From a virus, in the IMG/VR virus record IMGVR_UViG_3300023202_000102, positions 128,700 through 192,699 of that record: a stretch of 64,000 nucleotides of DNA; one strand, given 5' to 3'. Below, piece after piece: positions 1 to 64,000 of this stretch. Position 1 is the first letter of the stretch. Each line of letters opens with the position of its first letter. Both the position numbers and the translations under genes were made by a program. The notes beneath the pieces were generated by a model. The model searched no databases, had not been told where the DNA came from, and saw only the letters and a program-made list of their open reading frames with translations.

Positions 1-2
1 AA

Positions 3-254
3 GACGAGCCCGTATCCGATCCAGAAGCGGAGACTGGTGATTTTATGACGGATACCGATGAGGATGTGTTTGCTCTTTCTGCAGCAGACCTGCTTACATT
101 GGACGCTGGCGTTATTGAAAACGCTCAAAAGATTACAGAGACCTTAAGAGACTTAGGAAGTTCAACTTTAGATATTGAGCAGAAGCAGAGACTTATTGAT
201 AAATGGAAGGCGGATGTTGAAGCCGCGAAAGCAAAAGCACGAGGCGCACTATGA
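3..254 (+). CDS. Hypothetical phage protein, 5' end outside window
   Basis: The reading frame is open from base 3 with no stop, so the gene probably begins before the window; an internal ATG at 45 is an alternative start. The visible part is acidic first and then becomes a charged helix with a Lys/Ala-rich end. The family is not recognised. Its stop overlaps the start of the next gene by four bases (ATGA at 251), so the two are probably translationally coupled. It lies just upstream of the terminase gene, where small head or packaging proteins are common, but nothing in the sequence identifies it as a small terminase subunit. Confidence 0.6.
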   Translation, partial: DEPVSDPEAETGDFMTDTDEDVFALSAADLLTLDAGVIENAQKITETLRDLGSSTLDIEQKQRLIDKWKADVEAAKAKARGAL

Positions 255-1207
255 GAGGAACTAAAGGATCATTCGAAAGGACTGGCGAAATCAGCCGTGA
301 AGCAAGCAAGACTTCTGACTGGCTTGAGGAGTTTGCTGAGAAGCTTGCTATTGCTGAGGTTACATCTGAGGCACGAGTTAAGACAGCATCTAAGACTGCC
401 GTTGAGGTTTCTCGTGATCGCAACATCGGACCATCTGTTTACGAAATGATGTCAGCTATTGTATCTCCAACAGGTCACAAGCACAGCTCTGTTGAAGAGG
501 CCGTTGTTGATTACCAGAAGCGAACAGGACTGGCACAGCATCTTGAGCGCACAGCTGAGGAGCAGATGCAGGCTGTGGCCTCTTTGGTAACAGCATCTTA
601 TGGAGAAGACGAGGCCTGTGCTCACGGAGAGCACGGGGACTGTGCAGAGTGTGATGCAGCAGATGCGGCAGATGCAGATACCGCAAACGCAGACACCGAA
701 GAAGAGGAAGAAGATTCCCCAAAAGCTGATGGCCACGGAGAGGTGGCCGAAGACGATGAGGACATTGAGCATTTTCTAGAGCTTCTCGAAGGCTTCGACT
801 ACCCAGACAGTTATGAGCGCACAGACATTGGTAATGCAGAGTGGTCAGAGGAGCATGACTCTTTGGTAGCACAGGCAGAGCATGGACACCCAGCTCTAGT
901 CATTCAGGTTCCAGCCATCGATAGTTTTCTTGATAACCTAATTGATACCAACCCAGGCATTCAATTACCGGCACTTCTACACTCTTTGGTAGAAACATTC
1001 AGCCGTGATGGTGCTGATCAATCTTCTTGTCGTGAAAAGGATTTCCTTCAGTACGTTAACAAGAAATTGATTGATAAGGAACGGGATATCATTGATCCAA
1101 CCTCTTCTGAGATTGGTCGAGGGGTAGGTCTCCAAGTTGATTATACTGGTGAATCTGATCAAAACAAGCATCCATTTGCACTACTTGAGCCTCAAGAGTC
1201 CGAGTAA
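251..1207 (+). CDS. Hypothetical acidic protein upstream of terminase
   Basis: This 318-residue protein has a helical N-terminal third, an Ala/Asp/Glu-rich low-complexity middle (about residues 125-175, including a run of five Glu), and a mixed C-terminal part. It contains a KTAS tetrapeptide at residues 44-47, one of several such motifs in the head genes. The ATG overlaps the upstream stop (ATGA). The family is not recognised. Position directly before TerL makes a packaging or head role plausible, and a small terminase subunit cannot be excluded, but no DNA-binding motif is evident. Confidence 0.7.
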   Translation: MRGTKGSFERTGEISREASKTSDWLEEFAEKLAIAEVTSEARVKTASKTAVEVSRDRNIGPSVYEMMSAIVSPTGHKHSSVEEAVVDYQKRTGLAQHLERTAEEQMQAVASLVTASYGEDEACAHGEHGDCAECDAADAADADTANADTEEEEEDSPKADGHGEVAEDDEDIEHFLELLEGFDYPDSYERTDIGNAEWSEEHDSLVAQAEHGHPALVIQVPAIDSFLDNLIDTNPGIQLPALLHSLVETFSRDGADQSSCREKDFLQYVNKKLIDKERDIIDPTSSEIGRGVGLQVDYTGESDQNKHPFALLEPQESE

Positions 1208-1267
1208 GCCTATGATTTAACTGATTTTCTATTCATAAGTCCACATATTTCTACGTAAGGAGGACTT

Positions 1268-4186
1268 ATGAATCCAGTAGAATCTAGTGTCCATGGGCTA
1301 TTTAACCAGCTCAGAGACAACATTATGGGGATGGACCCCGTGTATTTTTGTGAGAGATTTCTCACTATCGATGGTAAGCCATTTGACCTAAGTGGTGCGT
1401 GGAAACCATTCGCAGACATCTATAGGTACGTTGGGCTGAAGGCTATTGAAAAGGATGCCAAACCTATCGTACTGGTCAAGGGGCGACAGGTAGGTGCAAC
1501 AACAATGGCAGCTGCACTAGAATGTTATTTTGCAGCATGCGGTATCTTTGGGAAGAATGGTCATGCGCCAATGCGTCTGATGCACCTCTTCCCAACGTTA
1601 TCTTTGGCTGCAGCTTATTCCAAAGATAAGTTAGATCCAATGATTGGTCAATCTGTATCCGTTGCAGGGGCTTACAAGTCTAATGGACTTCTCAAGTCTT
1701 ACATGGAAAATTCCATGGCTACAGGAGACCCCTCCAATAACAACATGCACTTTAAGAAGTTCAACTTCGGTAACCAGGTTTGGATTGAATCCACTGGTCT
1801 TACGGGTGACCGTATTCGTGGTCGTCAGCTTTGTTTGGATACAGAACTTCCAACGCCTGATCGAGGATTTATCAAACTAAGAGATTTGAAGCAGGGAGAT
1901 AGGCTATTCGATGAAAATGGAAATGTTTGTAATGTAACCAAACTTCATCCAATTCAAGAGTCTCCAGAATCTTATCGTGTAACATTTGATGATGGAACAC
2001 AAATAGATGCTTGTGCTGAGCATTTGTGGGGAACTCAAACCAGATATGAGCGAAGAAAAAGAAAAGAGCTTGGCATAAGAAATACCAAAGAGATTCTTGA
2101 GACGCTGAACGTTTCAGGAGAAAGTAATCATTCAATCCCTTTATGTGGTTTTGTTCAATATCCTAAGAAGGACCTGGATATCGATCCTTATTTGTTAGGC
2201 CTTTGGCTTGGTGATGGTGATAGATATGGACGAATTGAAACGGCTGATATTGAGGTTTTGTCTAATTATGATTATAGACTTATTGAGTCATCTGTAAATC
2301 ATGAAAGTTATTTTGGAAAATCCAAATCAAACTCTTACAGAGTTATCGGGCTAACTACAGCTTTAACAAAGTTAGGATTGGTTTACAATCCTGGTAAGAA
2401 GCTAAAAGCACAAGGTAAAGGTTTTTATAAAAAGAGAATACCTAGGGAATACTTAGAGGCATCTGTTGAACAACGTCTGGATCTTCTTCAAGGTTTAATG
2501 GATGCAGATGGGTGTTGTAACAAAGATGGCAGATGTGAGTTTGTACAATGTGATGATCGAAAAGATTTAGTAGATGATGTCCAAGAGCTTATTCATTCTC
2601 TTGGAATCAAAACAGCCAGGTATAGAAAAGAGTCTTGGAGGTACAACGTAAGGTACCAAGATAAGCATTCTATTCAATTTTACACAACTCTACCTGTATT
2701 TAAACTCAATCGTAAACTTCAAAATTTGAAAGTTAAACTAATAAAATCAAACAAAAGATTTATCAAGTCTATTGAGCTAATAGAACCAAAACCGATGCGA
2801 TGTATAACGGTGGATTCCCCGTCACATCTTTATTTGGTAACGAGATCGTTTATTCCTACTCATAATACCGTGGACGGAGCGCTCTTTGACGAGGTTCAGG
2901 ATATGTCTGACCTTGCCATCGGTGCTGTGACTAAGATTCTTGCGCAGTCTCACTACGGAGCATCCGGTGAAGGTATGCAGGTTTATTTTGGTACACCTAA
3001 GACCAAGGGCGGTTCTTATTGGGAGATGTGGCAAAACTCATCTCAGAATTACTTCCACCTCAGGTGCGAGCGCTGTGACAAGTTCTTCCCTCTGTATCAT
3101 CCTGACAACAACTGGGAGGAGACCTGGCTGTACGGCTACATCGTCAAGTGTGGCGAGTGTAGTCATGAGCAGGAGAAGGGACAGGCCCAGGCACGAGGCA
3201 AATGGATTCCAGATAAGGATCCAGAGTTCTGTGACTATGTTGGGTACCATATCAACCAGCTTTACATTCCGAAGTTTACCAAGGAGACCATTGAGAAGGC
3301 AAAGCCAGAGAAGAACCCTATTAACACTGAGCGTATTTATATGAATGAGGTTCTTGGTGAGTTCTACGATGGTGAAGGCGCTACGATTACTGCTGAGGAG
3401 ATTAGAGAAAACTGTGCAGAGCTTGATCGTCATATGGTCAAGCGCATTGATAGAGGCATTGAGAGGCGTGTCTATGGTGGATTCGACTGGGGACAGAAGG
3501 GTGCACTTGAGCAGATGACAGGTAAGAGAAGCAAAGGCGGAACTTCTTACTCTTGTGCTGTAATTCTAACTGCTGAAGCCAATGTATTTAATATTGAGTT
3601 TGCTACAAGACTTATGCATGCAGACCCAGAGTACAAAGAAAATCATGTTAATGAAATGTTTAGAAGATACAACATGTCATTGGCTATTGGCGATATTGGT
3701 GATGCTTATGACTTAACACATAGACTGCAGAAGTCTTTTGATGAAAGGTTTTTAGCATCTAGAGCTTCTCATAGAGTAACTGGTCATGTTAAGTATTCTA
3801 AAGATGAATGGCCAAAAACTGTAGTCTTTGAAAAGGACTATTACATCTCTGAATTGTTAGGTCTTTTGAAAGAGGGAAGGATTAAATTTCCTTATGGCTC
3901 TCCAGATAGAATTAAGTGGTTGGTTGATCACTGTGCATCTATGGATGTCAAAGTAACTCTGGATAGGGCAGGAGATCCTATCAAACGGTATGTTAAAGGA
4001 GGTGGTCCAAATGATGGAATGATGGCCCTTCTCAATGCTTACCTGGCTTGGAAATTCGATGTAACTCAAGGTTTTACAATCGCTAACCCGCTTCACATGA
4101 AGTACGAGATAGCGAAAGAGCAAGCTCCTGTGCAGGCAGTTCTTGGGCATATACCTGGGATGTTCGGCAAGGGTCGAGGTCGCTGA
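1268..4186 (+). CDS. Terminase large subunit (GpA-like), intein-containing precursor
   Basis: This is the DNA-packaging ATPase and nuclease that feeds the genome through the portal. The precursor is 972 residues. Removal of the 345-residue intein (residues 189-533) would leave a 627-residue enzyme, a normal TerL size. Visible motifs are a Walker A-like loop KGRQVGATT at residues 71-79, a Walker B block GALFDEVQD just after the intein, a two-pair Cys cluster (CERC and CGEC) as in lambda GpA-type terminases, and an RNase H-like nuclease with Asp740 in FDWG, then GDIGDAYD and NDGMM. The Walker A loop lacks Lys at its usual place and has Lys at the start, as lambda GpA does. The start at 1268 has a strong AAGGAGG ribosome site. 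Splicing is inferred from the motifs. Confidence 0.95.
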   Translation: MNPVESSVHGLFNQLRDNIMGMDPVYFCERFLTIDGKPFDLSGAWKPFADIYRYVGLKAIEKDAKPIVLVKGRQVGATTMAAALECYFAACGIFGKNGHAPMRLMHLFPTLSLAAAYSKDKLDPMIGQSVSVAGAYKSNGLLKSYMENSMATGDPSNNNMHFKKFNFGNQVWIESTGLTGDRIRGRQLCLDTELPTPDRGFIKLRDLKQGDRLFDENGNVCNVTKLHPIQESPESYRVTFDDGTQIDACAEHLWGTQTRYERRKRKELGIRNTKEILETLNVSGESNHSIPLCGFVQYPKKDLDIDPYLLGLWLGDGDRYGRIETADIEVLSNYDYRLIESSVNHESYFGKSKSNSYRVIGLTTALTKLGLVYNPGKKLKAQGKGFYKKRIPREYLEASVEQRLDLLQGLMDADGCCNKDGRCEFVQCDDRKDLVDDVQELIHSLGIKTARYRKESWRYNVRYQDKHSIQFYTTLPVFKLNRKLQNLKVKLIKSNKRFIKSIELIEPKPMRCITVDSPSHLYLVTRSFIPTHNTVDGALFDEVQDMSDLAIGAVTKILAQSHYGASGEGMQVYFGTPKTKGGSYWEMWQNSSQNYFHLRCERCDKFFPLYHPDNNWEETWLYGYIVKCGECSHEQEKGQAQARGKWIPDKDPEFCDYVGYHINQLYIPKFTKETIEKAKPEKNPINTERIYMNEVLGEFYDGEGATITAEEIRENCAELDRHMVKRIDRGIERRVYGGFDWGQKGALEQMTGKRSKGGTSYSCAVILTAEANVFNIEFATRLMHADPEYKENHVNEMFRRYNMSLAIGDIGDAYDLTHRLQKSFDERFLASRASHRVTGHVKYSKDEWPKTVVFEKDYYISELLGLLKEGRIKFPYGSPDRIKWLVDHCASMDVKVTLDRAGDPIKRYVKGGGPNDGMMALLNAYLAWKFDVTQGFTIANPLHMKYEIAKEQAPVQAVLGHIPGMFGKGRGR
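1832..2866 (+). mobile_element. Intein with LAGLIDADG homing endonuclease inside TerL
   Basis: This in-frame insertion of 345 codons starts at Cys189 (CLDTELPTPDRG) and ends with the splice-site dipeptide His-Asn (SFIPTHN), followed by Thr as the first C-extein residue. Two dodecapeptide motifs are visible, LLGLWLGDGD at residues 308-317 and LLQGLMDADG at 406-415, so it is a full intein with a DOD-type endonuclease rather than a mini-intein. It sits between the RGRQL segment and the Walker B Asp-Glu, a conserved site where an uncleaved insert would destroy ATPase function. Its base composition is more AT-rich than the flanking extein DNA, consistent with horizontal mobility. Confidence 0.93.
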
Positions 4187-4200
4187 TATAGGAGCCTTAG

Positions 4201-6150
4201 ATGGATATCAACAATGAAAAGACCAGAGCAGAACAGCTCGTTGAACAGAATAGACAGATACGTTCTCGCTCTGATGAAATTATTGATAAGAGAGCTTCTT
4301 CGGGAGGTATACCGGAAGTGTCTAATCGTATGGCGCGATCTGTTACTGATCAACGCCGAGAGCTGATGGAACGCCAGCTTGAAAGAGGAGAGTTTAGAGA
4401 GCAGGGTTCGTCTGGTTTCAATGGTGGTTCTTCTGATCCAACTAAGATTCACATGAGACAAACTCAAGCGGGTGTAGTCGCGTCCAACTCCAAGGGTCTT
4501 TACAAGATGGCCTCAGGGGGTGGTGGAGTTGCATCCGGCCACTCTGGCGGCTGGCGTGGCTCTAACGATTCATCAAGACAGATTCCAGAAGTGTATTCAC
4601 CTCTCTGGTTGAATTCGAACCTGAATCTTCCGAGGGATAGAGCAACCATTAATGCATGGTCTCGTTCTTTCTTTGCATTGAATCCTATCGTGCATAATGC
4701 TGTAACACTTCACAGTACGTATCCAATCGCAAAACTTAATATCAAGTCAAAGAATCCAAAGGTTGAGAAGTTCTTCAACCAGATGATGGAAGAAATTGAT
4801 TTGATGAACATGTGCGTTCTCATAGCTCAGGAGTACTGGATTCTCGGAGAAGCATTTGTTTATGCCGAGCTAGATGAGTCTAAAGGATCTTGGTCAAGGC
4901 TTATGATTCTTAACCCAGATTATGTGAACGTACAGCGTTCTGTCATTGCGGCAGAGCCTATTATCTCTCTACGTCCAGATGAGAATCTAAGACGAGTAGT
5001 CTTTGGTAATCAGCCATCTGATTTGCAACAGCGTAAGCAACTTGACCCATCTATCATTGAGCACGTTCGTAGGAATGAAAATATTCCATTGAACAATTTC
5101 TATGTCTCTCACATTGCGCGAAGGATTTCACCCTATGAAATTCGCGGAACGGGTCTGATTGTATCTTGTTTCCGCGCTCTCATGCTGTGGGATAAGTATA
5201 GAGAGTCTAACTATGCTCAGGCTGATAATATGGTTAACCCACTCACCTTGGTAAAGATTGGTGATAATGAATTCAGACCATCTCCTATTGATCTTGAGCA
5301 CTTCAGAAACACATTTGAAGAAGCTCAGTACGATAAGGATTTCAAGATCTTTACTCATAATGCGGTTAATGTTGAGCGTATTGGTTATGGCCAGGGTATT
5401 CATGATACATCTAATGATGTTCAGCAGCTTATCAAAGAGATCTACATTGGTCTTATGGTACCTTCTGTTATCATGGATGGCTCTGATACCACGTATGCTA
5501 CAGGTTCTGTTGCCCTTGATGTTCTTCGTCAGAGGTATATGCAGTTCCGTCAATACATGACCTCTTGGCTGAAGAACCGTATCTTTGCTCCAATTGCTCA
5601 AATCAATGATTTTTATGAGTACGTTGATGGTGAGAAGACACTGATTGTACCAGAGGTAGATTGGAATCATATGTCTCTATTTGATATGGATTCTTATATT
5701 TCCAATATGGTTAACCTGTCTCAGGGTGAGGGAACTCAGAAACGCGTTTCTCTTCAGACAATGTACCGTTCACTTGGTCTGGAGTACGAGGAAGAACAAC
5801 GTAAGATTAAGTACGAGGATATTCAAAACGCCATCCGTGTACGTGAGATGACAGCGATGACTCGTCTTCCACTTCATGAGCTTCAGTCTCTTGGACCTGG
5901 TGATGAGATTCCAGAGATTGCTGATGAGCCAGTACCGGGTGAGTCTCCATACGAACAGCCTGGTCAGGACGCAGGCGGGGCCGGTGGTCCAGGCGGTGGC
6001 CCAGGAGCGCCAGGCGGCCCAACAATGCCAGGAGCACCTCCTCCAGGACCAATTGGAGGCGGTGGTCCAAAGCCTCCAGGCGGCGGTGGCCCACCAGGCG
6101 GCGGTGGTCTTGGTGGTCCTCCACCACCACCAGCAGCTGGTCCAATTTGA
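4201..6150 (+). CDS. Portal protein
   Basis: This 649-residue protein follows TerL directly and looks like the dodecameric portal at the packaging vertex. Portal-like segments include NAWSRSFFALNPIVHNAV (about residues 156-173), a wing/stem region with AQEYWILGEAFVYAEL, and the segment SHIARRISPYEIRGTGLI before a helical crown-like region. The N-terminal 130 residues are polar and Gly/Ser-rich. The last ~70 residues are almost purely Gly, Pro and Ala, an unusual disordered tail. A ribosome site (AGGAG) lies 7-8 bases before the ATG. Length and position fit the portal family; fold-level confirmation was not possible here. Confidence 0.85.
   Translation: MDINNEKTRAEQLVEQNRQIRSRSDEIIDKRASSGGIPEVSNRMARSVTDQRRELMERQLERGEFREQGSSGFNGGSSDPTKIHMRQTQAGVVASNSKGLYKMASGGGGVASGHSGGWRGSNDSSRQIPEVYSPLWLNSNLNLPRDRATINAWSRSFFALNPIVHNAVTLHSTYPIAKLNIKSKNPKVEKFFNQMMEEIDLMNMCVLIAQEYWILGEAFVYAELDESKGSWSRLMILNPDYVNVQRSVIAAEPIISLRPDENLRRVVFGNQPSDLQQRKQLDPSIIEHVRRNENIPLNNFYVSHIARRISPYEIRGTGLIVSCFRALMLWDKYRESNYAQADNMVNPLTLVKIGDNEFRPSPIDLEHFRNTFEEAQYDKDFKIFTHNAVNVERIGYGQGIHDTSNDVQQLIKEIYIGLMVPSVIMDGSDTTYATGSVALDVLRQRYMQFRQYMTSWLKNRIFAPIAQINDFYEYVDGEKTLIVPEVDWNHMSLFDMDSYISNMVNLSQGEGTQKRVSLQTMYRSLGLEYEEEQRKIKYEDIQNAIRVREMTAMTRLPLHELQSLGPGDEIPEIADEPVPGESPYEQPGQDAGGAGGPGGGPGAPGGPTMPGAPPPGPIGGGGPKPPGGGGPPGGGGLGGPPPPPAAGPI
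5970..6147 (+). repeat. Gly/Pro-rich low-complexity tail of the portal gene
   Basis: The DNA is an imperfect run of GGCGGTGGTCCA-like units (ggc, ggt, cca and cct codons) encoding Gly-Gly-Gly-Pro and poly-Pro blocks. It resembles a collagen- or elastin-like disordered tail and is prone to slippage. Confidence 0.75.
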
Positions 6151-6195
6151 TAAGCTCAGCGCATATTTTGGCTTCATAAAGATAGCTGGAGGCAT

Positions 6196-7422
6196 ATGAC
6201 TGACTTTACAAAAGAGGCACAGAGCAGATCCGTTTGGAATAGGGTTACGGAATTCACTGATGTTGGTGAAAGGTTACGCCGTAGACGTAGCCCAGAGTAC
6301 GCAAAAATCATGGAGGAGTTGGTTAAGGCTGACAACCGCATGAGAGAAAAGGCAAAGCAGAACAAAAATAACATGCGTGATGCCCTGCATGATGCCCGCA
6401 TGGCTATGAAGAATCGTCAATACCCTCGGGTTATCTATCATGCTTGGCGGCTTCTCAACATTACAGATAATGTTGTTGCTGATATGTCCAAGCTGGAAAA
6501 AATCAGGGACAAGCAATTTGATAAGTTTTATGGCAAGAACCTTACACCAACTCAGAAGAAGAACCTTCATGAAGGATTGGTAGGACAGGCATCAACCCCA
6601 GCTCCAACAAAGCTTCTTACGGCCAGCACTCCAGACCCAGAGCTAATTACACAGGCTGGAATCATGCAATGGCTCAAAGAAGTTCTCCCAACTCAGCGTG
6701 AACTTCAAGGTGAGGTTCTTGATCGTATCTTCAAGAATAAAATTTCTAAGCAGCGTGAAGGTGCTAGAGATGTTCTGCGAGAAGCTGAAGGCATTTATAA
6801 AGGAATGACTGGGCTTTTCAGTAGGCTTGATGATGCTCGCACTGATTTCAACAAGTACATGGAGACGGTGTCTTCATGGAAAGAAGATTACAATGAATTT
6901 AAGACTACCCTTACCGCACTGTATAGAGAGCATTTTGATGAATTGATTCCAGAAGAGGTAAAGGCAGCTGATCCTGTTCAGGCACCAATCGAGGAGCCAG
7001 CACCTCAGGCCGAGACTGCGGGGGAAAGCACTCCCGAATCAGAGACAGTTGAAGTAACCGATGAGGAGCTTATGGAAGACTCTACACCACAGCCTCAAAC
7101 AGAAGCTGTACCAACAGTTCCTGAAACTACTCATCCGGAATCAGTGATGGAAGATCCTCATACACCTGACGATGCGGCGTATGGAGAAGAGGCACCTGAT
7201 ATTCCAATGGAACAAGAGGATACTGGTAACATAGCTGACTATGTTGTAGCAGAAAAATATACACTATCTCTTATCAGAAAGGCAGAGAAAGCCTTAGAAG
7301 AGGGTGATAAGGGAGTGGCCGTAGCGCTTCTAGCTAAGGCTTCTGAGGTTGCTGATGATCATGGCGCTGAAAAAGTGAGCGCATCTTTACTTGAAGAAGC
7401 ATTGAGGATCTCCCAGGAATGA
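6196..7422 (+). CDS. Hypothetical helical/acidic head-region protein
   Basis: This 408-residue protein has a charged helical N-terminal half (residues 1-240), a Pro/Glu/Thr-rich acidic linker of about 100 residues rich in PEP- and PET-like strings, and a helical C-terminal module (about residues 345-408, rich in Ala, Glu and Lys). The start at 6196 has a GGAGG six bases upstream. Its stop overlaps the next start (ATGA at 7419). The family is not recognised. The disordered acidic linker and its position after the portal fit an internal head protein or scaffold-associated protein, but this is inference. Confidence 0.75.
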   Translation: MTDFTKEAQSRSVWNRVTEFTDVGERLRRRRSPEYAKIMEELVKADNRMREKAKQNKNNMRDALHDARMAMKNRQYPRVIYHAWRLLNITDNVVADMSKLEKIRDKQFDKFYGKNLTPTQKKNLHEGLVGQASTPAPTKLLTASTPDPELITQAGIMQWLKEVLPTQRELQGEVLDRIFKNKISKQREGARDVLREAEGIYKGMTGLFSRLDDARTDFNKYMETVSSWKEDYNEFKTTLTALYREHFDELIPEEVKAADPVQAPIEEPAPQAETAGESTPESETVEVTDEELMEDSTPQPQTEAVPTVPETTHPESVMEDPHTPDDAAYGEEAPDIPMEQEDTGNIADYVVAEKYTLSLIRKAEKALEEGDKGVAVALLAKASEVADDHGAEKVSASLLEEALRISQE

Positions 7423-8903
7423 ACCGTGAAGATCAACAAATTCTAAGACACGCAGCACTTGAGCTTATGACCGAGCCAGACATGGTTCGCGTAGCTGGAG
7501 TGCTTCAGCGTGTCAAGAATTGGTGGAAAGCTAGGTTCAATACAGAGTTTGCAAAGAACCAGGAGATGGTTGATGGTGCTTATGATGGGATGAAGGGACC
7601 GCTTGGTGATCTTATCACTAGACTTAAGGAACTTGATGGTGCTTTCAAGTCTCAAGATCCAGAAGAAGTATCTCGAATTCTTTCTGACGTTCAGGCTGCA
7701 ATCAACAAAGTTGATTCAGGAGTTGATAATCTAAAGAAGAAGATTAACAAGTATGAAGATTCTGTAAGCAAAGCAGTATCTGATCGAGGCTATCAGGGTG
7801 AAGATACTGCTGGTGACGCTGAGCAGCGTGCCCAGTGGGAAATGTTACCTGAGCAGTTTAGGAATCAGATTAAGGTGAATGTTCCAATGAACATTCCGAT
7901 CATGCAGACAGATTGGTACGGACAAAACTATAGTACAGATAATGTTACGGTAGCCTCTCAGAGTAAGCCATTTATGAAGAAGGTTCTTGTTCGTGAACTT
8001 ACAAGACAGTTGCAAGAATACCTCACCGCATCAGATATTGAACAGTTAGTAGAGCTTGGGTTTGAGGGGTTTGTAGAAAACCTCAGACAAAGCATTCTGG
8101 CAGAGAACACTATTCTTGTAAGGGTTGAACAAAGCAAGCCCAGTAAAACAGTTACCAGAAGGACCATCAATCAGATGCAGCTAGAGGTAAATCCAGGGCC
8201 AATCATTCTTCCTGCAGGGCAGCTTAAGCTACCAGTAAATCCTGGTAGTGTTTTGCTTACAGATTTGGGAACCTCTGCGCGAGGAGCGAATCATGAGTTG
8301 GTAGTGTGGGCTGTGAAGCATGTGCGCCTTTCAACAGAGGCTTATAAAATACTCCGGCAAGCCATTCAGTATCGAGAAGAGCAAGATTCGCCCATTGAGG
8401 ATACAGAGCCCAAAGATGATGTGGAAGAGCAACCCGAAGAAACACAAGAGGAGAAGGAGGTTGAAGCCTCAGGGCCAATTACTTCTTTGATAAAGCGTGC
8501 CATTCTTCGGGATATTCTGCCAACCACTCATGCTGTGGTTAAGATCTCTGGCTCATCATTCCGTAATCTCAATGAGTGGTCTGATACAATGTACCGAGAA
8601 ATGTTTGGCACTGTTCTATCAAAAGCACTGCGTCAAGAGATAGATGCGGAAGCTGCTCTTCATTCCTCTGATGGCGGTGTTGAAGTACAAGTAAAAATTG
8701 CTGGTTCTAAGATGGCATCGTTACCTGCAATTTATGGCATTTCTATGGACGTTGCCGAACGCTTCAAAAAAGCAACCATGTATGGCGCTGAGGTTGAGGT
8801 TGATGAGGGCAAGTCTAAATTACAGTTGATTGAACCAGATGCGCTTGAGAGATCTAAGCGTCAAGTAACTATTGATTGTTGGAGCGAGCGTGGTGAACAC
8901 TAA
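7419..8903 (+). CDS. Hypothetical head-region protein
   Basis: This 494-residue protein is coupled to the previous gene by an ATGA overlap. The first 130 residues are strongly helical with heptad-like spacing. The middle (about 160-310) is mixed alpha/beta, followed by an acidic Glu-rich linker (about 325-350) and a C-terminal globular part. The helical-linker-globular layout resembles that of the upstream gene, so the two may act together. No enzymatic motif is visible and the family is not recognised. Confidence 0.75.
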   Translation: MNREDQQILRHAALELMTEPDMVRVAGVLQRVKNWWKARFNTEFAKNQEMVDGAYDGMKGPLGDLITRLKELDGAFKSQDPEEVSRILSDVQAAINKVDSGVDNLKKKINKYEDSVSKAVSDRGYQGEDTAGDAEQRAQWEMLPEQFRNQIKVNVPMNIPIMQTDWYGQNYSTDNVTVASQSKPFMKKVLVRELTRQLQEYLTASDIEQLVELGFEGFVENLRQSILAENTILVRVEQSKPSKTVTRRTINQMQLEVNPGPIILPAGQLKLPVNPGSVLLTDLGTSARGANHELVVWAVKHVRLSTEAYKILRQAIQYREEQDSPIEDTEPKDDVEEQPEETQEEKEVEASGPITSLIKRAILRDILPTTHAVVKISGSSFRNLNEWSDTMYREMFGTVLSKALRQEIDAEAALHSSDGGVEVQVKIAGSKMASLPAIYGISMDVAERFKKATMYGAEVEVDEGKSKLQLIEPDALERSKRQVTIDCWSERGEH

Positions 8904-9255
8904 GTTAGCAGGAGCGGATGTGGATGAAAGTGCAAGCTCAGTACATATAGTTTATGAAACCATTGCCGAGGCGATAGGTCATCTATACAAAGACAAGGTT
9001 ATTCAAATCTATCTTGGAGAGTCAGGGGGTAGTACTCATTATTCAGATTTTGATATTGAACAAAAAATTTATATGGAAGGTAAGGTCTTGTGGACTAGAG
9101 GCAATGTAATCGCCCTGGAGAGTATTATTGAGACACAAGATGGAAAAACCTATCCAAAGACAGTGTTGGTAAATGCTTGGGCCGTCACATCTGTAATGGA
9201 AAAAGAAAAAGATGGCGTAGAGATTTCTATGGTCATGAAGGGAATGAGGCGGTGA
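8893..9255 (+). CDS. Hypothetical small protein
   Basis: About 120 residues if the start is the GTG at 8893, which has GGAG 8-9 bases upstream and overlaps the previous stop by 11 bases; an upstream in-frame ATG at 8872 would overlap more. The protein is mixed alpha/beta with strands such as VIQIYLGES and KVLWTRGNVIALES and ends in basic residues. It shares an overlap with the next gene (GTGA at 9252). The family is not recognised; by position it is a head or packaging-region protein. Confidence 0.7.
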   Translation: MNTKLAGADVDESASSVHIVYETIAEAIGHLYKDKVIQIYLGESGGSTHYSDFDIEQKIYMEGKVLWTRGNVIALESIIETQDGKTYPKTVLVNAWAVTSVMEKEKDGVEISMVMKGMRR

Positions 9256-9566
9256 ATTCAGTGAGTATTGAAAAGGTTTTAGCTAGTGTGTGTAAGGACT
9301 TAAGGTTGCTTGGAGATAAAGAACTAACCTCTAAGGCTTTGTGTGCCTATGCTGCCGTTACAGACACTGAAAACCCCAAGGTAGATCTTAGTTACTCTGC
9401 TGTTATGAGAGAGCTTCGTAAAGGAGAAAAGGAAAGACAAATTAAGTTCCAAAGGGTATTCAAGGATACTTTTGATAAGGCTTTGTATTCAGATTTAGAA
9501 GAGCCACAAGCAATAGCTTTAATGGAGGCAGTTAAAGCCATTGACTATAAGGAGGATGATGCCTGA
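9252..9566 (+). CDS. Hypothetical small helical protein
   Basis: About 104 residues from the GTG at 9252, which overlaps the previous stop as GTGA; GTG at 9261 is an alternative. A longer frame opens at 9177 but would run deep into the previous gene, and its extra residues are unusually rich in Arg and Gly, as expected of out-of-frame sequence. The protein is mostly helical and charged. The family is not recognised. The following phosphatase gene starts inside its 3' end. Confidence 0.65.
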   Translation: MNSVSIEKVLASVCKDLRLLGDKELTSKALCAYAAVTDTENPKVDLSYSAVMRELRKGEKERQIKFQRVFKDTFDKALYSDLEEPQAIALMEAVKAIDYKEDDA

Positions 9567-10611
9567 TAGATTTGCACAAGTAGTTGAGGGTCTTTACAGG
9601 GGTGGGCGACCATCAGCTGAAGACCTTGCTGCGCTTCAAGATCTGTGGGGAATCAAGAAGGTTGTTAGCCTTGATGAAGAATCAGGCAAAGCTATTGAAC
9701 CTATTTGTAGAGATTTGGGATTGAAGCAAATCATCTGGGGTCTTGGTGATGGAACAGATCCTAAGGTCGCGGCCTTAAAGAGCAAGATAGTTCCGCAGCT
9801 CCTTATGGGTGGACCCACTTATGTTCACTGCTTTCATGGTAAGGACCGAACTGGAATGTGTATAGCTATGTTCCGGATTAACAATGGCTGGCCATTAGAG
9901 AAGGCTTTAAAGGAAGCAGCTTCTTTTGGTATGGGAACTAATCTTGATAGTGATGTAAGAGATTCATATTACAATGCTGTAAAAGAATTTTCTAAAGATG
10001 CAGATGTATCAGATGCAGATATTGTCTCTCAAATGAGAGAAGAGAACTCTTTTGGTATAGCGAGTCCAGCTGTAAATAATCAGAACATACCAAATTCTGA
10101 TTGGTCTATGAACTTTAATGTACCACCACATGCAGACCCAGCAGTGGGCCCATTGGATAGGGTTCTTGCTTATTCTAGAGTTTTTTGTAAATGTGATTCG
10201 TCTAAGTTATTACTGCCAAATGTTAGGTGGTGGGAGACTCAGAAGCAAGCCGAAGCAAACCCCACTGATGAGAATGGTAGGGTTTTTTCTGCAGTATTAG
10301 ATTCATCTACTAAGCTGGAGCGTTTCGATGGAAGGGTCACAGACTCACTGAGGGCTCATGCTTTGACCAAGGATATTGACGTGGCAGCATTTCGAGATGG
10401 TTCTTATTTAGTGGTGTATCCAGGCATCCTAGTAAGCATCCAGGAAGAGGATGACTCTAACGATAACGTTGGAGTAGAGGTTGGAATGCATAACAACTCG
10501 GTAGACTCTCCCTTGGCAGTTCCTGTAAGTGGTTCGGGGGTGGGGTCAGCAATACCGGCAGGCGCGGCAGCTCCAGTAACTTTGCCTTTTACTGGTCCGG
10601 GACAAGTTTAA
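9559..10611 (+). CDS. Protein-tyrosine/dual-specificity phosphatase-like protein
   Basis: The start at ATG 9559 is chosen because AAGGAGG ends three bases upstream; an in-frame ATG at 9556 and a TTG at 9541 are less likely. The 350-residue protein has a cysteine-phosphatase domain in residues 1-140. The signature loop is HCFHGKDRTG, with Cys91 and Arg97 in CX5R spacing, preceded by the strand VVSLDEE and the LYRGGRP segment typical of dual-specificity phosphatases. The C-terminal 200 residues are unrelated to the catalytic fold and end in a Gly/Ala/Pro-rich tail. Phosphatases removing phosphate from Tyr/Ser/Thr or from nucleotides share this loop, so the substrate is unknown. Its place among head genes suggests a virion-associated or late-acting enzyme (inference). 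Confidence 0.85.
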   Translation: MPDRFAQVVEGLYRGGRPSAEDLAALQDLWGIKKVVSLDEESGKAIEPICRDLGLKQIIWGLGDGTDPKVAALKSKIVPQLLMGGPTYVHCFHGKDRTGMCIAMFRINNGWPLEKALKEAASFGMGTNLDSDVRDSYYNAVKEFSKDADVSDADIVSQMREENSFGIASPAVNNQNIPNSDWSMNFNVPPHADPAVGPLDRVLAYSRVFCKCDSSKLLLPNVRWWETQKQAEANPTDENGRVFSAVLDSSTKLERFDGRVTDSLRAHALTKDIDVAAFRDGSYLVVYPGILVSIQEEDDSNDNVGVEVGMHNNSVDSPLAVPVSGSGVGSAIPAGAAAPVTLPFTGPGQV

Positions 10612-10644
10612 TAGGGATAACTAGATATAGGGTAAGGGACGAAT

Positions 10645-11280
10645 ATGGTTGAGAAAAAAGCCTACTCAGTACAGATGAATTTCAATGTACCTGACTCAGA
10701 GAAGCAGGTAGCAGAGAAGGCATCTGAACATTTTGAGCAATTATTGTCCCAGATGCAGGAGGCGTCTGAGTATTTAGACCTGATTTATGTACCTTTTCAG
10801 AAACGTCAGAACGTTGATATGGAGATGATTACAGATTATCGAAAGACGTTCCGTCAGTACAAAGACAGGGTAAAATCAAAGTTTTCTAAAATCATTCGCA
10901 GGGCTTATCAAGGGGTAGCGCTGATGAATGAGTTCGGTATTGATACGGCCACCGAAGAGCTAATGGATTCTTTTATTGGATCCGTAAGAGAATTAGAGAA
11001 GTATATTGATACATTTGTGTCAATATTTTCGAATCTAAATAGTCCGGAGTTTAGAAACCATCTCGTTTCAACAATTGAATCTATCAAAAAACAACTGAAT
11101 CAGATTAGACAATTGCTAAATGATAGGGTTTTAGAACACATAGACAGTAATATTTTGGCAAAGAATTGGGCCAACGATATTTCCGAGCATTCAGAAAACC
11201 CAATACAAGAACGGGTACCCTTGGTTGTTCAGCTTTTTAAGGAACGACAGAAAGCGTTACAAAGCGAACCAAAGGGCTGA
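10645..11280 (+). CDS. Hypothetical coiled-coil protein
   Basis: This 211-residue protein is almost entirely helical and charged, with heptad-like patterns across residues 20-170 and no Cys. The family is not recognised. The start has AGGG/ACGA upstream rather than a strong ribosome site. Its stop overlaps the ribosome site of the following 51-residue gene (TGAGGAG), which suggests coupled translation. A structural or assembly role is plausible but unproven. Confidence 0.7.
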   Translation: MVEKKAYSVQMNFNVPDSEKQVAEKASEHFEQLLSQMQEASEYLDLIYVPFQKRQNVDMEMITDYRKTFRQYKDRVKSKFSKIIRRAYQGVALMNEFGIDTATEELMDSFIGSVRELEKYIDTFVSIFSNLNSPEFRNHLVSTIESIKKQLNQIRQLLNDRVLEHIDSNILAKNWANDISEHSENPIQERVPLVVQLFKERQKALQSEPKG

Positions 11281-11289
11281 GGAGATAAC

Positions 11290-11445
11290 ATGGGATTTGT
11301 TAAAAAAGGTGACGCAGAAATCATTGGTGTCGTAGATCCTGATAAGACTAAGGAAGACGACAAGAGGAAGGAAGCTTTGTCCGCAGCGATGAACGAGGCG
11401 ACGGAATCTAAGAAGGCTGATGATAAAAAGGCGAAGGAGAGCTAA
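11290..11445 (+). CDS. Small ORF, 51 residues, Lys/Asp/Glu-rich
   Basis: This short frame begins with MGFVKKGDAEIIGVV and ends in a Lys/Ala/Asp-rich helix. It has GGAG 5-6 bases upstream of ATG 11290, and its TAA overlaps the next ATG (TAATG at 11443-11447). Start site, stop overlap and the lack of any competing frame support it as a real gene. Its function is not recognised. It directly precedes the protease/scaffold gene, and its first residues (MGF.K) echo that gene's MGFYK start. Confidence 0.65.
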   Translation: MGFVKKGDAEIIGVVDPDKTKEDDKRKEALSAAMNEATESKKADDKKAKES

Positions 11446-14400
11446 TGGGTTTTTACAAGTTTGCAGATTCAGAACTTGCACAAGCTAACATTCAAGATTT
11501 TGATAAGTTAGCACATGATATTGATCTTGACATTGAAAAGCGCATGGCGAAGTTCGCCAATGACCTGAAGGTTATCGCACCACAGGCCAAAGACTTTTTG
11601 TACTTTACTTGCGTTATGATGCATGCCGCTGAGGCTGCTTGTTATAACCCTGATGGCACACCAAAGAAGACTGCCAGTGGAGAGGACGTGTCCGCCCGTT
11701 GGGATAAGCTTGGAGAAGGTGTTGTATGGACATGCAATGACTCAAGCATAATGCCTTACAGAAACAACAATAGGGACATCTTCCCTGAGGCCGAGCTGAA
11801 AGTAGCTTATAAAAACTGGGTTGGCCGTCCATTATGCCTCGATCATCAATCACAGAGTGTTGATAAGATCCGAGGCGTTATTGTTGATACCGTCTATGAC
11901 GACAAGCGCAAACGAGTGATTGCGCTTTGTGCTCTAGACCAAAAGAATTATCCGGACCTTGCTGATAAGGTCCGTACCGGCGTAGCAACGAATGTATCCA
12001 TGGGTACAGCAGTAGGAAAGGCTGTCTGCACTGAATCTGGATGCCATACTGTTGCACGAACCGAGCGTGATTTCTGCCAACACATGCGAGCTAAGTCTTG
12101 TTACGGCGAAATTAATATGGAGCTTTCTCCAATTGAGCTTTCCCTGGTTGTGTCGGGCGCTGACCCACAAGCTAAGGTAAAGCACATCATTGCAAGTGAT
12201 GTTGAGAAGGCCGCAGAAATGTTAACTGATTATCTGCAAATCAAAGAAGCGTCGGACACTGGTGTTTCTACGCAAGATTTGGAATCAGTAAAGAAAGACC
12301 TAGCCAATCTCACTGATAAAATCAGTGTCCTGACTAGTAAAGAAACGAATGACGCTACGGGAATGACAGCATCAAAGTCGATGGAATCGACTCCGCTGCC
12401 ATCTCATAACGTAACAGAAGTAAATGCTCCGAGTGCAATGCCTATGTATGCCTCTGAGCTACAGCGGGCAGTGCTTGGGGCTCAAACCAAAATTGCCAGC
12501 CTACAGGAGAATTTATCTAGACTTTCTAATGAGGAACCAACCATGACGAATAAGAAAACAGCATACTTCCAAGGTACAGAAGAGCCAAAGCCAGGGCAGC
12601 AGCAGTACCCTGTTGATCCAGCAAACGAGCGAGGCAGGCTTATGGATAAGAATTTACATGGGCCAGCTCCATTCCCTAACACAGGGGATGTGGAAGGTCT
12701 GTATCCAGGAGACGAGGAGAAGAAGAGAGAACTTCTTCGTCTTGCTGATGAGAACGAGCGAGCAGAGTTCCGTAGGGTAGCTCTTGAGAAGGCAAAGGCT
12801 CAACTTTCTAAGAAGAGTTACTTCCAGGGCACAGAGGAGCCAAAAGACGGAGGTACTGCACAGTACCCAGTTGATCCTTTGAACGATAAGGCTCGCGAGG
12901 AAGATAAGACACTTGTTGGTGCACCTCCATTCCCAGGGGTTGGTGATATTGAAGGTCTTTACGGAGACGACATGAAGACCAAGGAGAAGCTTTCCCGTGC
13001 AGCTTTGAAGGCACGTTTCAAGAAGGCAACTGCTCCAGACGGTCGTGTTGATAAGGGTGCTTCTAAGTGGGTTGTTTTTGCTAACGACCAGCCAATCATT
13101 GAGGCAACTGTAGATCAGATTTCCAGAGGTAACTCTGACTCTCTGTATGACGGAATTGCAACTGAGAGCTTCGGTCGTTCTATTCTTGACCGAATTCAGA
13201 GCCAAGGGTTCCAGGCAACCGCATCTGCGCTTCTTAAGAAGAAAGCTCAGGATCCAGCGGCTGCAGTAGCTCCTGCTCCCGTACCAGAGGCAGCACCTCC
13301 AGCAGATCTTGATCCACCAGCAGAGGTTCCAGACGAAGCCGGTGATCCAGCTGAGGTTGTAGCTGACCTTCAGGCTCTTAATGATGAGTTGGCTGAGAAG
13401 CTTTCTGATCTTGAGGGTAAGGTTTCTGGACCAGTTGCTGATGATGCAGAGGGTCTTGGAGATGTTCCACCAGCTGGCGACGATGAGTTCGCACCACCAG
13501 CGACAGGAGCAGCACCAGCACCTAAGAGTGCTGCACAGCTTCAGGGTATGCGTAAGCGTGTTAACGGAATGCTCCAAGAGGGTATCCGTGAGACCGTTGC
13601 ATCTCTCAAGAAGCACCTGAAAGAGATTTCTGCTGCAAAGGGCGTTTACGCTAACTACACAGCAATGAACGAGAAGCAGCGAGACTATCTCAACGGTCTA
13701 ACAATTGACGCCGTGAAGGATGCTCGCGCTGTACTTGCAGACACAAACAAGCTAATGGAAGCAGTTGTTAAGTACGCTTACGGCACTGCAGAGCTTGAGA
13801 AGAGGGCAGCAGCTGAGGCTAAGCTCCAGAAGAAGGCATCACCAGAGACTGTTGATTCCCTTCTCAGCGAGATTGACTTTGACGGTGACCCATCTCAGAA
13901 GGCTCTTTCTGCAGTTGAAGATGCCCTTAGGGCAGCCGAAGCAGAGATTACTACTGCAGACACAGCTAACACTGATTTCACCGTTACTCAAGACGGTGAC
14001 CAGGTTGGAACACTTAACACTGACACTGGTACAATTGAACTAAATTCACAAGCAGGAGCAAAATTGGATACAAAAGCATCTCGTGCTGAAGCTCGCGTTA
14101 AGCTTGCCCAGAAGGGTTTGCTTGGATTCAATGAGCTTTCCCAGCAAGCACACCCAGGCGGATCTGCAGATGCAGTTTCTGCCGCTAACCTGGACGTAAA
14201 GCCAACTGCACCAGATGCAGCGTTCCACGTCTACAAGGATCTCAAGACCAAGATGGAGAACCTTGCTAACATGCCACCTCGCGTTCGTAAGCAGGCTGAG
14301 CGTATCCAGGAGCTTGTCTCCGAGGGTAAGCTTGACCCATCGCGAGTTGACGAGCTGACCTCCCACGGTGTTGACCAGGAAGCAGTGTCTTACTGGAAGT

Positions 14401-14804
14401 CATTCTATGGCGAAGCTAAGGACTCTGAGTCTAATGAGTTCGCATCTAAGCTTGTTGCAGAGCATACACAGGCTAAGCAGGCTCAGGAGATGGATGACTA
14501 CAAGGGCCGCGTCAAGAGAGCATACGACATGGCTCATCAGATGGTCGGTAAGGGAATGATTGAAGCTTCCCAGATTGAGTATCAGGTTGGTGAGATTATG
14601 AAGTACAACCAGGCTGGCTTCGATTCTGTGAAGCGCCTAATCGAGAAGCAGGCAGCTGTTAAGACCGCTTCCGTTCCTCAGGTAGGACTCCTCTCCTCTG
14701 GAGATGTTATCCTTCCTGCAGCCCAGCGGCCTACACAGGCCGGAGGAGCAGATATCAAGGGATTCTTTGATGCCTACTTCAACGAGAAGGGAATGAAGTT
14801 CTAA
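11445..14804 (+). CDS. Prohead protease fused to scaffold-like region
   Basis: This 1119-residue protein starts with a domain that looks like an HK97-type prohead maturation protease. A His appears in PLCLDHQSQ (His134), followed by a GVIVDTVYDD strand, and a candidate nucleophile Ser185 lies in TNVSMGTAV, matching the His...Ser order of that family. A Cys cluster (Cys195, Cys200, Cys211 with His213) could bind metal. From about residue 260 the protein becomes coiled-coil, Ala/Glu/Lys-rich and disordered, as scaffolds are. Residues ~371-456 and ~457-530 form a tandem repeat beginning YFQGTEEP. The protease is expected to trim scaffold and capsid proteins during head maturation. Codons look tuned for high expression from about 12.5 kb on. 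Confidence 0.8.
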   Translation: MGFYKFADSELAQANIQDFDKLAHDIDLDIEKRMAKFANDLKVIAPQAKDFLYFTCVMMHAAEAACYNPDGTPKKTASGEDVSARWDKLGEGVVWTCNDSSIMPYRNNNRDIFPEAELKVAYKNWVGRPLCLDHQSQSVDKIRGVIVDTVYDDKRKRVIALCALDQKNYPDLADKVRTGVATNVSMGTAVGKAVCTESGCHTVARTERDFCQHMRAKSCYGEINMELSPIELSLVVSGADPQAKVKHIIASDVEKAAEMLTDYLQIKEASDTGVSTQDLESVKKDLANLTDKISVLTSKETNDATGMTASKSMESTPLPSHNVTEVNAPSAMPMYASELQRAVLGAQTKIASLQENLSRLSNEEPTMTNKKTAYFQGTEEPKPGQQQYPVDPANERGRLMDKNLHGPAPFPNTGDVEGLYPGDEEKKRELLRLADENERAEFRRVALEKAKAQLSKKSYFQGTEEPKDGGTAQYPVDPLNDKAREEDKTLVGAPPFPGVGDIEGLYGDDMKTKEKLSRAALKARFKKATAPDGRVDKGASKWVVFANDQPIIEATVDQISRGNSDSLYDGIATESFGRSILDRIQSQGFQATASALLKKKAQDPAAAVAPAPVPEAAPPADLDPPAEVPDEAGDPAEVVADLQALNDELAEKLSDLEGKVSGPVADDAEGLGDVPPAGDDEFAPPATGAAPAPKSAAQLQGMRKRVNGMLQEGIRETVASLKKHLKEISAAKGVYANYTAMNEKQRDYLNGLTIDAVKDARAVLADTNKLMEAVVKYAYGTAELEKRAAAEAKLQKKASPETVDSLLSEIDFDGDPSQKALSAVEDALRAAEAEITTADTANTDFTVTQDGDQVGTLNTDTGTIELNSQAGAKLDTKASRAEARVKLAQKGLLGFNELSQQAHPGGSADAVSAANLDVKPTAPDAAFHVYKDLKTKMENLANMPPRVRKQAERIQELVSEGKLDPSRVDELTSHGVDQEAVSYWKSFYGEAKDSESNEFASKLVAEHTQAKQAQEMDDYKGRVKRAYDMAHQMVGKGMIEASQIEYQVGEIMKYNQAGFDSVKRLIEKQAAVKTASVPQVGLLSSGDVILPAAQRPTQAGGADIKGFFDAYFNEKGMKF
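12543..14804 (+). CDS. Probable nested scaffold protein from internal start
   Basis: An in-frame ATG at 12543 (residue 367 of the fusion) is preceded by GAGGA at 12531-12535 with seven bases of spacing, a strong ribosome site inside the coding sequence. Translation from it would give a 753-residue protein lacking the protease domain, starting with MTNKKTAYFQG. This is the arrangement of lambda C/Nu3 and of several other phages, where scaffold is made in excess from within the protease gene. The codon bias also shifts toward strong expression around this point. The internal product is an inference. Confidence 0.5.
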   Translation: MTNKKTAYFQGTEEPKPGQQQYPVDPANERGRLMDKNLHGPAPFPNTGDVEGLYPGDEEKKRELLRLADENERAEFRRVALEKAKAQLSKKSYFQGTEEPKDGGTAQYPVDPLNDKAREEDKTLVGAPPFPGVGDIEGLYGDDMKTKEKLSRAALKARFKKATAPDGRVDKGASKWVVFANDQPIIEATVDQISRGNSDSLYDGIATESFGRSILDRIQSQGFQATASALLKKKAQDPAAAVAPAPVPEAAPPADLDPPAEVPDEAGDPAEVVADLQALNDELAEKLSDLEGKVSGPVADDAEGLGDVPPAGDDEFAPPATGAAPAPKSAAQLQGMRKRVNGMLQEGIRETVASLKKHLKEISAAKGVYANYTAMNEKQRDYLNGLTIDAVKDARAVLADTNKLMEAVVKYAYGTAELEKRAAAEAKLQKKASPETVDSLLSEIDFDGDPSQKALSAVEDALRAAEAEITTADTANTDFTVTQDGDQVGTLNTDTGTIELNSQAGAKLDTKASRAEARVKLAQKGLLGFNELSQQAHPGGSADAVSAANLDVKPTAPDAAFHVYKDLKTKMENLANMPPRVRKQAERIQELVSEGKLDPSRVDELTSHGVDQEAVSYWKSFYGEAKDSESNEFASKLVAEHTQAKQAQEMDDYKGRVKRAYDMAHQMVGKGMIEASQIEYQVGEIMKYNQAGFDSVKRLIEKQAAVKTASVPQVGLLSSGDVILPAAQRPTQAGGADIKGFFDAYFNEKGMKF

Positions 14805-14811
14805 TCCCGTT

Positions 14812-14838
14812 GGCGGGGCTAAGGCCCCGCCGTTTCTT
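14812..14838 (+). terminator. Rho-independent terminator after protease/scaffold
   Basis: A perfect 8-bp stem (GGCGGGGC / GCCCCGCC) with a TAAG loop is followed by GTTTCTT. It lies 8 bases after the stop at 14804 and before the next ribosome site. Confidence 0.8.
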
Positions 14839-14859
14839 CCCCGCTAAGAGAGGTTTATT

Positions 14860-16098
14860 ATGTCAAAGTTTGATATCGCAAATGAAATGAATTCGATCAT
14901 GGACGGTCCAAAGTTCCAGTCCGTGTTCACCAAGCCACTTACCAAGACTGCTGCCAAGAAATCTGATGATAAAGACAAGGCTAAGGCAGATAAGGAAAAG
15001 GAAATGGCAAAGAACGCTAAGGCTTGTGTAGCTGAAGCTAAAAAGATTATGAAGAAGCACAAGTGCAAAGGTACCGCCAAGGCAGAAGATGGCGGTTGCG
15101 TTGTTACTCTTAAGGGTGACAAGAAAGATTGCGCTGCTGCTAAAAAGGAAATAGCTGCATTCTGTAAGTCCAAGAAATGCAAGTGCAAGTGCACCGTAGA
15201 GAAGACTGCGTCTGACTACGAGATTTGTGTACGTGGCCTTGCAAAGATTTCTGAGCTGCTTGATAAGCAGGGCTTCGAAAAGGAAGCAACAGAAGCGCTC
15301 CTAACTCTTGATTCTTTGGTAACCCGCGCTGCTCCAACTGGAGAGCTTGGTTCTAATACATCCGGCGTTAACGATTGTGGTCCAAAGGGTTCCATGTCAG
15401 ACATGGGTTCTGCCAAGGATTCTGACGACAAGAAAGATGACGACAAGGATGACAAGAAGGATGACGATAAGGATGACAAGAAGGATGACGATAAGAAGGA
15501 TCTTCCTCCATTCATGAAGAAGAAGGACGACAAGGACGACAAGGACGACGACAAGAAGGATGACGACGAGTCTGATGCCAAGGGTCCTAAGAAGGATGAT
15601 GAGGACGACAAGAAGTCTGATAAGGAAGAGGACGACAAGGACGACAAGAAGGATGACGATAAGGATGAGAAGGATGATGACAAGGATAAGTCAGATGCTT
15701 CTGATCAGAACAACGCTGGATGGGAAGATGCTGGCGAAGGTGATCCAATGGACCCAACCCTTGATGTTCGCATCCCAGTAGGAAAGGGCGCAGATGACGA
15801 AGTAGCTTTCGATGATATGATCGCAGAGATTGAAGGTGAAGGAAATCCAGCCGGAGAAGGTCCTAATCTTTCTGAGCTAGCAGGCGAAGGTGAGGGAATG
15901 TTTGAGGATGAAGATCTAAGAGCACTCATGGACTCTATCGACCTTCCAGAGGAAGAGGTTGTTGATCCTCAGGACGATCCAGAAGAGGCTGCAATGGGAG
16001 TTGAGGAGGATGATCCTCTAGCCGCTCTTGAGGCTGCATCAAAGAAGTCTTCTCTTGAGAAGCTCGCTGGCGAACTAAAGAAAAACTTTCTTAAGTAA
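14860..16098 (+). CDS. Lys/Asp-rich low-complexity protein
   Basis: This 412-residue protein has three parts. The N-terminal ~120 residues are Lys/Ala-rich with a Cys-rich patch (CKCKC). The middle (about 185-290) is almost entirely Asp and Lys in DDKKDDDKDDKK-like units. The C-terminus is acidic with short helices. The first residues (MSKFDIANEMNSIMD) look like a short ordered assembly peptide. The extreme charge suggests an internal head, scaffold or DNA-condensing protein, or a protein binding divalent cations; none of these can be proven. Terminators flank the gene on both sides, so it may be expressed as a separate unit. Confidence 0.75.
   Translation: MSKFDIANEMNSIMDGPKFQSVFTKPLTKTAAKKSDDKDKAKADKEKEMAKNAKACVAEAKKIMKKHKCKGTAKAEDGGCVVTLKGDKKDCAAAKKEIAAFCKSKKCKCKCTVEKTASDYEICVRGLAKISELLDKQGFEKEATEALLTLDSLVTRAAPTGELGSNTSGVNDCGPKGSMSDMGSAKDSDDKKDDDKDDKKDDDKDDKKDDDKKDLPPFMKKKDDKDDKDDDKKDDDESDAKGPKKDDEDDKKSDKEEDDKDDKKDDDKDEKDDDKDKSDASDQNNAGWEDAGEGDPMDPTLDVRIPVGKGADDEVAFDDMIAEIEGEGNPAGEGPNLSELAGEGEGMFEDEDLRALMDSIDLPEEEVVDPQDDPEEAAMGVEEDDPLAALEAASKKSSLEKLAGELKKNFLK
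15421..15700 (+). repeat. Lys/Asp codon repeat (GATGACAAGAAG-type units)
   Basis: The DNA consists of imperfect tandem units of gacgacaaggatgacaagaag. Each unit encodes DDKDDKK or a variant. It is a slippage-prone low-complexity tract with strong purine bias on the plus strand. Confidence 0.85.
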
Positions 16099-16104
16099 GA
16101 GATA

Positions 16105-16138
16105 AGCCAGGGTGTAAGCCCTGGCTGTCTTTAATTCT
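16105..16138 (+). terminator. Rho-independent terminator after Lys/Asp-rich gene
   Basis: An 8-bp perfect stem (AGCCAGGG / CCCTGGCT) with a six-base loop is followed by GTCTTTAATTCTT. It begins six bases after the stop at 16098. Confidence 0.8.
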
Positions 16139-16168
16139 TGTAAGATACTGTAATACAATAGGATAGGT

Positions 16169-16384
16169 ATGGACAAATTCGCAGCACAGATTGAGAGTGA
16201 GATGGCGCTCCTCATGAGCGGGGAACTCAAAAAAGATATTCAAACAGACGACGCCATGGCACTTCTTTCCAAGGCAAAAGACTTGCTTGAGTGTGCTGGT
16301 ATTGATTCATACTCATCCGAGATTGTTAGCATCATGAGAAAGACAGCCACTGAAGATGAGTCTGATATTGAGGTGTCTGTATGA
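16169..16384 (+). CDS. Small hypothetical helical protein
   Basis: This 71-residue, mostly helical protein contains an RKTAT segment near the C-terminus. It opens a three-gene group after a terminator; the AGGATAGGT before the ATG gives a weak ribosome site. Its stop overlaps the next start (ATGA at 16381). The family is not recognised. Confidence 0.65.
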   Translation: MDKFAAQIESEMALLMSGELKKDIQTDDAMALLSKAKDLLECAGIDSYSSEIVSIMRKTATEDESDIEVSV

Positions 16385-16734
16385 GCAGGATTTTTAAACA
16401 AGGATCTCTTGAAGATGAACTTCTTCAGAGAATGGAAAGTGCACAGGTTGAAGCTGTTAAAAAGGAGGAGTCCAGGCAGGGTGATCTAATCATTCAGGCA
16501 ATGGAAAATCTCAACGCAGCAGCGGGATCTCTTGAGCGTGCTGGTAAGACTGAGCGTGTAAAAGAGGTTTCACGATTAATGATGGCCCTTGCCGAAGGCA
16601 AGAAGCCTAAGAAAGAAAAGAAAGTTTCATCTAAAGATGAGGCTAAAAAAGTATTTATGTTCTTTGGTTTCAAGCCAGAAGACCTAGGATCAGACTTCTC
16701 TGATGAAGGTTCAGATGGTGGAGACGGAGAATAA
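16381..16734 (+). CDS. Small hypothetical helical protein
   Basis: A 117-residue charged helical protein with a Lys-rich stretch at about residues 75-87 and an acidic Gly/Asp-rich end. The ATG overlaps the upstream stop. The family is not recognised; its neighbours place it among head assembly proteins. Confidence 0.65.
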   Translation: MSRIFKQGSLEDELLQRMESAQVEAVKKEESRQGDLIIQAMENLNAAAGSLERAGKTERVKEVSRLMMALAEGKKPKKEKKVSSKDEAKKVFMFFGFKPEDLGSDFSDEGSDGGDGE

Positions 16735-16759
16735 GTCACAATTTCTATAGAGGATAACA

Positions 16760-17209
16760 ATGAGTAGAGAAGCATTTGCAAAGAAAGCTGCCAAGCTTGC
16801 AGCTGTTGAGATTTATAAGGCCGCTAAGGATGCTCCAACTGTTAAGGTTGCAAGTGCTGGTGGCATTAAGGAAACATTTGATATTGAGGTTCTTGCCAAG
16901 AAGGCCGCCGTTGAAGCTTACAAGGCTATTATGAAGGCGGCTCAGCCAGTAGCCCCGGTAGCTCCAGACGCAATGAATGTTCAGGGTATGGCTATGAGGT
17001 TTGGAATGAGAAATCTTGCTGGATACCTTGGTCGTCAGGTGCAGGGAGAGGATGTATCCGGAGAAGCACAGTATGCACAGAAAGAGGTCCCAGGATTCCT
17101 TTCAGCATACCAGGCTCAGAAAACAGCTGACGGAACGGATCCTTCCGTTTTGGCTCAGCACCTAGAAGTTGTAAAGAAAGTTCTAAGAGACGCTGGTCTA
17201 CAAGCTTAA
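16760..17209 (+). CDS. Small hypothetical Ala/Lys-rich protein
   Basis: A 149-residue protein whose N-terminal half holds two Ala/Lys-rich helices sharing a KKAAxxAAVEIYKA-like pattern (residues 5-20 and 41-56), an internal duplication. It then has a Pro/Val/Ala linker and a C-terminal helical part ending LRDAGLQA. GAGG lies ten bases before the ATG. The family is not recognised. A strong hairpin follows. Confidence 0.65.
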   Translation: MSREAFAKKAAKLAAVEIYKAAKDAPTVKVASAGGIKETFDIEVLAKKAAVEAYKAIMKAAQPVAPVAPDAMNVQGMAMRFGMRNLAGYLGRQVQGEDVSGEAQYAQKEVPGFLSAYQAQKTADGTDPSVLAQHLEVVKKVLRDAGLQA

Positions 17210-17230
17210 TCTTAAACTTAGCTTAACTTT

Positions 17231-17264
17231 ACAAAGCCTCGGCATCTTTTGCTGGGGCTTTGTT
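17231..17264 (+). terminator. Hairpin terminator
   Basis: A 12-bp stem including two G-T pairs (AAAGCCTCGGCA / TGCTGGGGCTTT, 17233-17244 with 17250-17261) has a short T-rich loop and is followed by GTTATA. It lies between the small helical genes and the next virion gene. Confidence 0.7.
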
Positions 17265-17286
17265 ATATGACCTTAAGAGAGGCAAT

Positions 17287-17985
17287 ATGGTATTAAAGAT
17301 TGTACAAGTGGGAAACTCAATTCCCGTATCTTATCCGGTAGATGCTACGGCTGAATTTGAGCCTGGCATGATAGCCCAATTTTACTTACAAGGTAATCAG
17401 CTTGTTTGCGGTGTATCCGATGGACGAGCCCCAGTAGGTATTATTGATGATTTCAAAACAAGAGCATTCACAGCTCCCAGTATTGACGAAGTAGTAATCG
17501 CACAAGGTGTGCCTACAGTTGATGGTGGTGGAGGGCGATTAGTTACTCCTGTTGATATTAAGCAGGAACTAAAGAATCCAAACATTATTCCGGCAAGTTT
17601 TATTACATCTCCAGTCAATGTTCATTTGATTCCAAGAAATGGAATGGTGGTATTCCCAGCGGGAACCGAGGTGAATTTTGACGCAGACGGAGATGGAATC
17701 CCTGATTCGATCAGGACGGTTGTTAACTATACTTATCAGATTCCAAATGTTAGTGGTGATGATTCTACGGCGGGTTCAGGAAAGATAACTGTTTGGTTCC
17801 AGCGTGGAATTTTTCAGACTGATATGTATGAAACAAGACAGCGCTATCCGCTGAATGCTATTCTGTTTGTATCAGAAAATGGAAAGCTGACGACATCTCA
17901 GCCAAACGATAACTATCCAGGTATTGCTATGGTAACGGGACCTCCGACAGCAGCATTTAGTACGCTTGAGTTCATGTGGCTCTAG
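17287..17985 (+). CDS. Putative virion protein, decoration-like
   Basis: The start is the ATG at 17287 (GAGAGG upstream); an in-frame TTG at 17260 would lie inside the terminator hairpin. The 232-residue protein is beta-rich. It opens with a ~60-residue unit (AEFEPGMIAQFYLQGNQLVC then DGRAPVGI) resembling capsid-decoration or DUF2190-like folds. It ends EFMWL, close to the ILWL end of the next protein, which also shares the pattern PGxxxxLxxxxGxLVxxxxDGxxPxG; the two look like paralogues. The stop is TAG. A role on the capsid surface is inferred from context. Confidence 0.65.
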   Translation: MVLKIVQVGNSIPVSYPVDATAEFEPGMIAQFYLQGNQLVCGVSDGRAPVGIIDDFKTRAFTAPSIDEVVIAQGVPTVDGGGGRLVTPVDIKQELKNPNIIPASFITSPVNVHLIPRNGMVVFPAGTEVNFDADGDGIPDSIRTVVNYTYQIPNVSGDDSTAGSGKITVWFQRGIFQTDMYETRQRYPLNAILFVSENGKLTTSQPNDNYPGIAMVTGPPTAAFSTLEFMWL

Positions 17986-18001
17986 AATTTTAAGGAATTT
18001 T

Positions 18002-18403
18002 ATGTTCAAAGTTGTTGAGGCTTTGAGTAATGACCCAGTTAGATTCCCAGTAAAACCTGGAGCGAAGCTTACCCCAGGACATGTTGTAAGCCTAGTAGAG
18101 TACGAGGGTCATCTCGTTCTAGATATGTGTGATGGCTACAGACCCTTTGGATTGATGGCTAGCCGTTGCCATGGTGGTAACGAACTAGATATTACCAAAA
18201 GGATAGGTGCTTGGCCCCAGAGAATGGTAGTCAACCTTGACAAATTTGATAGGTCTAGCGAGGTTCGTTCTGGCAATTCTTTGTATTGCAATAGGCGGGG
18301 GACTCTAAGTACGAGAAAGCCATTTGAAGGGGCTCTGCCGTTGGCGAAGGTGATTTCTCCTGCTGATGAAGAAAAGAAGTACATGTCGATTCTCTGGCTG
18401 TAG
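18002..18403 (+). CDS. Putative virion protein, paralogue of preceding gene
   Basis: The start is the ATG at 18002 with AAGGAA upstream. The 133-residue protein shows the pattern KPGAKLTPGHVVSLVEYEGH followed by LVLDMCDGYRPFGLMA, similar in order to the N-terminal unit of the upstream gene, and ends SILWL. The stop is TAG. It is probably a shorter relative of the neighbouring virion protein. About 70 bases with no visible signal follow before the next gene. Confidence 0.65.
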   Translation: MFKVVEALSNDPVRFPVKPGAKLTPGHVVSLVEYEGHLVLDMCDGYRPFGLMASRCHGGNELDITKRIGAWPQRMVVNLDKFDRSSEVRSGNSLYCNRRGTLSTRKPFEGALPLAKVISPADEEKKYMSILWL

Positions 18404-18470
18404 CTAACAAGGCATAACCAGCCATATCAATAGGTTTTTTGCATAGCCCTAAAACGCACAGGTGTACCCA

Positions 18471-18800
18471 ATGATTGATGAGGTTTGGAAGGAATTTTTC
18501 ACTGATAGGCAGACTGCACGAGTTATGAACAGCTCTGAAGTCTGGCGTAACTATTCACAGGCCGAGATGGCCAGAGATGAGCTTCGTCAGAAGCGTGCAG
18601 CAGAAGCAAAGGTAGATGAGGAGAATCATCTACTGGATTCCCTTGAGGCATTCCGCCAAAAGGTTGCCGCTGATCCTGCGCTGAAGGCTGAGCTGAAGAA
18701 AGCTGCCGAAACATTGAAGCAGCACCCAGAGTTGAGGGACAGTGTTGACCCTAACTTTTTGAACGGCTTAGAGCTGCTTGATCTTGATAGCGAGGACTAA
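18471..18800 (+). CDS. Small hypothetical helical protein
   Basis: About 109 residues from the ATG at 18471; a GTG at 18462 is an alternative. The AGGTG before it is a weak ribosome site. The protein is Glu/Lys/Ala-rich and helical with an acidic end. Its stop is directly followed by the next ATG. The family is not recognised. Confidence 0.65.
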   Translation: MIDEVWKEFFTDRQTARVMNSSEVWRNYSQAEMARDELRQKRAAEAKVDEENHLLDSLEAFRQKVAADPALKAELKKAAETLKQHPELRDSVDPNFLNGLELLDLDSED

Positions 18801-20468
18801 ATGAGTATTGCCAAGTACAACAAGAACTTACATGCATCTGAAGTCTTTCGTGAGCTGGAACGACAAGCAGCAAAGAAGGGCTTCTTTAATCCAACAGAGG
18901 AGGAGCAAGTAACACTTGCCGCCCAAACTGTAGCGGAGAAGAAGGTTGCAATTGCAAGCGATGATCTTCAGGAAACCGAGGATCTGGTACTTGACGTTGC
19001 TATGCTAGCTACTGCTCTTCGTGACCGTGGCCTTACCAAGCAAGCAGATGAGATTGAGAATAATCTTGTGATGTTCAAGCAGGCAGAGAGTGCTTTGTAC
19101 AATGTTACTGAGGAAACCAATAAGGACTTCATTGACTTTGCGCATCGCGAAGGAGACTTCCAGGTAGTACCTGGTGACTATGGTGCGGTTGAGACTGTTG
19201 AGTCTGCAGCCGAAAAGATACTCGCAGTAGTAAGGAAAACCCCCACGGGAAAACTCCCTAAGGAAGCATCATTGGCCGGATTGGCTTCCTTAATCAAGGA
19301 GGCTGAATTGCCAGCGGCCAGTACTACTGGGGCCGGAAGCGGAAACGTTGAAACGCTCAAGGTAGATTATGATACTGTTAAGAAGTATTTGGATGAGCTT
19401 GCCAGACTATTTGTTATGGCAGGAGATGGAAAACTCACCTTCTCAATTCAAGATCCTCTTCATGGTAAGGGACATGCATCAGCTCTTTTCAACATGCTAA
19501 CCAATAATGGATATCAACCCCTTAACACTTATGGTGTTATGGCTAAGTCTCTTTTTGCTGGTGGTAATGAAAGTAAAAATACAATTGCCGCTAATATTAG
19601 AGCCAGAGGCAATGACTACCTTAGAAGTATATTGTCTGGACGTTATGTAATTGCCTCTAGAGAGGATGAGCTTTTAAAGATGGCAGACCCAAGAGCAACA
19701 TTTGCTCCTCATCTTATACAGCAAGATACAACACAGCAACAGGCAGCTCAAAGTGAGATGGCCAAGATTGAGCAACAGGCAGACGTAACCGCACAGAAAA
19801 TATGGAACGATTACGAAGCTGCAAAATCAGCCGCAATAGATGCTGTTAACAAAGCAAATACACAACTAGCCAGGTTGCAAGCGGATGCAAATCAAATTAA
19901 GCAACATCTTAGTACACTAAGCGATAGACCATTGCGAACAGCTCAAGATTACAGAGCTTTTTCCGCAGAGATTGCTCGCACTATTCCTCAGCTTCGTCAG
20001 AGAGCGGCGTGGCCTGTAAGAATTTTGAATGGTTTTGGGAAGCTTAATGAAGCAGCAGAGTTCAAAACAAATACGGATTCTCTTGATCAGGCAAACCGTC
20101 GTCTATCAGCAAAAGCTGAAGTGGCAGCTAAAGCAGCAGAAGATGACAAGCTTGATGAGGGTCGTGTTAGAGCAACTCTTGGTAGGCTCAAGTCTATTGT
20201 AAAGCAGCTTGAGGATGGCGTTAAGAACTACGGCATGAAGAATGTCCAGGGAACTATTGATGATGTTAACACATTCATCTCTGAGATTCAGAAGCGTTAC
20301 GGTTCTGGTAGCATTAGCTATCTTCTCGAAGGTTTGAAAAACTTTGGTGATTATAAAGACAAGGATGGTAATCCAAGTTATCAAGCACTGGACAATGATA
20401 CTATGGCTCTTCTTGAGTCTGTAAAGAAAGATATCGCTGCAGCCAAGAAGAAGGCTGAGGAGAAGTAA
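18801..20468 (+). CDS. Hypothetical coiled-coil head-region protein
   Basis: This 555-residue protein is largely helical. Long Gln/Ala/Lys-rich coiled coils lie at about residues 305-400, with further helices to the C-terminus. The motifs KEAS and KMADP lie in the more disordered parts. It overlaps the next gene by TAATG. The family is not recognised. Its length and coiled coils could suggest a tape-measure-like or scaffold role, but it lacks the hydrophobic segments common in tape measures, and its position before the capsid gene argues for a head or internal protein. Confidence 0.7.
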   Translation: MSIAKYNKNLHASEVFRELERQAAKKGFFNPTEEEQVTLAAQTVAEKKVAIASDDLQETEDLVLDVAMLATALRDRGLTKQADEIENNLVMFKQAESALYNVTEETNKDFIDFAHREGDFQVVPGDYGAVETVESAAEKILAVVRKTPTGKLPKEASLAGLASLIKEAELPAASTTGAGSGNVETLKVDYDTVKKYLDELARLFVMAGDGKLTFSIQDPLHGKGHASALFNMLTNNGYQPLNTYGVMAKSLFAGGNESKNTIAANIRARGNDYLRSILSGRYVIASREDELLKMADPRATFAPHLIQQDTTQQQAAQSEMAKIEQQADVTAQKIWNDYEAAKSAAIDAVNKANTQLARLQADANQIKQHLSTLSDRPLRTAQDYRAFSAEIARTIPQLRQRAAWPVRILNGFGKLNEAAEFKTNTDSLDQANRRLSAKAEVAAKAAEDDKLDEGRVRATLGRLKSIVKQLEDGVKNYGMKNVQGTIDDVNTFISEIQKRYGSGSISYLLEGLKNFGDYKDKDGNPSYQALDNDTMALLESVKKDIAAAKKKAEEK

Positions 20469-22345
20469 TGACTCTATCTAGTAGGCATAAGCAAAGAACT
20501 ACAAGTGCCCCTGCCTCCAAGCCATCTGGTGGCTCTGGTTCAGGCGGCGGCGCTGCGCGTCAAGGTGCAAAGCCATCGGGTATGTCCGAGGCTCAGCACA
20601 ATACTGTTCAGTTAATGCAGCAGACAATGGCTAAGCTTAAGTCTGAGGTTTACAACAAAGCCGAAGACATTGCGAGGCTTCTTGCTCAGAATGGTATTCA
20701 GGGTTTCGATGCAGAAACTTTGAGACAGACATCTTTACCCTTTGGTAACACATCTGCCGGTGGAACTCAGGCAACACTTGATGGCCGGTGGGGACCTAAT
20801 ACTAAGAAGTCCATGGAGGCCATAAAAGAGTTTGTTGGTAAGCTTACTCCTGGTTTGACATTTCATGTTGGCGAGGGCGTGTCTCCATACAAGGAGATGG
20901 ATGATGCTAAAATCACAAAGATTGCAAGAGAGAACCTTGAGAGTTTCAGACTGTTTTTCAGTAAGCTTAACCTTGCAGCACCAGAGGGTTTGCGGGAAAG
21001 CGCTAAGGGTGGGGCGTCTTATGTTCTTGATAAAGTCCCGCAGCAGCCAGCAAAAACACAGGTAATAGATCCTCTGAACGAAATGAATCAAGGAGAAGTT
21101 TCCGTTAAGGCGGGAAACTTGGTAAGACTTGATAAGTTTATGTACTTGGCTCGTAAGATGGTTGCTGGAGTTGATTGTCAGCCAATTCTCAAAGAAGAGG
21201 AAGAGAAAAAGGCTGTGTTTGAATCTGATCTTACAAAGATTGCTAGTGATATTTTCCAGAACAGTATTTTCAAACTAGCTGAGCCTGATGGTCTAACTGC
21301 TGATCCTTCTAAGATGAAGGATGGGGACTTTGAAACAGGTGAGGGTGTTGAAGAGATTGAAACTATTAAGGAGCAGCGGGAAGCGGCTGAACAAGCGGTA
21401 GCCGAAGTTGCCGGTGAGGGTGTGGCTGGTGGTGGTGCCGCCAGAAAGAAACCAAAGACCGAAGAGGATGTAAAAGAAGAGCGTGAAATTGCTTCTTCAG
21501 ATTATCCTTGTTTTAACCAAGTTGAATGGCTTTTGAATTGGTTCATAGATAGAGCTGATGGTCTTTACGATCAGCTTGATGAGGCGCTCTCTCAAAAGGA
21601 CCAGCTTGGTGGTGGACTGCATCCAGTACGTGGTGACGCAATCACTCGTCGTGATATGCAGGCTGCTGAGTGGTATGCAAACCAGACCAAAGCTCTTGCT
21701 GATCAGTGGGATCTAGTAAGAGATGACGTATATGATTATCTTGCTGACAAGTCTTCTAGTAGACCAAAGGTTACTCCAGGCGTCCTTAGAAGATCAGGTG
21801 CAGGAGGTGCTGGCGGAGGCGCAGCTCGACGAGGTCGTTACCGTGGTCGTGGTGGGGCTGGTGGACGTACTGTTTCTGGCGATGATCTCGAAGAAGGTCC
21901 ACTCAGAAAGAATATGGATCTAGCGGGCTTGTCAGAGGGTGGTATGTACGAGACTGGATACGAAGATCAGATTCGTGCACTTTCTGTTGGTAACAGATTA
22001 CCATTCATTGATCGTGATGATTTCATGGGTGATTGGGTTGCTCAAGCAACAACCATTGCAAAGGGTAATACAAACACCGAAAGAATATACAACTATCCAG
22101 AACTTCTTAAAGTTCTTCGACTTCATATCAATCAACTTTTCAATACGTGGAGATCTGAAACGGCGGGCGATGCTGATAGAAGAGTGGTAGCTCGTCAGAA
22201 CACAGAGAATAGAAGGTGGCAGGGTGCGCTGAAGTCTGCGCTTGGTCGTTCCTCTGGAGAAAACGCTGCACGAGCAGCTGCAACCTTCCGTGGCCAGCCT
22301 GGCGAAACAGAGGCTATGAAAGCGCGTATGCAGAGTACTCGTTAA
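20468..22345 (+). CDS. Hypothetical protein with three GGGAAR linkers
   Basis: This 625-residue protein is built of helical modules joined by Gly/Pro/Ser-rich linkers. Three linkers contain the same hexapeptide GGGAAR, at residues 26-31, 321-326 and 449-454. The first follows a basic Ser/Pro-rich N-terminus; the third lies in a Gly/Arg-rich basic stretch. Residues ~40-150 contain the segment LDGRWGPNTKKSM, which resembles the end of a peptidoglycan-binding (PG_binding_1-like) repeat, where DGxxGPxT is common. That similarity is short and tentative. The ATG overlaps the previous stop. A structural role with protease-cut or flexible linkers is inferred. Confidence 0.7.
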   Translation: MTLSSRHKQRTTSAPASKPSGGSGSGGGAARQGAKPSGMSEAQHNTVQLMQQTMAKLKSEVYNKAEDIARLLAQNGIQGFDAETLRQTSLPFGNTSAGGTQATLDGRWGPNTKKSMEAIKEFVGKLTPGLTFHVGEGVSPYKEMDDAKITKIARENLESFRLFFSKLNLAAPEGLRESAKGGASYVLDKVPQQPAKTQVIDPLNEMNQGEVSVKAGNLVRLDKFMYLARKMVAGVDCQPILKEEEEKKAVFESDLTKIASDIFQNSIFKLAEPDGLTADPSKMKDGDFETGEGVEEIETIKEQREAAEQAVAEVAGEGVAGGGAARKKPKTEEDVKEEREIASSDYPCFNQVEWLLNWFIDRADGLYDQLDEALSQKDQLGGGLHPVRGDAITRRDMQAAEWYANQTKALADQWDLVRDDVYDYLADKSSSRPKVTPGVLRRSGAGGAGGGAARRGRYRGRGGAGGRTVSGDDLEEGPLRKNMDLAGLSEGGMYETGYEDQIRALSVGNRLPFIDRDDFMGDWVAQATTIAKGNTNTERIYNYPELLKVLRLHINQLFNTWRSETAGDADRRVVARQNTENRRWQGALKSALGRSSGENAARAAATFRGQPGETEAMKARMQSTR

Positions 22346-22353
22346 GGAGAGGG

Positions 22354-23457
22354 ATGAACGGTGAGATCCAATACATTGCAGACTCATTTCTTCTTGAAAG
22401 GGTATTCAAGATCCTTAACAACTCTGGTGAAGAGGGGTTGCAGAAGCACGCCTTTGATCTTGGATCTGTTCTAAGTGGTATTGGAAGTTCCATCAAGTCT
22501 TATGTTGGTGGTAAGGTAGCTGGAAAGGATGAAGGAGGCGTTGCTAGAACGGTAACTAACCTATTGGCTCCAGCTATGTTCTTTAGATTGCATCCGATTC
22601 TTGGAATGGCAGCAACGGCAGCTCAGCTTTTTGGTATTGATTTATATTCAATATTCCAAAAAATCGCTGGAGCTATCATGCCATCTGTAGAAAAGGGCGA
22701 ACCTGTTAGTTCCGATGTTGTTAATCAAGCAGCAATGGGAGCAGCGGGTAATACAGCTATGGCTTCTGATGATTTCTTAGCCCCCCTTCGTGCAATGGAA
22801 GAGTCTGGTGAGTTGAAAAAGATCGCTGTATCTTGGGGAAGACCTAGGGGAAACGCATGGTCTCGTCAAGAGTTCATACCCAAGGATAAGAGTCCTTTCG
22901 TTAGGATGTTCTCTTTTATGCGCCCACGTCAACGTGGAAGTATCTTGGTAGGGATTGTTGTATGGTTTGTTAAAACTATACTAATGTCTGCTGGGCTCTT
23001 AGCGGGTGTAGGAGCGGCTTCTTCAATGTTAGGCAAAAAGCCAACTGGAGTTAGTTCAAGTCCACAGCAGAGTCAACAGCAGCCAACAACCCCACAAGGT
23101 GGCGGGGGTGGTGCTGCCAGGACATCTCCTGGTGTTGACCAGCGTAATACTGGAGCTGGAGCCACGAATTATAAGCCCAATCCAAATGATATGTGGATAG
23201 AGAATCTTGGAGGTCAGCAGCCACATGAGCGTCTTTTACAGTGGACTGAAGAATCATATCCAGGACTTTACCAATATCAAGACATAATCTTAAGGACACC
23301 TGCCTTTTGGAATGCGGTATCTGCAATGACTAAAGGGTGGCCCACAGGACAGCAGCAACTAATAATTGAGAATCCTAACTTCAAGAGTAGGGATGATATT
23401 TTGAAACTGTTTGTTCCACAGGTGTTTGATCAAATTAATAGAGGAAATGTAGCATGA
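22354..23457 (+). CDS. Membrane-associated hypothetical protein with GGxAR linkers
   Basis: The start is the ATG at 22354, preceded by AAGGAGAGGG; a longer frame from 22216 would run into the previous gene. The 367-residue protein has hydrophobic segments at about residues 65-90 and one clear membrane-spanning stretch at about 195-225 (SILVGIVVWFVKTILMSAGL onward). GGVAR occurs in the N-terminal third (DNA 22534-22548) and GGGAAR in a Gln/Pro/Gly linker (23104-23121). The C-terminal domain is globular. The stop overlaps the next start (ATGA). Membrane segments in a probable virion protein could point to an ejected internal protein, but this is inference. Confidence 0.7.
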   Translation: MNGEIQYIADSFLLERVFKILNNSGEEGLQKHAFDLGSVLSGIGSSIKSYVGGKVAGKDEGGVARTVTNLLAPAMFFRLHPILGMAATAAQLFGIDLYSIFQKIAGAIMPSVEKGEPVSSDVVNQAAMGAAGNTAMASDDFLAPLRAMEESGELKKIAVSWGRPRGNAWSRQEFIPKDKSPFVRMFSFMRPRQRGSILVGIVVWFVKTILMSAGLLAGVGAASSMLGKKPTGVSSSPQQSQQQPTTPQGGGGGAARTSPGVDQRNTGAGATNYKPNPNDMWIENLGGQQPHERLLQWTEESYPGLYQYQDIILRTPAFWNAVSAMTKGWPTGQQQLIIENPNFKSRDDILKLFVPQVFDQINRGNVA

Positions 23458-24719
23458 GTGATATTTGGGATGAGTTTGAAAAGATAGCTGTAGCTCAGGG
23501 ACTCGTAGTTGAGGCTGAGGAAGACGGCGGTCAGCGAAAGACCCCAGTTCGCTACGACTCTTTGTCTGATGATGCGGTACGTATGCTTTACAATGTAGAG
23601 CCAGAAAGCATCTTTAAGGAAAAGGACATCATTGAGGTGGCTCATCCAGAGACCGCCGTTGTCACAAGGACTTACGATGCCATGAACGCTGTAGTTGAGA
23701 ACGTTAACCAGCGTCAAGATATGATGGCGTACATTGCACAAAAGATGCCAAACGGTCATCTTACTTACAGGCGTTATGTTGCGGCAAAGCAAGAGCTTCT
23801 TAACTCTTTGATAAGAGCGGCGTTTACATTAGACAATCAGGATGACGAGAAGCTGATGGCTTTTGCTGACTCTTGTGCTGAGCGCTTGGAAAAAAAAAGT
23901 GAAAAAATCGTAAAAGAAGCGATTGCACCCTTAGCTGTCGGATTGATTGGTGGCGCTGCTGCTCTGTTAGGAGCTGGATGGTATGCGCTTTATGGAGCTG
24001 AAAGCGTTAAGAACGTGTATGTAAATGCTCAGGCTGTGCTTGAGGCATTGCGCCCATTGATGTCACAGCCTTATGCAAGAAAAATCTATAGTGAAATTAC
24101 AACACTAATGACAGAGGCTCGTAAGATTTATCCACTTTTTCCAGAGCTAAGAAAGATTCGTTCCATTGAGGACTCGGTAAATACAACTAAGGTGGTGGGA
24201 GATGCTCGGGCCAAGGCTATTGAGGCTCAAATTCAGGCATGGATTAAATTACTTGAATCTGCACAGATGAAGCTTCCTGTATGGGTGGCTGAAATTGAAG
24301 AGGCTGAAGACCTAAGAACTGATGAAGATACAGGCATATGGTCTAGACTGAAAAATATAGCCGACCCTCTCTATGATACAGCTTCTGAAAAATTAGTTGG
24401 TGCTTTACAAGGGCGATCTAATTGGCTTGGTGAAGGAACATCTGGTGGTTTACAAGACGCTCTAGCTAAGGATTATAGGATTGCACAATCTGCTCTTGCT
24501 GCGGGGCAACAGCAACAGCAAGAGATTCAAAGAGTTGTTCAAGAAGAGCAGATGCAACAGCTTGAGCAAACACAAACACAGCCAGAGCAAGATCTGTTTC
24601 CACAGTTTGAGCCCGTTCCGGCTCCTGCTCCATCTATGCCGGGGCAGGGTGGCGGCGTAGCTAGAAAGAACCCAGGAATCCAAGAGGGATTCGATCCAAC
24701 CGGCCCTACATGGAGGTGA
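23454..24719 (+). CDS. Hypothetical protein with hydrophobic segment and GGGVAR linker
   Basis: This 421-residue protein has a helical N-terminal domain (1-155), a hydrophobic segment at about 160-183 (PLAVGLIGGAAALLGAGWYA), a long helical part, and a Gln/Glu/Pro-rich linker containing GGGVAR (DNA 24648-24665) close to the C-terminus. The order helix, membrane-like segment, helix, GGxAR resembles the previous gene, so the pair may have similar roles. It is coupled to it by ATGA. The family is not recognised. Confidence 0.7.
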   Translation: MSDIWDEFEKIAVAQGLVVEAEEDGGQRKTPVRYDSLSDDAVRMLYNVEPESIFKEKDIIEVAHPETAVVTRTYDAMNAVVENVNQRQDMMAYIAQKMPNGHLTYRRYVAAKQELLNSLIRAAFTLDNQDDEKLMAFADSCAERLEKKSEKIVKEAIAPLAVGLIGGAAALLGAGWYALYGAESVKNVYVNAQAVLEALRPLMSQPYARKIYSEITTLMTEARKIYPLFPELRKIRSIEDSVNTTKVVGDARAKAIEAQIQAWIKLLESAQMKLPVWVAEIEEAEDLRTDEDTGIWSRLKNIADPLYDTASEKLVGALQGRSNWLGEGTSGGLQDALAKDYRIAQSALAAGQQQQQEIQRVVQEEQMQQLEQTQTQPEQDLFPQFEPVPAPAPSMPGQGGGVARKNPGIQEGFDPTGPTWR

Positions 24720-24722
24720 TCT

Positions 24723-25190
24723 ATGTACGAGGATTGGAAGGGATACCTTCAGTCTAAGGGCCTTTGGGATGATAGCCCGTTTGCGTTTCGCCGAGGAATG
24801 CAGGCACTAGAGCGTAAACTCACCGATAGGTTGCCATCTGTTCGCGGAATGGTGTGGCTGAATGGTGATGTAAACCCACAGGCAAAGGTCGCCGACGTAA
24901 AAGAGGCGCTGTCTTTGTTAGAGCGTTTTGGTGTGGCGAATTTTGATGCTCTTGGACCACCTGGAGAAGATTCAAGATCTAACATCTTCAATGAGATGTT
25001 CATTTCACAAGAAGATTCAAAAATTAATGAGACAGATCCTTCAAATAATCAGAATGCTGGTAACTGGAAGAACCCTGCGCCTAAAAAAATAGACGGTCCT
25101 TTCGTAAATAAACCAGCCAAAAACAAGGATGATGTTGATGCAAGAATGCAAAAATTAATTCAATTGATAGATGAAGTAAAAAAAACTTAA
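24723..25190 (+). CDS. Hypothetical protein
   Basis: This 155-residue protein has an N-terminal ordered part (MYEDWKGYLQSKGLW...) and a disordered Asn/Pro/Lys-rich C-terminal half ending in a charged helix. GGAGG lies close upstream of the ATG, inside the end of the previous gene. The family is not recognised. It ends the run of linker-rich genes before the decoration and capsid genes. Confidence 0.65.
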   Translation: MYEDWKGYLQSKGLWDDSPFAFRRGMQALERKLTDRLPSVRGMVWLNGDVNPQAKVADVKEALSLLERFGVANFDALGPPGEDSRSNIFNEMFISQEDSKINETDPSNNQNAGNWKNPAPKKIDGPFVNKPAKNKDDVDARMQKLIQLIDEVKKT

Positions 25191-25281
25191 GTTTTCTACT
25201 ACTACATCAACATTCCTTTAGAGTAAGACCCTCGATGTAAGACAATTTTAGCGTCAAGCATTAGACGCAAAAGGATATAAA
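25191..25281 (+). promoter_or_regulatory. Leader region of decoration gene with small hairpin
   Basis: Ninety-one non-coding bases lie upstream of a gene with high-expression codons. A 5-bp inverted repeat GCGTC...GACGC occurs at about 25251-25267, followed by an AAAGGA ribosome site. A promoter in this gap is plausible, but no clear -35/-10 pair is seen. Confidence 0.35.
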
Positions 25282-25983
25282 ATGGCTTTAGAACTAGTAC
25301 AGCCAGGCATTCAGCCGCTTGGCCAATTTGATGGACATGATGATGTCTACCTTACCGTAAAGGGTGGAGAGGTTGCAACTATCGTTGGTGTTCCTCTTCG
25401 AACCTCTGGTGGAACTGACCTTCACGCAGCAGACGCTGATGACGGTTACGTTGGAACCACTCGTCCAGCAGCTACCACAAACCTCACCTCTGGTGACCGT
25501 CCACTATTCCTCGTTGACGATGGAATTAAGGGATACGGAACTCTTTTCGGTTCTGTAATCGGCGGTGTAGCTGGTCAGATTTCTGACGGACTTGGGCAGA
25601 CCAACGGTCAGCTCCTCGGACCACACACTGCAACAGCTTCTGGAAAGCTTACCCTTTGGGATAAGCCAGGAACTTATGCAGTAACACTCGACGCTGTTCA
25701 CACTGATCCACTTGTTGGTCTTGTTCCAACAAACGCTACTCTTAGCATTGGTGATGCTGTTTACGCACGAGCTGATGGAAAGCTTACACCAGATTCTGGT
25801 TCTGCTTTCGAGGCGGTAAACGTAGGATTCTTCATGAACTTTGAGCCTTACAAGGGAGGCAGCCTTGTAACGACTCCAGTTAACCTGGTGTCTGCTGCTA
25901 ACTCTCCTGTTGGACTCGGTCAGCCACAGGCTTACGCTCTGCAGCGTGCGTTGATTCACTTCAACCCACCATCTCAGGCATAA
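25282..25983 (+). CDS. Putative capsid decoration / head protein
   Basis: This 233-residue protein is beta-rich, Gly/Thr/Val-rich and without Cys. It lies directly upstream of the capsid gene and has the same C-ending, highly biased codons (ctc, ttc, acc), as expected for an abundant virion protein. It starts MALELVQPGIQPLGQFDGHD and contains paired segments resembling decoration folds. DGYVG appears near residue 55. Hairpins lie on both sides, suggesting separately tuned expression. The decoration assignment rests on position, composition and codon use. Confidence 0.6.
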   Translation: MALELVQPGIQPLGQFDGHDDVYLTVKGGEVATIVGVPLRTSGGTDLHAADADDGYVGTTRPAATTNLTSGDRPLFLVDDGIKGYGTLFGSVIGGVAGQISDGLGQTNGQLLGPHTATASGKLTLWDKPGTYAVTLDAVHTDPLVGLVPTNATLSIGDAVYARADGKLTPDSGSAFEAVNVGFFMNFEPYKGGSLVTTPVNLVSAANSPVGLGQPQAYALQRALIHFNPPSQA

Positions 25984-25993
25984 GCTGAGAATT

Positions 25994-26025
25994 GGAACCG
26001 AATGGGCTTCCGCCCATTCGGTTTC
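25994..26025 (+). terminator. Strong hairpin between decoration and capsid genes
   Basis: A 12-bp perfect stem (AACCGAATGGGC / GCCCATTCGGTT) with a TTCC loop lies 11 bases after the stop. It is followed by only a few T residues, so it may act as a partial terminator or an RNA processing/stability element. Confidence 0.7.
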
Positions 26026-26084
26026 GCTATAGTTGTTAACATATCGTTAGCAGCTTATTTACCAAACCAACTTAGGAGATACTT
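26026..26084 (+). promoter_or_regulatory. Possible promoter and ribosome site of the capsid gene
   Basis: The gap holds TTGTTA and, about 17 bases later, TATTTA, a weak match to a sigma70-type promoter, then TTAGGAG with good spacing to the ATG. Promoter assignment is tentative; the ribosome site is clear. Confidence 0.35.
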
Positions 26085-27095
26085 ATGTCTTTGTTCGACA
26101 CTAAAGGTGAAATGAACGCCAGCTCTGTCAAGGACGCACTTAACACACTCGTTAGGTATGCATCTGTTCTTGAAGAGAACCAACCACACAACACCGCTCT
26201 CGCAGGTCAGCCACAGCTGAACGATGAGAAGCGTGACGAGCTTATTGCTCGCGCCATTATGACTCAGGAGGGCAAGCTTGCTCTCGCTCAGGCAATGGCT
26301 AACCCAATCCGCCGTAACCTCGATTACCAGGGAATTGCACGTCGTCTGCTCGTTGTAGACGCACTTCCACAGGGTGTCGATCCAAAGTACGAGCGCGATA
26401 TCGATGTTGCCGCAACCGTTGTTTCTTCTAACGGTACAGGCGGTGAGTCCCGTGTATTCGGTGACCGTATCGTAGTTCCAACCTTCGAGCTTTACTCTAA
26501 CCCAACCGTTAGAATCTCTGAGGTTCGGCGTCGTCGCTTCAACGTGATTGACCGTGCTGTGCAGAAGGCTCGTCAGGAGCTTATGGCACAGGAGGATGCA
26601 AACATCTTCGCTGCTGTTGACGCTGCATCTTCTGTTGAGAACGTTCTTCAGGACATCTCCGATGGTGGTCTCCTCAAGCGCGACCTCGTTGAGATCAAGG
26701 TTCAGATTGATCGTTGGGACCTTGTTACAACCAAGTTCTTCATGAACATCAATGAGTTCACCGACATCCTGAATTGGGGATCCGGTGGTGGCCAGGGACC
26801 AGGTGGTGGTGAAGTTGACCCAGTTACCCAGCGTGAGATTCTTCAGACAGGTCTTTACGCTCACATCTGGGGAGCAGACATCATGGTTTCCAAGATTGTT
26901 CCTCCAGGAACCGTCTACGGTGCAGCAGACCCAGAGTTCGTTGGTGTTATGCCTATCCGTCAGGACATCGAAGTTATCCCAGCTGATGAGCCAAAGCAGC
27001 TCAAGCTTGGATGGGTTGTCTCTGAGGAGATCGGAATTGGTATCGTGAACCCACGCGGTGTTGCAGCAGCTCGTAAGAGCGTTGTAGCTGGCTAA
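26085..27095 (+). CDS. Major capsid protein (HK97-type)
   Basis: This 336-residue protein looks like an HK97-fold capsid subunit. It has a helical N-terminal arm containing EGKLALAQAMANPIRRNLDY, a segment ARRLLVVDALPQGVDPKYERD, an E-loop-like beta region, and the P-domain pattern VPTFELYSNPTVRISEVRRR. The C-terminal part ends IGIGIVNPRGVAAARKS, as in many phage capsid proteins. There is no long N-terminal delta domain, consistent with a separate scaffold. Codon use is the most biased in the window, as expected for the most abundant protein. A strong terminator follows, and TTAGGAG precedes the start. Confidence 0.9.
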   Translation: MSLFDTKGEMNASSVKDALNTLVRYASVLEENQPHNTALAGQPQLNDEKRDELIARAIMTQEGKLALAQAMANPIRRNLDYQGIARRLLVVDALPQGVDPKYERDIDVAATVVSSNGTGGESRVFGDRIVVPTFELYSNPTVRISEVRRRRFNVIDRAVQKARQELMAQEDANIFAAVDAASSVENVLQDISDGGLLKRDLVEIKVQIDRWDLVTTKFFMNINEFTDILNWGSGGGQGPGGGEVDPVTQREILQTGLYAHIWGADIMVSKIVPPGTVYGAADPEFVGVMPIRQDIEVIPADEPKQLKLGWVVSEEIGIGIVNPRGVAAARKSVVAG

Positions 27096-27117
27096 TTCTA
27101 GTCACATATAGCAAAGG

Positions 27118-27144
27118 AGGCTGCGAGAAATCGCAGCCTTTTTT
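27118..27144 (+). terminator. Rho-independent terminator after capsid gene
   Basis: A perfect 8-9 bp stem (GGCTGCGA / TCGCAGCC) with a GAAA tetraloop is followed by six to seven T residues. It is the clearest terminator in the window. Confidence 0.95.
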
Positions 27145-27170
27145 GTATGCATTCTACGGCATTGTTGTGT

Positions 27171-27186
27171 ACCTCGTGCACGAGGT
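27171..27186. promoter_or_regulatory. 16-bp perfect palindrome ACCTCGTGCACGAGGT
   Basis: The palindrome lies between the capsid terminator and the start of the next gene at 27218. It has no T-run and no loop, so it looks more like a binding site for a dimeric protein than a terminator. It could overlap the promoter of the next transcription unit. No repressor gene is known here. Confidence 0.4.
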
Positions 27187-27217
27187 GCATTGTAATTAAT
27201 CAACAAAATGGTGAGTG

Positions 27218-28039
27218 ATGAAGCTACCTCTTGATGCCAAGATTTCAGTAATATCTAGAATAGCAAAGGACTTTGTAGATTGTGTCGAGAGCGAGTCTGT
27301 CCCAGCAGAGCTGACATACAGAACATTGTATGTTGATGGGGGTGTTGAGGAAACTCAGAAGGCCCGCATGGCTGCATTCGCGGAGTTGACTCCCAGTCCA
27401 ATAACAAAGTTTGCTTTTGACACCCGCCGAGTTGATCAAGAGGGTTCTCGTAATCCTCGAAAAAACTTACAATATTGGCACCGGTCTGATCAATTCATTG
27501 ATGAAGGTGATGAGAAAAGGCTCAAGACATTTGCTAAGCTAGCAAAGGTTTTGAACAAAATGAAGGACCGCCTCGGAACCTCTCCGGAATGGTTTGAGAG
27601 TTATTCACGACAGCTTTATGATAATGTCTTCAGAATTCTGAGGGTAAAAGAAGCTGACCTGGATATCTTTAGACCACAGATTTCTTATCTTGAGCAGCTA
27701 GTATTTGCTAGGTACAGACTATCTATGGAGAACTTGGAGAAGTACTCTGAGGAAAAGCTAGAAGAAAGACTCCTATCGAAAGATGAGGAGCTAATTGGAA
27801 GGTCTCTGTATCTTAAAGAGACACAAACAGAAGAGAGCGAGCTGGTTTCAAAATCTATGTCGAAAGAAGCGCCTCTTCAGACGGGAGGTCTCACTCAGGA
27901 GTCCATCGTCAATGCTATTTTTGGTGGACAATCTCTCCTGAAATCTGGAGATAAGAGCGTAGAGAGAACGATCACGATCACACTTAGGGATAACGTTATC
28001 GAGAAGGAAGCTGAAGAGAAAGACTCTGATAACGAATAA
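27218..28039 (+). CDS. Hypothetical protein downstream of capsid gene
   Basis: The start is ATG 27218 (GTG 27215 is adjacent and in frame). The 273-residue protein is helical and charged, with a Glu-rich segment at about residues 170-215 and a short beta-like end (RTITITLRDNVIEK). The family is not recognised. It starts a new unit after the capsid terminator and is followed by an AAGGAGGGG ribosome site for the next gene. A head-completion or connector role is possible by position only. Confidence 0.65.
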   Translation: MKLPLDAKISVISRIAKDFVDCVESESVPAELTYRTLYVDGGVEETQKARMAAFAELTPSPITKFAFDTRRVDQEGSRNPRKNLQYWHRSDQFIDEGDEKRLKTFAKLAKVLNKMKDRLGTSPEWFESYSRQLYDNVFRILRVKEADLDIFRPQISYLEQLVFARYRLSMENLEKYSEEKLEERLLSKDEELIGRSLYLKETQTEESELVSKSMSKEAPLQTGGLTQESIVNAIFGGQSLLKSGDKSVERTITITLRDNVIEKEAEEKDSDNE

Positions 28040-28048
28040 GGAGGGGAT

Positions 28049-28654
28049 ATGCCAGCGGTTGGTTTTGAAACTTGGTTTCCAAAAGAATGTCCCACGGTCT
28101 TTGTTGTCAAGAACATTGCCCCTGAAGGGAAAAGAATTAAGATCTTTGATTACCCTATCAAGAATGGAATGGAAAGAGATCTTATGACGATTCCTTATGT
28201 TTCAGAGGCTGACATTCGTCATGCGCTTCTAAAGGGTGAGCTTCTTACTAAGCTGCGTTCTGGTGAGGCTACTGTTATAGATTCTAATATTGATCTTATT
28301 CAGTTTGATGAGTGTCACAAGGCATTCTTACAGAGTGTGGGTATTACCAAAGGCCTTGAAGCTACTGGAGGAATCGCAGAGATTCCATACCTCTTCAAGC
28401 AGCAGGTTGAATTGTTTGGTGTAAAGAACAGCTCTAACAGAGTATTTACAACACCAGATGCATTCCTTAATGGTATGGTTAGTGGTAACGATTTTAGAAT
28501 TCAACCAAAACACAATGGTAGGGATTTGGTTGAAAACGTTGATTATTTTGTTGCTGAGAGTGGCGGCCCTGGCACCGGGTTTGACACAATCATTTTGAAC
28601 TTTTCCCCGAAGGCGAGGAGCGTGCTGGTAGCAGACTATGTAGTGGAGGCTTAA
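28049..28654 (+). CDS. Hypothetical virion-region protein
   Basis: This 201-residue alpha/beta protein starts MPAVGFETWFPKECPTVFVV and ends NFSPKARSVLVADYVVEA, a terminal beta segment often seen in phage structural proteins. AAGGAGGGG precedes the ATG. The family is not recognised. It opens the run of structural genes that leads into the fibres. Confidence 0.65.
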   Translation: MPAVGFETWFPKECPTVFVVKNIAPEGKRIKIFDYPIKNGMERDLMTIPYVSEADIRHALLKGELLTKLRSGEATVIDSNIDLIQFDECHKAFLQSVGITKGLEATGGIAEIPYLFKQQVELFGVKNSSNRVFTTPDAFLNGMVSGNDFRIQPKHNGRDLVENVDYFVAESGGPGTGFDTIILNFSPKARSVLVADYVVEA

Positions 28655-28655
28655 T

Positions 28656-29825
28656 ATGGCAACCACTCTAGACAATTTGCTAGACCAGTCGCTGGACATT
28701 GCTGGTACATGTGAACAACGAGACGATCTTGATGTCACTGAAGAATCTCTTCAGTTAGGTCAAGAGGTATCTGGTCAGCTTGGTAGTACAGCATCTATCT
28801 CAGGTATAGTTCCTAACATTGTCATTTCTGGCCTTACAGGGATGGTAGAGAACAGCGAGGGGAGGTTCTTGACAATCGAGGGTGCCTCTGATCCTGGAAA
28901 CAATGGAACCTTTTTGATAACTCAATACATCAGTCCAAGCACTGTTGTTGTAGAGAATGTTTTTGGTTTTGGTCCTGATGCAAATAATGGTTCTGTTATC
29001 TGGACAGAGAGGCAGCCATGGGTTGCACAGGATGACCATAACTACCATAGGTCTGACAGGGCTAACATCAAAGGTGTAGCTTTTGATGGGTCTGTACCAA
29101 CCTATTTCAGAGTGGACAATAAAATTGTTCCGGTTCCAGCAAATCTCGCAAATATTGCCGGTAAAACAACAGATGCAAAAGCACTTGTTGATAACCTGAA
29201 GTTTCAAACTCTTTCAGTATCTCCTGGAGATACGTTTATCACACTAACTTCAGTTGGAGATCTTAAGCACGCTGATGCTGTAGACACTACGGGCGTTCCA
29301 ATTTGGGACGGATATGATGCTGGAAATATCGGAGGTACTTTTGTAGCGATTCTAGATGACGATGGCTATGCAACAGAATTGACAGTTGCTCAAGATCAGC
29401 TTGGTGGAGCTATGCAGGGTTGGAGAATTATCGGCAGAACACGAGCCGGTGCATCAACATCTCCAAACTCTGTTGAAGTTGAGTTTAGGGCGGTTGAGCT
29501 TGGGGCTGAACTATCTACATCTGTACCTTATACTTGGGAATCTTCCCAACCATCAGAGATAGATTCAATCATAGGTTACAGAACCGGTATAGATGATTTA
29601 GACGAGAATGCTCTAAGAAAATTACTATTGTTTGGGGTAGTTTATGGCGGACAGTCTACCGGAGGAGGATCTGGACCTAGCGTTAATTTGCCATTACCTA
29701 CAGAGTATGGACAGTTCTTTTTCTCGCAAGATGGGGTTGAGTTCATTCCAGCAGTACCTGTAGTGAACGATGAAGGATTGATAATGGTAGATGAGAACGG
29801 CAAAGTCGTTGTGGTTGGTGTATAA
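28656..29825 (+). CDS. Putative virion structural protein
   Basis: This 389-residue beta-rich protein has a Gly/Val/Thr-rich middle, the pattern NIVISGLTGMVENSEGRFLT, and two Asp-Gly-Tyr tripeptides (IWDGYDAGN and DDDGYATE). The C-terminal end (VNDEGLIMVDENGKVVVVGV) has short beta hairpins. Its TAA overlaps the next ATG. The composition suits a fibre- or collar-associated protein, perhaps the adaptor for the following fibre. Confidence 0.65.
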   Translation: MATTLDNLLDQSLDIAGTCEQRDDLDVTEESLQLGQEVSGQLGSTASISGIVPNIVISGLTGMVENSEGRFLTIEGASDPGNNGTFLITQYISPSTVVVENVFGFGPDANNGSVIWTERQPWVAQDDHNYHRSDRANIKGVAFDGSVPTYFRVDNKIVPVPANLANIAGKTTDAKALVDNLKFQTLSVSPGDTFITLTSVGDLKHADAVDTTGVPIWDGYDAGNIGGTFVAILDDDGYATELTVAQDQLGGAMQGWRIIGRTRAGASTSPNSVEVEFRAVELGAELSTSVPYTWESSQPSEIDSIIGYRTGIDDLDENALRKLLLFGVVYGGQSTGGGSGPSVNLPLPTEYGQFFFSQDGVEFIPAVPVVNDEGLIMVDENGKVVVVGV

Positions 29826-32800
29826 TGGTAAATGCTTTTCATGGTAGACAAACAGTAGATCAGGGTATTCACGGATTGGCTGCGTTTGAATATGCAGACG
29901 AAGCCGCCCGTCTTGCTGCAGGACCATTTGAAACATACGATAGAAATAAAGTTGCAAGACAGCTTGATGATGATTCTTTCTGGATTCTAGTAGATGAAAC
30001 GGGACCAACATGGCAGAGTATTGGTACGGCAGCATCCCTCATTGATAGAATCAGTGTCATGCCTGGGGTCATTTCTGGAGGAATTCTTAGCGTTAATGGT
30101 GGAGATCCTGCAACCTTTGATATCTCTTCCGGCATTGGTTATATCGTAGATTTTTGGACAGACCCACTAAACCCAGTTGTTTCAGAGGTTACACTAGGAG
30201 GTACGGGTCTAGCTGTAACAAACCTTGCGACACAATCAGCTACATATATTCTTGTTGATGATACTAGCACTGTAATTCAACAAGGAATCTCACCAACCGC
30301 AGAAGAAAGAAGAAGGTACCTATATCTTGGACAGCTTGGTCACTCTAACAACACAACAATCGGTACGGCAGTTCCAACTCCTTCATATGCGTATTCCATA
30401 CGGCATGATTATGAAGACCTGACCGAAGCTATTGGAACCATTAACAATGGTGTTTTTGTAATTCCAAACGGCACCAACTTAAACATTAATAGATCTGATG
30501 GTTATTTGTTTTTCAGAGACTCTAATGTTGACAATAACGCTAGAGATCCAAACAACGTTGCCATAACAAGCCAAGCCCCATTAACATTTAGACTAAGAAC
30601 ACAAACTGGTAATGGTTCCACTAGTACGATTTTAGATGTTGGTAACTATGACAGTGCAGGAATAGTTACCGCGATAGCTGGTACTCAATATCAAAACTTT
30701 AGAGTTTACCAAATTCCATCAGGTAATACAGTTATACAATATGGTCAAAATCTATACCCCAACATTGATGATGCTGTTGATGCGCTTGGTACAGAGTCGT
30801 TTAGCGTACTATCTAGCCTGGTAGAGTCAGCAGCTTTAATTGGTGTTATTACCGCTTCATCTACAGCTGTAGATCTTTCCAACACCAGCCAGGCAAGGTT
30901 CTTTTCTGTTTCAAAATTTGGTGAGCTTACCTCTTCTGCTGGAGGTTCAGCAGTAACATCACACAGTCTTCTTACGGGTCTTGGTAATGATGATCATACA
31001 CAATACCTTCTTGTGGATGGTTCTAGAGCCATGTCTGGTGATTTAGACATGGACGGTTATGATATTGTTTCCGTTGGATTGGTAGATGGCGTTGATGTTT
31101 CCCTTCATGCTTCAAGGCACGAAACCGGAGGAGCAGATCCTTTAGATGGTTATCAGATAGATTTGGTTTATTCTCCAATCTCCTACTTGCCACCAATAAA
31201 TGATATCATTGGTGAACATATTGCTAGAATAGATGAGGCACTCACTGGGGCGATAGGAACAGGAGATGTTAATGGCCCAGCATCTTCTCTTGATAACGCA
31301 ATAGCTAGGTTTGATGGTAGTACGGGTAAGCTAATCCAAAACTCTGGTGTTACTCTTGAAGACAATGGTAACATTCTGTTTTCTGATACGCTATCAGCTG
31401 CTTTACTAAGACAGCTTGATACTACGGCTGCTTTTGCATCTAACTTCCAAATTTACGCACAGTCATCTACTGGAGGCGGCTCTGTTGGTGGTGATCTTAT
31501 TCTGGCATCAGGATCTGGTACATCAGCAAGTGGAGATATCGAACTAACAGTTGGATCTTCCGTAGCCTTAGCTCTCAATGATAATACGGTTTCAACCTTA
31601 TCCGCTGCTGGTGATGGTTATCTTGTAGCTTACAATCAGTCAGAAAACGCTGTTGAATATATTGATCCGATTACTGTTGGAGTAACTGATCATGGAGGTC
31701 TTACTGGCCTTGGTGATGATGATCATACACAATACTTACTGGTAAGTGGTACAAGGCCTATGTCTGGAAACCTAGACATGGGCTCCAATGATATTGTTTC
31801 CGTTGGCCTGGTGGATGGAGTTGATGTATCCGCTCATTCCACAAGACACGAGAACGGTGGAGCTGATGAAATCAATGTTGGTGGCTTGTCGGGACTTCTT
31901 GCAGACCCTCAGACACCTCTTGCACACGCATCCACGCATGAAAGTGGAGGTACCGATGCCCTTGATGGTTATCAAATAGATCTTGGGTACTCTCCGGTCA
32001 ACTACCTAGCACCTACCAATGATATTATTGGCGAGCACATTGCCAGAATTGATGAGGCCCTTGCAGGGGCCGTAAGTACGGGAGATGTTAACGGACCAGC
32101 ATCTAGCACAGATAATGCCATCACCAGATTTGACGGTGTAACGGGCAAGTTAATTCAAAACTCTTTGGTAACAATATCTGATACTGGTTCAATCACCCTT
32201 GATGCAACCGTTACATCTCCAATTATATCTCAAGCAGATGATGCCACCCCAGCTACAGCTGGTGATAGGTTGACAGTCCAGGCTCAGAATATGACCGGTG
32301 GAACCACAGTCGGTGGTGAACTTTGGCTCACATCAGGCTCTGGAACTACAGATGGTGATGTTGTTATCTTGACCGGTGGCAATCTTGCAATGCTGTTTGA
32401 TGAGGAAACGGCCACATCGTTCGCGGCAGCTGAAGACGGATACGTAGTTACATACAATGCTGTAAACAATGCGGTTGAATACTCTCCCCCTACTGAAACT
32501 AAGAGAATTGTTACAGTTGATTTTGCTTTGACAGAAGATGCTTTCAATTTCTCTCCATACTTTTTCACTTGGAGATCTACCGGATCTGATTCAACTACAG
32601 GCAAAAGATCAACCTCTGCATCCGGCATGTCAACGCCAAATGCTTGTAACCCTTATATAGTTCCATTTGACGCAACAATTACCAGAGCAATTTTAGTAGT
32701 TCGTGGGGTGGGTGTGCAGAATGGTTCTGTTACTTATCCAGTATCTTACAGGGCAGATCTTCTTGATGTAGGGTTTACTGGAAATACAAAGATTGCAGAT

Positions 32801-32998
32801 GTTGACTTCTCAATCTCTAACTCATTTACGGTTGGAACATTCTCCGTAGGTAACACTAACTTTAGAGGTGGAATGAGCATGAACCTTGATGTTGATGAAG
32901 GGGATACGCTGGGTTTGCAGTTTAACCACGGAGTTGGTGCATCAATCGCAGGCCAAACAAGAATGGCATTTGTTACCTTCGTACTAGAGGAAAGATAA
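29825..32998 (+). CDS. Repeat-containing fibre protein A
   Basis: This 1057-residue fibre has a distinct N-terminal domain (about 1-360), then two long repeats containing the motif DDDHTQYLL and the block DGVDVSxHxxRHExGGAD. That DDDHTQYL element is common in phage fibres. The repeat period is 243 codons: the segment DIVSVGLVDG recurs at 31061 and 31790. The C-terminal ~165 residues (from about 32503) form a beta-rich domain almost identical in layout to the end of the next fibre, sharing SISNSFTVGTF and a final VLEER. It is probably a trimeric surface fibre whose C-terminal domain contacts a receptor or forms the tip. Confidence 0.85.
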   Translation: MVNAFHGRQTVDQGIHGLAAFEYADEAARLAAGPFETYDRNKVARQLDDDSFWILVDETGPTWQSIGTAASLIDRISVMPGVISGGILSVNGGDPATFDISSGIGYIVDFWTDPLNPVVSEVTLGGTGLAVTNLATQSATYILVDDTSTVIQQGISPTAEERRRYLYLGQLGHSNNTTIGTAVPTPSYAYSIRHDYEDLTEAIGTINNGVFVIPNGTNLNINRSDGYLFFRDSNVDNNARDPNNVAITSQAPLTFRLRTQTGNGSTSTILDVGNYDSAGIVTAIAGTQYQNFRVYQIPSGNTVIQYGQNLYPNIDDAVDALGTESFSVLSSLVESAALIGVITASSTAVDLSNTSQARFFSVSKFGELTSSAGGSAVTSHSLLTGLGNDDHTQYLLVDGSRAMSGDLDMDGYDIVSVGLVDGVDVSLHASRHETGGADPLDGYQIDLVYSPISYLPPINDIIGEHIARIDEALTGAIGTGDVNGPASSLDNAIARFDGSTGKLIQNSGVTLEDNGNILFSDTLSAALLRQLDTTAAFASNFQIYAQSSTGGGSVGGDLILASGSGTSASGDIELTVGSSVALALNDNTVSTLSAAGDGYLVAYNQSENAVEYIDPITVGVTDHGGLTGLGDDDHTQYLLVSGTRPMSGNLDMGSNDIVSVGLVDGVDVSAHSTRHENGGADEINVGGLSGLLADPQTPLAHASTHESGGTDALDGYQIDLGYSPVNYLAPTNDIIGEHIARIDEALAGAVSTGDVNGPASSTDNAITRFDGVTGKLIQNSLVTISDTGSITLDATVTSPIISQADDATPATAGDRLTVQAQNMTGGTTVGGELWLTSGSGTTDGDVVILTGGNLAMLFDEETATSFAAAEDGYVVTYNAVNNAVEYSPPTETKRIVTVDFALTEDAFNFSPYFFTWRSTGSDSTTGKRSTSASGMSTPNACNPYIVPFDATITRAILVVRGVGVQNGSVTYPVSYRADLLDVGFTGNTKIADVDFSISNSFTVGTFSVGNTNFRGGMSMNLDVDEGDTLGLQFNHGVGASIAGQTRMAFVTFVLEER
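31061..32500 (+). repeat. Two long tandem repeats in fibre A
   Basis: The units begin at 31061 and 31790, 729 bases (243 codons) apart. Each holds a DGVDVS/RHExGGAD block, a GEHIARIDEAL helix-like segment, an ARFDG..GKLIQNS block and a D..HTQYLL element. Confidence 0.75.
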
Positions 32999-32999
32999 T

Positions 33000-35885
33000 A
33001 TGGCTATTAGAAATATCATAGTAGAACTAAGGAATACTACAGGTAGTACCATTACAATGGGTACTCTGAATATTTCTGCGGCCTCTAGTGAAATCATCTG
33101 GGATACTACTAACTATTCAGTTGGTGCAACCGACAACTTTGAGCAAGTTCTCTCCGATCCGGAAACCTTTAACGAGGCCATTGGTAATGGTGACCTGGTT
33201 ATGGAGATTGACAACGTAGATCAGTCTTCTGCCGATGCATGGGCTCAGTTTTATGAGCTTCAGATTTCCTTTACAGATGAGCGCATTAAGGATGAGTTTT
33301 CTATATTAAGACAGGAGGGTGAATCTACTCTTGGTCTTGATATTGAGGCTGGTGGAGATGTTAATGTAAACGGCAATGACATTACTAATGTTGGTCTGGT
33401 GGATGGGGTTGATGTGTCAGATCACTCGGCACGACATGAGAACGGTGGAGCCGATGAAATTTCTGTAGCTGGCCTTTCTGGTGTATTGGCGGATCCTCAG
33501 ACACCAGCGTCTCACGCAAGCACACACATCTCTGGTGGTGGAGATGAAATTGATGGCGACCAAATCGACATTGATTGGAATCCCACAAACTATACTCCAA
33601 CCACAACTCCGACAGAAGTAACATCACTCGATCACTTAACCGCACATCTTGCAGGTATTGATACCACCTTGGGTACAGTGGTTACAGATCACGGCGGACT
33701 TACTGGTTTATTGGACGATGACCATACTCAGTATCTTCTTGTAGATGGCACTCGTGCTATGTCAGGAAACCTGAATATGGGTACCAACAATATAACCAAT
33801 GTTGGTACTGTAGATGGGGTAGACGTATCGACCCACGCATCTCGTCATGAAAATGGTGGGGCAGACGAAATATCAGTCGCTGGCCTTTCTGGATTGCTAG
33901 CAGATCCACAAACTCCAACAGCTCACGCCTCGACCCATATCACATCTGGGTCTGATGAGATTGATGGTGATCAGTTAGATATTGACTTTACACCCTCTAA
34001 CTATACCCCAATCACAGCTCCCGCTGAGGTTACTGATTTAGATCATCTCAGCGCTCATTTGGCGGGCATTGACACAGCTCTTGGAACTGTGGTTACAGAT
34101 CACGGTGCCTTAACCGGCCTTGGAGATGATGATCACACTCAGTATTTGTTAGTGGATGGTACTAGGGCTATGTCCGGAGATTTGGACATGGGTACTAATG
34201 ACATTACCAATGTTGGTACCGTAGATGGTGTTGATGTTTCCACACACGCGGCGAGGCACGAAAACGGTGGAGCTGATGAAATCAATGTAGCCGGACTTTC
34301 CGGACTTCTTGCAGACCCTCAGACACCAACCTCTCATGCGAGCACTCACATCTCATCTGGATCTGATGAGATGGATGGTGACCAACTTGATATTGATTGG
34401 AACCCTTCCAATTATACTCCTACAACCTCTCCGACAGAGGTAACATCACTTGATCATCTTACTGCTCACTTAGCCGGTATTGATGCGGCGCTTGCCGGAT
34501 TCGGTACAGGAGATGTGGTAGGCCCAGCATCAGCTACAGACAATGCAATAGCGAGGTATGATGGTGGTACAGGCAAGCTAATCCAAAACTCAGGCGTTAC
34601 CATAGATGACTCTGGCAACATGAATCTTGGTGCTGGAAACATAACAACATCAGGTACTGTAGATGGTGTTGATGTTTCGGCTCATGGTTCTCGTCATTTA
34701 CCAGCAGGAGCAGATCCATTAACAACCGCCGCCCCTCCAGGAACGGCCGTCCAAATTGGAAATGCCGCTGCAGTGGGCACCGCAAATTCCTTTGCAAGAT
34801 CTGACCATGTTCATGCAGTTGCCGCAGGAACTCCTGTTAATGTTACTAAATCTGCAAACTCAGCCGGCGTAGCAGCAACGTTTGCACGATCAGATCACAA
34901 ACATGACATAACAACAGCCGCCGCAGTAGGTTTAAGTGCTAACTCTACAAATGCAGAGGGCGGTGCAACATCACTTGCAAGATCTAATCATACTCATGCT
35001 ATCGATGTAACAACAGGAACTCTTTCTACAGTTAATGCTGGAGATACTGCGGTTAATGGAACTGCAGCTGGTCTTGCGAGAAGGGATCACCAACATCCGG
35101 TAGCTACAGCTACAGCATCTACTCTTTCAGGATCTAATGCCGAGGGCGCTTCAACATCGCTTGCTAGGGCGGATCATAATCATGCCTTGGGTGGTACTGT
35201 TGGCGGAGATCTCTCTGGAACACTTCCAAACCCAACGGTTACAGATCTTACAATTTCTGGGGAGACGCACGGAGATGTTCTTTACAGGAATGCAACTAAT
35301 TGGGTAAGACTCGCTCCAGGAACCTCAGGTCAAGCATTGCTTACCCAAGGAGCGGCAGCTAACCCAATCTGGGGTGCCCCATCAGCAAATAAAGTAGTAA
35401 CAGTTGAGTTTGCTCTTGACGAGAATGTATCTAACTTCCAGCAGTATTTCTTTACTTGGAGAGGTACAGGATCAGACACTACCACAGGCAAGAGATCTGG
35501 AGCATCCTCTGGTATTCAAAATGCAAATGCGTGCACCCCATACCAAGTACCATTTGATGCAACCATCATTAGTGCGGTATTAACACTAAGAGGAGCTGGG
35601 GTTCAAAACGGTTCAGTAACCTATCCGGTAACGTTCCAAACAGATTTGTTTGAGCAAGGATTTACATCTGAATCAAAGATAGCTGATATTGATTTTTCAA
35701 TATCTAACTCATTTACAGTTGGAACATTTGCTCCAGCAGCCACCAACTTTAAAGGTACCACCAGCCTAAATATTGATGTGGATACTGGTGATATGCTTGG
35801 TCTTAAGTTTATCAATGGAACAGGAGCTAGCTTGGTTGGACAGCTAAGAAACGCCTTTGTAACACTGGTGTTGGAGGAGAGATAA
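33000..35885 (+). CDS. Repeat-containing fibre protein B
   Basis: This 961-residue fibre starts with a ~105-residue domain (VELRNTTGSTITMG... NGDLVMEIDNVDQSS) also present at the start of fibre C and, diverged, in the gene at 40841; it is probably the virion-binding domain. Three near-exact 137-codon repeats follow. Next comes a His-rich shaft of short units (SFARSDHVHAV, TFARSDHKHDI, SLARSNHTHAI and similar) whose paired His residues could bind metal along a trimeric shaft. The C-terminal domain (35390-35885) is the same type as the end of fibre A. The start is two bases after the previous stop. Confidence 0.88.
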   Translation: MAIRNIIVELRNTTGSTITMGTLNISAASSEIIWDTTNYSVGATDNFEQVLSDPETFNEAIGNGDLVMEIDNVDQSSADAWAQFYELQISFTDERIKDEFSILRQEGESTLGLDIEAGGDVNVNGNDITNVGLVDGVDVSDHSARHENGGADEISVAGLSGVLADPQTPASHASTHISGGGDEIDGDQIDIDWNPTNYTPTTTPTEVTSLDHLTAHLAGIDTTLGTVVTDHGGLTGLLDDDHTQYLLVDGTRAMSGNLNMGTNNITNVGTVDGVDVSTHASRHENGGADEISVAGLSGLLADPQTPTAHASTHITSGSDEIDGDQLDIDFTPSNYTPITAPAEVTDLDHLSAHLAGIDTALGTVVTDHGALTGLGDDDHTQYLLVDGTRAMSGDLDMGTNDITNVGTVDGVDVSTHAARHENGGADEINVAGLSGLLADPQTPTSHASTHISSGSDEMDGDQLDIDWNPSNYTPTTSPTEVTSLDHLTAHLAGIDAALAGFGTGDVVGPASATDNAIARYDGGTGKLIQNSGVTIDDSGNMNLGAGNITTSGTVDGVDVSAHGSRHLPAGADPLTTAAPPGTAVQIGNAAAVGTANSFARSDHVHAVAAGTPVNVTKSANSAGVAATFARSDHKHDITTAAAVGLSANSTNAEGGATSLARSNHTHAIDVTTGTLSTVNAGDTAVNGTAAGLARRDHQHPVATATASTLSGSNAEGASTSLARADHNHALGGTVGGDLSGTLPNPTVTDLTISGETHGDVLYRNATNWVRLAPGTSGQALLTQGAAANPIWGAPSANKVVTVEFALDENVSNFQQYFFTWRGTGSDTTTGKRSGASSGIQNANACTPYQVPFDATIISAVLTLRGAGVQNGSVTYPVTFQTDLFEQGFTSESKIADIDFSISNSFTVGTFAPAATNFKGTTSLNIDVDTGDMLGLKFINGTGASLVGQLRNAFVTLVLEER
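33372..34500 (+). repeat. Three 411-bp tandem repeats in fibre B
   Basis: The unit starts at 33372, 33783 and 34194, an exact 411-base (137-codon) period. Each encodes NDITNVG.VDGVDVS...RHENGGAD, LADPQTP, HASTHI, DEIDGDQ.DIDW.P and DDDHTQYLL. The copies differ mainly at silent and conservative positions. Confidence 0.85.
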
Positions 35886-35886
35886 T

Positions 35887-38800
35887 ATGGCCATTAGAAA
35901 CATAACAGTAGAGCTTAGAAATACAACTGGCAGCACTATATCTTTTGGTTCATTTGATATTCTTGCCGGGCAGCAGGGTCTTATATGGGATGCGGTAAAC
36001 TATACAGCAGGCTCTACAGATAATTTCGAAGAGGTTCTTAATGATGAGGCTTTATTTAATGAGTCCATTGGTAATGGGGATTTGGTTATGGAGGTCAATG
36101 ATGTTGACCAATCTACAACAGATGCCTGGGCCCAGTTCGATGAGTTAAGAAATGCGTTCAAAGAATCAAAAATAAAAGATACATTTGCCATCTTGAAACT
36201 CGAAGGTGAAAATACTATTGGTCTTAACATTGATTATGACTCATCAACATTTAGTATTACATCACCATTTGATTTGGGTGGGCAAAACATTACTAACGTA
36301 GGTAACGTTGATGGTAGAGATGTCTCTGCTGACGGAACCACATTAGACAACCACGTCGGCTCTACTGCCAATCCTCACAGCACAGACCTTAGCAACCTTG
36401 GCTCTGGTACCCTTGCGGAGCTTAATGTTCTTATTACAGATGCAACGCTTACAGACGATCATGGTTCTTTGAATGGATTATCAGATGATGATCATACTCA
36501 GTACCTATTAGCTGACGGCACTCGTGCCATGACTGGTGCTTTAGATATGGGAACAAACAACATTACCAATGTTGGCACTGTAAGTGGTGTTGATTTGGCA
36601 GATGTTGTTATAGGGCCCGCGTCTGCTGATGATGATTCTATAGTTACATTTAACGGTACTACTGGAAAGTTAGTGCAGGGGACAATGGCCTCTGTAAATT
36701 CTTCTGGACACTTAACGTCTGTAAGATACTTATTAGGTTCTGATCTGTCTCTTGTTCCTATTGTTGGCGGACAGTCAGTTATGACTTCCTGGCATGGACT
36801 TCAACTTGTTGGAAACAAGCAGTCTACCGTTAATTACTCTCCAACAAACGTTGGTACTGCAAATCAGTTTGGCGTTGTTGTACCGTCACAAGACACAAAT
36901 GCAGACGCTTCTTTTGCTATAGTTGGAGCTTCTGGACAGACAGGTGATTTGTTCAGAGTTCTTGACGATGGTCTTACTGAGTTAATGTCTATTGATATTT
37001 CTGGAAATATTACATTTGCAGGTTCACAGACTGTAGATGGCGTAGATGTTTCTACACATGCCTCGCGTCACATCTCTGGCGGGGCTGATGAGATTGATGG
37101 TGACCAAATCGACATTGATTGGAATCCAAGCAATTATACACCTACAACATCACCTACAGAAGTAACATCACTTGACCATTTAACAGCTCATCTTGCAGGA
37201 ATAGACTCTGCATTATCAAGTGTTGGAGTAACAGATCACGGTGCTCTTACTGGGCTTGGCGATGATGATCATACCCAATACCTATTAGTAGATGGCACTC
37301 GTGCTATGTCAGGTGATTTGGATATGGGTGCCAATGACATCACTGATGTTACTCAGATTACCTTCGACTCACAGAACATCGATGCCATTCAGGTTAATGA
37401 TGGCGGAACCACACGTAGGATGTTTGGGTTCCGAGGTTCTGATCAAACATTGTTTATTGGGGATGACAATGCTATTTCCGGCATAGACAAGCATAAGTAT
37501 GAAGCCGTTACGCGAATGCTTTGGGAAATATCCGGCAGCGCAAAGATTACAATTACCTCTACCACTACTACTTTTGGCAATCCGTTGGACATGGATGCCA
37601 ATGCCATCACTAATGTTGGCAATGTTGATGGAAGAGATGTCTCAGCAGATGGCACAGCATTAGACAATCATATTGCCTCTACGGCGAACCCTCATTCTAC
37701 TGATGTTGGAAACTTAGGATCTGGAACATTAGCAGAGCTAAATGCTGCTATAACAGATGCTACATTAGATGATTCCTCTGATTCTAGGACACCATCAGGG
37801 TCTGCTGGAGGAGATTTAAGTGGAACTTATCCAAACCCAACTGTAACTGATTTAACAATTACAGATGAAGAGCGTGGCTCTATCATTTTCTTTAACGGAT
37901 CTAATTGGGTTCATTTGGCACCAGGAACCTCTGGTCAGGTTCTTGAAACACAGGGCACTGGAGCTGATCCAATATGGGCAACTTCTCCTACGGGTGTTAC
38001 TGACCATGGTGCATTGTCTGGTCTTGGGGATGACGATCATACTCAGTATCTATTAGTTGATGGCACTCGTGCAATGTCTGGTAACTTGGATCTTGGAACT
38101 AACGCCATCACGAACGTTGGTAATGTAGATGGCCGAGATGTATCAGCTGACGGAACAGCATTAGATAATCATATTGCAAATACATCTAACCCTCATTCTA
38201 CAAGTATATCCAACATCGGATCAGGAACTTTAGCTGAACTAAATTCAGCTGTTACTGATGCCACTCTCGATGACTCTTCAGATCCTAGAGATCCTAATGC
38301 TCATGCAACCTCTCATGAAAGCGGAGGATCTGATGAGATAGAGATCTCTGATATGGGAACATCTGAGAATAACACAGCCCTTGTATTGTCTCCGGATGGA
38401 GCTGGTGGTGTAAGCTGGACTGCTGCAGCTGGTGACGTAACTGGACCGGGCTCATCTACAGACAATGCTTTAGCTAGGTTCGATGGGGCGACGGGCAAGC
38501 TTATCCAGAACTCTGGCATTACTATAGATGATTCTGATATTATTGATGGTGTTTCCAGGTTGGACTTTGCTGGAGCAACGGCCACATCTGGAAGTATCAA
38601 TATTCCTGACGAGGGTAGCATCTGGACCCACTCAGATGCAGCCGATAGAAGAATGCTTGAAGTCACTGACGACACTATGTATGTCGGCCAGAACACGGGA
38701 GGGGGGTCACTAGCTACTGTAGACCTTGAGGCCGCCACATCCGTAACAGTTTCTATTGGTGCAACCGATGTAATAGCAACTTTTGCAGAAACGCTGTTTG

Positions 38801-40113
38801 ATCTTGAGACTGATCTCGACATGAACAATAACGACATCATTATGGGCACTGGCCTTGTTGATGGTGTAGATGTATCTTCTCACGCTTCTAGGCATGAGGA
38901 GGGTGGTGCTGATGAAATTGAAGTTTCTGACATGGGAACATCAGAAACAGACTCTACTCTTGTTCTTCAGCCAGATGGTTCTGGCGGGGTTGAATGGGGC
39001 CCTGGGCCTGTAGCTCCTGTTTTCGAAGCTTATGATGCTACTGGCGGTACATCATTCACGGGGACTGCTGTAACTGTCCCTCTTGCAACTGAGCGTATAA
39101 AAGATTCTATTTATACTCACTCGACTGTTACTAATAATGGTCAGGTAACAGTTACAGAAACAGGAGATTACAGGATTACAGCTCAGGTTGGTACTCAAAT
39201 TACATCGGGTAATGCGCGTTCAACATCTGAGATGTGGCTTGAAGTTGATACTGGCGGGAGCTTCTCAGAAGTTCCAGGCTCTAGAGGGTTCATGTATAAC
39301 CGTAAAACTGACGAGGGCGGAACTCACGCATCAAGAACTCTTCTATTAAATGTCACAGCTGGTGATGTTTTCAGAATGCGTGTGGTAAGAACCTCAGGTT
39401 CTAACGCCATAACTCTTAAAGCAAATAACTCATCGCTAGTTATTGAGCAAAGGGGAATCGTTGGAGTGTCTTCTCCGGCAGCGCATGCAAGCACTCACAT
39501 ACAAAACGGGTCTGATGAGATTGATGGTGATCAGTTAGGTATTACATATGCTCCAACTAATTATACTAGAACAACATCTCCAACTGAGGTAACTCTTGTA
39601 CAGCATTTAACCGCTCATTTGGGTGGTATTGATGATGAGCTTGCTACTTTGGTAACTGGACCAGGGTCAGCTACAGATAATGCCATTGCAAGATTTGATG
39701 CAACCACAGGTAAGTTAATTCAGAACTCTGGTATCACCATTTCTGATGGAAACAATATTGCAAACATGAATGCTGCATCATTTGATGCTGAGGGTTCTGC
39801 TGGATCTTCGGGAGCTGGAACATTCAATATTAACTTTAGCACATTAGGTCAAAAAGTAGCGGCAACCCTTACAGGAGACTGTACCTTTACATTCACCTTC
39901 CCAGGTGTTGGTAACTACATCTTAAAGCTTACTCAGGACGGTACGGGTGGTAGAGATCCTACGCTACCAGCAACAATGAGAGCTGCATCTGGTTTATTGA
40001 ATCTTTCATCGGCTGCTAACTCAATAACTGTTTGGGCTTTATATTATGATGGAACTAATGTATATGCGTCGGCTATGCCTTCTGCATCTACAGCAACAGT
40101 GAATTTGGTGTAA
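35887..40113 (+). CDS. Repeat-containing fibre protein C with C1q-like domain
   Basis: This 1408-residue fibre shares its first ~105 residues with fibre B, then has several repeats of the DDDHTQYLL and DGVDVS type plus a second repeat family (DNHIASTANPHSTD then GNLGSGTLAELNAAITDATL). Around 39016-39465 lies a jelly-roll-like domain with the C1q/TNF pattern (VFEAYDATGG, then VTVTETGDYRITAQ, then SSLVIEQRG). After one more repeat it ends in a beta domain (LTGDCTFTFTFPGVGNYILK) seen at the end of many phage fibres. It probably forms trimers, with the C1q-like part as a binding head. Confidence 0.88.
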   Translation: MAIRNITVELRNTTGSTISFGSFDILAGQQGLIWDAVNYTAGSTDNFEEVLNDEALFNESIGNGDLVMEVNDVDQSTTDAWAQFDELRNAFKESKIKDTFAILKLEGENTIGLNIDYDSSTFSITSPFDLGGQNITNVGNVDGRDVSADGTTLDNHVGSTANPHSTDLSNLGSGTLAELNVLITDATLTDDHGSLNGLSDDDHTQYLLADGTRAMTGALDMGTNNITNVGTVSGVDLADVVIGPASADDDSIVTFNGTTGKLVQGTMASVNSSGHLTSVRYLLGSDLSLVPIVGGQSVMTSWHGLQLVGNKQSTVNYSPTNVGTANQFGVVVPSQDTNADASFAIVGASGQTGDLFRVLDDGLTELMSIDISGNITFAGSQTVDGVDVSTHASRHISGGADEIDGDQIDIDWNPSNYTPTTSPTEVTSLDHLTAHLAGIDSALSSVGVTDHGALTGLGDDDHTQYLLVDGTRAMSGDLDMGANDITDVTQITFDSQNIDAIQVNDGGTTRRMFGFRGSDQTLFIGDDNAISGIDKHKYEAVTRMLWEISGSAKITITSTTTTFGNPLDMDANAITNVGNVDGRDVSADGTALDNHIASTANPHSTDVGNLGSGTLAELNAAITDATLDDSSDSRTPSGSAGGDLSGTYPNPTVTDLTITDEERGSIIFFNGSNWVHLAPGTSGQVLETQGTGADPIWATSPTGVTDHGALSGLGDDDHTQYLLVDGTRAMSGNLDLGTNAITNVGNVDGRDVSADGTALDNHIANTSNPHSTSISNIGSGTLAELNSAVTDATLDDSSDPRDPNAHATSHESGGSDEIEISDMGTSENNTALVLSPDGAGGVSWTAAAGDVTGPGSSTDNALARFDGATGKLIQNSGITIDDSDIIDGVSRLDFAGATATSGSINIPDEGSIWTHSDAADRRMLEVTDDTMYVGQNTGGGSLATVDLEAATSVTVSIGATDVIATFAETLFDLETDLDMNNNDIIMGTGLVDGVDVSSHASRHEEGGADEIEVSDMGTSETDSTLVLQPDGSGGVEWGPGPVAPVFEAYDATGGTSFTGTAVTVPLATERIKDSIYTHSTVTNNGQVTVTETGDYRITAQVGTQITSGNARSTSEMWLEVDTGGSFSEVPGSRGFMYNRKTDEGGTHASRTLLLNVTAGDVFRMRVVRTSGSNAITLKANNSSLVIEQRGIVGVSSPAAHASTHIQNGSDEIDGDQLGITYAPTNYTRTTSPTEVTLVQHLTAHLGGIDDELATLVTGPGSATDNAIARFDATTGKLIQNSGITISDGNNIANMNAASFDAEGSAGSSGAGTFNINFSTLGQKVAATLTGDCTFTFTFPGVGNYILKLTQDGTGGRDPTLPATMRAASGLLNLSSAANSITVWALYYDGTNVYASAMPSASTATVNLV
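36270..38950 (+). repeat. Interspersed repeats of fibre C
   Basis: Several copies of the NITNVG.VDG, DDDHTQYLL and ANPHST..LGSGTLAELN modules alternate with unique segments. Period lengths vary, unlike the regular repeats in fibre B. Confidence 0.75.
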
Positions 40114-40114
40114 C

Positions 40115-40831
40115 ATGGCAGTAGCATTTGACGCAGTAGCTAATGGTTCCGGGTACCCACAAAACCCAGTAACTGTATCTCACTCCTTGGGTTCGGCTTC
40201 AGGAAACGATAGAATTGTTTTAGCTTTTGTGGAAGCTATTGGTCCTGCTCCGCATGTATTTATACAGTCTGATTATGATGGCGTTGCCATGACTCAGCTT
40301 ACTCAGGAGTCTGTAACTATTTTTGGTCGTGAAACTTCCGTTACTGTCTTTTATCTCTTAGAATCTGACCTGCCAGCTTCCGCAGGTTCTTATGATTTTG
40401 AATTTGAAATTAATGCTGGGGCTTACGGTTCTTTTGCAGGCATTATTTCCTATACAGGAGTTAACCAGGTTGCCCCTCCATTTGACGGCTCTAGTAACTC
40501 TAACAACCCAGCATTATCTGGTGCTTACTCCACTAATATAACTGTAGCTGCGGGAGATGGAATACTAGTAGATGTATTTGGTGGAGAGCCTTCTGCAGGA
40601 GCCGGGACGGGAACTCCAGGAGCATCTCAAACAGAACGAGTGGATGTGGGAGATTTGGATGAGTACTTTTTCATATCAGATAAAGTTTTCTCATCATCTG
40701 GGGCTAATTCAATGTCCTGGACTCCATCTGGAAGTTACTGGACAGCCGCTCATGTAATCGTAGAGCTTGCTCAGGCTGGTGGCGGCGGCGGTGGCGAAGA
40801 AGAATCAATGATGTTCGGAATGAATTTTTAA
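40115..40831 (+). CDS. Surface beta-sandwich virion protein
   Basis: This 238-residue protein has the pattern of a common bacterial/phage extracellular beta-sandwich: NPVTVSHSLGSASGNDRIVL, then YDGVAMTQL, VTVFYLLESDLPASAG and IISYTGVNQVAPPFDG. It ends in a poly-Gly/Glu stretch and MMFGMNF. It follows the fibre genes with only one base between, so it may be a fibre tip or cap protein. No catalytic motif is visible. Confidence 0.65.
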   Translation: MAVAFDAVANGSGYPQNPVTVSHSLGSASGNDRIVLAFVEAIGPAPHVFIQSDYDGVAMTQLTQESVTIFGRETSVTVFYLLESDLPASAGSYDFEFEINAGAYGSFAGIISYTGVNQVAPPFDGSSNSNNPALSGAYSTNITVAAGDGILVDVFGGEPSAGAGTGTPGASQTERVDVGDLDEYFFISDKVFSSSGANSMSWTPSGSYWTAAHVIVELAQAGGGGGGEEESMMFGMNF

Positions 40832-40840
40832 GGTAATATT

Positions 40841-41998
40841 ATGACAATTTCAATAGCAAAATTAACAAACATATCAGATGAGGAAATATTCGTTGGGAAC
40901 GTTACAGCAATGCCTGGCGAATCATTAACCTATTGGGATGTTGGAGATCAGTCTGAAGCGGATGAAATCCTTACAGAGATAAGACTTGCAGAGTCTGAAA
41001 TGTTTTCTTTGATAGAGGACGGATATGCCGAAATGATAGAAGACGGGGCAACTATATCCTTTGAGGATTCCGTCCAACATTTCAATGCAATAAAGGTTAA
41101 CTCAGATAGGAACAAAAATGTTGGAGCTATTATTGCCAATGGCATTACCCTGAATGAAAATAAAGACTCCAGAGGCAATATGATGTTTGTCAATGAGTCT
41201 AGAACAGGCTCTGATCTTGAAATAGTTACTCATAATTTTTCTGATAGAACAACGTGGTATACAGAATCTGTAAGAGTTTATGGAGAAGATGTTACAGAAT
41301 TTACTTCATCTGAAGACGGGTATACATGTGAGTTAAACCATAAGTTTGTTATAGACCTGGATCATGGAAAAGTTCATAATGAGGATAAGATTTGCAGTGA
41401 ATCTATTGCAGCCGGATCTCATGGTTATAGACCAATTGTGTTCGTAGATGGCTATGTGCAGTGTGAGCTTACACCATGGGAGGCTTCAGTTGATAACTGT
41501 AATTATAAAATAAACTATAGAGATGGGTACATTACTTTTTTTGAGGATGTATCAGAGTCACTTGTTAAGGTTGACTATTCATATGAGAATGGTTCAACTT
41601 GGATACTTCAGCCAAATCCTGGTAAAGGTGTTGACATTGAAAAATCAGAGGCTCAGTTTTCTAAAGACTTAATTTTTAATGATGCTATTGATTTTCAAAT
41701 TTGGGCGTACAATCCCTATGACTTACCTAACAGAGTTCCCGTGCAAACTGCATCTTACAAGTCTATTCATAACTTTGTAGACGAAGCTGCAGGATCGTAC
41801 CCGTTAATAGACCCTGTAGGTGGAGCAGCGCCATTGGGTTTGGTATCTCCAATAATTGGATTTCCTTTTAATTACAATACCATAAGATCATTAAACAGCT
41901 CTCAAGGTGTTCAGTTAAGGATTTCAACAAGAAATGATAGAGAGTTTGGAGGAGAAAGGGCTACGGCTACTTTTTACTGCACAATTCGTGACGAATAA
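40841..41998 (+). CDS. Virion protein with fibre-type N-terminal domain
   Basis: This 385-residue protein begins with a diverged copy of the domain at the start of fibres B and C (AKLTNISDEEIFVGNV, then IEDGYAEMIEDG, then a helix), which implies attachment to the same virion site. The rest is beta-rich and includes four DGY tripeptides (EDGYAEM, EDGYTCE, VDGYVQC, RDGYITF). The C-terminal part resembles structural proteins of large phages but gives no specific family. Confidence 0.7.
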   Translation: MTISIAKLTNISDEEIFVGNVTAMPGESLTYWDVGDQSEADEILTEIRLAESEMFSLIEDGYAEMIEDGATISFEDSVQHFNAIKVNSDRNKNVGAIIANGITLNENKDSRGNMMFVNESRTGSDLEIVTHNFSDRTTWYTESVRVYGEDVTEFTSSEDGYTCELNHKFVIDLDHGKVHNEDKICSESIAAGSHGYRPIVFVDGYVQCELTPWEASVDNCNYKINYRDGYITFFEDVSESLVKVDYSYENGSTWILQPNPGKGVDIEKSEAQFSKDLIFNDAIDFQIWAYNPYDLPNRVPVQTASYKSIHNFVDEAAGSYPLIDPVGGAAPLGLVSPIIGFPFNYNTIRSLNSSQGVQLRISTRNDREFGGERATATFYCTIRDE

Positions 41999-42034
41999 AT
42001 GTATGATTATTGTCGTATAAATTCGAGGTAACTT

Positions 42035-42334
42035 ATGGGTACAGAGAATATAGGAAAGGATTTTAACTACTACAGAAGAGTTACTGCCGTTGCTGGTACG
42101 TGGCCTCTTCCAGAAACAACCAATCCAGATGTGCAAATTGCATTTCGTGGTCCACGTCGTATGATGTTTGTTTGCACTTCAGGAACCGATGTTGAGTATT
42201 CGTTCAATGGTAACACCATTCATGGAAGAATTTCTGCAGGTCAAATTTTCAACTTTGATGTAAGAGGCGAAGATAAGGTTTGGATTCGTGGTTCCGGTGT
42301 AGTTGATGTACATGCATGGCATGTCGGAACATAA
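42035..42334 (+). CDS. Small virion-associated beta protein
   Basis: A 99-residue beta-rich protein with RGPRRMMFVCTSGTDVEYSF and a compact end (VWIRGSGVVDVHAWHVGT). GAGG lies about eight bases before the ATG. The layout matches small phage structural proteins that form rings or caps on fibres; no family is assigned. Confidence 0.65.
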   Translation: MGTENIGKDFNYYRRVTAVAGTWPLPETTNPDVQIAFRGPRRMMFVCTSGTDVEYSFNGNTIHGRISAGQIFNFDVRGEDKVWIRGSGVVDVHAWHVGT

Positions 42335-42413
42335 CAAAATACATTTAAAACTTTGGCCTCTTAGCCTAATCTTGTATACAGTAGTCAATTAGTAAGTTAT
42401 ACAGGTGAGGTAC

Positions 42414-42479
42414 ATGAAGGCTTTAGTTTTATCAAGTGGTCAAGTTGGGATTTGCAAAATTACTTGGAGGCATATATGA
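42414..42479 (+). pseudogene. Degenerate copy of the patatin gene start, or leader peptide
   Basis: A 21-codon frame with GTGAGG upstream reads MKALVLSSGQVGICKITWRHI and stops at TGA 42477-42479, overlapping the patatin ATG at 42476. Its first nine residues match the start of the patatin gene (MKALVLSGG), and its QVGI matches the patatin QVGV if the six residues GCRGAF are missing. The two DNA copies differ at about 9 of the first 27 bases, mostly at third codon positions. It is either a relic of a tandem duplication or a translated leader coupled to the next gene. Confidence 0.55.
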
Positions 42480-43450
42480 AAGCGCTGGTGTTGTCAGGAG
42501 GAGGTTGTCGTGGCGCTTTTCAAGTTGGTGTTTTGAAAAAAATGCTAAAAGAAAACCCTGAGCTGGATTATGACATCTATTCTGGTATTTCTGTTGGAGC
42601 ATTGAATACATCAATGCTTGCAAGTGGTCCTCTTAAAGAAACCTTACCAGCTCTTGAGTCTATTTGGACTCAAGACATTAAAGGCAATCGTTCTGTGTGG
42701 AAGCACAAGATGATGAAAGCTATAGGTATGTGTTTGGTATCTCTTGTTACCAGCATATGTATGGGGTTTGTGTCGTTTATTGTGGGGTGGCCGCAATGGC
42801 TAACGCTTGTTTTTGGAGGAGCCTCTGTGGCTTTATTTGGTGTCCTTGCGGTGTTTCCATTTGTTAAGTTTTTACCAAATAACAAATCTTTCTATGACAC
42901 CACGCCTCTTAGAGAGATAATAAAGAAAAGACTTAACCTTGAGAATCTTAAGAATTCTGGAAAGAGACTTCGGATTGGCGCTGTATCTTACAATTCAGGA
43001 AAGTATAGGTCTGTCAATGAAAAATCTGACAGTATTATTAGTTGGATTATGGCCTCTTCTGCCTTTCCAATTTTCTTTCCAATGGAAGATATTGATGGAG
43101 AGCTTTGGCTTGATGGAGGTGTAACTGAAACAGCACCACTAAAAGATGCTCTTGAAATGGGCGCGACTGATATTGATGTCATTCTTACCGGGCCACTCTG
43201 TGTAGCTGAAGATGACGACGATAGAGGAACTGTTATTGATCAGATGTTTAGAGCTATCGATTTGATGAGCACAGAAATTATGGCTAATGATGTGATTCAT
43301 GACAGCTCTTTACATGATAAAGGGATTAAGATTCGTATCATTGCTCCAAAGAAGCATTTTTCAGTTAACCCTCTTAGCTTCAAACCAGATAAAATAAGGG
43401 AGATGATGGAGGCAGAATTCGAATCTATCGAAGATGCCCACAATCATTAA
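42476..43450 (+). CDS. Patatin-like phospholipase with membrane insert
   Basis: The start at ATG 42476 has GGAGG at 42466-42470. The 324-residue protein has the patatin signatures: an oxyanion loop SGGGCRGAF (residues 7-15), the nucleophile motif GISVGA with Ser39, and the catalytic Asp213 in DGG. It should hydrolyse acyl esters of lipids at membranes. Two hydrophobic segments at about residues 83-102 and 107-131 are inserted between the Ser and Asp parts and would anchor it in the membrane; this is not typical of small bacterial patatins. It lies after the virion genes and 20 bases before a cysteine desulfurase-like gene. Possible roles include lysis aid, membrane remodelling or interference with other phages. 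Confidence 0.9.
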   Translation: MKALVLSGGGCRGAFQVGVLKKMLKENPELDYDIYSGISVGALNTSMLASGPLKETLPALESIWTQDIKGNRSVWKHKMMKAIGMCLVSLVTSICMGFVSFIVGWPQWLTLVFGGASVALFGVLAVFPFVKFLPNNKSFYDTTPLREIIKKRLNLENLKNSGKRLRIGAVSYNSGKYRSVNEKSDSIISWIMASSAFPIFFPMEDIDGELWLDGGVTETAPLKDALEMGATDIDVILTGPLCVAEDDDDRGTVIDQMFRAIDLMSTEIMANDVIHDSSLHDKGIKIRIIAPKKHFSVNPLSFKPDKIREMMEAEFESIEDAHNH

Positions 43451-43470
43451 GAGTTGATATAGTCTGGTTT

Positions 43471-44538
43471 ATGCCTGAGTTATTTCTAGACGCTAACGCA
43501 CACCTTCCAATGAATCCAAAAGCTGTTAAGGCTTTTGTTGACTTTAACCAGTCTCTTGCAGGCCATGGTCACGCCATGGCCTCATCTGCTCCTGGGCGTA
43601 AAGCTGCAGGAGCTATTGAAGAGGCACGTAAGAAAATTGCCCAATTGATTGGTGCGGAAAAGCCAGATCAGATTGTGTTCACGTCATCTTGTACACAGGC
43701 ATGTGAGTGGGGTCTAAACCTTTTGAAACAACAGGGTTTCAATAAGGTGTACCGTTCTCAAATCGAGCACAAAGCAGTATCTGAAAAAGCTAAGGAACTA
43801 TTTCCAAACAGTGAAGAGTTGTATCCGTCAAAGAACGGGCTAGTGGCATGTGGGTTTAATCCAGAACCAAGCGCGGCATTTGTGTGTATGCATGTCCAGA
43901 ATGAGATAGGAACTATTCAGAAGATTGATACTATAAAAGTACCATTCTTTTGCGACATGTCCCAATCACTTGGTAAGACCAAAGTAAATGTATCATCAAT
44001 GCCAAATTTGAAGGTGGCTGTATTTGGTGCTCATAAATTCGGCGGACCAGTTGGTGTGGGTTTCATGTATGTCAAAGACACATCTTGGTGGAAAGCGTTT
44101 GGTTCAGGTTCTAGATATTACATGGATCGTCCGGGAACGCCAGATGCAGGTATGATTGTGGCCACCGCTATAGCATTGGAAGAGGCTATCAAGAGCTTTC
44201 CTGAGAGGTATGGGAATGCTGTTCTTTTTCAAGACATTATTGAGGCTAAGATAGAGTCTAAAGGCCTTTCAATAATTGGGAAGGATAGGATACCCTTTAC
44301 TACTTTCTTTAAGGTAGGAGGCAACAGAGGGCCGTATTTGATGGCTCAGATGGAAACTGAGGGTATGTACATTGGTCTTGGCTCTGCTTGTGGCTCTGTT
44401 ACCGCTACATCCTCTGCCTTGATGACCGCAATGGGTCATGGAGGCTCAGCGCAAGATTATGTCAGGATTTCAACCTGGGGAGAATACGGCGTTAACGAAG
44501 CAAAAACGGTGGCTAGAGCTATAGCAAAATACTGCTGA
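43471..44538 (+). CDS. Cysteine desulfurase-like (class V aminotransferase) enzyme
   Basis: This 355-residue protein matches the NifS/IscS family. It begins FLDANAHLPMNPKAV (as LDNNATTxxxPxV), has His100 in EHKAV, VQNEIGTIQ, Asp162 and Gln165 in CDMSQSLGK, the PLP lysine Lys189 in GAHKFGGPVGVGFMYV, and the catalytic Cys307 in GSACGS. It is shorter than IscS (about 400) but keeps all key residues, so it is probably active. It should take sulfur from cysteine and pass it on as persulfide. Partners for iron-sulfur, tRNA or DNA sulfuration are not in this window. The ribosome site is weak; it may be co-transcribed with the patatin gene. Confidence 0.88.
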   Translation: MPELFLDANAHLPMNPKAVKAFVDFNQSLAGHGHAMASSAPGRKAAGAIEEARKKIAQLIGAEKPDQIVFTSSCTQACEWGLNLLKQQGFNKVYRSQIEHKAVSEKAKELFPNSEELYPSKNGLVACGFNPEPSAAFVCMHVQNEIGTIQKIDTIKVPFFCDMSQSLGKTKVNVSSMPNLKVAVFGAHKFGGPVGVGFMYVKDTSWWKAFGSGSRYYMDRPGTPDAGMIVATAIALEEAIKSFPERYGNAVLFQDIIEAKIESKGLSIIGKDRIPFTTFFKVGGNRGPYLMAQMETEGMYIGLGSACGSVTATSSALMTAMGHGGSAQDYVRISTWGEYGVNEAKTVARAIAKYC

Positions 44539-44551
44539 TATAGCTCTGTGT

Positions 44552-44848
44552 ATGGGCAGGCGCAGGAAGCAAAAACTTGAAAAGATTCATTGTGAGGTTT
44601 GTGGTGAAGATAACAAAGCAACTTTACATAAGCATCACATTGTAGAGCGTACAGATCCGAATTCTAATGATCATCCAATGAACTTAGCTGTTCTTTGTTC
44701 GAATTGTTAGAAAATAACTATCACAAGTACCAAGTTGCCATACAAAAGAACCCTTATCTATGAAGAAGATGGGGTAAGTAATTGTCCAGGAATTAAAGAG
44801 CCTTACTATGTTCCAAAGGCCAAATCTACGAGGTTATATTTACCATGA
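44552..44848 (+). pseudogene. HNH endonuclease gene interrupted by in-frame TAG
   Basis: A frame from ATG 44552 encodes CEVCG and LHKHHIVERTDP, then NLAVLCSNC, the HNH/zinc core of phage homing endonucleases, and meets TAG at 44708-44710. The same frame stays open for 45 more codons with protein-like sequence (TKLPYKRTLIYEEDG, PGIKEPYYV) and ends at TGA 44846-44848, overlapping the next ATG (ATGA), as gene junctions do here. The usual CSNCHxxxH region just after CSNC is missing, so a small deletion probably created the TAG. TAG is used as a normal stop elsewhere in the window, so this is a disrupted gene unless readthrough occurs. Confidence 0.7.
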
Positions 44849-45156
44849 GAAAGATCAGTACACGAAAAAGAGCAGTAATGTCCGAAGGGGATACCATTAA
44901 ATCAATTCTTGCTTTAGCACGAGAGCAGGGGGTTGAGGACAAGGTAAAGAAAATTATCTTAAAGTATCAGGATGCAGTTAAAGGTGCTCGTGATGAGTAC
45001 CAAAGAAAGCACATTGCAGCTATGGGTTTGGCCGAAATTCACCAAACAATCGGGTGTGTTGGTGGTCTTGTAGTTGATGGTGCACAGGTTCTTCCAGAAG
45101 ACCCTGGTTATCAGGATGCCATTAACCTACATAAGTCAACCGTTAAGTTAGACTGA
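44845..45156 (+). CDS. Hypothetical small protein
   Basis: A 103-residue protein with a basic N-terminus (MRKISTRKRAVM) and a helical body. The ATG at 44845 overlaps the end of the broken HNH frame; an in-frame ATG at 44878 is an alternative start. The family is not recognised. It sits in the accessory island between the desulfurase and the cold-shock gene. Confidence 0.6.
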   Translation: MRKISTRKRAVMSEGDTIKSILALAREQGVEDKVKKIILKYQDAVKGARDEYQRKHIAAMGLAEIHQTIGCVGGLVVDGAQVLPEDPGYQDAINLHKSTVKLD

Positions 45157-45215
45157 GTAGTTAAAAAAAACCATGCATAATCCACCATTTATCGGTAAGA
45201 CCCATAGGAAATAGT

Positions 45216-45473
45216 ATGGAAGAGAAATATGTTGGTAAAGTAGTTTGGTTTGATGCCAAACTTGGATATGGTTTTATCTCCAGAACTGGAGAGAAGGATA
45301 TCTTTGCTCATTGGTCAGATATCACGAGTGAGGGATTCAAGACACTAAAGAAAGGGCAAGAGGTTGCTTTTTCAGTAGGTCTTAACCATCGACAGCAACC
45401 TAAGGCCGTTGACATTGTTATCATCGGCGTAGAGGCCGAAGAAGTAGATGGTAATACGGAAAACGAAGGATGA
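45216..45473 (+). CDS. Cold-shock domain protein
   Basis: This 85-residue protein has the CspA-type fold markers: GKVVWFDAKLGYGFI with RNP1-like KLGYGFI (residues 15-21), RNP2-like DIFAHW, and the QEVAFSV strand. It should bind single-stranded RNA or DNA and act as an RNA chaperone. The acidic end EEVDGNTENEG is longer than in minimal CspA. It overlaps the next gene by 26 bases. Upstream is a 59-base gap with an A-run (45165-45172) but no clear promoter. Confidence 0.9.
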   Translation: MEEKYVGKVVWFDAKLGYGFISRTGEKDIFAHWSDITSEGFKTLKKGQEVAFSVGLNHRQQPKAVDIVIIGVEAEEVDGNTENEG

Positions 45474-45930
45474 AGAACTTTGGATAACTAATGTCTCTCC
45501 TAAGATGGACATTAGCCTAAGCGATCTTAGAATCACGATTCGTCGTGGTCAAAGCATTAACCTGTATGCGAAAACGCCTAGGGGTAAGCCCAGGTGGAAC
45601 TTTACCAAAGAACAGATTGATGCATCTGTAGAATCTGGCTCAATCTTCAAGAAGGGTAAAGTAATTAAGATTCGAAAGGTTGCGCCCTTGATGTTCAGTA
45701 ACCGTATTGATATCAAAGAGGATGCCGTTTCTCGTGACGCCTCTAGACTTAAGCGAAAAGCTACTGAGATTGTGGTTGAAGAATTTCCAGATTTGGATTT
45801 TGAGGATGGTACAGATGCGGTTTCTCAGGAGCGTTTTGCAGCTGAGAATGCGGAAATGGATTTCCTCGATAGGGCTCCAGCTATTCCGGTGGATCCTAAG
45901 TTTAAAAAGCTATCTCAAGACGATGAATAA
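45448..45930 (+). CDS. Hypothetical protein overlapping cold-shock gene
   Basis: A 160-residue basic-to-acidic protein with an SH3-like or beta start (ELWITNVSPKMDISLSDLRITI). It has a Lys/Arg-rich middle and an acidic C-terminal end. The start is inside the 3' end of the cold-shock gene, so the two may be translationally coupled. The family is not recognised; similar small proteins in phages are often structural or DNA-associated. Confidence 0.65.
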   Translation: MVIRKTKDEELWITNVSPKMDISLSDLRITIRRGQSINLYAKTPRGKPRWNFTKEQIDASVESGSIFKKGKVIKIRKVAPLMFSNRIDIKEDAVSRDASRLKRKATEIVVEEFPDLDFEDGTDAVSQERFAAENAEMDFLDRAPAIPVDPKFKKLSQDDE

Positions 45931-45944
45931 ACCAGCATAGTACC

Positions 45945-46280
45945 ATGGGTGCTGGAACTTACATATTTGCTAACACCGGACAATTGGTTCGACTCGTTGT
46001 TCAAACTCTTGATGGATATGGAAATCGAGTGGACGGATACGTTCCTGTGGTTCAAAATTTCATCTACCCTGACTTGGGTGTAGCTTTGGGGTACCCAGTT
46101 AACATGGTGCGCCTAGAGACAGGACTGTATGCTCACGGTATTCTTATGCCAGAAGGCGCAGATGCCCTAGGCACTTACATAGCAAATGTGTACTGGGAAG
46201 AGAATGGTAACCCGAAGTGGGAGGCTTTCGCTATCTCCCTCTCCAGACCATTTGGTAATACAGCAGTGTCACCTATTTAA
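45945..46280 (+). CDS. Putative virion adaptor with Ig-like domain
   Basis: A 111-residue beta-rich protein with the pattern GQLVRLVVQTLDGYGNRVDGYVPVV... GTYIANVYWEE. Its strand order and motifs resemble the first ~110 residues of the gene at 48262 (GDTVALRARFTGPDG ... PPIGTWRDVWRG), so both probably carry the same Ig-like virion domain. The minus-strand cassette lies between them. No further family assignment. Confidence 0.65.
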   Translation: MGAGTYIFANTGQLVRLVVQTLDGYGNRVDGYVPVVQNFIYPDLGVALGYPVNMVRLETGLYAHGILMPEGADALGTYIANVYWEENGNPKWEAFAISLSRPFGNTAVSPI

Positions 46281-46642
46281 CGACACTCAGACTCAATCTG
46301 CTCACATGAAGTAATGTGAGCTTGACACTGTAGCCCTTGGTGAACGCCTTGGGCTACAAATGCTTCACAGACCATTTCACAGGTCTCACCACAATTACCA
46401 ATGCTCTCACCCTCATTTTTGATACAAATAGTTGGGTCTGGACAGTCTTTATCTGTAGAGCATTCATCTACCCATTCAAGTGGCTTACCTTCCTGGCATC
46501 CTAACTCTTCAAGATTAGAACATGCATTGGTACAGTCTGCTGCATCGTCTTTCTCTACAACCCCTGGAGATGAGGGTTCGTTACACATAGGGGCCATCAA
46601 GCAAAGTGATAGTCCCATTACAAAAAGTCTTCTCTTAATCAT
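46277..46642 (-). CDS. Cys-rich exported protein (possible lipoprotein)
   Basis: This 121-residue minus-strand protein has a signal peptide (MIKRRLFVMGLSLCLMAPMC); the lipobox is non-canonical (APMC), so it may be secreted or lipid-anchored. The mature part has many Cys residues in small disulfide-like motifs (CTNACSNLEELGC, C..DKDCPDPTIC, CGETCEMVC). This style is common in Myxococcota and related bacteria. Its ATG overlaps the stop of the peptidase gene (ATGA at 46639-46642), so the two are made together. It could act with, or control, the peptidase. Confidence 0.75.
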   Translation of the reverse strand: MIKRRLFVMGLSLCLMAPMCNEPSSPGVVEKDDAADCTNACSNLEELGCQEGKPLEWVDECSTDKDCPDPTICIKNEGESIGNCGETCEMVCEAFVAQGVHQGLQCQAHITSCEQIESECR

Positions 46643-47451
46643 TTTTCAGTCCACGCTTCCGAGCCATCTACTATGACCCAAAGATCTCTAGTGCTAGGGT
46701 GTGTAAACACCTCTGGTTTGACATAAGCAAAACCATCATCTCCCCATTGAGTGCCCCAAGAGTTCTCGACTATGAAGATTCCATCTACATAACCTACTAC
46801 AACCATTGCATGGCCACCTTTAGGTTTATTCTCGACTCCAATAGTCTTTCCACCTCTGTATCCAAACCACTGATCACCAACCTGGGTACCAAAGATAATT
46901 GGATTGCCAGCTTTCAAGTTGAAGATCATATCTTCAAGAAGTTCCTTACCTTGAGACTTGATCTTAAAGTGTGATGTGATTCGATTTAGCCTGGATTCAC
47001 GAGCAGCCAATAAGGTTGGCTTCTTGGTAACATCTCTTACTTTGAATGGATGAAGCTCATCTCGACAAACACCGATGTCACGAAGAACATCACAAGCCAA
47101 TGATATGTAGGTTCCTTCATCCTTTTTAACTTGAGATGGGGTCATTCTATCACGAGCATTGTAATATAGGTTAAGTACAGATAGGTCTGTGTGTTTTTCA
47201 TGACCATGCTTCATGATGCGTTTGATTTCAAGTGCTTTGATAGTGCTCTGACCAACACAAGATCCTGTTGCACCTTGGTCGTGACGGGGGGAGGTGTAAG
47301 GGCGAAGGTCTACATCATCTCCGCTTTGGTACTGGTTGTTAGATTTTGACAAGGATAGCTTAGATCTATCGAACTTGTAGTATTTTTTATTGGCAGGATC
47401 TGGTTGCCATCCGCCTAGCTTAAACTTCTTTCTTCGAAATAATTTGAACAC
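46639..47451 (-). CDS. Papain-like (C1A) cysteine peptidase
   Basis: The start is taken as GTG 47451, because AGGAG lies at the right distance in the end of the upstream gene; a longer frame from 47481 overlaps that gene. The 270-residue protein has the papain triad in order: Cys65 in DQGATGSCVGQS, His214 in GGHAMVVVGY and Asn230 in VENSWGTQWGDDGF. Gln58 in HDQG would be the oxyanion residue. No propeptide or signal peptide is visible. It lies between a homing endonuclease and a Cys-rich exported protein on the minus strand. The target is unknown; a role in the host, the virion or against competitors is open. Confidence 0.9.
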   Translation of the reverse strand: MFKLFRRKKFKLGGWQPDPANKKYYKFDRSKLSLSKSNNQYQSGDDVDLRPYTSPRHDQGATGSCVGQSTIKALEIKRIMKHGHEKHTDLSVLNLYYNARDRMTPSQVKKDEGTYISLACDVLRDIGVCRDELHPFKVRDVTKKPTLLAARESRLNRITSHFKIKSQGKELLEDMIFNLKAGNPIIFGTQVGDQWFGYRGGKTIGVENKPKGGHAMVVVGYVDGIFIVENSWGTQWGDDGFAYVKPEVFTHPSTRDLWVIVDGSEAWTEK

Positions 47452-47452
47452 T

Positions 47453-48226
47453 TTAACTCCTAAATCTCTTTGCAATTTCAAATTTTCTATCTAAATAATC
47501 TTCACCATCATCATACAGCCATGAGAAAATCTTTCTTGCATTGCCATTACCACAATATTGTATTATGAAAATTCCAGATGATAGACTAACTTTTACTGGG
47601 TTAACACCGCTGTATTTTACCAAAAAATCCCTGTACGAGAGAAGGAAACTTTCTGTTCCACGAACAGAAATTGCCGCTTGTGATTTTTTGTTTATTGATA
47701 CTCCTCCATCTCCATCAAAATATCCTCTCATGAAATGTTTTACCAGATCGGGATCTACGTTTGGGAATGTGTACTTCTTTGTTTTTCTTGGCGTGATGTT
47801 AAACCTTTCAAGATCCTTGGCCATTTTTCTTGATACAATATCGATAGAAGAGTAGTTTTCATACTTCTGCACCGGCTCTTGTGCTTTGCAAAAATTTTTG
47901 AACTTTTCAATGTGTTCAACATCTCTGTTTGCTAATGAAAGGGATACTATTTTTGTATTTTTGTTTTTCTCTTTGATACATCCGTCAGCTGCTATAAACC
48001 CAGCCCAATAGTAGGACTGCGGAGAGTCTCTTGAAAATACCAAATCATCATGATTGTATTTTGTTTTGTACTTGATTTCTATATCGTACCGGTTCATTAA
48101 ACCTCTTAATGACTTGGTATCAAAACCAGTGGCTCTAGAAACTCCCTGAATGCTACCGTTTATCTGGTATAGATCTAGGAACTCTTCTTTGGTAAGTACT
48201 TTATACAGCGGCGTTCCTTTTGGCAT
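47453..48226 (-). CDS. LAGLIDADG homing endonuclease with N-terminal HTH
   Basis: About 257 residues from ATG 48226 (a TTG at 48238 is also in frame; no strong ribosome site). The N-terminal ~60 residues look like a helix-turn-helix (GSIQGVSRATGFDTKSLRGL). Two LAGLIDADG motifs follow, YYWAGFIAADGC and FMRGYFDGDGG, so it is a single-chain enzyme. It is homologous to the gene at 53073, with the same order and motifs. It is encoded divergently from the virion gene at 48262, only about 30 bases away, and its C-terminal codons hold the ribosome site of the peptidase gene. Confidence 0.9.
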   Translation of the reverse strand: MPKGTPLYKVLTKEEFLDLYQINGSIQGVSRATGFDTKSLRGLMNRYDIEIKYKTKYNHDDLVFSRDSPQSYYWAGFIAADGCIKEKNKNTKIVSLSLANRDVEHIEKFKNFCKAQEPVQKYENYSSIDIVSRKMAKDLERFNITPRKTKKYTFPNVDPDLVKHFMRGYFDGDGGVSINKKSQAAISVRGTESFLLSYRDFLVKYSGVNPVKVSLSSGIFIIQYCGNGNARKIFSWLYDDGEDYLDRKFEIAKRFRS

Positions 48227-48261
48227 ATCAATATTCAAGTATATTAGTATAGGGGATAATA

Positions 48262-49161
48262 ATGGCTATCGTTCCAAGATCGGAAATTGTACAACCAGGA
48301 GATACCGTTGCTCTTCGCGCACGGTTTACCGGACCTGACGGAATGGAAACTGATCTTGATGCGTTTCCAACGGTTACTGTAATTCAACCGGGAGGTGGTG
48401 TAGCTGTTGGGCCAACCTCAGCGGGTGTAGCAAGAATTGGTATTGGTCAATATCAATTTAATTATAGCATTGGCCTCTACCCTCCTATTGGAACATGGAG
48501 AGATGTTTGGAGAGGTGTCTTGAGTGGGTATGAGGTTATTGGTGAATTTACATTCACAACTCATACTACGCAGATGCCTGCGATTAATACTGACGGATAT
48601 AAAAAGCTTGGAGACGACCCAGGATTCAACTTTTCTCAGACTGCCATCTGCAACATCAATAACTTACTGAAGTCTTTGCGTGCTCGTTTAAAGAGCCGTG
48701 GAAAGTCTAAGACTACCGATCAGTTCGGAAATGTTATCTACAAAGATTGTGATGTTTATACGGTGGATGAGCTGGTGGCATTTCTCTGCCAGGCCCTCTC
48801 AATGTTCAATGAAATTCCTCACTTCACATTCTTTGTGTGGGAGGATACTCCTATTATTGAACAATTCCATGACGTACTGGTTCAGGGTGGGCTTTATCTT
48901 GCTCTTGCTGCGCAGGCTCTTATTGAGCGTGGTCGTGAATTTACTGTAAATGACAATGGTATCGGATTTACTCCACCAACCATTTCTGAGCTTTTGAACT
49001 CTCAGTACCAGAAGGAAATGGATTCCTGGTATGAAAAGGTTAAGCTTATCAAGCACAACATGAAGCCTTCGCCGCTAGGCCTTGGAACCTTGAGCTTTGT
49101 GGGTGGAGCAAGCCCTCAGGTGCGCCGTTTGCGCCATTTGAGGCAGCGCCAGATCTTCTAA
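48262..49161 (+). CDS. Virion structural protein with Ig-like N-terminus
   Basis: A 299-residue protein whose first ~110 residues form an Ig-like beta domain related to the gene at 45945. The rest is helical with a Tyr/Phe-rich middle (NEIPHFTFFVWEDTPIIEQF) and ends in a basic Arg-rich stretch. This two-part layout is seen in neck or baseplate-associated proteins of large phages. It has AGGGG upstream of ATG. An exact family is not assigned. Confidence 0.7.
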   Translation: MAIVPRSEIVQPGDTVALRARFTGPDGMETDLDAFPTVTVIQPGGGVAVGPTSAGVARIGIGQYQFNYSIGLYPPIGTWRDVWRGVLSGYEVIGEFTFTTHTTQMPAINTDGYKKLGDDPGFNFSQTAICNINNLLKSLRARLKSRGKSKTTDQFGNVIYKDCDVYTVDELVAFLCQALSMFNEIPHFTFFVWEDTPIIEQFHDVLVQGGLYLALAAQALIERGREFTVNDNGIGFTPPTISELLNSQYQKEMDSWYEKVKLIKHNMKPSPLGLGTLSFVGGASPQVRRLRHLRQRQIF

Positions 49162-49212
49162 AAAAGAGCATCAGGGTTTAATCCGCCTCTGCATAACCAG
49201 GCAGAATAGGGT

Positions 49213-50835
49213 ATGGCTAAGTTATTGGAAAAGTTGGCTGAGGCAGGTCTTATCAGCAATGCTGTTGGTTTCAGAACCAGGGCCCCTGGCAGGGTTGGAA
49301 ACAAACCTGGCCAGGGTTTAGGGCGTGCTCATCCGGTAAAACGACCAGTGCCTCCGACCGTTGCCCCAAAGCCAGCTCCAAAGCCAGCTCCACAAGCATC
49401 GCAAGTCTCTGCGCGAGGACTGAAGCTTGACCCCAAAGGCAACCTTGTCAGAGGTCAGCAGCCTAGGTGGTTCTATGAGCTTCCTCAGGCAAAGCAGATG
49501 AAGCTTCTCCAGCAAGCTCAGCGTCTACGTAAGAGTACAAAGATAGAGGCCAAGAGGCGTCTAGCAAACATTACAAAGATTAGAAGAGCACACAAAGTAA
49601 GAGATGCTAGAAACTATGTTAGCGACAGTATCTTGACTTACAGAAATAAACTTCCCGGCCTGATGCAAAAGGGCCTGGGAGCAACAGCTGCCTTCTCAGC
49701 ATTGTACTATGCCCTTTCTGGTAATTCACCATCTGCCTCAACACCAGACACTCAGGCAATTGCGACCCTAACTCCACAAGCCGTGGCTACAGTAAACCCT
49801 GTTGTGTCATCTCTAAAAGCAATACAAACTTTGAAGGGATATCTTGGTGAGGATGAAAACTCAGCTAAGGTTAGTGCAATCCTTGGACAGCTAGAAAGCG
49901 CACTTGCTCCGCTTACAAGTACACCAATGTCCCTAGACAATCCATCTAGCGTTGCTGCCTTTGCTGGATCTGCAAACACAGCAGAAGATGCAATCATGGC
50001 TTTTCTAGATAAGTCAGAACAGATTGGTCCGTACCTTCAGAACTACCCAGAGTGGCTTGATCTTTTGACAGGTCTCACTCAGATTGCTTCTGATATTGAT
50101 GCAGCCCGTGCAGTCAAGAATGAAATGCACCCTCTACCAGGAATGGATGAGTTAGAAACCGAGGCATCAAAGATTGATTTGGTTTTGAAATACTCCAGTG
50201 TTTACAACCTTCGTGTAAAGAGAGCTAATCCTGCAGCTATCTGGCCAATTACCATGGTCTTTGAGGCAATACGAGCAGACACGGTAGACTTCAATCAGAT
50301 CAAAGAGCATCTTGTAGATATCAAAGAGGTGATTGAAGGGCAGCGAACCTCAGGGTTCAATGACCTTTGGATGGCAAAGGGCTTTGATAAGTATACCCCA
50401 ATGTTCGATCAGTACCTCGGTAATCTTAAAAATACCATCGATCTTATCAACAAAATGGTAAGACCACCATCACATCAGATGGATAGAACTCAGATTGATA
50501 GCATTTCTCAGTTCATTTCTTCCGCACAAAGCGTACTTGATGGTTCATATGATGTGCTAACCGCGTTAAAAGATATTCAAGGTGGGTATTTTGATTTTGC
50601 TGGTAAGGTTCAGAATTTGGGCCTTGGTCTTGGAATGGACATGACTCCACACAACTCTGTAGCCAGAGACCTGGGTCAGGTTGAGGGTGCGCTTAGTCAG
50701 AAAATTAAGGAGCTTACAGAGCTTCTTGAAAGAGCACGTCAAGCAGAGGCTCAGGGTCAGATGGTAGCGCAACAGCAAATAGCTCCTGCAGCCTCCGGGT
50801 CTGCGGCACAGCAGATTGCAAGCATTGTATTGTGA
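49213..50835 (+). CDS. Hypothetical virion protein with Pro/Ala-rich N-terminus
   Basis: A 540-residue protein with a basic Pro/Lys/Ala-rich N-terminal 130 residues (VAPKPAPKPAPQ), a short hydrophobic segment (about 150-170) and a long helical body with few hydrophobic gaps. The family is not recognised. It is followed within seven bases by the HEXXH gene. The basic N-terminus and hydrophobic segment would fit an internal or membrane-contacting virion protein (inference). Confidence 0.65.
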   Translation: MAKLLEKLAEAGLISNAVGFRTRAPGRVGNKPGQGLGRAHPVKRPVPPTVAPKPAPKPAPQASQVSARGLKLDPKGNLVRGQQPRWFYELPQAKQMKLLQQAQRLRKSTKIEAKRRLANITKIRRAHKVRDARNYVSDSILTYRNKLPGLMQKGLGATAAFSALYYALSGNSPSASTPDTQAIATLTPQAVATVNPVVSSLKAIQTLKGYLGEDENSAKVSAILGQLESALAPLTSTPMSLDNPSSVAAFAGSANTAEDAIMAFLDKSEQIGPYLQNYPEWLDLLTGLTQIASDIDAARAVKNEMHPLPGMDELETEASKIDLVLKYSSVYNLRVKRANPAAIWPITMVFEAIRADTVDFNQIKEHLVDIKEVIEGQRTSGFNDLWMAKGFDKYTPMFDQYLGNLKNTIDLINKMVRPPSHQMDRTQIDSISQFISSAQSVLDGSYDVLTALKDIQGGYFDFAGKVQNLGLGLGMDMTPHNSVARDLGQVEGALSQKIKELTELLERARQAEAQGQMVAQQQIAPAASGSAAQQIASIVL

Positions 50836-50841
50836 GGAACT

Positions 50842-51414
50842 ATGCCTGAGGAAATTGTAACCAAAGGAATTCCACATAAGAAACTAGCTCCTATCTTGGA
50901 GAGAGTTCGTAAAGATGTGATTGCAAGTGATACTTTCAAAGAGATGGCTGAGAAGTATGACCTATATGAAGAAGAGTATGATTTGATTCCGTTAGCATTT
51001 GCTGAGCTTCCGGTTTCTGCCCGTACTGATCATGGGTGTATTTACGTTAACATTGAATTGCTTGAGAATTTTCTTAAGGATGGAAAGATAGATGAAGATG
51101 AGCTAAAGGAGATTGCTCACTATGTAGCTCATGAGAAAACTCATTTCGGCCAGCAGACTACTGGTAATAAGCCAACACCAGGAAGTACAGACGAGAATTA
51201 TTTAGATAACCCTGTGGAACAAGAGGGTTTCAAGAACCAGACGCAATACATTGCAGAAACTCAGGATGAGGAAGCAGCAGAAGAGTACATTGAAAAAGTA
51301 CTAGATCATCATGATGAATATCATGAAGACGATAAAGAGCGTGAGAGTCGTAAAAAGAAGCTGATTGATCTTGCCAGTGAAGTTAGACTACAGGTGTTTC
51401 TGAAGGGGTTTTAG
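50842..51414 (+). CDS. Putative zinc metalloprotease (HEXXH)
   Basis: A 190-residue protein with HEKTH (His97-Glu98...His101) inside a predicted helix (IAHYVAHEKTHFGQQ), the zincin active-site pattern. A possible third ligand is Glu126 or Glu128 in NPVEQEGF. The C-terminal third is an acidic, His/Glu/Lys-rich helix. HEXXH alone is short and can arise by chance, but the helical context and a downstream acidic residue support it. It could be a virion or processing peptidase. The stop is TAG. Confidence 0.7.
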   Translation: MPEEIVTKGIPHKKLAPILERVRKDVIASDTFKEMAEKYDLYEEEYDLIPLAFAELPVSARTDHGCIYVNIELLENFLKDGKIDEDELKEIAHYVAHEKTHFGQQTTGNKPTPGSTDENYLDNPVEQEGFKNQTQYIAETQDEEAAEEYIEKVLDHHDEYHEDDKERESRKKKLIDLASEVRLQVFLKGF

Positions 51415-51436
51415 ACGGATAATCTAGTATCCGTAT

Positions 51437-53059
51437 ATGCCTAGCTGTAAACCACAAGTCAGTATTCGTACTTTTGACCGTGCACTCTATGGACTCAAAT
51501 CAGTGGGCTTCCATGGGGATGGCTATTCCGTATCTATGGAATGGTACAAATCTTATGTAGAACCAATCAATTATGATTTGGTTTACAATATCTATTGGTC
51601 TAACCTGAAGAGTGATGTTTTCACAGAGGGTGTAAAGTTTGTAGTTCCTGGTGATCAGCTTCAGGCCACATTTATCAATCTCTTCAAAGCCGGAGAGACT
51701 TATAATTTTGCAGTGCGAGCAGCGGCTCATGAACCAGGTACTTTAGATTTTGATAGTCTTCCAGAATCACCAGAGAATGGCAAAATGTATCCGCAGGCCG
51801 CTTTGCGTGAAGATATTACTGCAACTGACCTTATCATCCCATTAGATGATGTTTCCATGTTTCCACCAATGGGTATTGTACTGATTGGTGCAGAACCAAT
51901 CTCGTATTCAGCGATTGATATTGTAGATAACAATCTTGTTCTTTTCAGTCAAGACCAGCGTGGTCTGTACGGCTATGATGCTCGATTACACACTACAGAT
52001 GGTTATGATGGATACCATCAGTTTGACGATCCGTTTGTGAATCTTTGGAAGGGATTTGAAGATGAAAATGGGGTTACAGGAGTTGATACTAATAAGTTTG
52101 AGCACCAGTATCCGAGAACTAACGCAGACGGCTACAGAGGTCAGCAGGATATCATTACAGGATCTAAAAACCTAGATGTTGTTGATGATATCAATGACGG
52201 GTTCCCTTCTTGGGATCACGCTGGTTGGGACAGAAACCCAGTTACAGATTATTTAGCAGGTAGGTGTATAGGCACTTACTTTGGTGGTGAGTTTGGATGC
52301 GCAGATGGTTACGATTCTACAGGGCCAGAACGTGGACTTTCTATTGGTGACCACATTAACATGAGAGAGGAGTACCTTCTTGAGATTACTGGTGAGCCTG
52401 TAACATTGGTACGTCGCATGTGGGAGGGTAAGAATTCCAAACACTATAGCCCAACCCGAGAGAACACTGCTTATCGTGGACTGGACAATCATGGAACAGG
52501 GTTTGTTAGCGGGTACGACCAGTATTTCAATACCAGGCGTTCAGATGGAAAGATTTTAGTTCGCTTCGGGCCAACCAAAGAGGACTTTAAGCGCGAAGAC
52601 TCTGGTATCGAAAATGAGTTCATTCCTAACTGTTGGACTTTGGTAACACCATCTGTGCAAGATGGTGACTTCATCATTCGATACAATGATGATGGCTCAG
52701 AGGAGTGGAGGTACGAGATTATTGATGTTGATCGTAATAGAACATTTTCTGAGATTGCTGGTGGCTCTAATGGTGCTCAAAAGTTTACAGCCGTGCGTGT
52801 TCGTAAGACTGATCCAATTTATCAGTGGAGAGCTATTAGAGATACATCCATGTTCCCATCAGAGGTACTTACTCATTTTGGCTCTGTTTCTGGGCCTGGA
52901 GGAATTCCTCTACATATGCACAGAATCGTTATTAACGAAAACATCGTTTCTTTGCAACAAATCAATCAAACCACCTCTATTGAGAGGGGGCATAATCATG
53001 TCGTAGAAAACGGAGTTGTTTTACCAGCTCTTGGGCATACCCACACATTAATATTATGA
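51437..53059 (+). CDS. Large virion surface protein
   Basis: This 540-residue protein starts with a fibronectin-like or Ig-like beta region (YDLVYNIYWSNLKSDVF) and continues beta-rich with several DGY segments (GDGYSV, TDGYDGYHQFD, ADGYRG, ADGYDST). It ends in a His-rich C-terminus (RGHNHVVENGVVLPALGHTH) similar to metal-binding ends of phage fibre proteins. No catalytic motif is seen. A baseplate, collar or spike-anchoring role is plausible. A homing endonuclease gene follows. Confidence 0.7.
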   Translation: MPSCKPQVSIRTFDRALYGLKSVGFHGDGYSVSMEWYKSYVEPINYDLVYNIYWSNLKSDVFTEGVKFVVPGDQLQATFINLFKAGETYNFAVRAAAHEPGTLDFDSLPESPENGKMYPQAALREDITATDLIIPLDDVSMFPPMGIVLIGAEPISYSAIDIVDNNLVLFSQDQRGLYGYDARLHTTDGYDGYHQFDDPFVNLWKGFEDENGVTGVDTNKFEHQYPRTNADGYRGQQDIITGSKNLDVVDDINDGFPSWDHAGWDRNPVTDYLAGRCIGTYFGGEFGCADGYDSTGPERGLSIGDHINMREEYLLEITGEPVTLVRRMWEGKNSKHYSPTRENTAYRGLDNHGTGFVSGYDQYFNTRRSDGKILVRFGPTKEDFKREDSGIENEFIPNCWTLVTPSVQDGDFIIRYNDDGSEEWRYEIIDVDRNRTFSEIAGGSNGAQKFTAVRVRKTDPIYQWRAIRDTSMFPSEVLTHFGSVSGPGGIPLHMHRIVINENIVSLQQINQTTSIERGHNHVVENGVVLPALGHTHTLIL

Positions 53060-53072
53060 TAGGTGGTGTTGT

Positions 53073-53888
53073 ATGACTGGTAGATTTGAAGATATGCATG
53101 GAATAACAAAGAGAGACTTACAGATTAAGTATGAAAAGTTTGGATCATTGAGAGGTGTAGCAAAAGAATACGGTACTGATCATAATGTTATTCGCGGTAT
53201 GATGGGTCGTTTTGGTTTGAATTACAAAGTAATAAATTATAAATCACTACCTGTTAATCATGATTTTTTCTCAGAGCATACCTATCAGTCATGTTATTGG
53301 GCTGGTTTTTTGGCTGCAGATGGCTGCATACATAACAAATATGTAAAACTGTCTTTGTCTGAAAAAGATCTTAATCATTTAATGACTTTTAAAGAACATA
53401 TAAGCTCAGAACACAAATTAACAAAAACGGAAAGTAAGGGATCTGTTTGTTATTGTTTATCTGTTAGTTCTTCTAAAATGGTGAGTGATCTTAAAAAATT
53501 TGGAGTTGTTCCAAGAAAAACACAAACATTAGATTTTCCAAAGATACCTAGCGCTTTGGCTTCATATTTTTGTAGGGGATATTTTGATGGTGATGGATGT
53601 TGGGCCGTTCACAAACCATCCACTCGTCCAGGCAGAAAAGGTCAATTGGTATTTTCAACCAGAGGTACTGAAAAGTTTCTTGAAGGATTTAACAAATGTC
53701 TTGTAAATTACGCTGGATTACCAGAGAGGTGCCTTGACAAGTCATTGAAGGGATGGAGAACTTCTGTGCTTCAGTATAATGGTAATAACATTTGTAGAAA
53801 GATAGCCGATTGGCTTTACAAAGATATTGATAATTCTGATGTGTTTCTTGATAGGAAATATCAGATTGTATATGGTGATAGAGTATAA
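53073..53888 (+). CDS. LAGLIDADG homing endonuclease with N-terminal HTH
   Basis: A 271-residue free-standing endonuclease with an HTH-like N-terminus (GSLRGVAKEYGTDHNVIRGM) and two LAGLIDADG motifs, CYWAGFLAADGC and YFCRGYFDGDGC. It is clearly related to the minus-strand gene at 47453-48226 but well diverged and in opposite orientation. It sits between two virion genes without interrupting either. The DNA is more AT-rich than its neighbours, a sign of recent arrival. Confidence 0.92.
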   Translation: MTGRFEDMHGITKRDLQIKYEKFGSLRGVAKEYGTDHNVIRGMMGRFGLNYKVINYKSLPVNHDFFSEHTYQSCYWAGFLAADGCIHNKYVKLSLSEKDLNHLMTFKEHISSEHKLTKTESKGSVCYCLSVSSSKMVSDLKKFGVVPRKTQTLDFPKIPSALASYFCRGYFDGDGCWAVHKPSTRPGRKGQLVFSTRGTEKFLEGFNKCLVNYAGLPERCLDKSLKGWRTSVLQYNGNNICRKIADWLYKDIDNSDVFLDRKYQIVYGDRV

Positions 53889-53905
53889 TATTGGAGCATT
53901 AGATT

Positions 53906-55558
53906 ATGGTAAGGACTAGGTATACTGGCACTGGACGAGCCCGTGAGGGCGGACTCGCCGCAACCCACAGACAGGACTTTGAAGCTCACCACACAGGTGG
54001 AGATTGGCGTCATGGGGCTTTGGACATTGATATGGATCCGCCAATCACCGAAGGTGATGGTATCTATCAGGGAGATACTGTTCAAGAAACTCTTGAAGCT
54101 ATGGCAAATGTATTCTTGACAGGAGGTCAGGGGTTCATTGCTATTGGTGATGGTTATGGAAATTGCTCTCAAGATATTGCTCCAGCTTTTGAAGGAGCCT
54201 TTACCAATGCTCGTCTCGTAAATGGCGGTGTGATTCTGGTTAAGGCTGGAACATATTGTTTGCAGAACACGGTAACTGTCCCAACAGGTATTACAATTCT
54301 GGGCGAGCCCGGTGCATCGGTCATCATTGGTGAGACAGCAGAGGCTCCGCTGTTTGAGTTCCAAACAACAACTACCATTAATGATGTTGGTGATGGTGGC
54401 TTTACAATGACAGAGTCTCAGGACAAGAACCGCATTGTTGATATGGTTTTTTATGATGACCTGAACGACAATTCAGCGGGTGGACCATCCAGTCTTCAGA
54501 CAGTTCCGTTTGTTAGGTGCGAGCGTGGCTCTGATTTGACGATTGATAATTGCCAGTTCATTGGAAAAGTAGAGACTGGACCAAATGCTGTAACACACAG
54601 AGTAGTTGGATACACTGGTGCAGCTTCACTTAACGGAACAACCTTACAGTTTTTGAATTCATTTGCTGACGGTGTAAAGTCATTAGTGGAATTTGATGCA
54701 ACTCTTGGAGCGCCCGATAGGTTAGTCATTGAAAACAATAGGTTTAGAACTTTTGGTGATGGAATCAATGCAGACTCTGAAAGTACCTATGCTGTTTCAT
54801 TCACTAATTGTAACTGTACAATTGCAAACAACCATCATGTAGGCGTTAACTCAACTTATCAAGCACATGGATTTGCTTTCATCAAAGACTTCGCTGTTGC
54901 CGATTCTAGTACTTACATATCAATTACTGGAACAACTGGTGGTGTAGACTCTACGTTATCAGATACAAACACGCTCATTTTTGATGATAGAACAGTTAAG
55001 AATGAAATTCAAACTGTTGCCTTAAATTCTTGGGGCCCTCCAACCTTAACAACTTCACATCCATTTTCTTTGGCATTGGCTGGTGATATTCGGGCGAATG
55101 GTGATGCAGAAGTATCTGGGGGAGATACAACTATTGCTCGTGGTGTTGTTCACCACGCATTTGCACACAGGTACATGAATGACTCTACTGCTGTAGATAA
55201 GCAGTACACCCTTGATCCTAGATATGAAGCTCACGCAGTTGGAACGGCTGGTGCTGGATTCGGACTATTACACATAGTTGTTTCTGCGGCAGCTGCAACT
55301 CCGGTTACACTTACAATCGACACAACGGCCGGAGCCCTGCCTCTTGGTGGAATATTTGAGATTGTAGTTTCAAATATTAATGGTGCGGACATTACAATGT
55401 CTTGGGATTCTGAGTTTGGTTTCCAAAGCGCTGGAGACGATCAGTTCGGAACATCTAATCTAATAGCAGAGACTGTTGTAAGGTGGACCGGAACTGTAAT
55501 TTCTCCAGTTAGCTCTATGCCAAGAATTCTCATGGACAGAAAGGATTATCTTCCATAA
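53906..55558 (+). CDS. Beta-helix tailspike-like protein
   Basis: A 550-residue protein with a distinct N-terminal ~70 residues, then a right-handed parallel beta-helix of the pectate-lyase type: VNGGVILVKAGTYCLQ, VTVPTGITILGEPGASVII and repeated coils such as LTIDNCQFIG and LVIENNRFRTFGDG. The C-terminal 150 residues are beta-rich. Such spikes bind or cut surface polysaccharides; catalytic residues cannot be picked out by eye. It is followed closely by another surface gene. Confidence 0.85.
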   Translation: MVRTRYTGTGRAREGGLAATHRQDFEAHHTGGDWRHGALDIDMDPPITEGDGIYQGDTVQETLEAMANVFLTGGQGFIAIGDGYGNCSQDIAPAFEGAFTNARLVNGGVILVKAGTYCLQNTVTVPTGITILGEPGASVIIGETAEAPLFEFQTTTTINDVGDGGFTMTESQDKNRIVDMVFYDDLNDNSAGGPSSLQTVPFVRCERGSDLTIDNCQFIGKVETGPNAVTHRVVGYTGAASLNGTTLQFLNSFADGVKSLVEFDATLGAPDRLVIENNRFRTFGDGINADSESTYAVSFTNCNCTIANNHHVGVNSTYQAHGFAFIKDFAVADSSTYISITGTTGGVDSTLSDTNTLIFDDRTVKNEIQTVALNSWGPPTLTTSHPFSLALAGDIRANGDAEVSGGDTTIARGVVHHAFAHRYMNDSTAVDKQYTLDPRYEAHAVGTAGAGFGLLHIVVSAAAATPVTLTIDTTAGALPLGGIFEIVVSNINGADITMSWDSEFGFQSAGDDQFGTSNLIAETVVRWTGTVISPVSSMPRILMDRKDYLP

Positions 55559-55566
55559 GGTGAATT

Positions 55567-57144
55567 ATGACACGTATAGCTAATTTAGAAGCAGACCAAG
55601 TAACACACGTACCAGCAGTATATACGGTTGACAACACTCTCATGAATGCGGGAGGCGTCATCACTATTGACTATCCATACCCTACACATATCAAGTTAGA
55701 TGTTCAGGGGCTAGACAATGGCGGCAGAGTAACTCTTGTTTTTACGGGAGACCCAAAAGATGGAGAAATGTTGAACATTACAGTGCAACAGCCAAGTGAT
55801 GAGTTCAATGTTGGTATCCATGATATCTCAGTGAGTGTTGCTGGCTCTCCAGGATCTCCAGGTTTTGCAAGACAAACTCCCAATGACATTCTTACTCCAG
55901 ATCCTCACGAGGAAACAGTAACACACTTTCAGCTTGTTTACAATGCTGACAATCATCATTACATCAAAATCTCAGAGGGTGTAACTGGATATGGGCCAAG
56001 TTCTGACTTTCAGTATGATTACAATACTAGATATTTTGATAAGCCACAGAAAAGCTGGCGAGCTATGTCTAATATGTGGGTGCCATTGTCCGGATCTCAG
56101 TGGGAGTCTGATGACTTTGGCAAGGTAACTAATCCCGTATTTGTTGAAAGATCTACAGGACCATTCAAGGAAGGATTGGTTATGTGGGCATCTGTTGATT
56201 TTGGAGTAAACGCTTATTTGTATTGGATGCGTCCAGGGGGAATGACACATAGAACAACCCTTGGTCCTGTTACCGGAAATGCAGCTTGGACACTGGCAGT
56301 TCGTGAGAGAATTTCAATCTCTGATGATACGATTTTTCTTAAGCTGAGAACAAATGATAACACCTATTCATTACGAGTAACCTGGAATCTTAATGTTTTC
56401 AATGTAGATACTTTTGCAGCACTTGGAGAGAGTGGTTCACCAAATAACAACCTGATTTATAAAGATATTGGATCAGATCGATTTTATTGGATTGGTGGAG
56501 CTTCTGCTGAACTTGTACGATCTCAAGATGGGGCTGGTGCTTTTGCTCCAGCAACTGTATTTACAGCGTCTGGTTTTATGTATGGAATGGCCCGAGCACC
56601 TAATGGAAGAATTGGCGTTGCTATCTCTGCAGCAACGGCTCGATTTGCGGTTTCCACTGAGACGCGCAATGCGTTTGCAAGTACTTGGTCAGCTGAACAA
56701 GTTGTAGGAGCTGCTCCGGGCGCACCTACAGGCGGTATTGCTTGGGACAGGCCAAGAGCTAGATGGATAATTCTCTCTGGTGATTTTACTGTCTGGGCAT
56801 CTACAGACATCGAGGGAACATCATGGTCTCAAGTTGGAGATATCTCGGCTTTTGTAGGTGGTGTTGGACCTGCAGTTTACTTTGCTGGTGTAGGTAATAC
56901 ACTTGTAGCTGCTCGTAACACATCTCCGGTAACTGGATACACTATTGTTAGTTATGATGGTGGGGTTACATGGACTCAGTTAACAACTGATTCTGGTGCT
57001 TCACTTCGCTCTATGGGTATTGGCGGTATTGGGTACATGGCTGGACGTTTGTTCGCTCCTTTGTATAACGAACAAGACTCTGCGATGGCTATGATCTCTT
57101 CTGTTGATTGCAACAGGTGGGGTCCTTTAGATATTGATAAGTAA
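55567..57144 (+). CDS. Beta-propeller/Asp-box virion protein
   Basis: A 525-residue beta-rich protein. The C-terminal half has repeats typical of sialidase-type beta-propellers, including one clear Asp-box SYDGGVTWTQL and degenerate copies such as STDIEGTSWSQV. The N-terminal ~140 residues are a separate beta domain that could anchor it in the virion. It may bind glycans, or be an adhesin or glycosidase. Active-site Arg residues of sialidases are not obvious, so catalysis is uncertain. Confidence 0.75.
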   Translation: MTRIANLEADQVTHVPAVYTVDNTLMNAGGVITIDYPYPTHIKLDVQGLDNGGRVTLVFTGDPKDGEMLNITVQQPSDEFNVGIHDISVSVAGSPGSPGFARQTPNDILTPDPHEETVTHFQLVYNADNHHYIKISEGVTGYGPSSDFQYDYNTRYFDKPQKSWRAMSNMWVPLSGSQWESDDFGKVTNPVFVERSTGPFKEGLVMWASVDFGVNAYLYWMRPGGMTHRTTLGPVTGNAAWTLAVRERISISDDTIFLKLRTNDNTYSLRVTWNLNVFNVDTFAALGESGSPNNNLIYKDIGSDRFYWIGGASAELVRSQDGAGAFAPATVFTASGFMYGMARAPNGRIGVAISAATARFAVSTETRNAFASTWSAEQVVGAAPGAPTGGIAWDRPRARWIILSGDFTVWASTDIEGTSWSQVGDISAFVGGVGPAVYFAGVGNTLVAARNTSPVTGYTIVSYDGGVTWTQLTTDSGASLRSMGIGGIGYMAGRLFAPLYNEQDSAMAMISSVDCNRWGPLDIDK

Positions 57145-57153
57145 GGTCTTTTT

Positions 57154-57197
57154 GACAGGAATATTCTGTCATACAGGCATGGGCCAATTTTGGCTCC
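57154..57197. promoter_or_regulatory. Two small inverted repeats upstream of membrane gene
   Basis: GACAG...CTGTC (57154-57170, seven pairs with one G-T, loop ATA) and GGGCCAA...TTGGCTC (57181-57196) lie in the 69-base gap before the membrane protein gene. They may regulate transcription or translation of that gene or act as weak terminators. Confidence 0.35.
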
Positions 57198-57213
57198 CAA
57201 CAAGGAGGAACTT

Positions 57214-57624
57214 ATGGAAGATGCTATCACAGGTATTTTTACCACAGGCGCATTGGTTTTTTCCGTTGTTATCGCACTAGCAACGGTTGCTGTCCGTAAG
57301 GTAGTTGAGACAGTGTTCAAGAAATTGGAGATTGTCATTCCAGACAAGGCTGAAGATCTGATGAGGGATTTTTGGAAGCAGTGGGTTTTGCGCGCACTTC
57401 CAATGATTCTTGGCGGGCTTGCGGCTTACATGTTTCAGACATTCCCAGTTCCAGAGGTTTTCGCAGAATCTACTTCTGGACGTGTTTTCTTCGGAATTGT
57501 AGCGGGTTTGTTCAGTATGCCGCTATATGACGTAGTGAAGTACCATACTAAGAAACACCTACCAGAATCTGTAAAAGAGAAGGTTACCAGCATCATTCCA
57601 AAGATGCCACCAAAAGAAGACTAA
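57214..57624 (+). CDS. Small membrane protein, holin candidate
   Basis: The start is ATG 57214 with AAGGAGG six bases upstream; a longer frame from 57190 overlaps the ribosome site. The 136-residue protein has three hydrophobic stretches (about residues 5-28, 61-80 and 90-112) and a basic Lys/Pro C-terminus. Size, three-span layout and basic tail fit a class I-like holin. Other phage membrane proteins, including superinfection-exclusion factors, look similar, and no endolysin gene is next to it. Confidence 0.6.
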   Translation: MEDAITGIFTTGALVFSVVIALATVAVRKVVETVFKKLEIVIPDKAEDLMRDFWKQWVLRALPMILGGLAAYMFQTFPVPEVFAESTSGRVFFGIVAGLFSMPLYDVVKYHTKKHLPESVKEKVTSIIPKMPPKED

Positions 57625-57638
57625 CAAGCTAGAGAGTT

Positions 57639-60600
57639 ATGACAGTATTTCCAACTGCAATTGATGATGATCGATCAATCATAAGAATAGACGATAATCT
57701 TTCGGAAATGGGTGGTACATCCATCAATCAAATCCGAGAGGCTATCTTTGCTATTGAAAGAACTCTGGGCCTGAACCTGCAGGGCTCAATGGGGAGCCTT
57801 GCAGAACGCCTGAATGTATCTATCAATTCAGATGGAACTCTAAGAACAGATGCCCTTCAAGCTGTCGGTTTGGCAACACTGCCAATCCATGACAACCAAG
57901 TGGCTGCGACTGCGGGGATCCAGGAATCTAAGTTAGACCTGGATTTCAGCACGTCCGATCTTGCAACTCAACTTGCTGCTCTCGATGCTTTGGTAAACTC
58001 CACAGCAGATCTTGCAACGCTAACCAATGCAGACTTGCTCATTCATATTGCTGGCGGTACGCTGCTGAATGACAACTCTACCCAGGCACGTCACGTTGCT
58101 TCTCAGATCGATATTAACAATGTTCCCCTTGATACCAGAGACGGTACCTACATCTGGGGTGGTCTTAAGGACAAGAACGGTAATCTCCGTTCTGCAACTC
58201 AGGTAGCAGAGGCATTACTTCAGATCAATGATGATTTCGTTGCTCACCAAAACGCCATCTCAGAAGCTCATGTTGCTACGGCCATCTCTGTAGATACAAC
58301 TAACTTCCTTGAGATTCCTAAAGAACTTACAGATGTTCAGGCTGTCTTTGATTACTTTGATGATCAAGAGACTCTATCTACAGGGCTTGACCGAGCTACC
58401 TTACATACTAATGGCATCATCCGAGATGTGCGTGCAGAAGATCCACGAGTGGCTGTAGATGGATACAACACCAGCATCGTACCAGAAACGAAGGTCGCGG
58501 CATACTTGGCTGAACCAAGCCAGACAGCACCAAATGACAACGCATCCAATGGTGATGATGTTATTCAGTTTTTCCCAGAAGACAACTCTAAGTTTACCTT
58601 TGACGCTCAGTTCTCCCAAGTAAAGGTTGGAGACACCCTCCGTATTAACTATGGAATGGGAATTGAGGCTGTTTTCCCAATTAAAAGTATTCGCTTCAAG
58701 CCTGGAACTGAGTGGGCTGTTCGAATTAGTACTTACAACCTCAAGAACCTTGATGGTTACAACGGCACAGACGGATACGATGGGTATGCCCGCATCGATA
58801 AGTCCAGATTCGACAACAACACTTGGGGTGTGTTTGCAGCAGCTGGTGCTGTGCCTAACACCAACCCAGGTGGGGCATGTGATATTCAACCACAAAGCGT
58901 TATCATCGGAAATCCAAAAGGAGCTACAGCGCTAGGTATAGGTTTCGACCCTGGTAAGTTGGATATTGATCATTACAAACTATATCTTAGACTGTACCCA
59001 TCTGGTGATCCCGAGGTGTTCACAGACCTTCCATTTATTGATGTGACAGGTAATGCTGGAACCACCCCAGGTGCGTACAATATCGACAGAGTTGTAGAGG
59101 CTACAAACGCAGAGTTCCGTAAGGCAGGGTATAATTACAGATTCATTGCATTCAACTACAAGGGTGAGTTCGGCCTCATGCTTGCAGACGCCTACAACAA
59201 CGCTTCTTTCTCCATCATTGCTGGTCAAATCAATGGTACATCCATTGAGGAGGCTTCCTTTACTGAAAACGCAATTGGAGATGCCACAGATGGTTACGAC
59301 GGCTTAGGATTGGGCGCAGGAAGGGCTGGATTTGCAACACCAGTCTTACCATCAGGATCTGACTTTACAGACGCTCAGGCGGCAGCAAGTCTATCAACAC
59401 TGGTGATTCCTCCGGTAACTGGCAGAGATTCTATTATTGACGGCGCTAGACAGGATATTTTAGGAACGCCATCTCTTACCCAAGGTGATGGGTATTGGAT
59501 TGGTACCGTTACAGATGTAACAACAAACATCATTGAAAACACCAAGACTGTAACATATACTGTTCCTTTAGATCTTTCTGCTCAGGAACTTGCTGTTGGA
59601 AAAACTATTGTTATACAACCAACCGATCCTACAAATGCAGACATTGCGGGATATGGTCGTTTTATCATCGGTAATGTTACCTATGATGATAATTGTGGTA
59701 CGGTAAATCAAACCATTATTTCTGTTATCAATGGTATTCATGGAACCGGAGATCCATTAGGTACAACTCTACCTCTTAACACTGAGGTTAAGTTGTACTT
59801 CTCAGAGGACTCTGTTGGGTTTAACAATACCAATGTAGTTGGTGATACCGCAGATTACTTTAGGTATCATGAGATTTTTGCAACTCCAACAAGAGAGACG
59901 TTTGCTGTTGAGCGAGCGCGCATGCCAAAACAGACTGAGACCGGTATTCTTCTTGGTACGCTAACGGAGAATTGGAGAATTAGAAAAGTTTCTCCAAAAC
60001 TTAAAGGGGTTAGAACAGGTTCTGATTTTCGTAGCTTTGTAAGGTTTGTTGTTACTGACTATGATCCTGCAACGGGAAGGTATGACGGTTACATTGGAGA
60101 GCCAGATGGAGATTCAATTCTTAACCCAGGACCAATTGTTAGTGGTAAGAAAGATCGTACGGTACGGTTTTATGATGGAACCTACGTTAGTCATATAGAT
60201 ATAGAGTTTAGAGAATTTTCTACCACTCCTGGTGTTAACATTATGCCAGATACCTCTCCAAGGTATGTGGATATTGAGGTTTTTGATACTTTACAAAGAC
60301 ATGATGAATTCTTTGTTCTTGCTGGTGTTAGTCACAATGTTTTGGACTTTCAATCCATTACCGATCTTCGTGAGTTTGGAACACTATCTGAAGATAACTT
60401 TACAGATTCGGCAATCAAATTTATCCAAGCTGGAGAGCGTTATCTTCATGCTAATGGAGTTGTACGAGGATTTGAATACGAAGGTACGGCAACGAACTCT
60501 GAGGCAGTGCTTGGGTTTACTGGAGGTATAGCGCTGGTTAATGGAGCATTTGTTGCAACAGATTCCTTTGAGGTAAAACTTCCAGAGGTTAAATCCAGCT

Positions 60601-62789
60601 CTTCTGATGAGGTGAATTTTCTCATCTGTGTTACCGAAGGAGGACAGCTTCAGGCGGTCGTTCAGGAGACCGGAACAGGGGCGCAATTCTATGCCGTAGA
60701 TACTGGCTACTATGTTGAGACGTTATCGTTCAGAGATGTTGTTAACAAACACAAAAAACTTACCATTGTAGCTAAGGTAAATGCCACAATTGCAGATCAA
60801 GATGGGGGTGGAACCACCTACTCATTAAACTCTGTGGTAGATGCAAGGCGTTTTGTTTACAACGAAAGTGTTCGTGGACCATGGTCATTGACTGTAAGTC
60901 CAGAAGAGGATGGGTATGTCGCTACATTCAGATCAGCTGAGGCGGTAACGTGCTGGGTTAATGAATACGATATTTCTGAGGTTAAAATAGTTTATTTAGA
61001 AACAAATGAATGTATTGATCTATCAGGAATGAATAACAAGGTTAGATTCTATGGAGGAAATGCTCTTATAAATTCAGATGTTGGTGTGATGATTGGAAAC
61101 AATGTGCACCTAGATGGCATAGACTTTATCTACAATCCAAATCAAGCAGAAATTGTAGATAACAATCTGCATCTAAACACTGACTTTGGGTGTGTATACT
61201 CTGAGGATTACGAAAACATGAAGGTCACAAATTGTACTTTCATTTCAACCGTAGAATGCCCACCAGCAATTCACTTCAAACCAACTTCTTCAAATGACTT
61301 GGTAGCAATTGAAGTTTCTAACAACAGGTTCAATCTTTCTAGTAATGTTCAGAACTGCGCAATTGCGTTTACAAAGCGTGGTTCAGTAACTGATGAGCTT
61401 AGTCTGAATTCAGTTATTGTATCTGGAAACACATGCGAAGGCTCACAGGCAATTGTTATTTCGGTTGATGCAAATGTATTTGATGGTGATTCAATTGACT
61501 CAGATCCGTTTGTTACCAATAATGTATCGATAACTCGAAACCAGTGTGGTGCTATTGGTTTCCTTACGTCTGAAGCAGGCCAGAATCATACTGCGCTTCA
61601 GATTTCTGAGAATGACGCTCTCATCATCACAACAATGGATGGTGGCGGAAACCAGATTGACATTGACGATTTTGATATTCCTGACGAGACGGGAGCTGTA
61701 ACTATTGATAGAAATAAGTGCTACAGTATTGGGGTTACTATAGACAACACCTCTGCCTCTTCATACATCAACATCACGAACAACAACATTGTTTCCGGAA
61801 GCAGTTCTGTATTCCCTGGCGGGTACAACAATACCTATGGAAGTATTGGTATTTATGTTTGCTCTCCATACATTGGAACGGTTTCTGGGGCGCAGGTTTC
61901 CAATGTAAAGATTATTGGAAACTCCATATACCAGATACCAGAGTTGGGCAGAACTTATGATGGTGGTATTGAGCTTCACAAAGCTGGTATAATTGCCAAC
62001 AACTCAATCGGTGCGCTTGCAAGCGATGCCGTTGGTATCAGACTTGTTGGTGTCGATACCAATGATGACAATGACTCAAGAAGAGAAATTTCTGTGCATA
62101 ACAATGCTATCAATAGAGGAAGCGTGGCAATTGATGCATTTATCTCAATTGATGCAGTTGTTGACGATCCGACCTTCTACAAGATTGTAGATAATTATTT
62201 CGATTCGAGGTACATCGATCTATTGAATACGGATGATGATACGATAAAAATCAGTAATAATCCCAAGTCATTGATTGATAGAAATATAAATCATTTGCAA
62301 ACTACAAACTATCATCTTACGCCATATTTTGGTCCAAGAAAAACATCATCTTCTGGCGCTATGGTTTATAATAGATTTTTTGATCAGCCTCAAGTTGACA
62401 ATGTTAGAGGGGTCGTATATAATGCAAGTGGTTTAACAGTTGAACTTGATACTGGTGGAACTTCTGATTTAATTGGCGTCATACCACTTAATACGGTTTT
62501 GCCACCAGGAGCAAAGCTAGTTAAAATAAGTCAAGGAGGTCTTGGTCTTGACATTATTGCCGGAGAACTTTCTATAAGTGTTTTTGGTACTTTATCTGGA
62601 TTGATTGATTCTGATACACAAGATTTGTCTGTTTTTGCAGGGGGCACTTTAGAGTTAGACGCACCAAGCACCACACGCAGTGTAGAGGCAGAGCAATATA
62701 GACTTGTTATTGTATTAGATGATATCAAACCTGATGCGGGAGGCGGTTCATGGGTTTTTACTTTTTCAACAATTACTTACACATGGTAA
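57639..62789 (+). CDS. Very large virion spike protein with beta-helix
   Basis: A 1716-residue protein. The N-terminal ~130 residues are helical and Asp/Thr-rich and probably attach to the virion. A long central region is beta-rich with several DGY segments (LDGYNGTDGYDGYARID, TDGYDGLG, GDGYWIG, YDGYIGEPDG). From about residue 1140 a right-handed beta-helix appears (VMIGNNVHLDGIDFIYN, MKVTNCTFIST, VEVSNNRF-like turns), and the C-terminus is a separate beta domain ending FTFSTITYTW. This is the layout of a polysaccharide-binding or -degrading spike. Confidence 0.85.
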   Translation: MTVFPTAIDDDRSIIRIDDNLSEMGGTSINQIREAIFAIERTLGLNLQGSMGSLAERLNVSINSDGTLRTDALQAVGLATLPIHDNQVAATAGIQESKLDLDFSTSDLATQLAALDALVNSTADLATLTNADLLIHIAGGTLLNDNSTQARHVASQIDINNVPLDTRDGTYIWGGLKDKNGNLRSATQVAEALLQINDDFVAHQNAISEAHVATAISVDTTNFLEIPKELTDVQAVFDYFDDQETLSTGLDRATLHTNGIIRDVRAEDPRVAVDGYNTSIVPETKVAAYLAEPSQTAPNDNASNGDDVIQFFPEDNSKFTFDAQFSQVKVGDTLRINYGMGIEAVFPIKSIRFKPGTEWAVRISTYNLKNLDGYNGTDGYDGYARIDKSRFDNNTWGVFAAAGAVPNTNPGGACDIQPQSVIIGNPKGATALGIGFDPGKLDIDHYKLYLRLYPSGDPEVFTDLPFIDVTGNAGTTPGAYNIDRVVEATNAEFRKAGYNYRFIAFNYKGEFGLMLADAYNNASFSIIAGQINGTSIEEASFTENAIGDATDGYDGLGLGAGRAGFATPVLPSGSDFTDAQAAASLSTLVIPPVTGRDSIIDGARQDILGTPSLTQGDGYWIGTVTDVTTNIIENTKTVTYTVPLDLSAQELAVGKTIVIQPTDPTNADIAGYGRFIIGNVTYDDNCGTVNQTIISVINGIHGTGDPLGTTLPLNTEVKLYFSEDSVGFNNTNVVGDTADYFRYHEIFATPTRETFAVERARMPKQTETGILLGTLTENWRIRKVSPKLKGVRTGSDFRSFVRFVVTDYDPATGRYDGYIGEPDGDSILNPGPIVSGKKDRTVRFYDGTYVSHIDIEFREFSTTPGVNIMPDTSPRYVDIEVFDTLQRHDEFFVLAGVSHNVLDFQSITDLREFGTLSEDNFTDSAIKFIQAGERYLHANGVVRGFEYEGTATNSEAVLGFTGGIALVNGAFVATDSFEVKLPEVKSSSSDEVNFLICVTEGGQLQAVVQETGTGAQFYAVDTGYYVETLSFRDVVNKHKKLTIVAKVNATIADQDGGGTTYSLNSVVDARRFVYNESVRGPWSLTVSPEEDGYVATFRSAEAVTCWVNEYDISEVKIVYLETNECIDLSGMNNKVRFYGGNALINSDVGVMIGNNVHLDGIDFIYNPNQAEIVDNNLHLNTDFGCVYSEDYENMKVTNCTFISTVECPPAIHFKPTSSNDLVAIEVSNNRFNLSSNVQNCAIAFTKRGSVTDELSLNSVIVSGNTCEGSQAIVISVDANVFDGDSIDSDPFVTNNVSITRNQCGAIGFLTSEAGQNHTALQISENDALIITTMDGGGNQIDIDDFDIPDETGAVTIDRNKCYSIGVTIDNTSASSYINITNNNIVSGSSSVFPGGYNNTYGSIGIYVCSPYIGTVSGAQVSNVKIIGNSIYQIPELGRTYDGGIELHKAGIIANNSIGALASDAVGIRLVGVDTNDDNDSRREISVHNNAINRGSVAIDAFISIDAVVDDPTFYKIVDNYFDSRYIDLLNTDDDTIKISNNPKSLIDRNINHLQTTNYHLTPYFGPRKTSSSGAMVYNRFFDQPQVDNVRGVVYNASGLTVELDTGGTSDLIGVIPLNTVLPPGAKLVKISQGGLGLDIIAGELSISVFGTLSGLIDSDTQDLSVFAGGTLELDAPSTTRSVEAEQYRLVIVLDDIKPDAGGGSWVFTFSTITYTW

Positions 62790-62792
62790 GGT

Positions 62793-63608
62793 TTAGTAGC
62801 AGCAGTATACTCCAATGCCATAATCAAGATTTATATTAAAATTATCACACGTCATACCAGAAGAATTTTCTGGTAAAGATACATTATCGGTACTTTCTGG
62901 TTGGGCACATGATACGATTTGAATATCATCAAGAGATGATACTTCGGGAACATTAATAATTGTAGAATTACAGAAAAATTCTCTCATCATTTCATTTGAT
63001 GCTTGGTTAATACAACCACCAGAGCACATACCAGAAATACCTTCCCATCTTTCCGGGAAGGTATTGTCCATTACCCATGAAAGATGGGTGTTGCGATTTC
63101 CTCCACAATAATGCCAGTCAGACTGACAAGAATCACAAGTAATAATACCACCACATCCATCATTGTGATTTGCACAAGCAGAACCTTCTGTGCCTTGTTC
63201 TGCAAATTCTGAATTATTAAGCTCAAGAGTAATTTCATCACATGTCTTAGGAATACAAACCCCACTACCACCAGTTGAGGTTTCACCACCAGATGCACCA
63301 CCTGATGGCATCCCTCCGGAATTACCGGATACATCACCACCCGTTCCACCGGTTGAAGATCCTCCGGACTCTCCGGATTGTTCACAATCACAAAGACCCC
63401 ACTCACCGGCCTCACAAAATTGAATGCCTGCGCATTCGTCTTGGCCAGAGCAATCTACTGGATCTGTATTGTCAGAATCACAAACCGTTCCAGTGAGCTT
63501 GTTGGGAACTGGCTCTTTGGGTCCGGTTGATGTGGTGGTGAATTCGTCACCACCGCAGGCGATGGTTAAAGACATGCTCGCAATGATTGTCAGGATGTAT
63601 TTGTTCAT
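62793..63608 (-). CDS. Cys-rich lipoprotein of myxobacterial type
   Basis: A 271-residue minus-strand protein with a signal peptide and lipobox-like LTIACGGD (lipid Cys 18-19). The mature protein has a Ser/Gly-rich linker (GGSSTGGTGG, GGASGGETSTGGSG) and the pattern CIPKTC...DGCGGIITCDSC...YCGG, a motif series seen widely in Myxococcota surface lipoproteins. It is probably exported to the outer membrane and could change the host surface, for example to block further infection. No strong ribosome site is visible. It ends four bases after the plus-strand spike gene, tail to tail. Confidence 0.85.
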   Translation of the reverse strand: MNKYILTIIASMSLTIACGGDEFTTTSTGPKEPVPNKLTGTVCDSDNTDPVDCSGQDECAGIQFCEAGEWGLCDCEQSGESGGSSTGGTGGDVSGNSGGMPSGGASGGETSTGGSGVCIPKTCDEITLELNNSEFAEQGTEGSACANHNDGCGGIITCDSCQSDWHYCGGNRNTHLSWVMDNTFPERWEGISGMCSGGCINQASNEMMREFFCNSTIINVPEVSSLDDIQIVSCAQPESTDNVSLPENSSGMTCDNFNINLDYGIGVYCCY

Positions 63609-63666
63609 GTGTTTTCGTTTCGTTTTGGTTTTCTAGGTCATCGGATATTCCGGGAATCGCTGCGGG

Positions 63667-63689
63667 CTTTGGGGTTTTTTGCCCCGAAG
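63667..63689. terminator. Possible hairpin in divergent gap
   Basis: CTTTGGGG / CCCCGAAG (with one G-T pair) has a T-rich loop. It lies in the 172-base gap between the divergent lipoprotein and the last gene. It may be a terminator or part of a divergent control region; no clear promoter is visible there. Confidence 0.3.
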
Positions 63690-63780
63690 ACACCATGAAG
63701 CTACCTCAAACCAAGAGTTCTGTCAAGGAAAAACGACACATTGCATTTGTATGCGCTTTTTCGCTATTTTGGATTCGTAC

Positions 63781-64000
63781 ATGAAGACTTCTCATGTCGA
63801 GTTTCAGAATGAATATTCCAGCACAAATGAAATGGAATATGAATCAGCTAAGTGCTCAAAGTGCAATAGAGTGCTTCCACTTGATCGTGAGCATTTTCAC
63901 GTACGCACGAATGAACCATTGCAATTCAGAAAGGATTGCAAGGAATGCGTTGCAAAGCGCGGTGCTTCTTACCGGAAGGTGAACCGAGACAAAGTCTTGG
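63781..64000 (+). CDS. Zinc-ribbon protein, probably endonuclease-like (partial)
   Basis: The frame from ATG 63781 stays open to the window end (73 complete codons). It shows CSKCNRVLPLDREHFHVR and then CKECVAKRGASYRKVNRDK, the CxxC...CxxC start common to many phage HNH or recombination endonucleases and related zinc-ribbon proteins. The catalytic part would lie beyond the window, so the call is limited to the zinc-ribbon. Confidence 0.65.
   Translation, partial: MKTSHVEFQNEYSSTNEMEYESAKCSKCNRVLPLDREHFHVRTNEPLQFRKDCKECVAKRGASYRKVNRDKVL

Follow-up and report, generated by a model that had tools for sequence, protein, structure and literature searches.

The minus strand of a 193,802-bp IMG/VR virus carries three neighbouring genes, for a homing endonuclease (HEG), a papain-like peptidase (PEP) and a Cys-rich protein (CYS), which raises the question of whether they travel together as one mobile unit and what the peptidase and its neighbour might do for the phage. 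The window analysed is the 64,000-nucleotide stretch corresponding to bases 128700-192699 of that record. A first-pass annotation had described the three genes as running against their neighbours, and this was borne out, coordinates included; both flanking genes, g4595 and g4826, are virion-type and lie on the plus strand. The features discussed below are as follows.

45945..46280, plus strand: g4595, left flanking gene, 111 aa, kept in relatives (comparison with relatives)
46277..46642, minus strand: CYS, 121 aa with 14 Cys, predicted Cys-rich lipoprotein (sequence, homologue alignment, predicted structure)
46639..46642, minus strand: ATGA start/stop overlap of PEP and CYS (sequence)
46639..47451, minus strand: PEP, 270 aa from GTG 47451, predicted C1A (papain) cysteine peptidase of the xylellain type (Pfam, alignment, fold search)
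47457..47461, minus strand: AGGAG, putative ribosome-binding site of PEP within the 3' end of HEG (sequence)
47453..48226, minus strand: HEG, predicted free-standing LAGLIDADG homing endonuclease (PHROG 4645), likeliest start ATG 48226, TTG 48238 possible (profiles, tree, comparison with L002)
48227..48261, plus strand: conserved leader of g4826 and right edge of the HEG insertion (comparison with L002)
48262..49161, plus strand: g4826, 299 aa, gene on the right flank, conserved across >100 IMG/VR contigs (IMG/VR search)

All three minus strand reading frames are judged genuine rather than chance because the homologues of each share conserved active sites or cysteines. Their supposed mutual overlap holds for PEP and CYS, which share the ATGA, but HEG and PEP merely abut, the most likely PEP start (GTG 47451) lying one base past the HEG stop. 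The ribosome site of the peptidase does sit inside the end of the endonuclease gene, and the end of g4595 overlaps that of CYS by 4 nt. ATG 48226 is the most likely HEG start because the four preceding codons, from TTG 48238 onward, also occur in the relative L002, which has no HEG and in which the bases beyond the HEG ATG (ATCAATATTCAAGTATATTAG...) likewise precede g4826. Over its 36 nt the g4826 leader is 92% identical to that of HEG-less L002, compared with 63–83% in 100-nt bins of g4826. Scanning the region for sigma-70 promoters and terminators gave a result near that of shuffled sequence and was uninformative. Other genes adjoining the virion-region genes of the window encode a patatin phospholipase (42452-43450) and a class-V, cysteine desulfurase-like aminotransferase (43471-44538) that is kept in many relatives; a conserved protein nearby (50842-51414) has an HEKTH (HExxH) motif and no Pfam match, and is possibly a metallopeptidase.

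PEP matches Pfam Peptidase_C1 (PF00112; E=8e-16, 59.2 bits where the cut-off is 20.7), and its best fold match is xylellain (3ois; fold E=5e-20, TM 0.77, sequence E=2e-20); its AlphaFold2 model has a pLDDT of 87. Judged from its sequence and fold it is a C1A papain-family peptidase of the xylellain type, with predicted proteolytic activity. The full Cys/His/Asn triad first noted in the window protein extends to its homologues, C65, H214 and N230 being invariant in 19 sequences together with Q59. The accompanying claim that it lacks a propeptide stands for the I29 type, but the protein does have an N-terminal extension of ~46 aa, which includes the region of a conserved G-[WFY] motif. PEP has no signal peptide, and a hydrophobic leader is absent in nearly all homologues. 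Large in-frame inteins or intein-like inserts interrupt PEP in three relatives, at two sites. In L002 (4764-5795) the insert is a 344-aa intein with a LAGLIDADG domain (Pfam Intein_splicing 4e-10), which follows GGHAMC two residues beyond the catalytic His, while the intein-like inserts of L110 and L119, with LAGLIDADG matches, lie directly after the catalytic NSWG motif; in neither of the latter was the Pfam splicing domain called, and the LAGLIDADG match of L119 falls just below cut-off. As the active site is invariant and inteins sit in it, PEP appears to be kept active.

In CYS a hydrophobic leader, found in all 23 homologues, ends at Cys20, which is itself invariant (23/23), as are five further cysteines (C37, C49, C92, C106 and C113). 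Residue -1 of the lipobox is G, A or S in about half of the homologues and M, T, H, N or D in the others, with M in the window. The predicted fold is confident (pLDDT 88) and has no match in the PDB (best E=0.39); a viral library returned only two uncultured Caudovirales proteins, one of them named Lipoprotein (E~2e-3), and no family was found in Pfam, PHROGs, NCBIfam or PADLOC. Animal-toxin knottins were the best Pfam matches, at chance level (E>0.02), and were ignored as relatives. The window protein is a long form with an extra Cys-rich insert missing from the short form, which is seen in L097 and others, and in many members the acylation Cys is followed by a Pro-rich linker. CYS is probably an envelope lipoprotein, with export and lipidation predicted, because of the invariant Cys at the lipobox position, the five other invariant cysteines and a confident fold outside the PDB. 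It had been read as an exported Cys-rich protein translated from the ATGA overlap, which agrees with the leader in every homologue; predicted lipoprotein is the better term.

The gene that accompanies PEP is CYS. Counting identical loci once, CYS lies near PEP, within about 2 kb, in 24 of 24 independent loci of the PEP clade: downstream in 17, upstream in five and divergent in two. A GIY-YIG endonuclease separates the two in L090/L114, and in L103 they are ~2 kb apart. Since three arrangements occur, the link is not mere read-through of one ancestral operon. Among 48 related phage records PEP is present in seven, CYS in eight and both in seven (7/7 versus 1/41; Fisher p=1.1e-7), an eighth PEP-profile match (L093) being a distant outgroup that was left out of the PEP count. 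When CYS was searched on its own in a subgroup, PEP was present at 10/10 loci. The outgroup C1 peptidases (L093, FLC9, LR756511 and L123) are without CYS; INPHARED held no close relatives of g4826 or CYS, its only C1 peptidases being the remote FLC9 and LR756511. Pairwise identities of PEP and CYS correlate (rho 0.49, 0/2000 permutations), as co-inheritance alone would predict. The pair also occurs away from the g4595|g4826 junction, as in L088/L100 (~256 kb from g4826), in L090, L091 and L092, where CYS is near PEP in each, and in L097, a MAG contig with phage-like genes in which CYS is again nearby. In L114-L116 and L118 it lies beside a gene resembling IMP dehydrogenase, and a wider scan found further PEP loci in other large phages. 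Across the PEP-CYS loci, no further neighbour family is widely shared. Directly behind PEP in L114 (4764-5642), L116 (4785-5540) and L118 (4692-5450) lies a protein family with no Pfam match, possibly a third module member in that clade. The sequences are mostly uncultivated contigs, some of them partial, with rough gene calls in GC-rich loci. We regard the pairing as very probably real, and comparison across loci shows a two-gene module, PEP-CYS, to be the unit that holds together. The early suggestion that the enzyme is paired with a dedicated Cys-rich exported partner is in this respect upheld. Acquisition of xylellain-type C1A peptidases by Caudoviricetes, on independent occasions, has already been reported (PMC10380794), and what appears new here is the pairing and the partner family; an earlier report of the pair was not found in the open-access literature, which is weak evidence given a limited search.

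An autonomous PEP-CYS module with an inhibitor or immunity role is the best overall explanation, although we put it somewhat short of an even chance. CYS would be the cognate, envelope-anchored partner of a PEP that is active, or would be harmful, in the envelope compartment, which PEP would reach on release at lysis or with an incoming particle; there the lipid-anchored CYS would neutralise it and protect the infected cell. Three observations favour this mechanism: the enzyme is leaderless while its partner is placed in the envelope; CYS occurs once alone and PEP of the clade never; and gene order and orientation are free. Precedents exist, as periplasmic immunity proteins neutralise leaderless T6SS effectors, and T4 Sp is thought to protect the infected cell against the tail lysozyme. 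Against it, the absence of an export signal in PEP also sets the enzyme apart from the predicted compartment of CYS, and the asymmetry depends on a single CYS without PEP on one partial contig (L003, 42.7 kb). The lipobox -1 residue is non-consensus in several CYS, and lipidation is a prediction. As CYS has no PDB fold match, the inhibitor function also draws no support from structure. The annotation of the jumbo phage XacN1 includes a C1 peptidase that does not appear by name among its detected virion enzymes (PMC5852040), though it may be of the CYS-less type. Taken on its own, direct interaction and inhibition by CYS is a tentative proposal that we consider distinctly less than evenly probable. 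Its fullest form, in which CYS, as a dedicated, disulfide-rich lipoprotein of new fold, inhibits an envelope-active PEP in infected cells and this protease-immunity pair of large phages moves as a unit between genome positions and is repeatedly targeted by inteins and HEGs, is somewhat unlikely as a whole.

The leaderless enzyme also recalls holin-released endolysins, and PEP-CYS might instead disrupt the envelope at lysis. CYS would then be a lipoprotein of the outer membrane, resembling an o-spanin or serving as a docking site, and would recruit or activate PEP for the digestion of envelope proteins. The small size of the lipoprotein, the Pro-rich linker of many members and the start/stop overlap with its partner would suit such a part. 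However, no recognisable holin, endolysin or spanin gene was found among the neighbours examined, ten of which were scanned and gave no Pfam family, the gene order is not conserved, and L003 has its CYS with no PEP; we consider a lysis module unlikely. A further alternative treats the pair as a moron, in which CYS is an exclusion lipoprotein of the Ltp/Llp type and PEP, in a role of its own, cleaves a protein of the host or of an incoming phage, the two being jointly regulated and not bound to each other. PEP-CYS opposes both neighbour genes in at least seven loci (L100-L102, L113, L115, L119 and L121; ORF-based, and less certain in GC-rich loci), which is typical of autonomous expression units, and phage exclusion lipoproteins are known (PMC3952083, PMC9586334). 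Yet total linkage with shuffled order exceeds that of most moron pairs, and CYS, with no Pfam or PHROG family and no PDB fold match, resembles no known exclusion lipoprotein in sequence or fold. This moron reading is also unlikely.

The place of HEG was addressed with g4826 as anchor gene, its search of IMG/VR yielding 18, then 80 loci on contigs of up to ~480 kb. The window HEG matches the PHROG 4645 endonuclease (E=1.3e-48) and Pfam LAGLIDADG_3 (4e-11) and has both LAGLIDADG motifs with their acidic residues (AGFIAADG and RGYFDGDGG). By family profile, motifs and the HEG-free alleles of relatives, such as L002 with its conserved g4826 leader intact at the same site, it is a LAGLIDADG homing endonuclease, for which site-specific cleavage and homing are predicted activities. 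A clean empty site, as had been anticipated, is common: 40 of 64 measurable junctions are shorter than 150 bp, empty or nearly so. HEG stands alone at the junction in nine relatives (L014, L015, L019, L028, L040, L048, L063, L068 and L082), always on the minus strand immediately 5' of g4826. PEP-CYS is found there without HEG in L002 and L008, and CYS without PEP in L003, where inspection by eye saw no PEP relic. The junction also takes a GIY-YIG-like ORF (L035) and HNH-like ORFs (L047 and L052), read by eye, as well as an esterase-like protein (L004/L013). Esterase-like (SASA) and GDSL-lipase domains have been inserted at the g4595 gene, or form a fusion with it, in L004 (6461-9964) and L008 (6212-8488), so that large plus strand cargo is admitted too. 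L008 further carries a degraded partial copy of the C-terminal part of g4826 (9944-10304) directly upstream of the intact gene, and lone g4826-like C-terminal ORFs occur elsewhere in L003, L004 and L005.

In a tree of 60 LAGLIDADG proteins the other junction HEGs and one further L028 sequence form one 100/100 clade, and the window HEG falls outside it, which marks it as an independent, separate arrival in a HEG hot spot at g4826. A further LAGLIDADG clade sits just behind g4826, on the plus strand, in about ten loci. HEG content is known to be unstable at fixed sites near virion genes (PMC10448857), which the g4826 hot spot fits. A second LAGLIDADG endonuclease of the window, HEG2 (53073-53888, plus strand), lies between two virion-region genes; its L004 orthologue is ~61% identical, and L003 retains a C-terminal remnant. 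The window HEG is free-standing and has inserted between the start of PEP and the leader of g4826, and comparison shows that PEP-CYS neither needs HEG nor usually occurs with it.

These observations bear on the proposal that cargo and mobile gene are linked, HEG cutting the empty junction and repair copying HEG, PEP and CYS together. Empty sites exist, and HEG reaches directly to the conserved leader of g4826. Wherever an empty junction was cut, the heterologous block would be co-converted in full, and HEG islands carrying cargo have been described (PMC10448857). But PEP-CYS is found without HEG in L002, L008, L088, L097 and others and is mostly without an adjoining homing endonuclease elsewhere, nine relatives have HEG alone, L003 has CYS alone, the window HEG is of a different lineage from other junction HEGs, and no second locus with a window-type HEG plus PEP-CYS was found. 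A HEG-borne cargo unit is thus very unlikely, and the three-gene cassette was rejected as the default unit, each component having been found apart, the outcome that the first-pass annotation had itself named as refuting the idea; of the first-pass reading the paired enzyme and the empty site survive and the three-gene unit does not. Co-conversion of PEP-CYS into an empty junction along with the window HEG is possible because repair copies whatever stands between homologous flanks. Least probable, and very unlikely, is that CYS is a substrate, folding aid or activator of PEP rather than its inhibitor: the lack of an I29 propeptide and obligate pairing with a Cys-rich partner would fit, but the two proteins have different predicted compartments and one CYS persists with no PEP.

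C1A peptidases of tailed phages have been recorded before, as far as we found with neither partner nor function. A lipoprotein from a new family, linked strictly to the peptidase, offers a directly testable hypothesis of binding, inhibition and envelope protection, and marks both PEP and CYS for annotation in large phages. The junction is an example of homing endonucleases settling beside accessory genes that they do not own, and cautions that a HEG plus its neighbours need not be one mobile cassette.

Among known systems, the window HEG resembles the free-standing LAGLIDADG phage endonucleases of PHROG 4645 in family (E=1e-48) and in its insertion beside a virion-region gene. As in HEG islands (Barth et al. 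2023, PMC10448857), different HEGs occupy one site in related phages. Unlike such islands, the window HEG adjoins an accessory pair that most relatives lack, and no island of >90% nucleotide identity common to the window and another phage was seen. T4 Sp is a small phage-encoded envelope protein that acts on an incoming-phage function. T5 Llp and TP-J34 Ltp (PMC9586334, PMC3952083) share this character, to which CYS may be likened, whereas no sequence or fold relation between CYS and these proteins was found and CYS is almost always beside a peptidase. PEP and CYS recall periplasmic effector-immunity pairs such as those of T6SS in their leaderless enzyme beside a signal-peptide partner, in their being neighbouring genes (24/24 loci) and in a possible orphan partner (L003); they differ in being phage-borne, with no delivery machinery identified, and the toxicity of PEP and its neutralisation by CYS are hypothetical. 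The closest likeness of PEP itself is with xylellain-type bacterial C1A peptidases (PDB 3ois; PF00112), with which it shares the full papain active site, short length and absence of an I29 propeptide, and from which the phage clade is set apart by strict pairing with a Cys-rich predicted lipoprotein and, in some members, by inteins that adjoin the catalytic His or closely follow the motif of the catalytic Asn.
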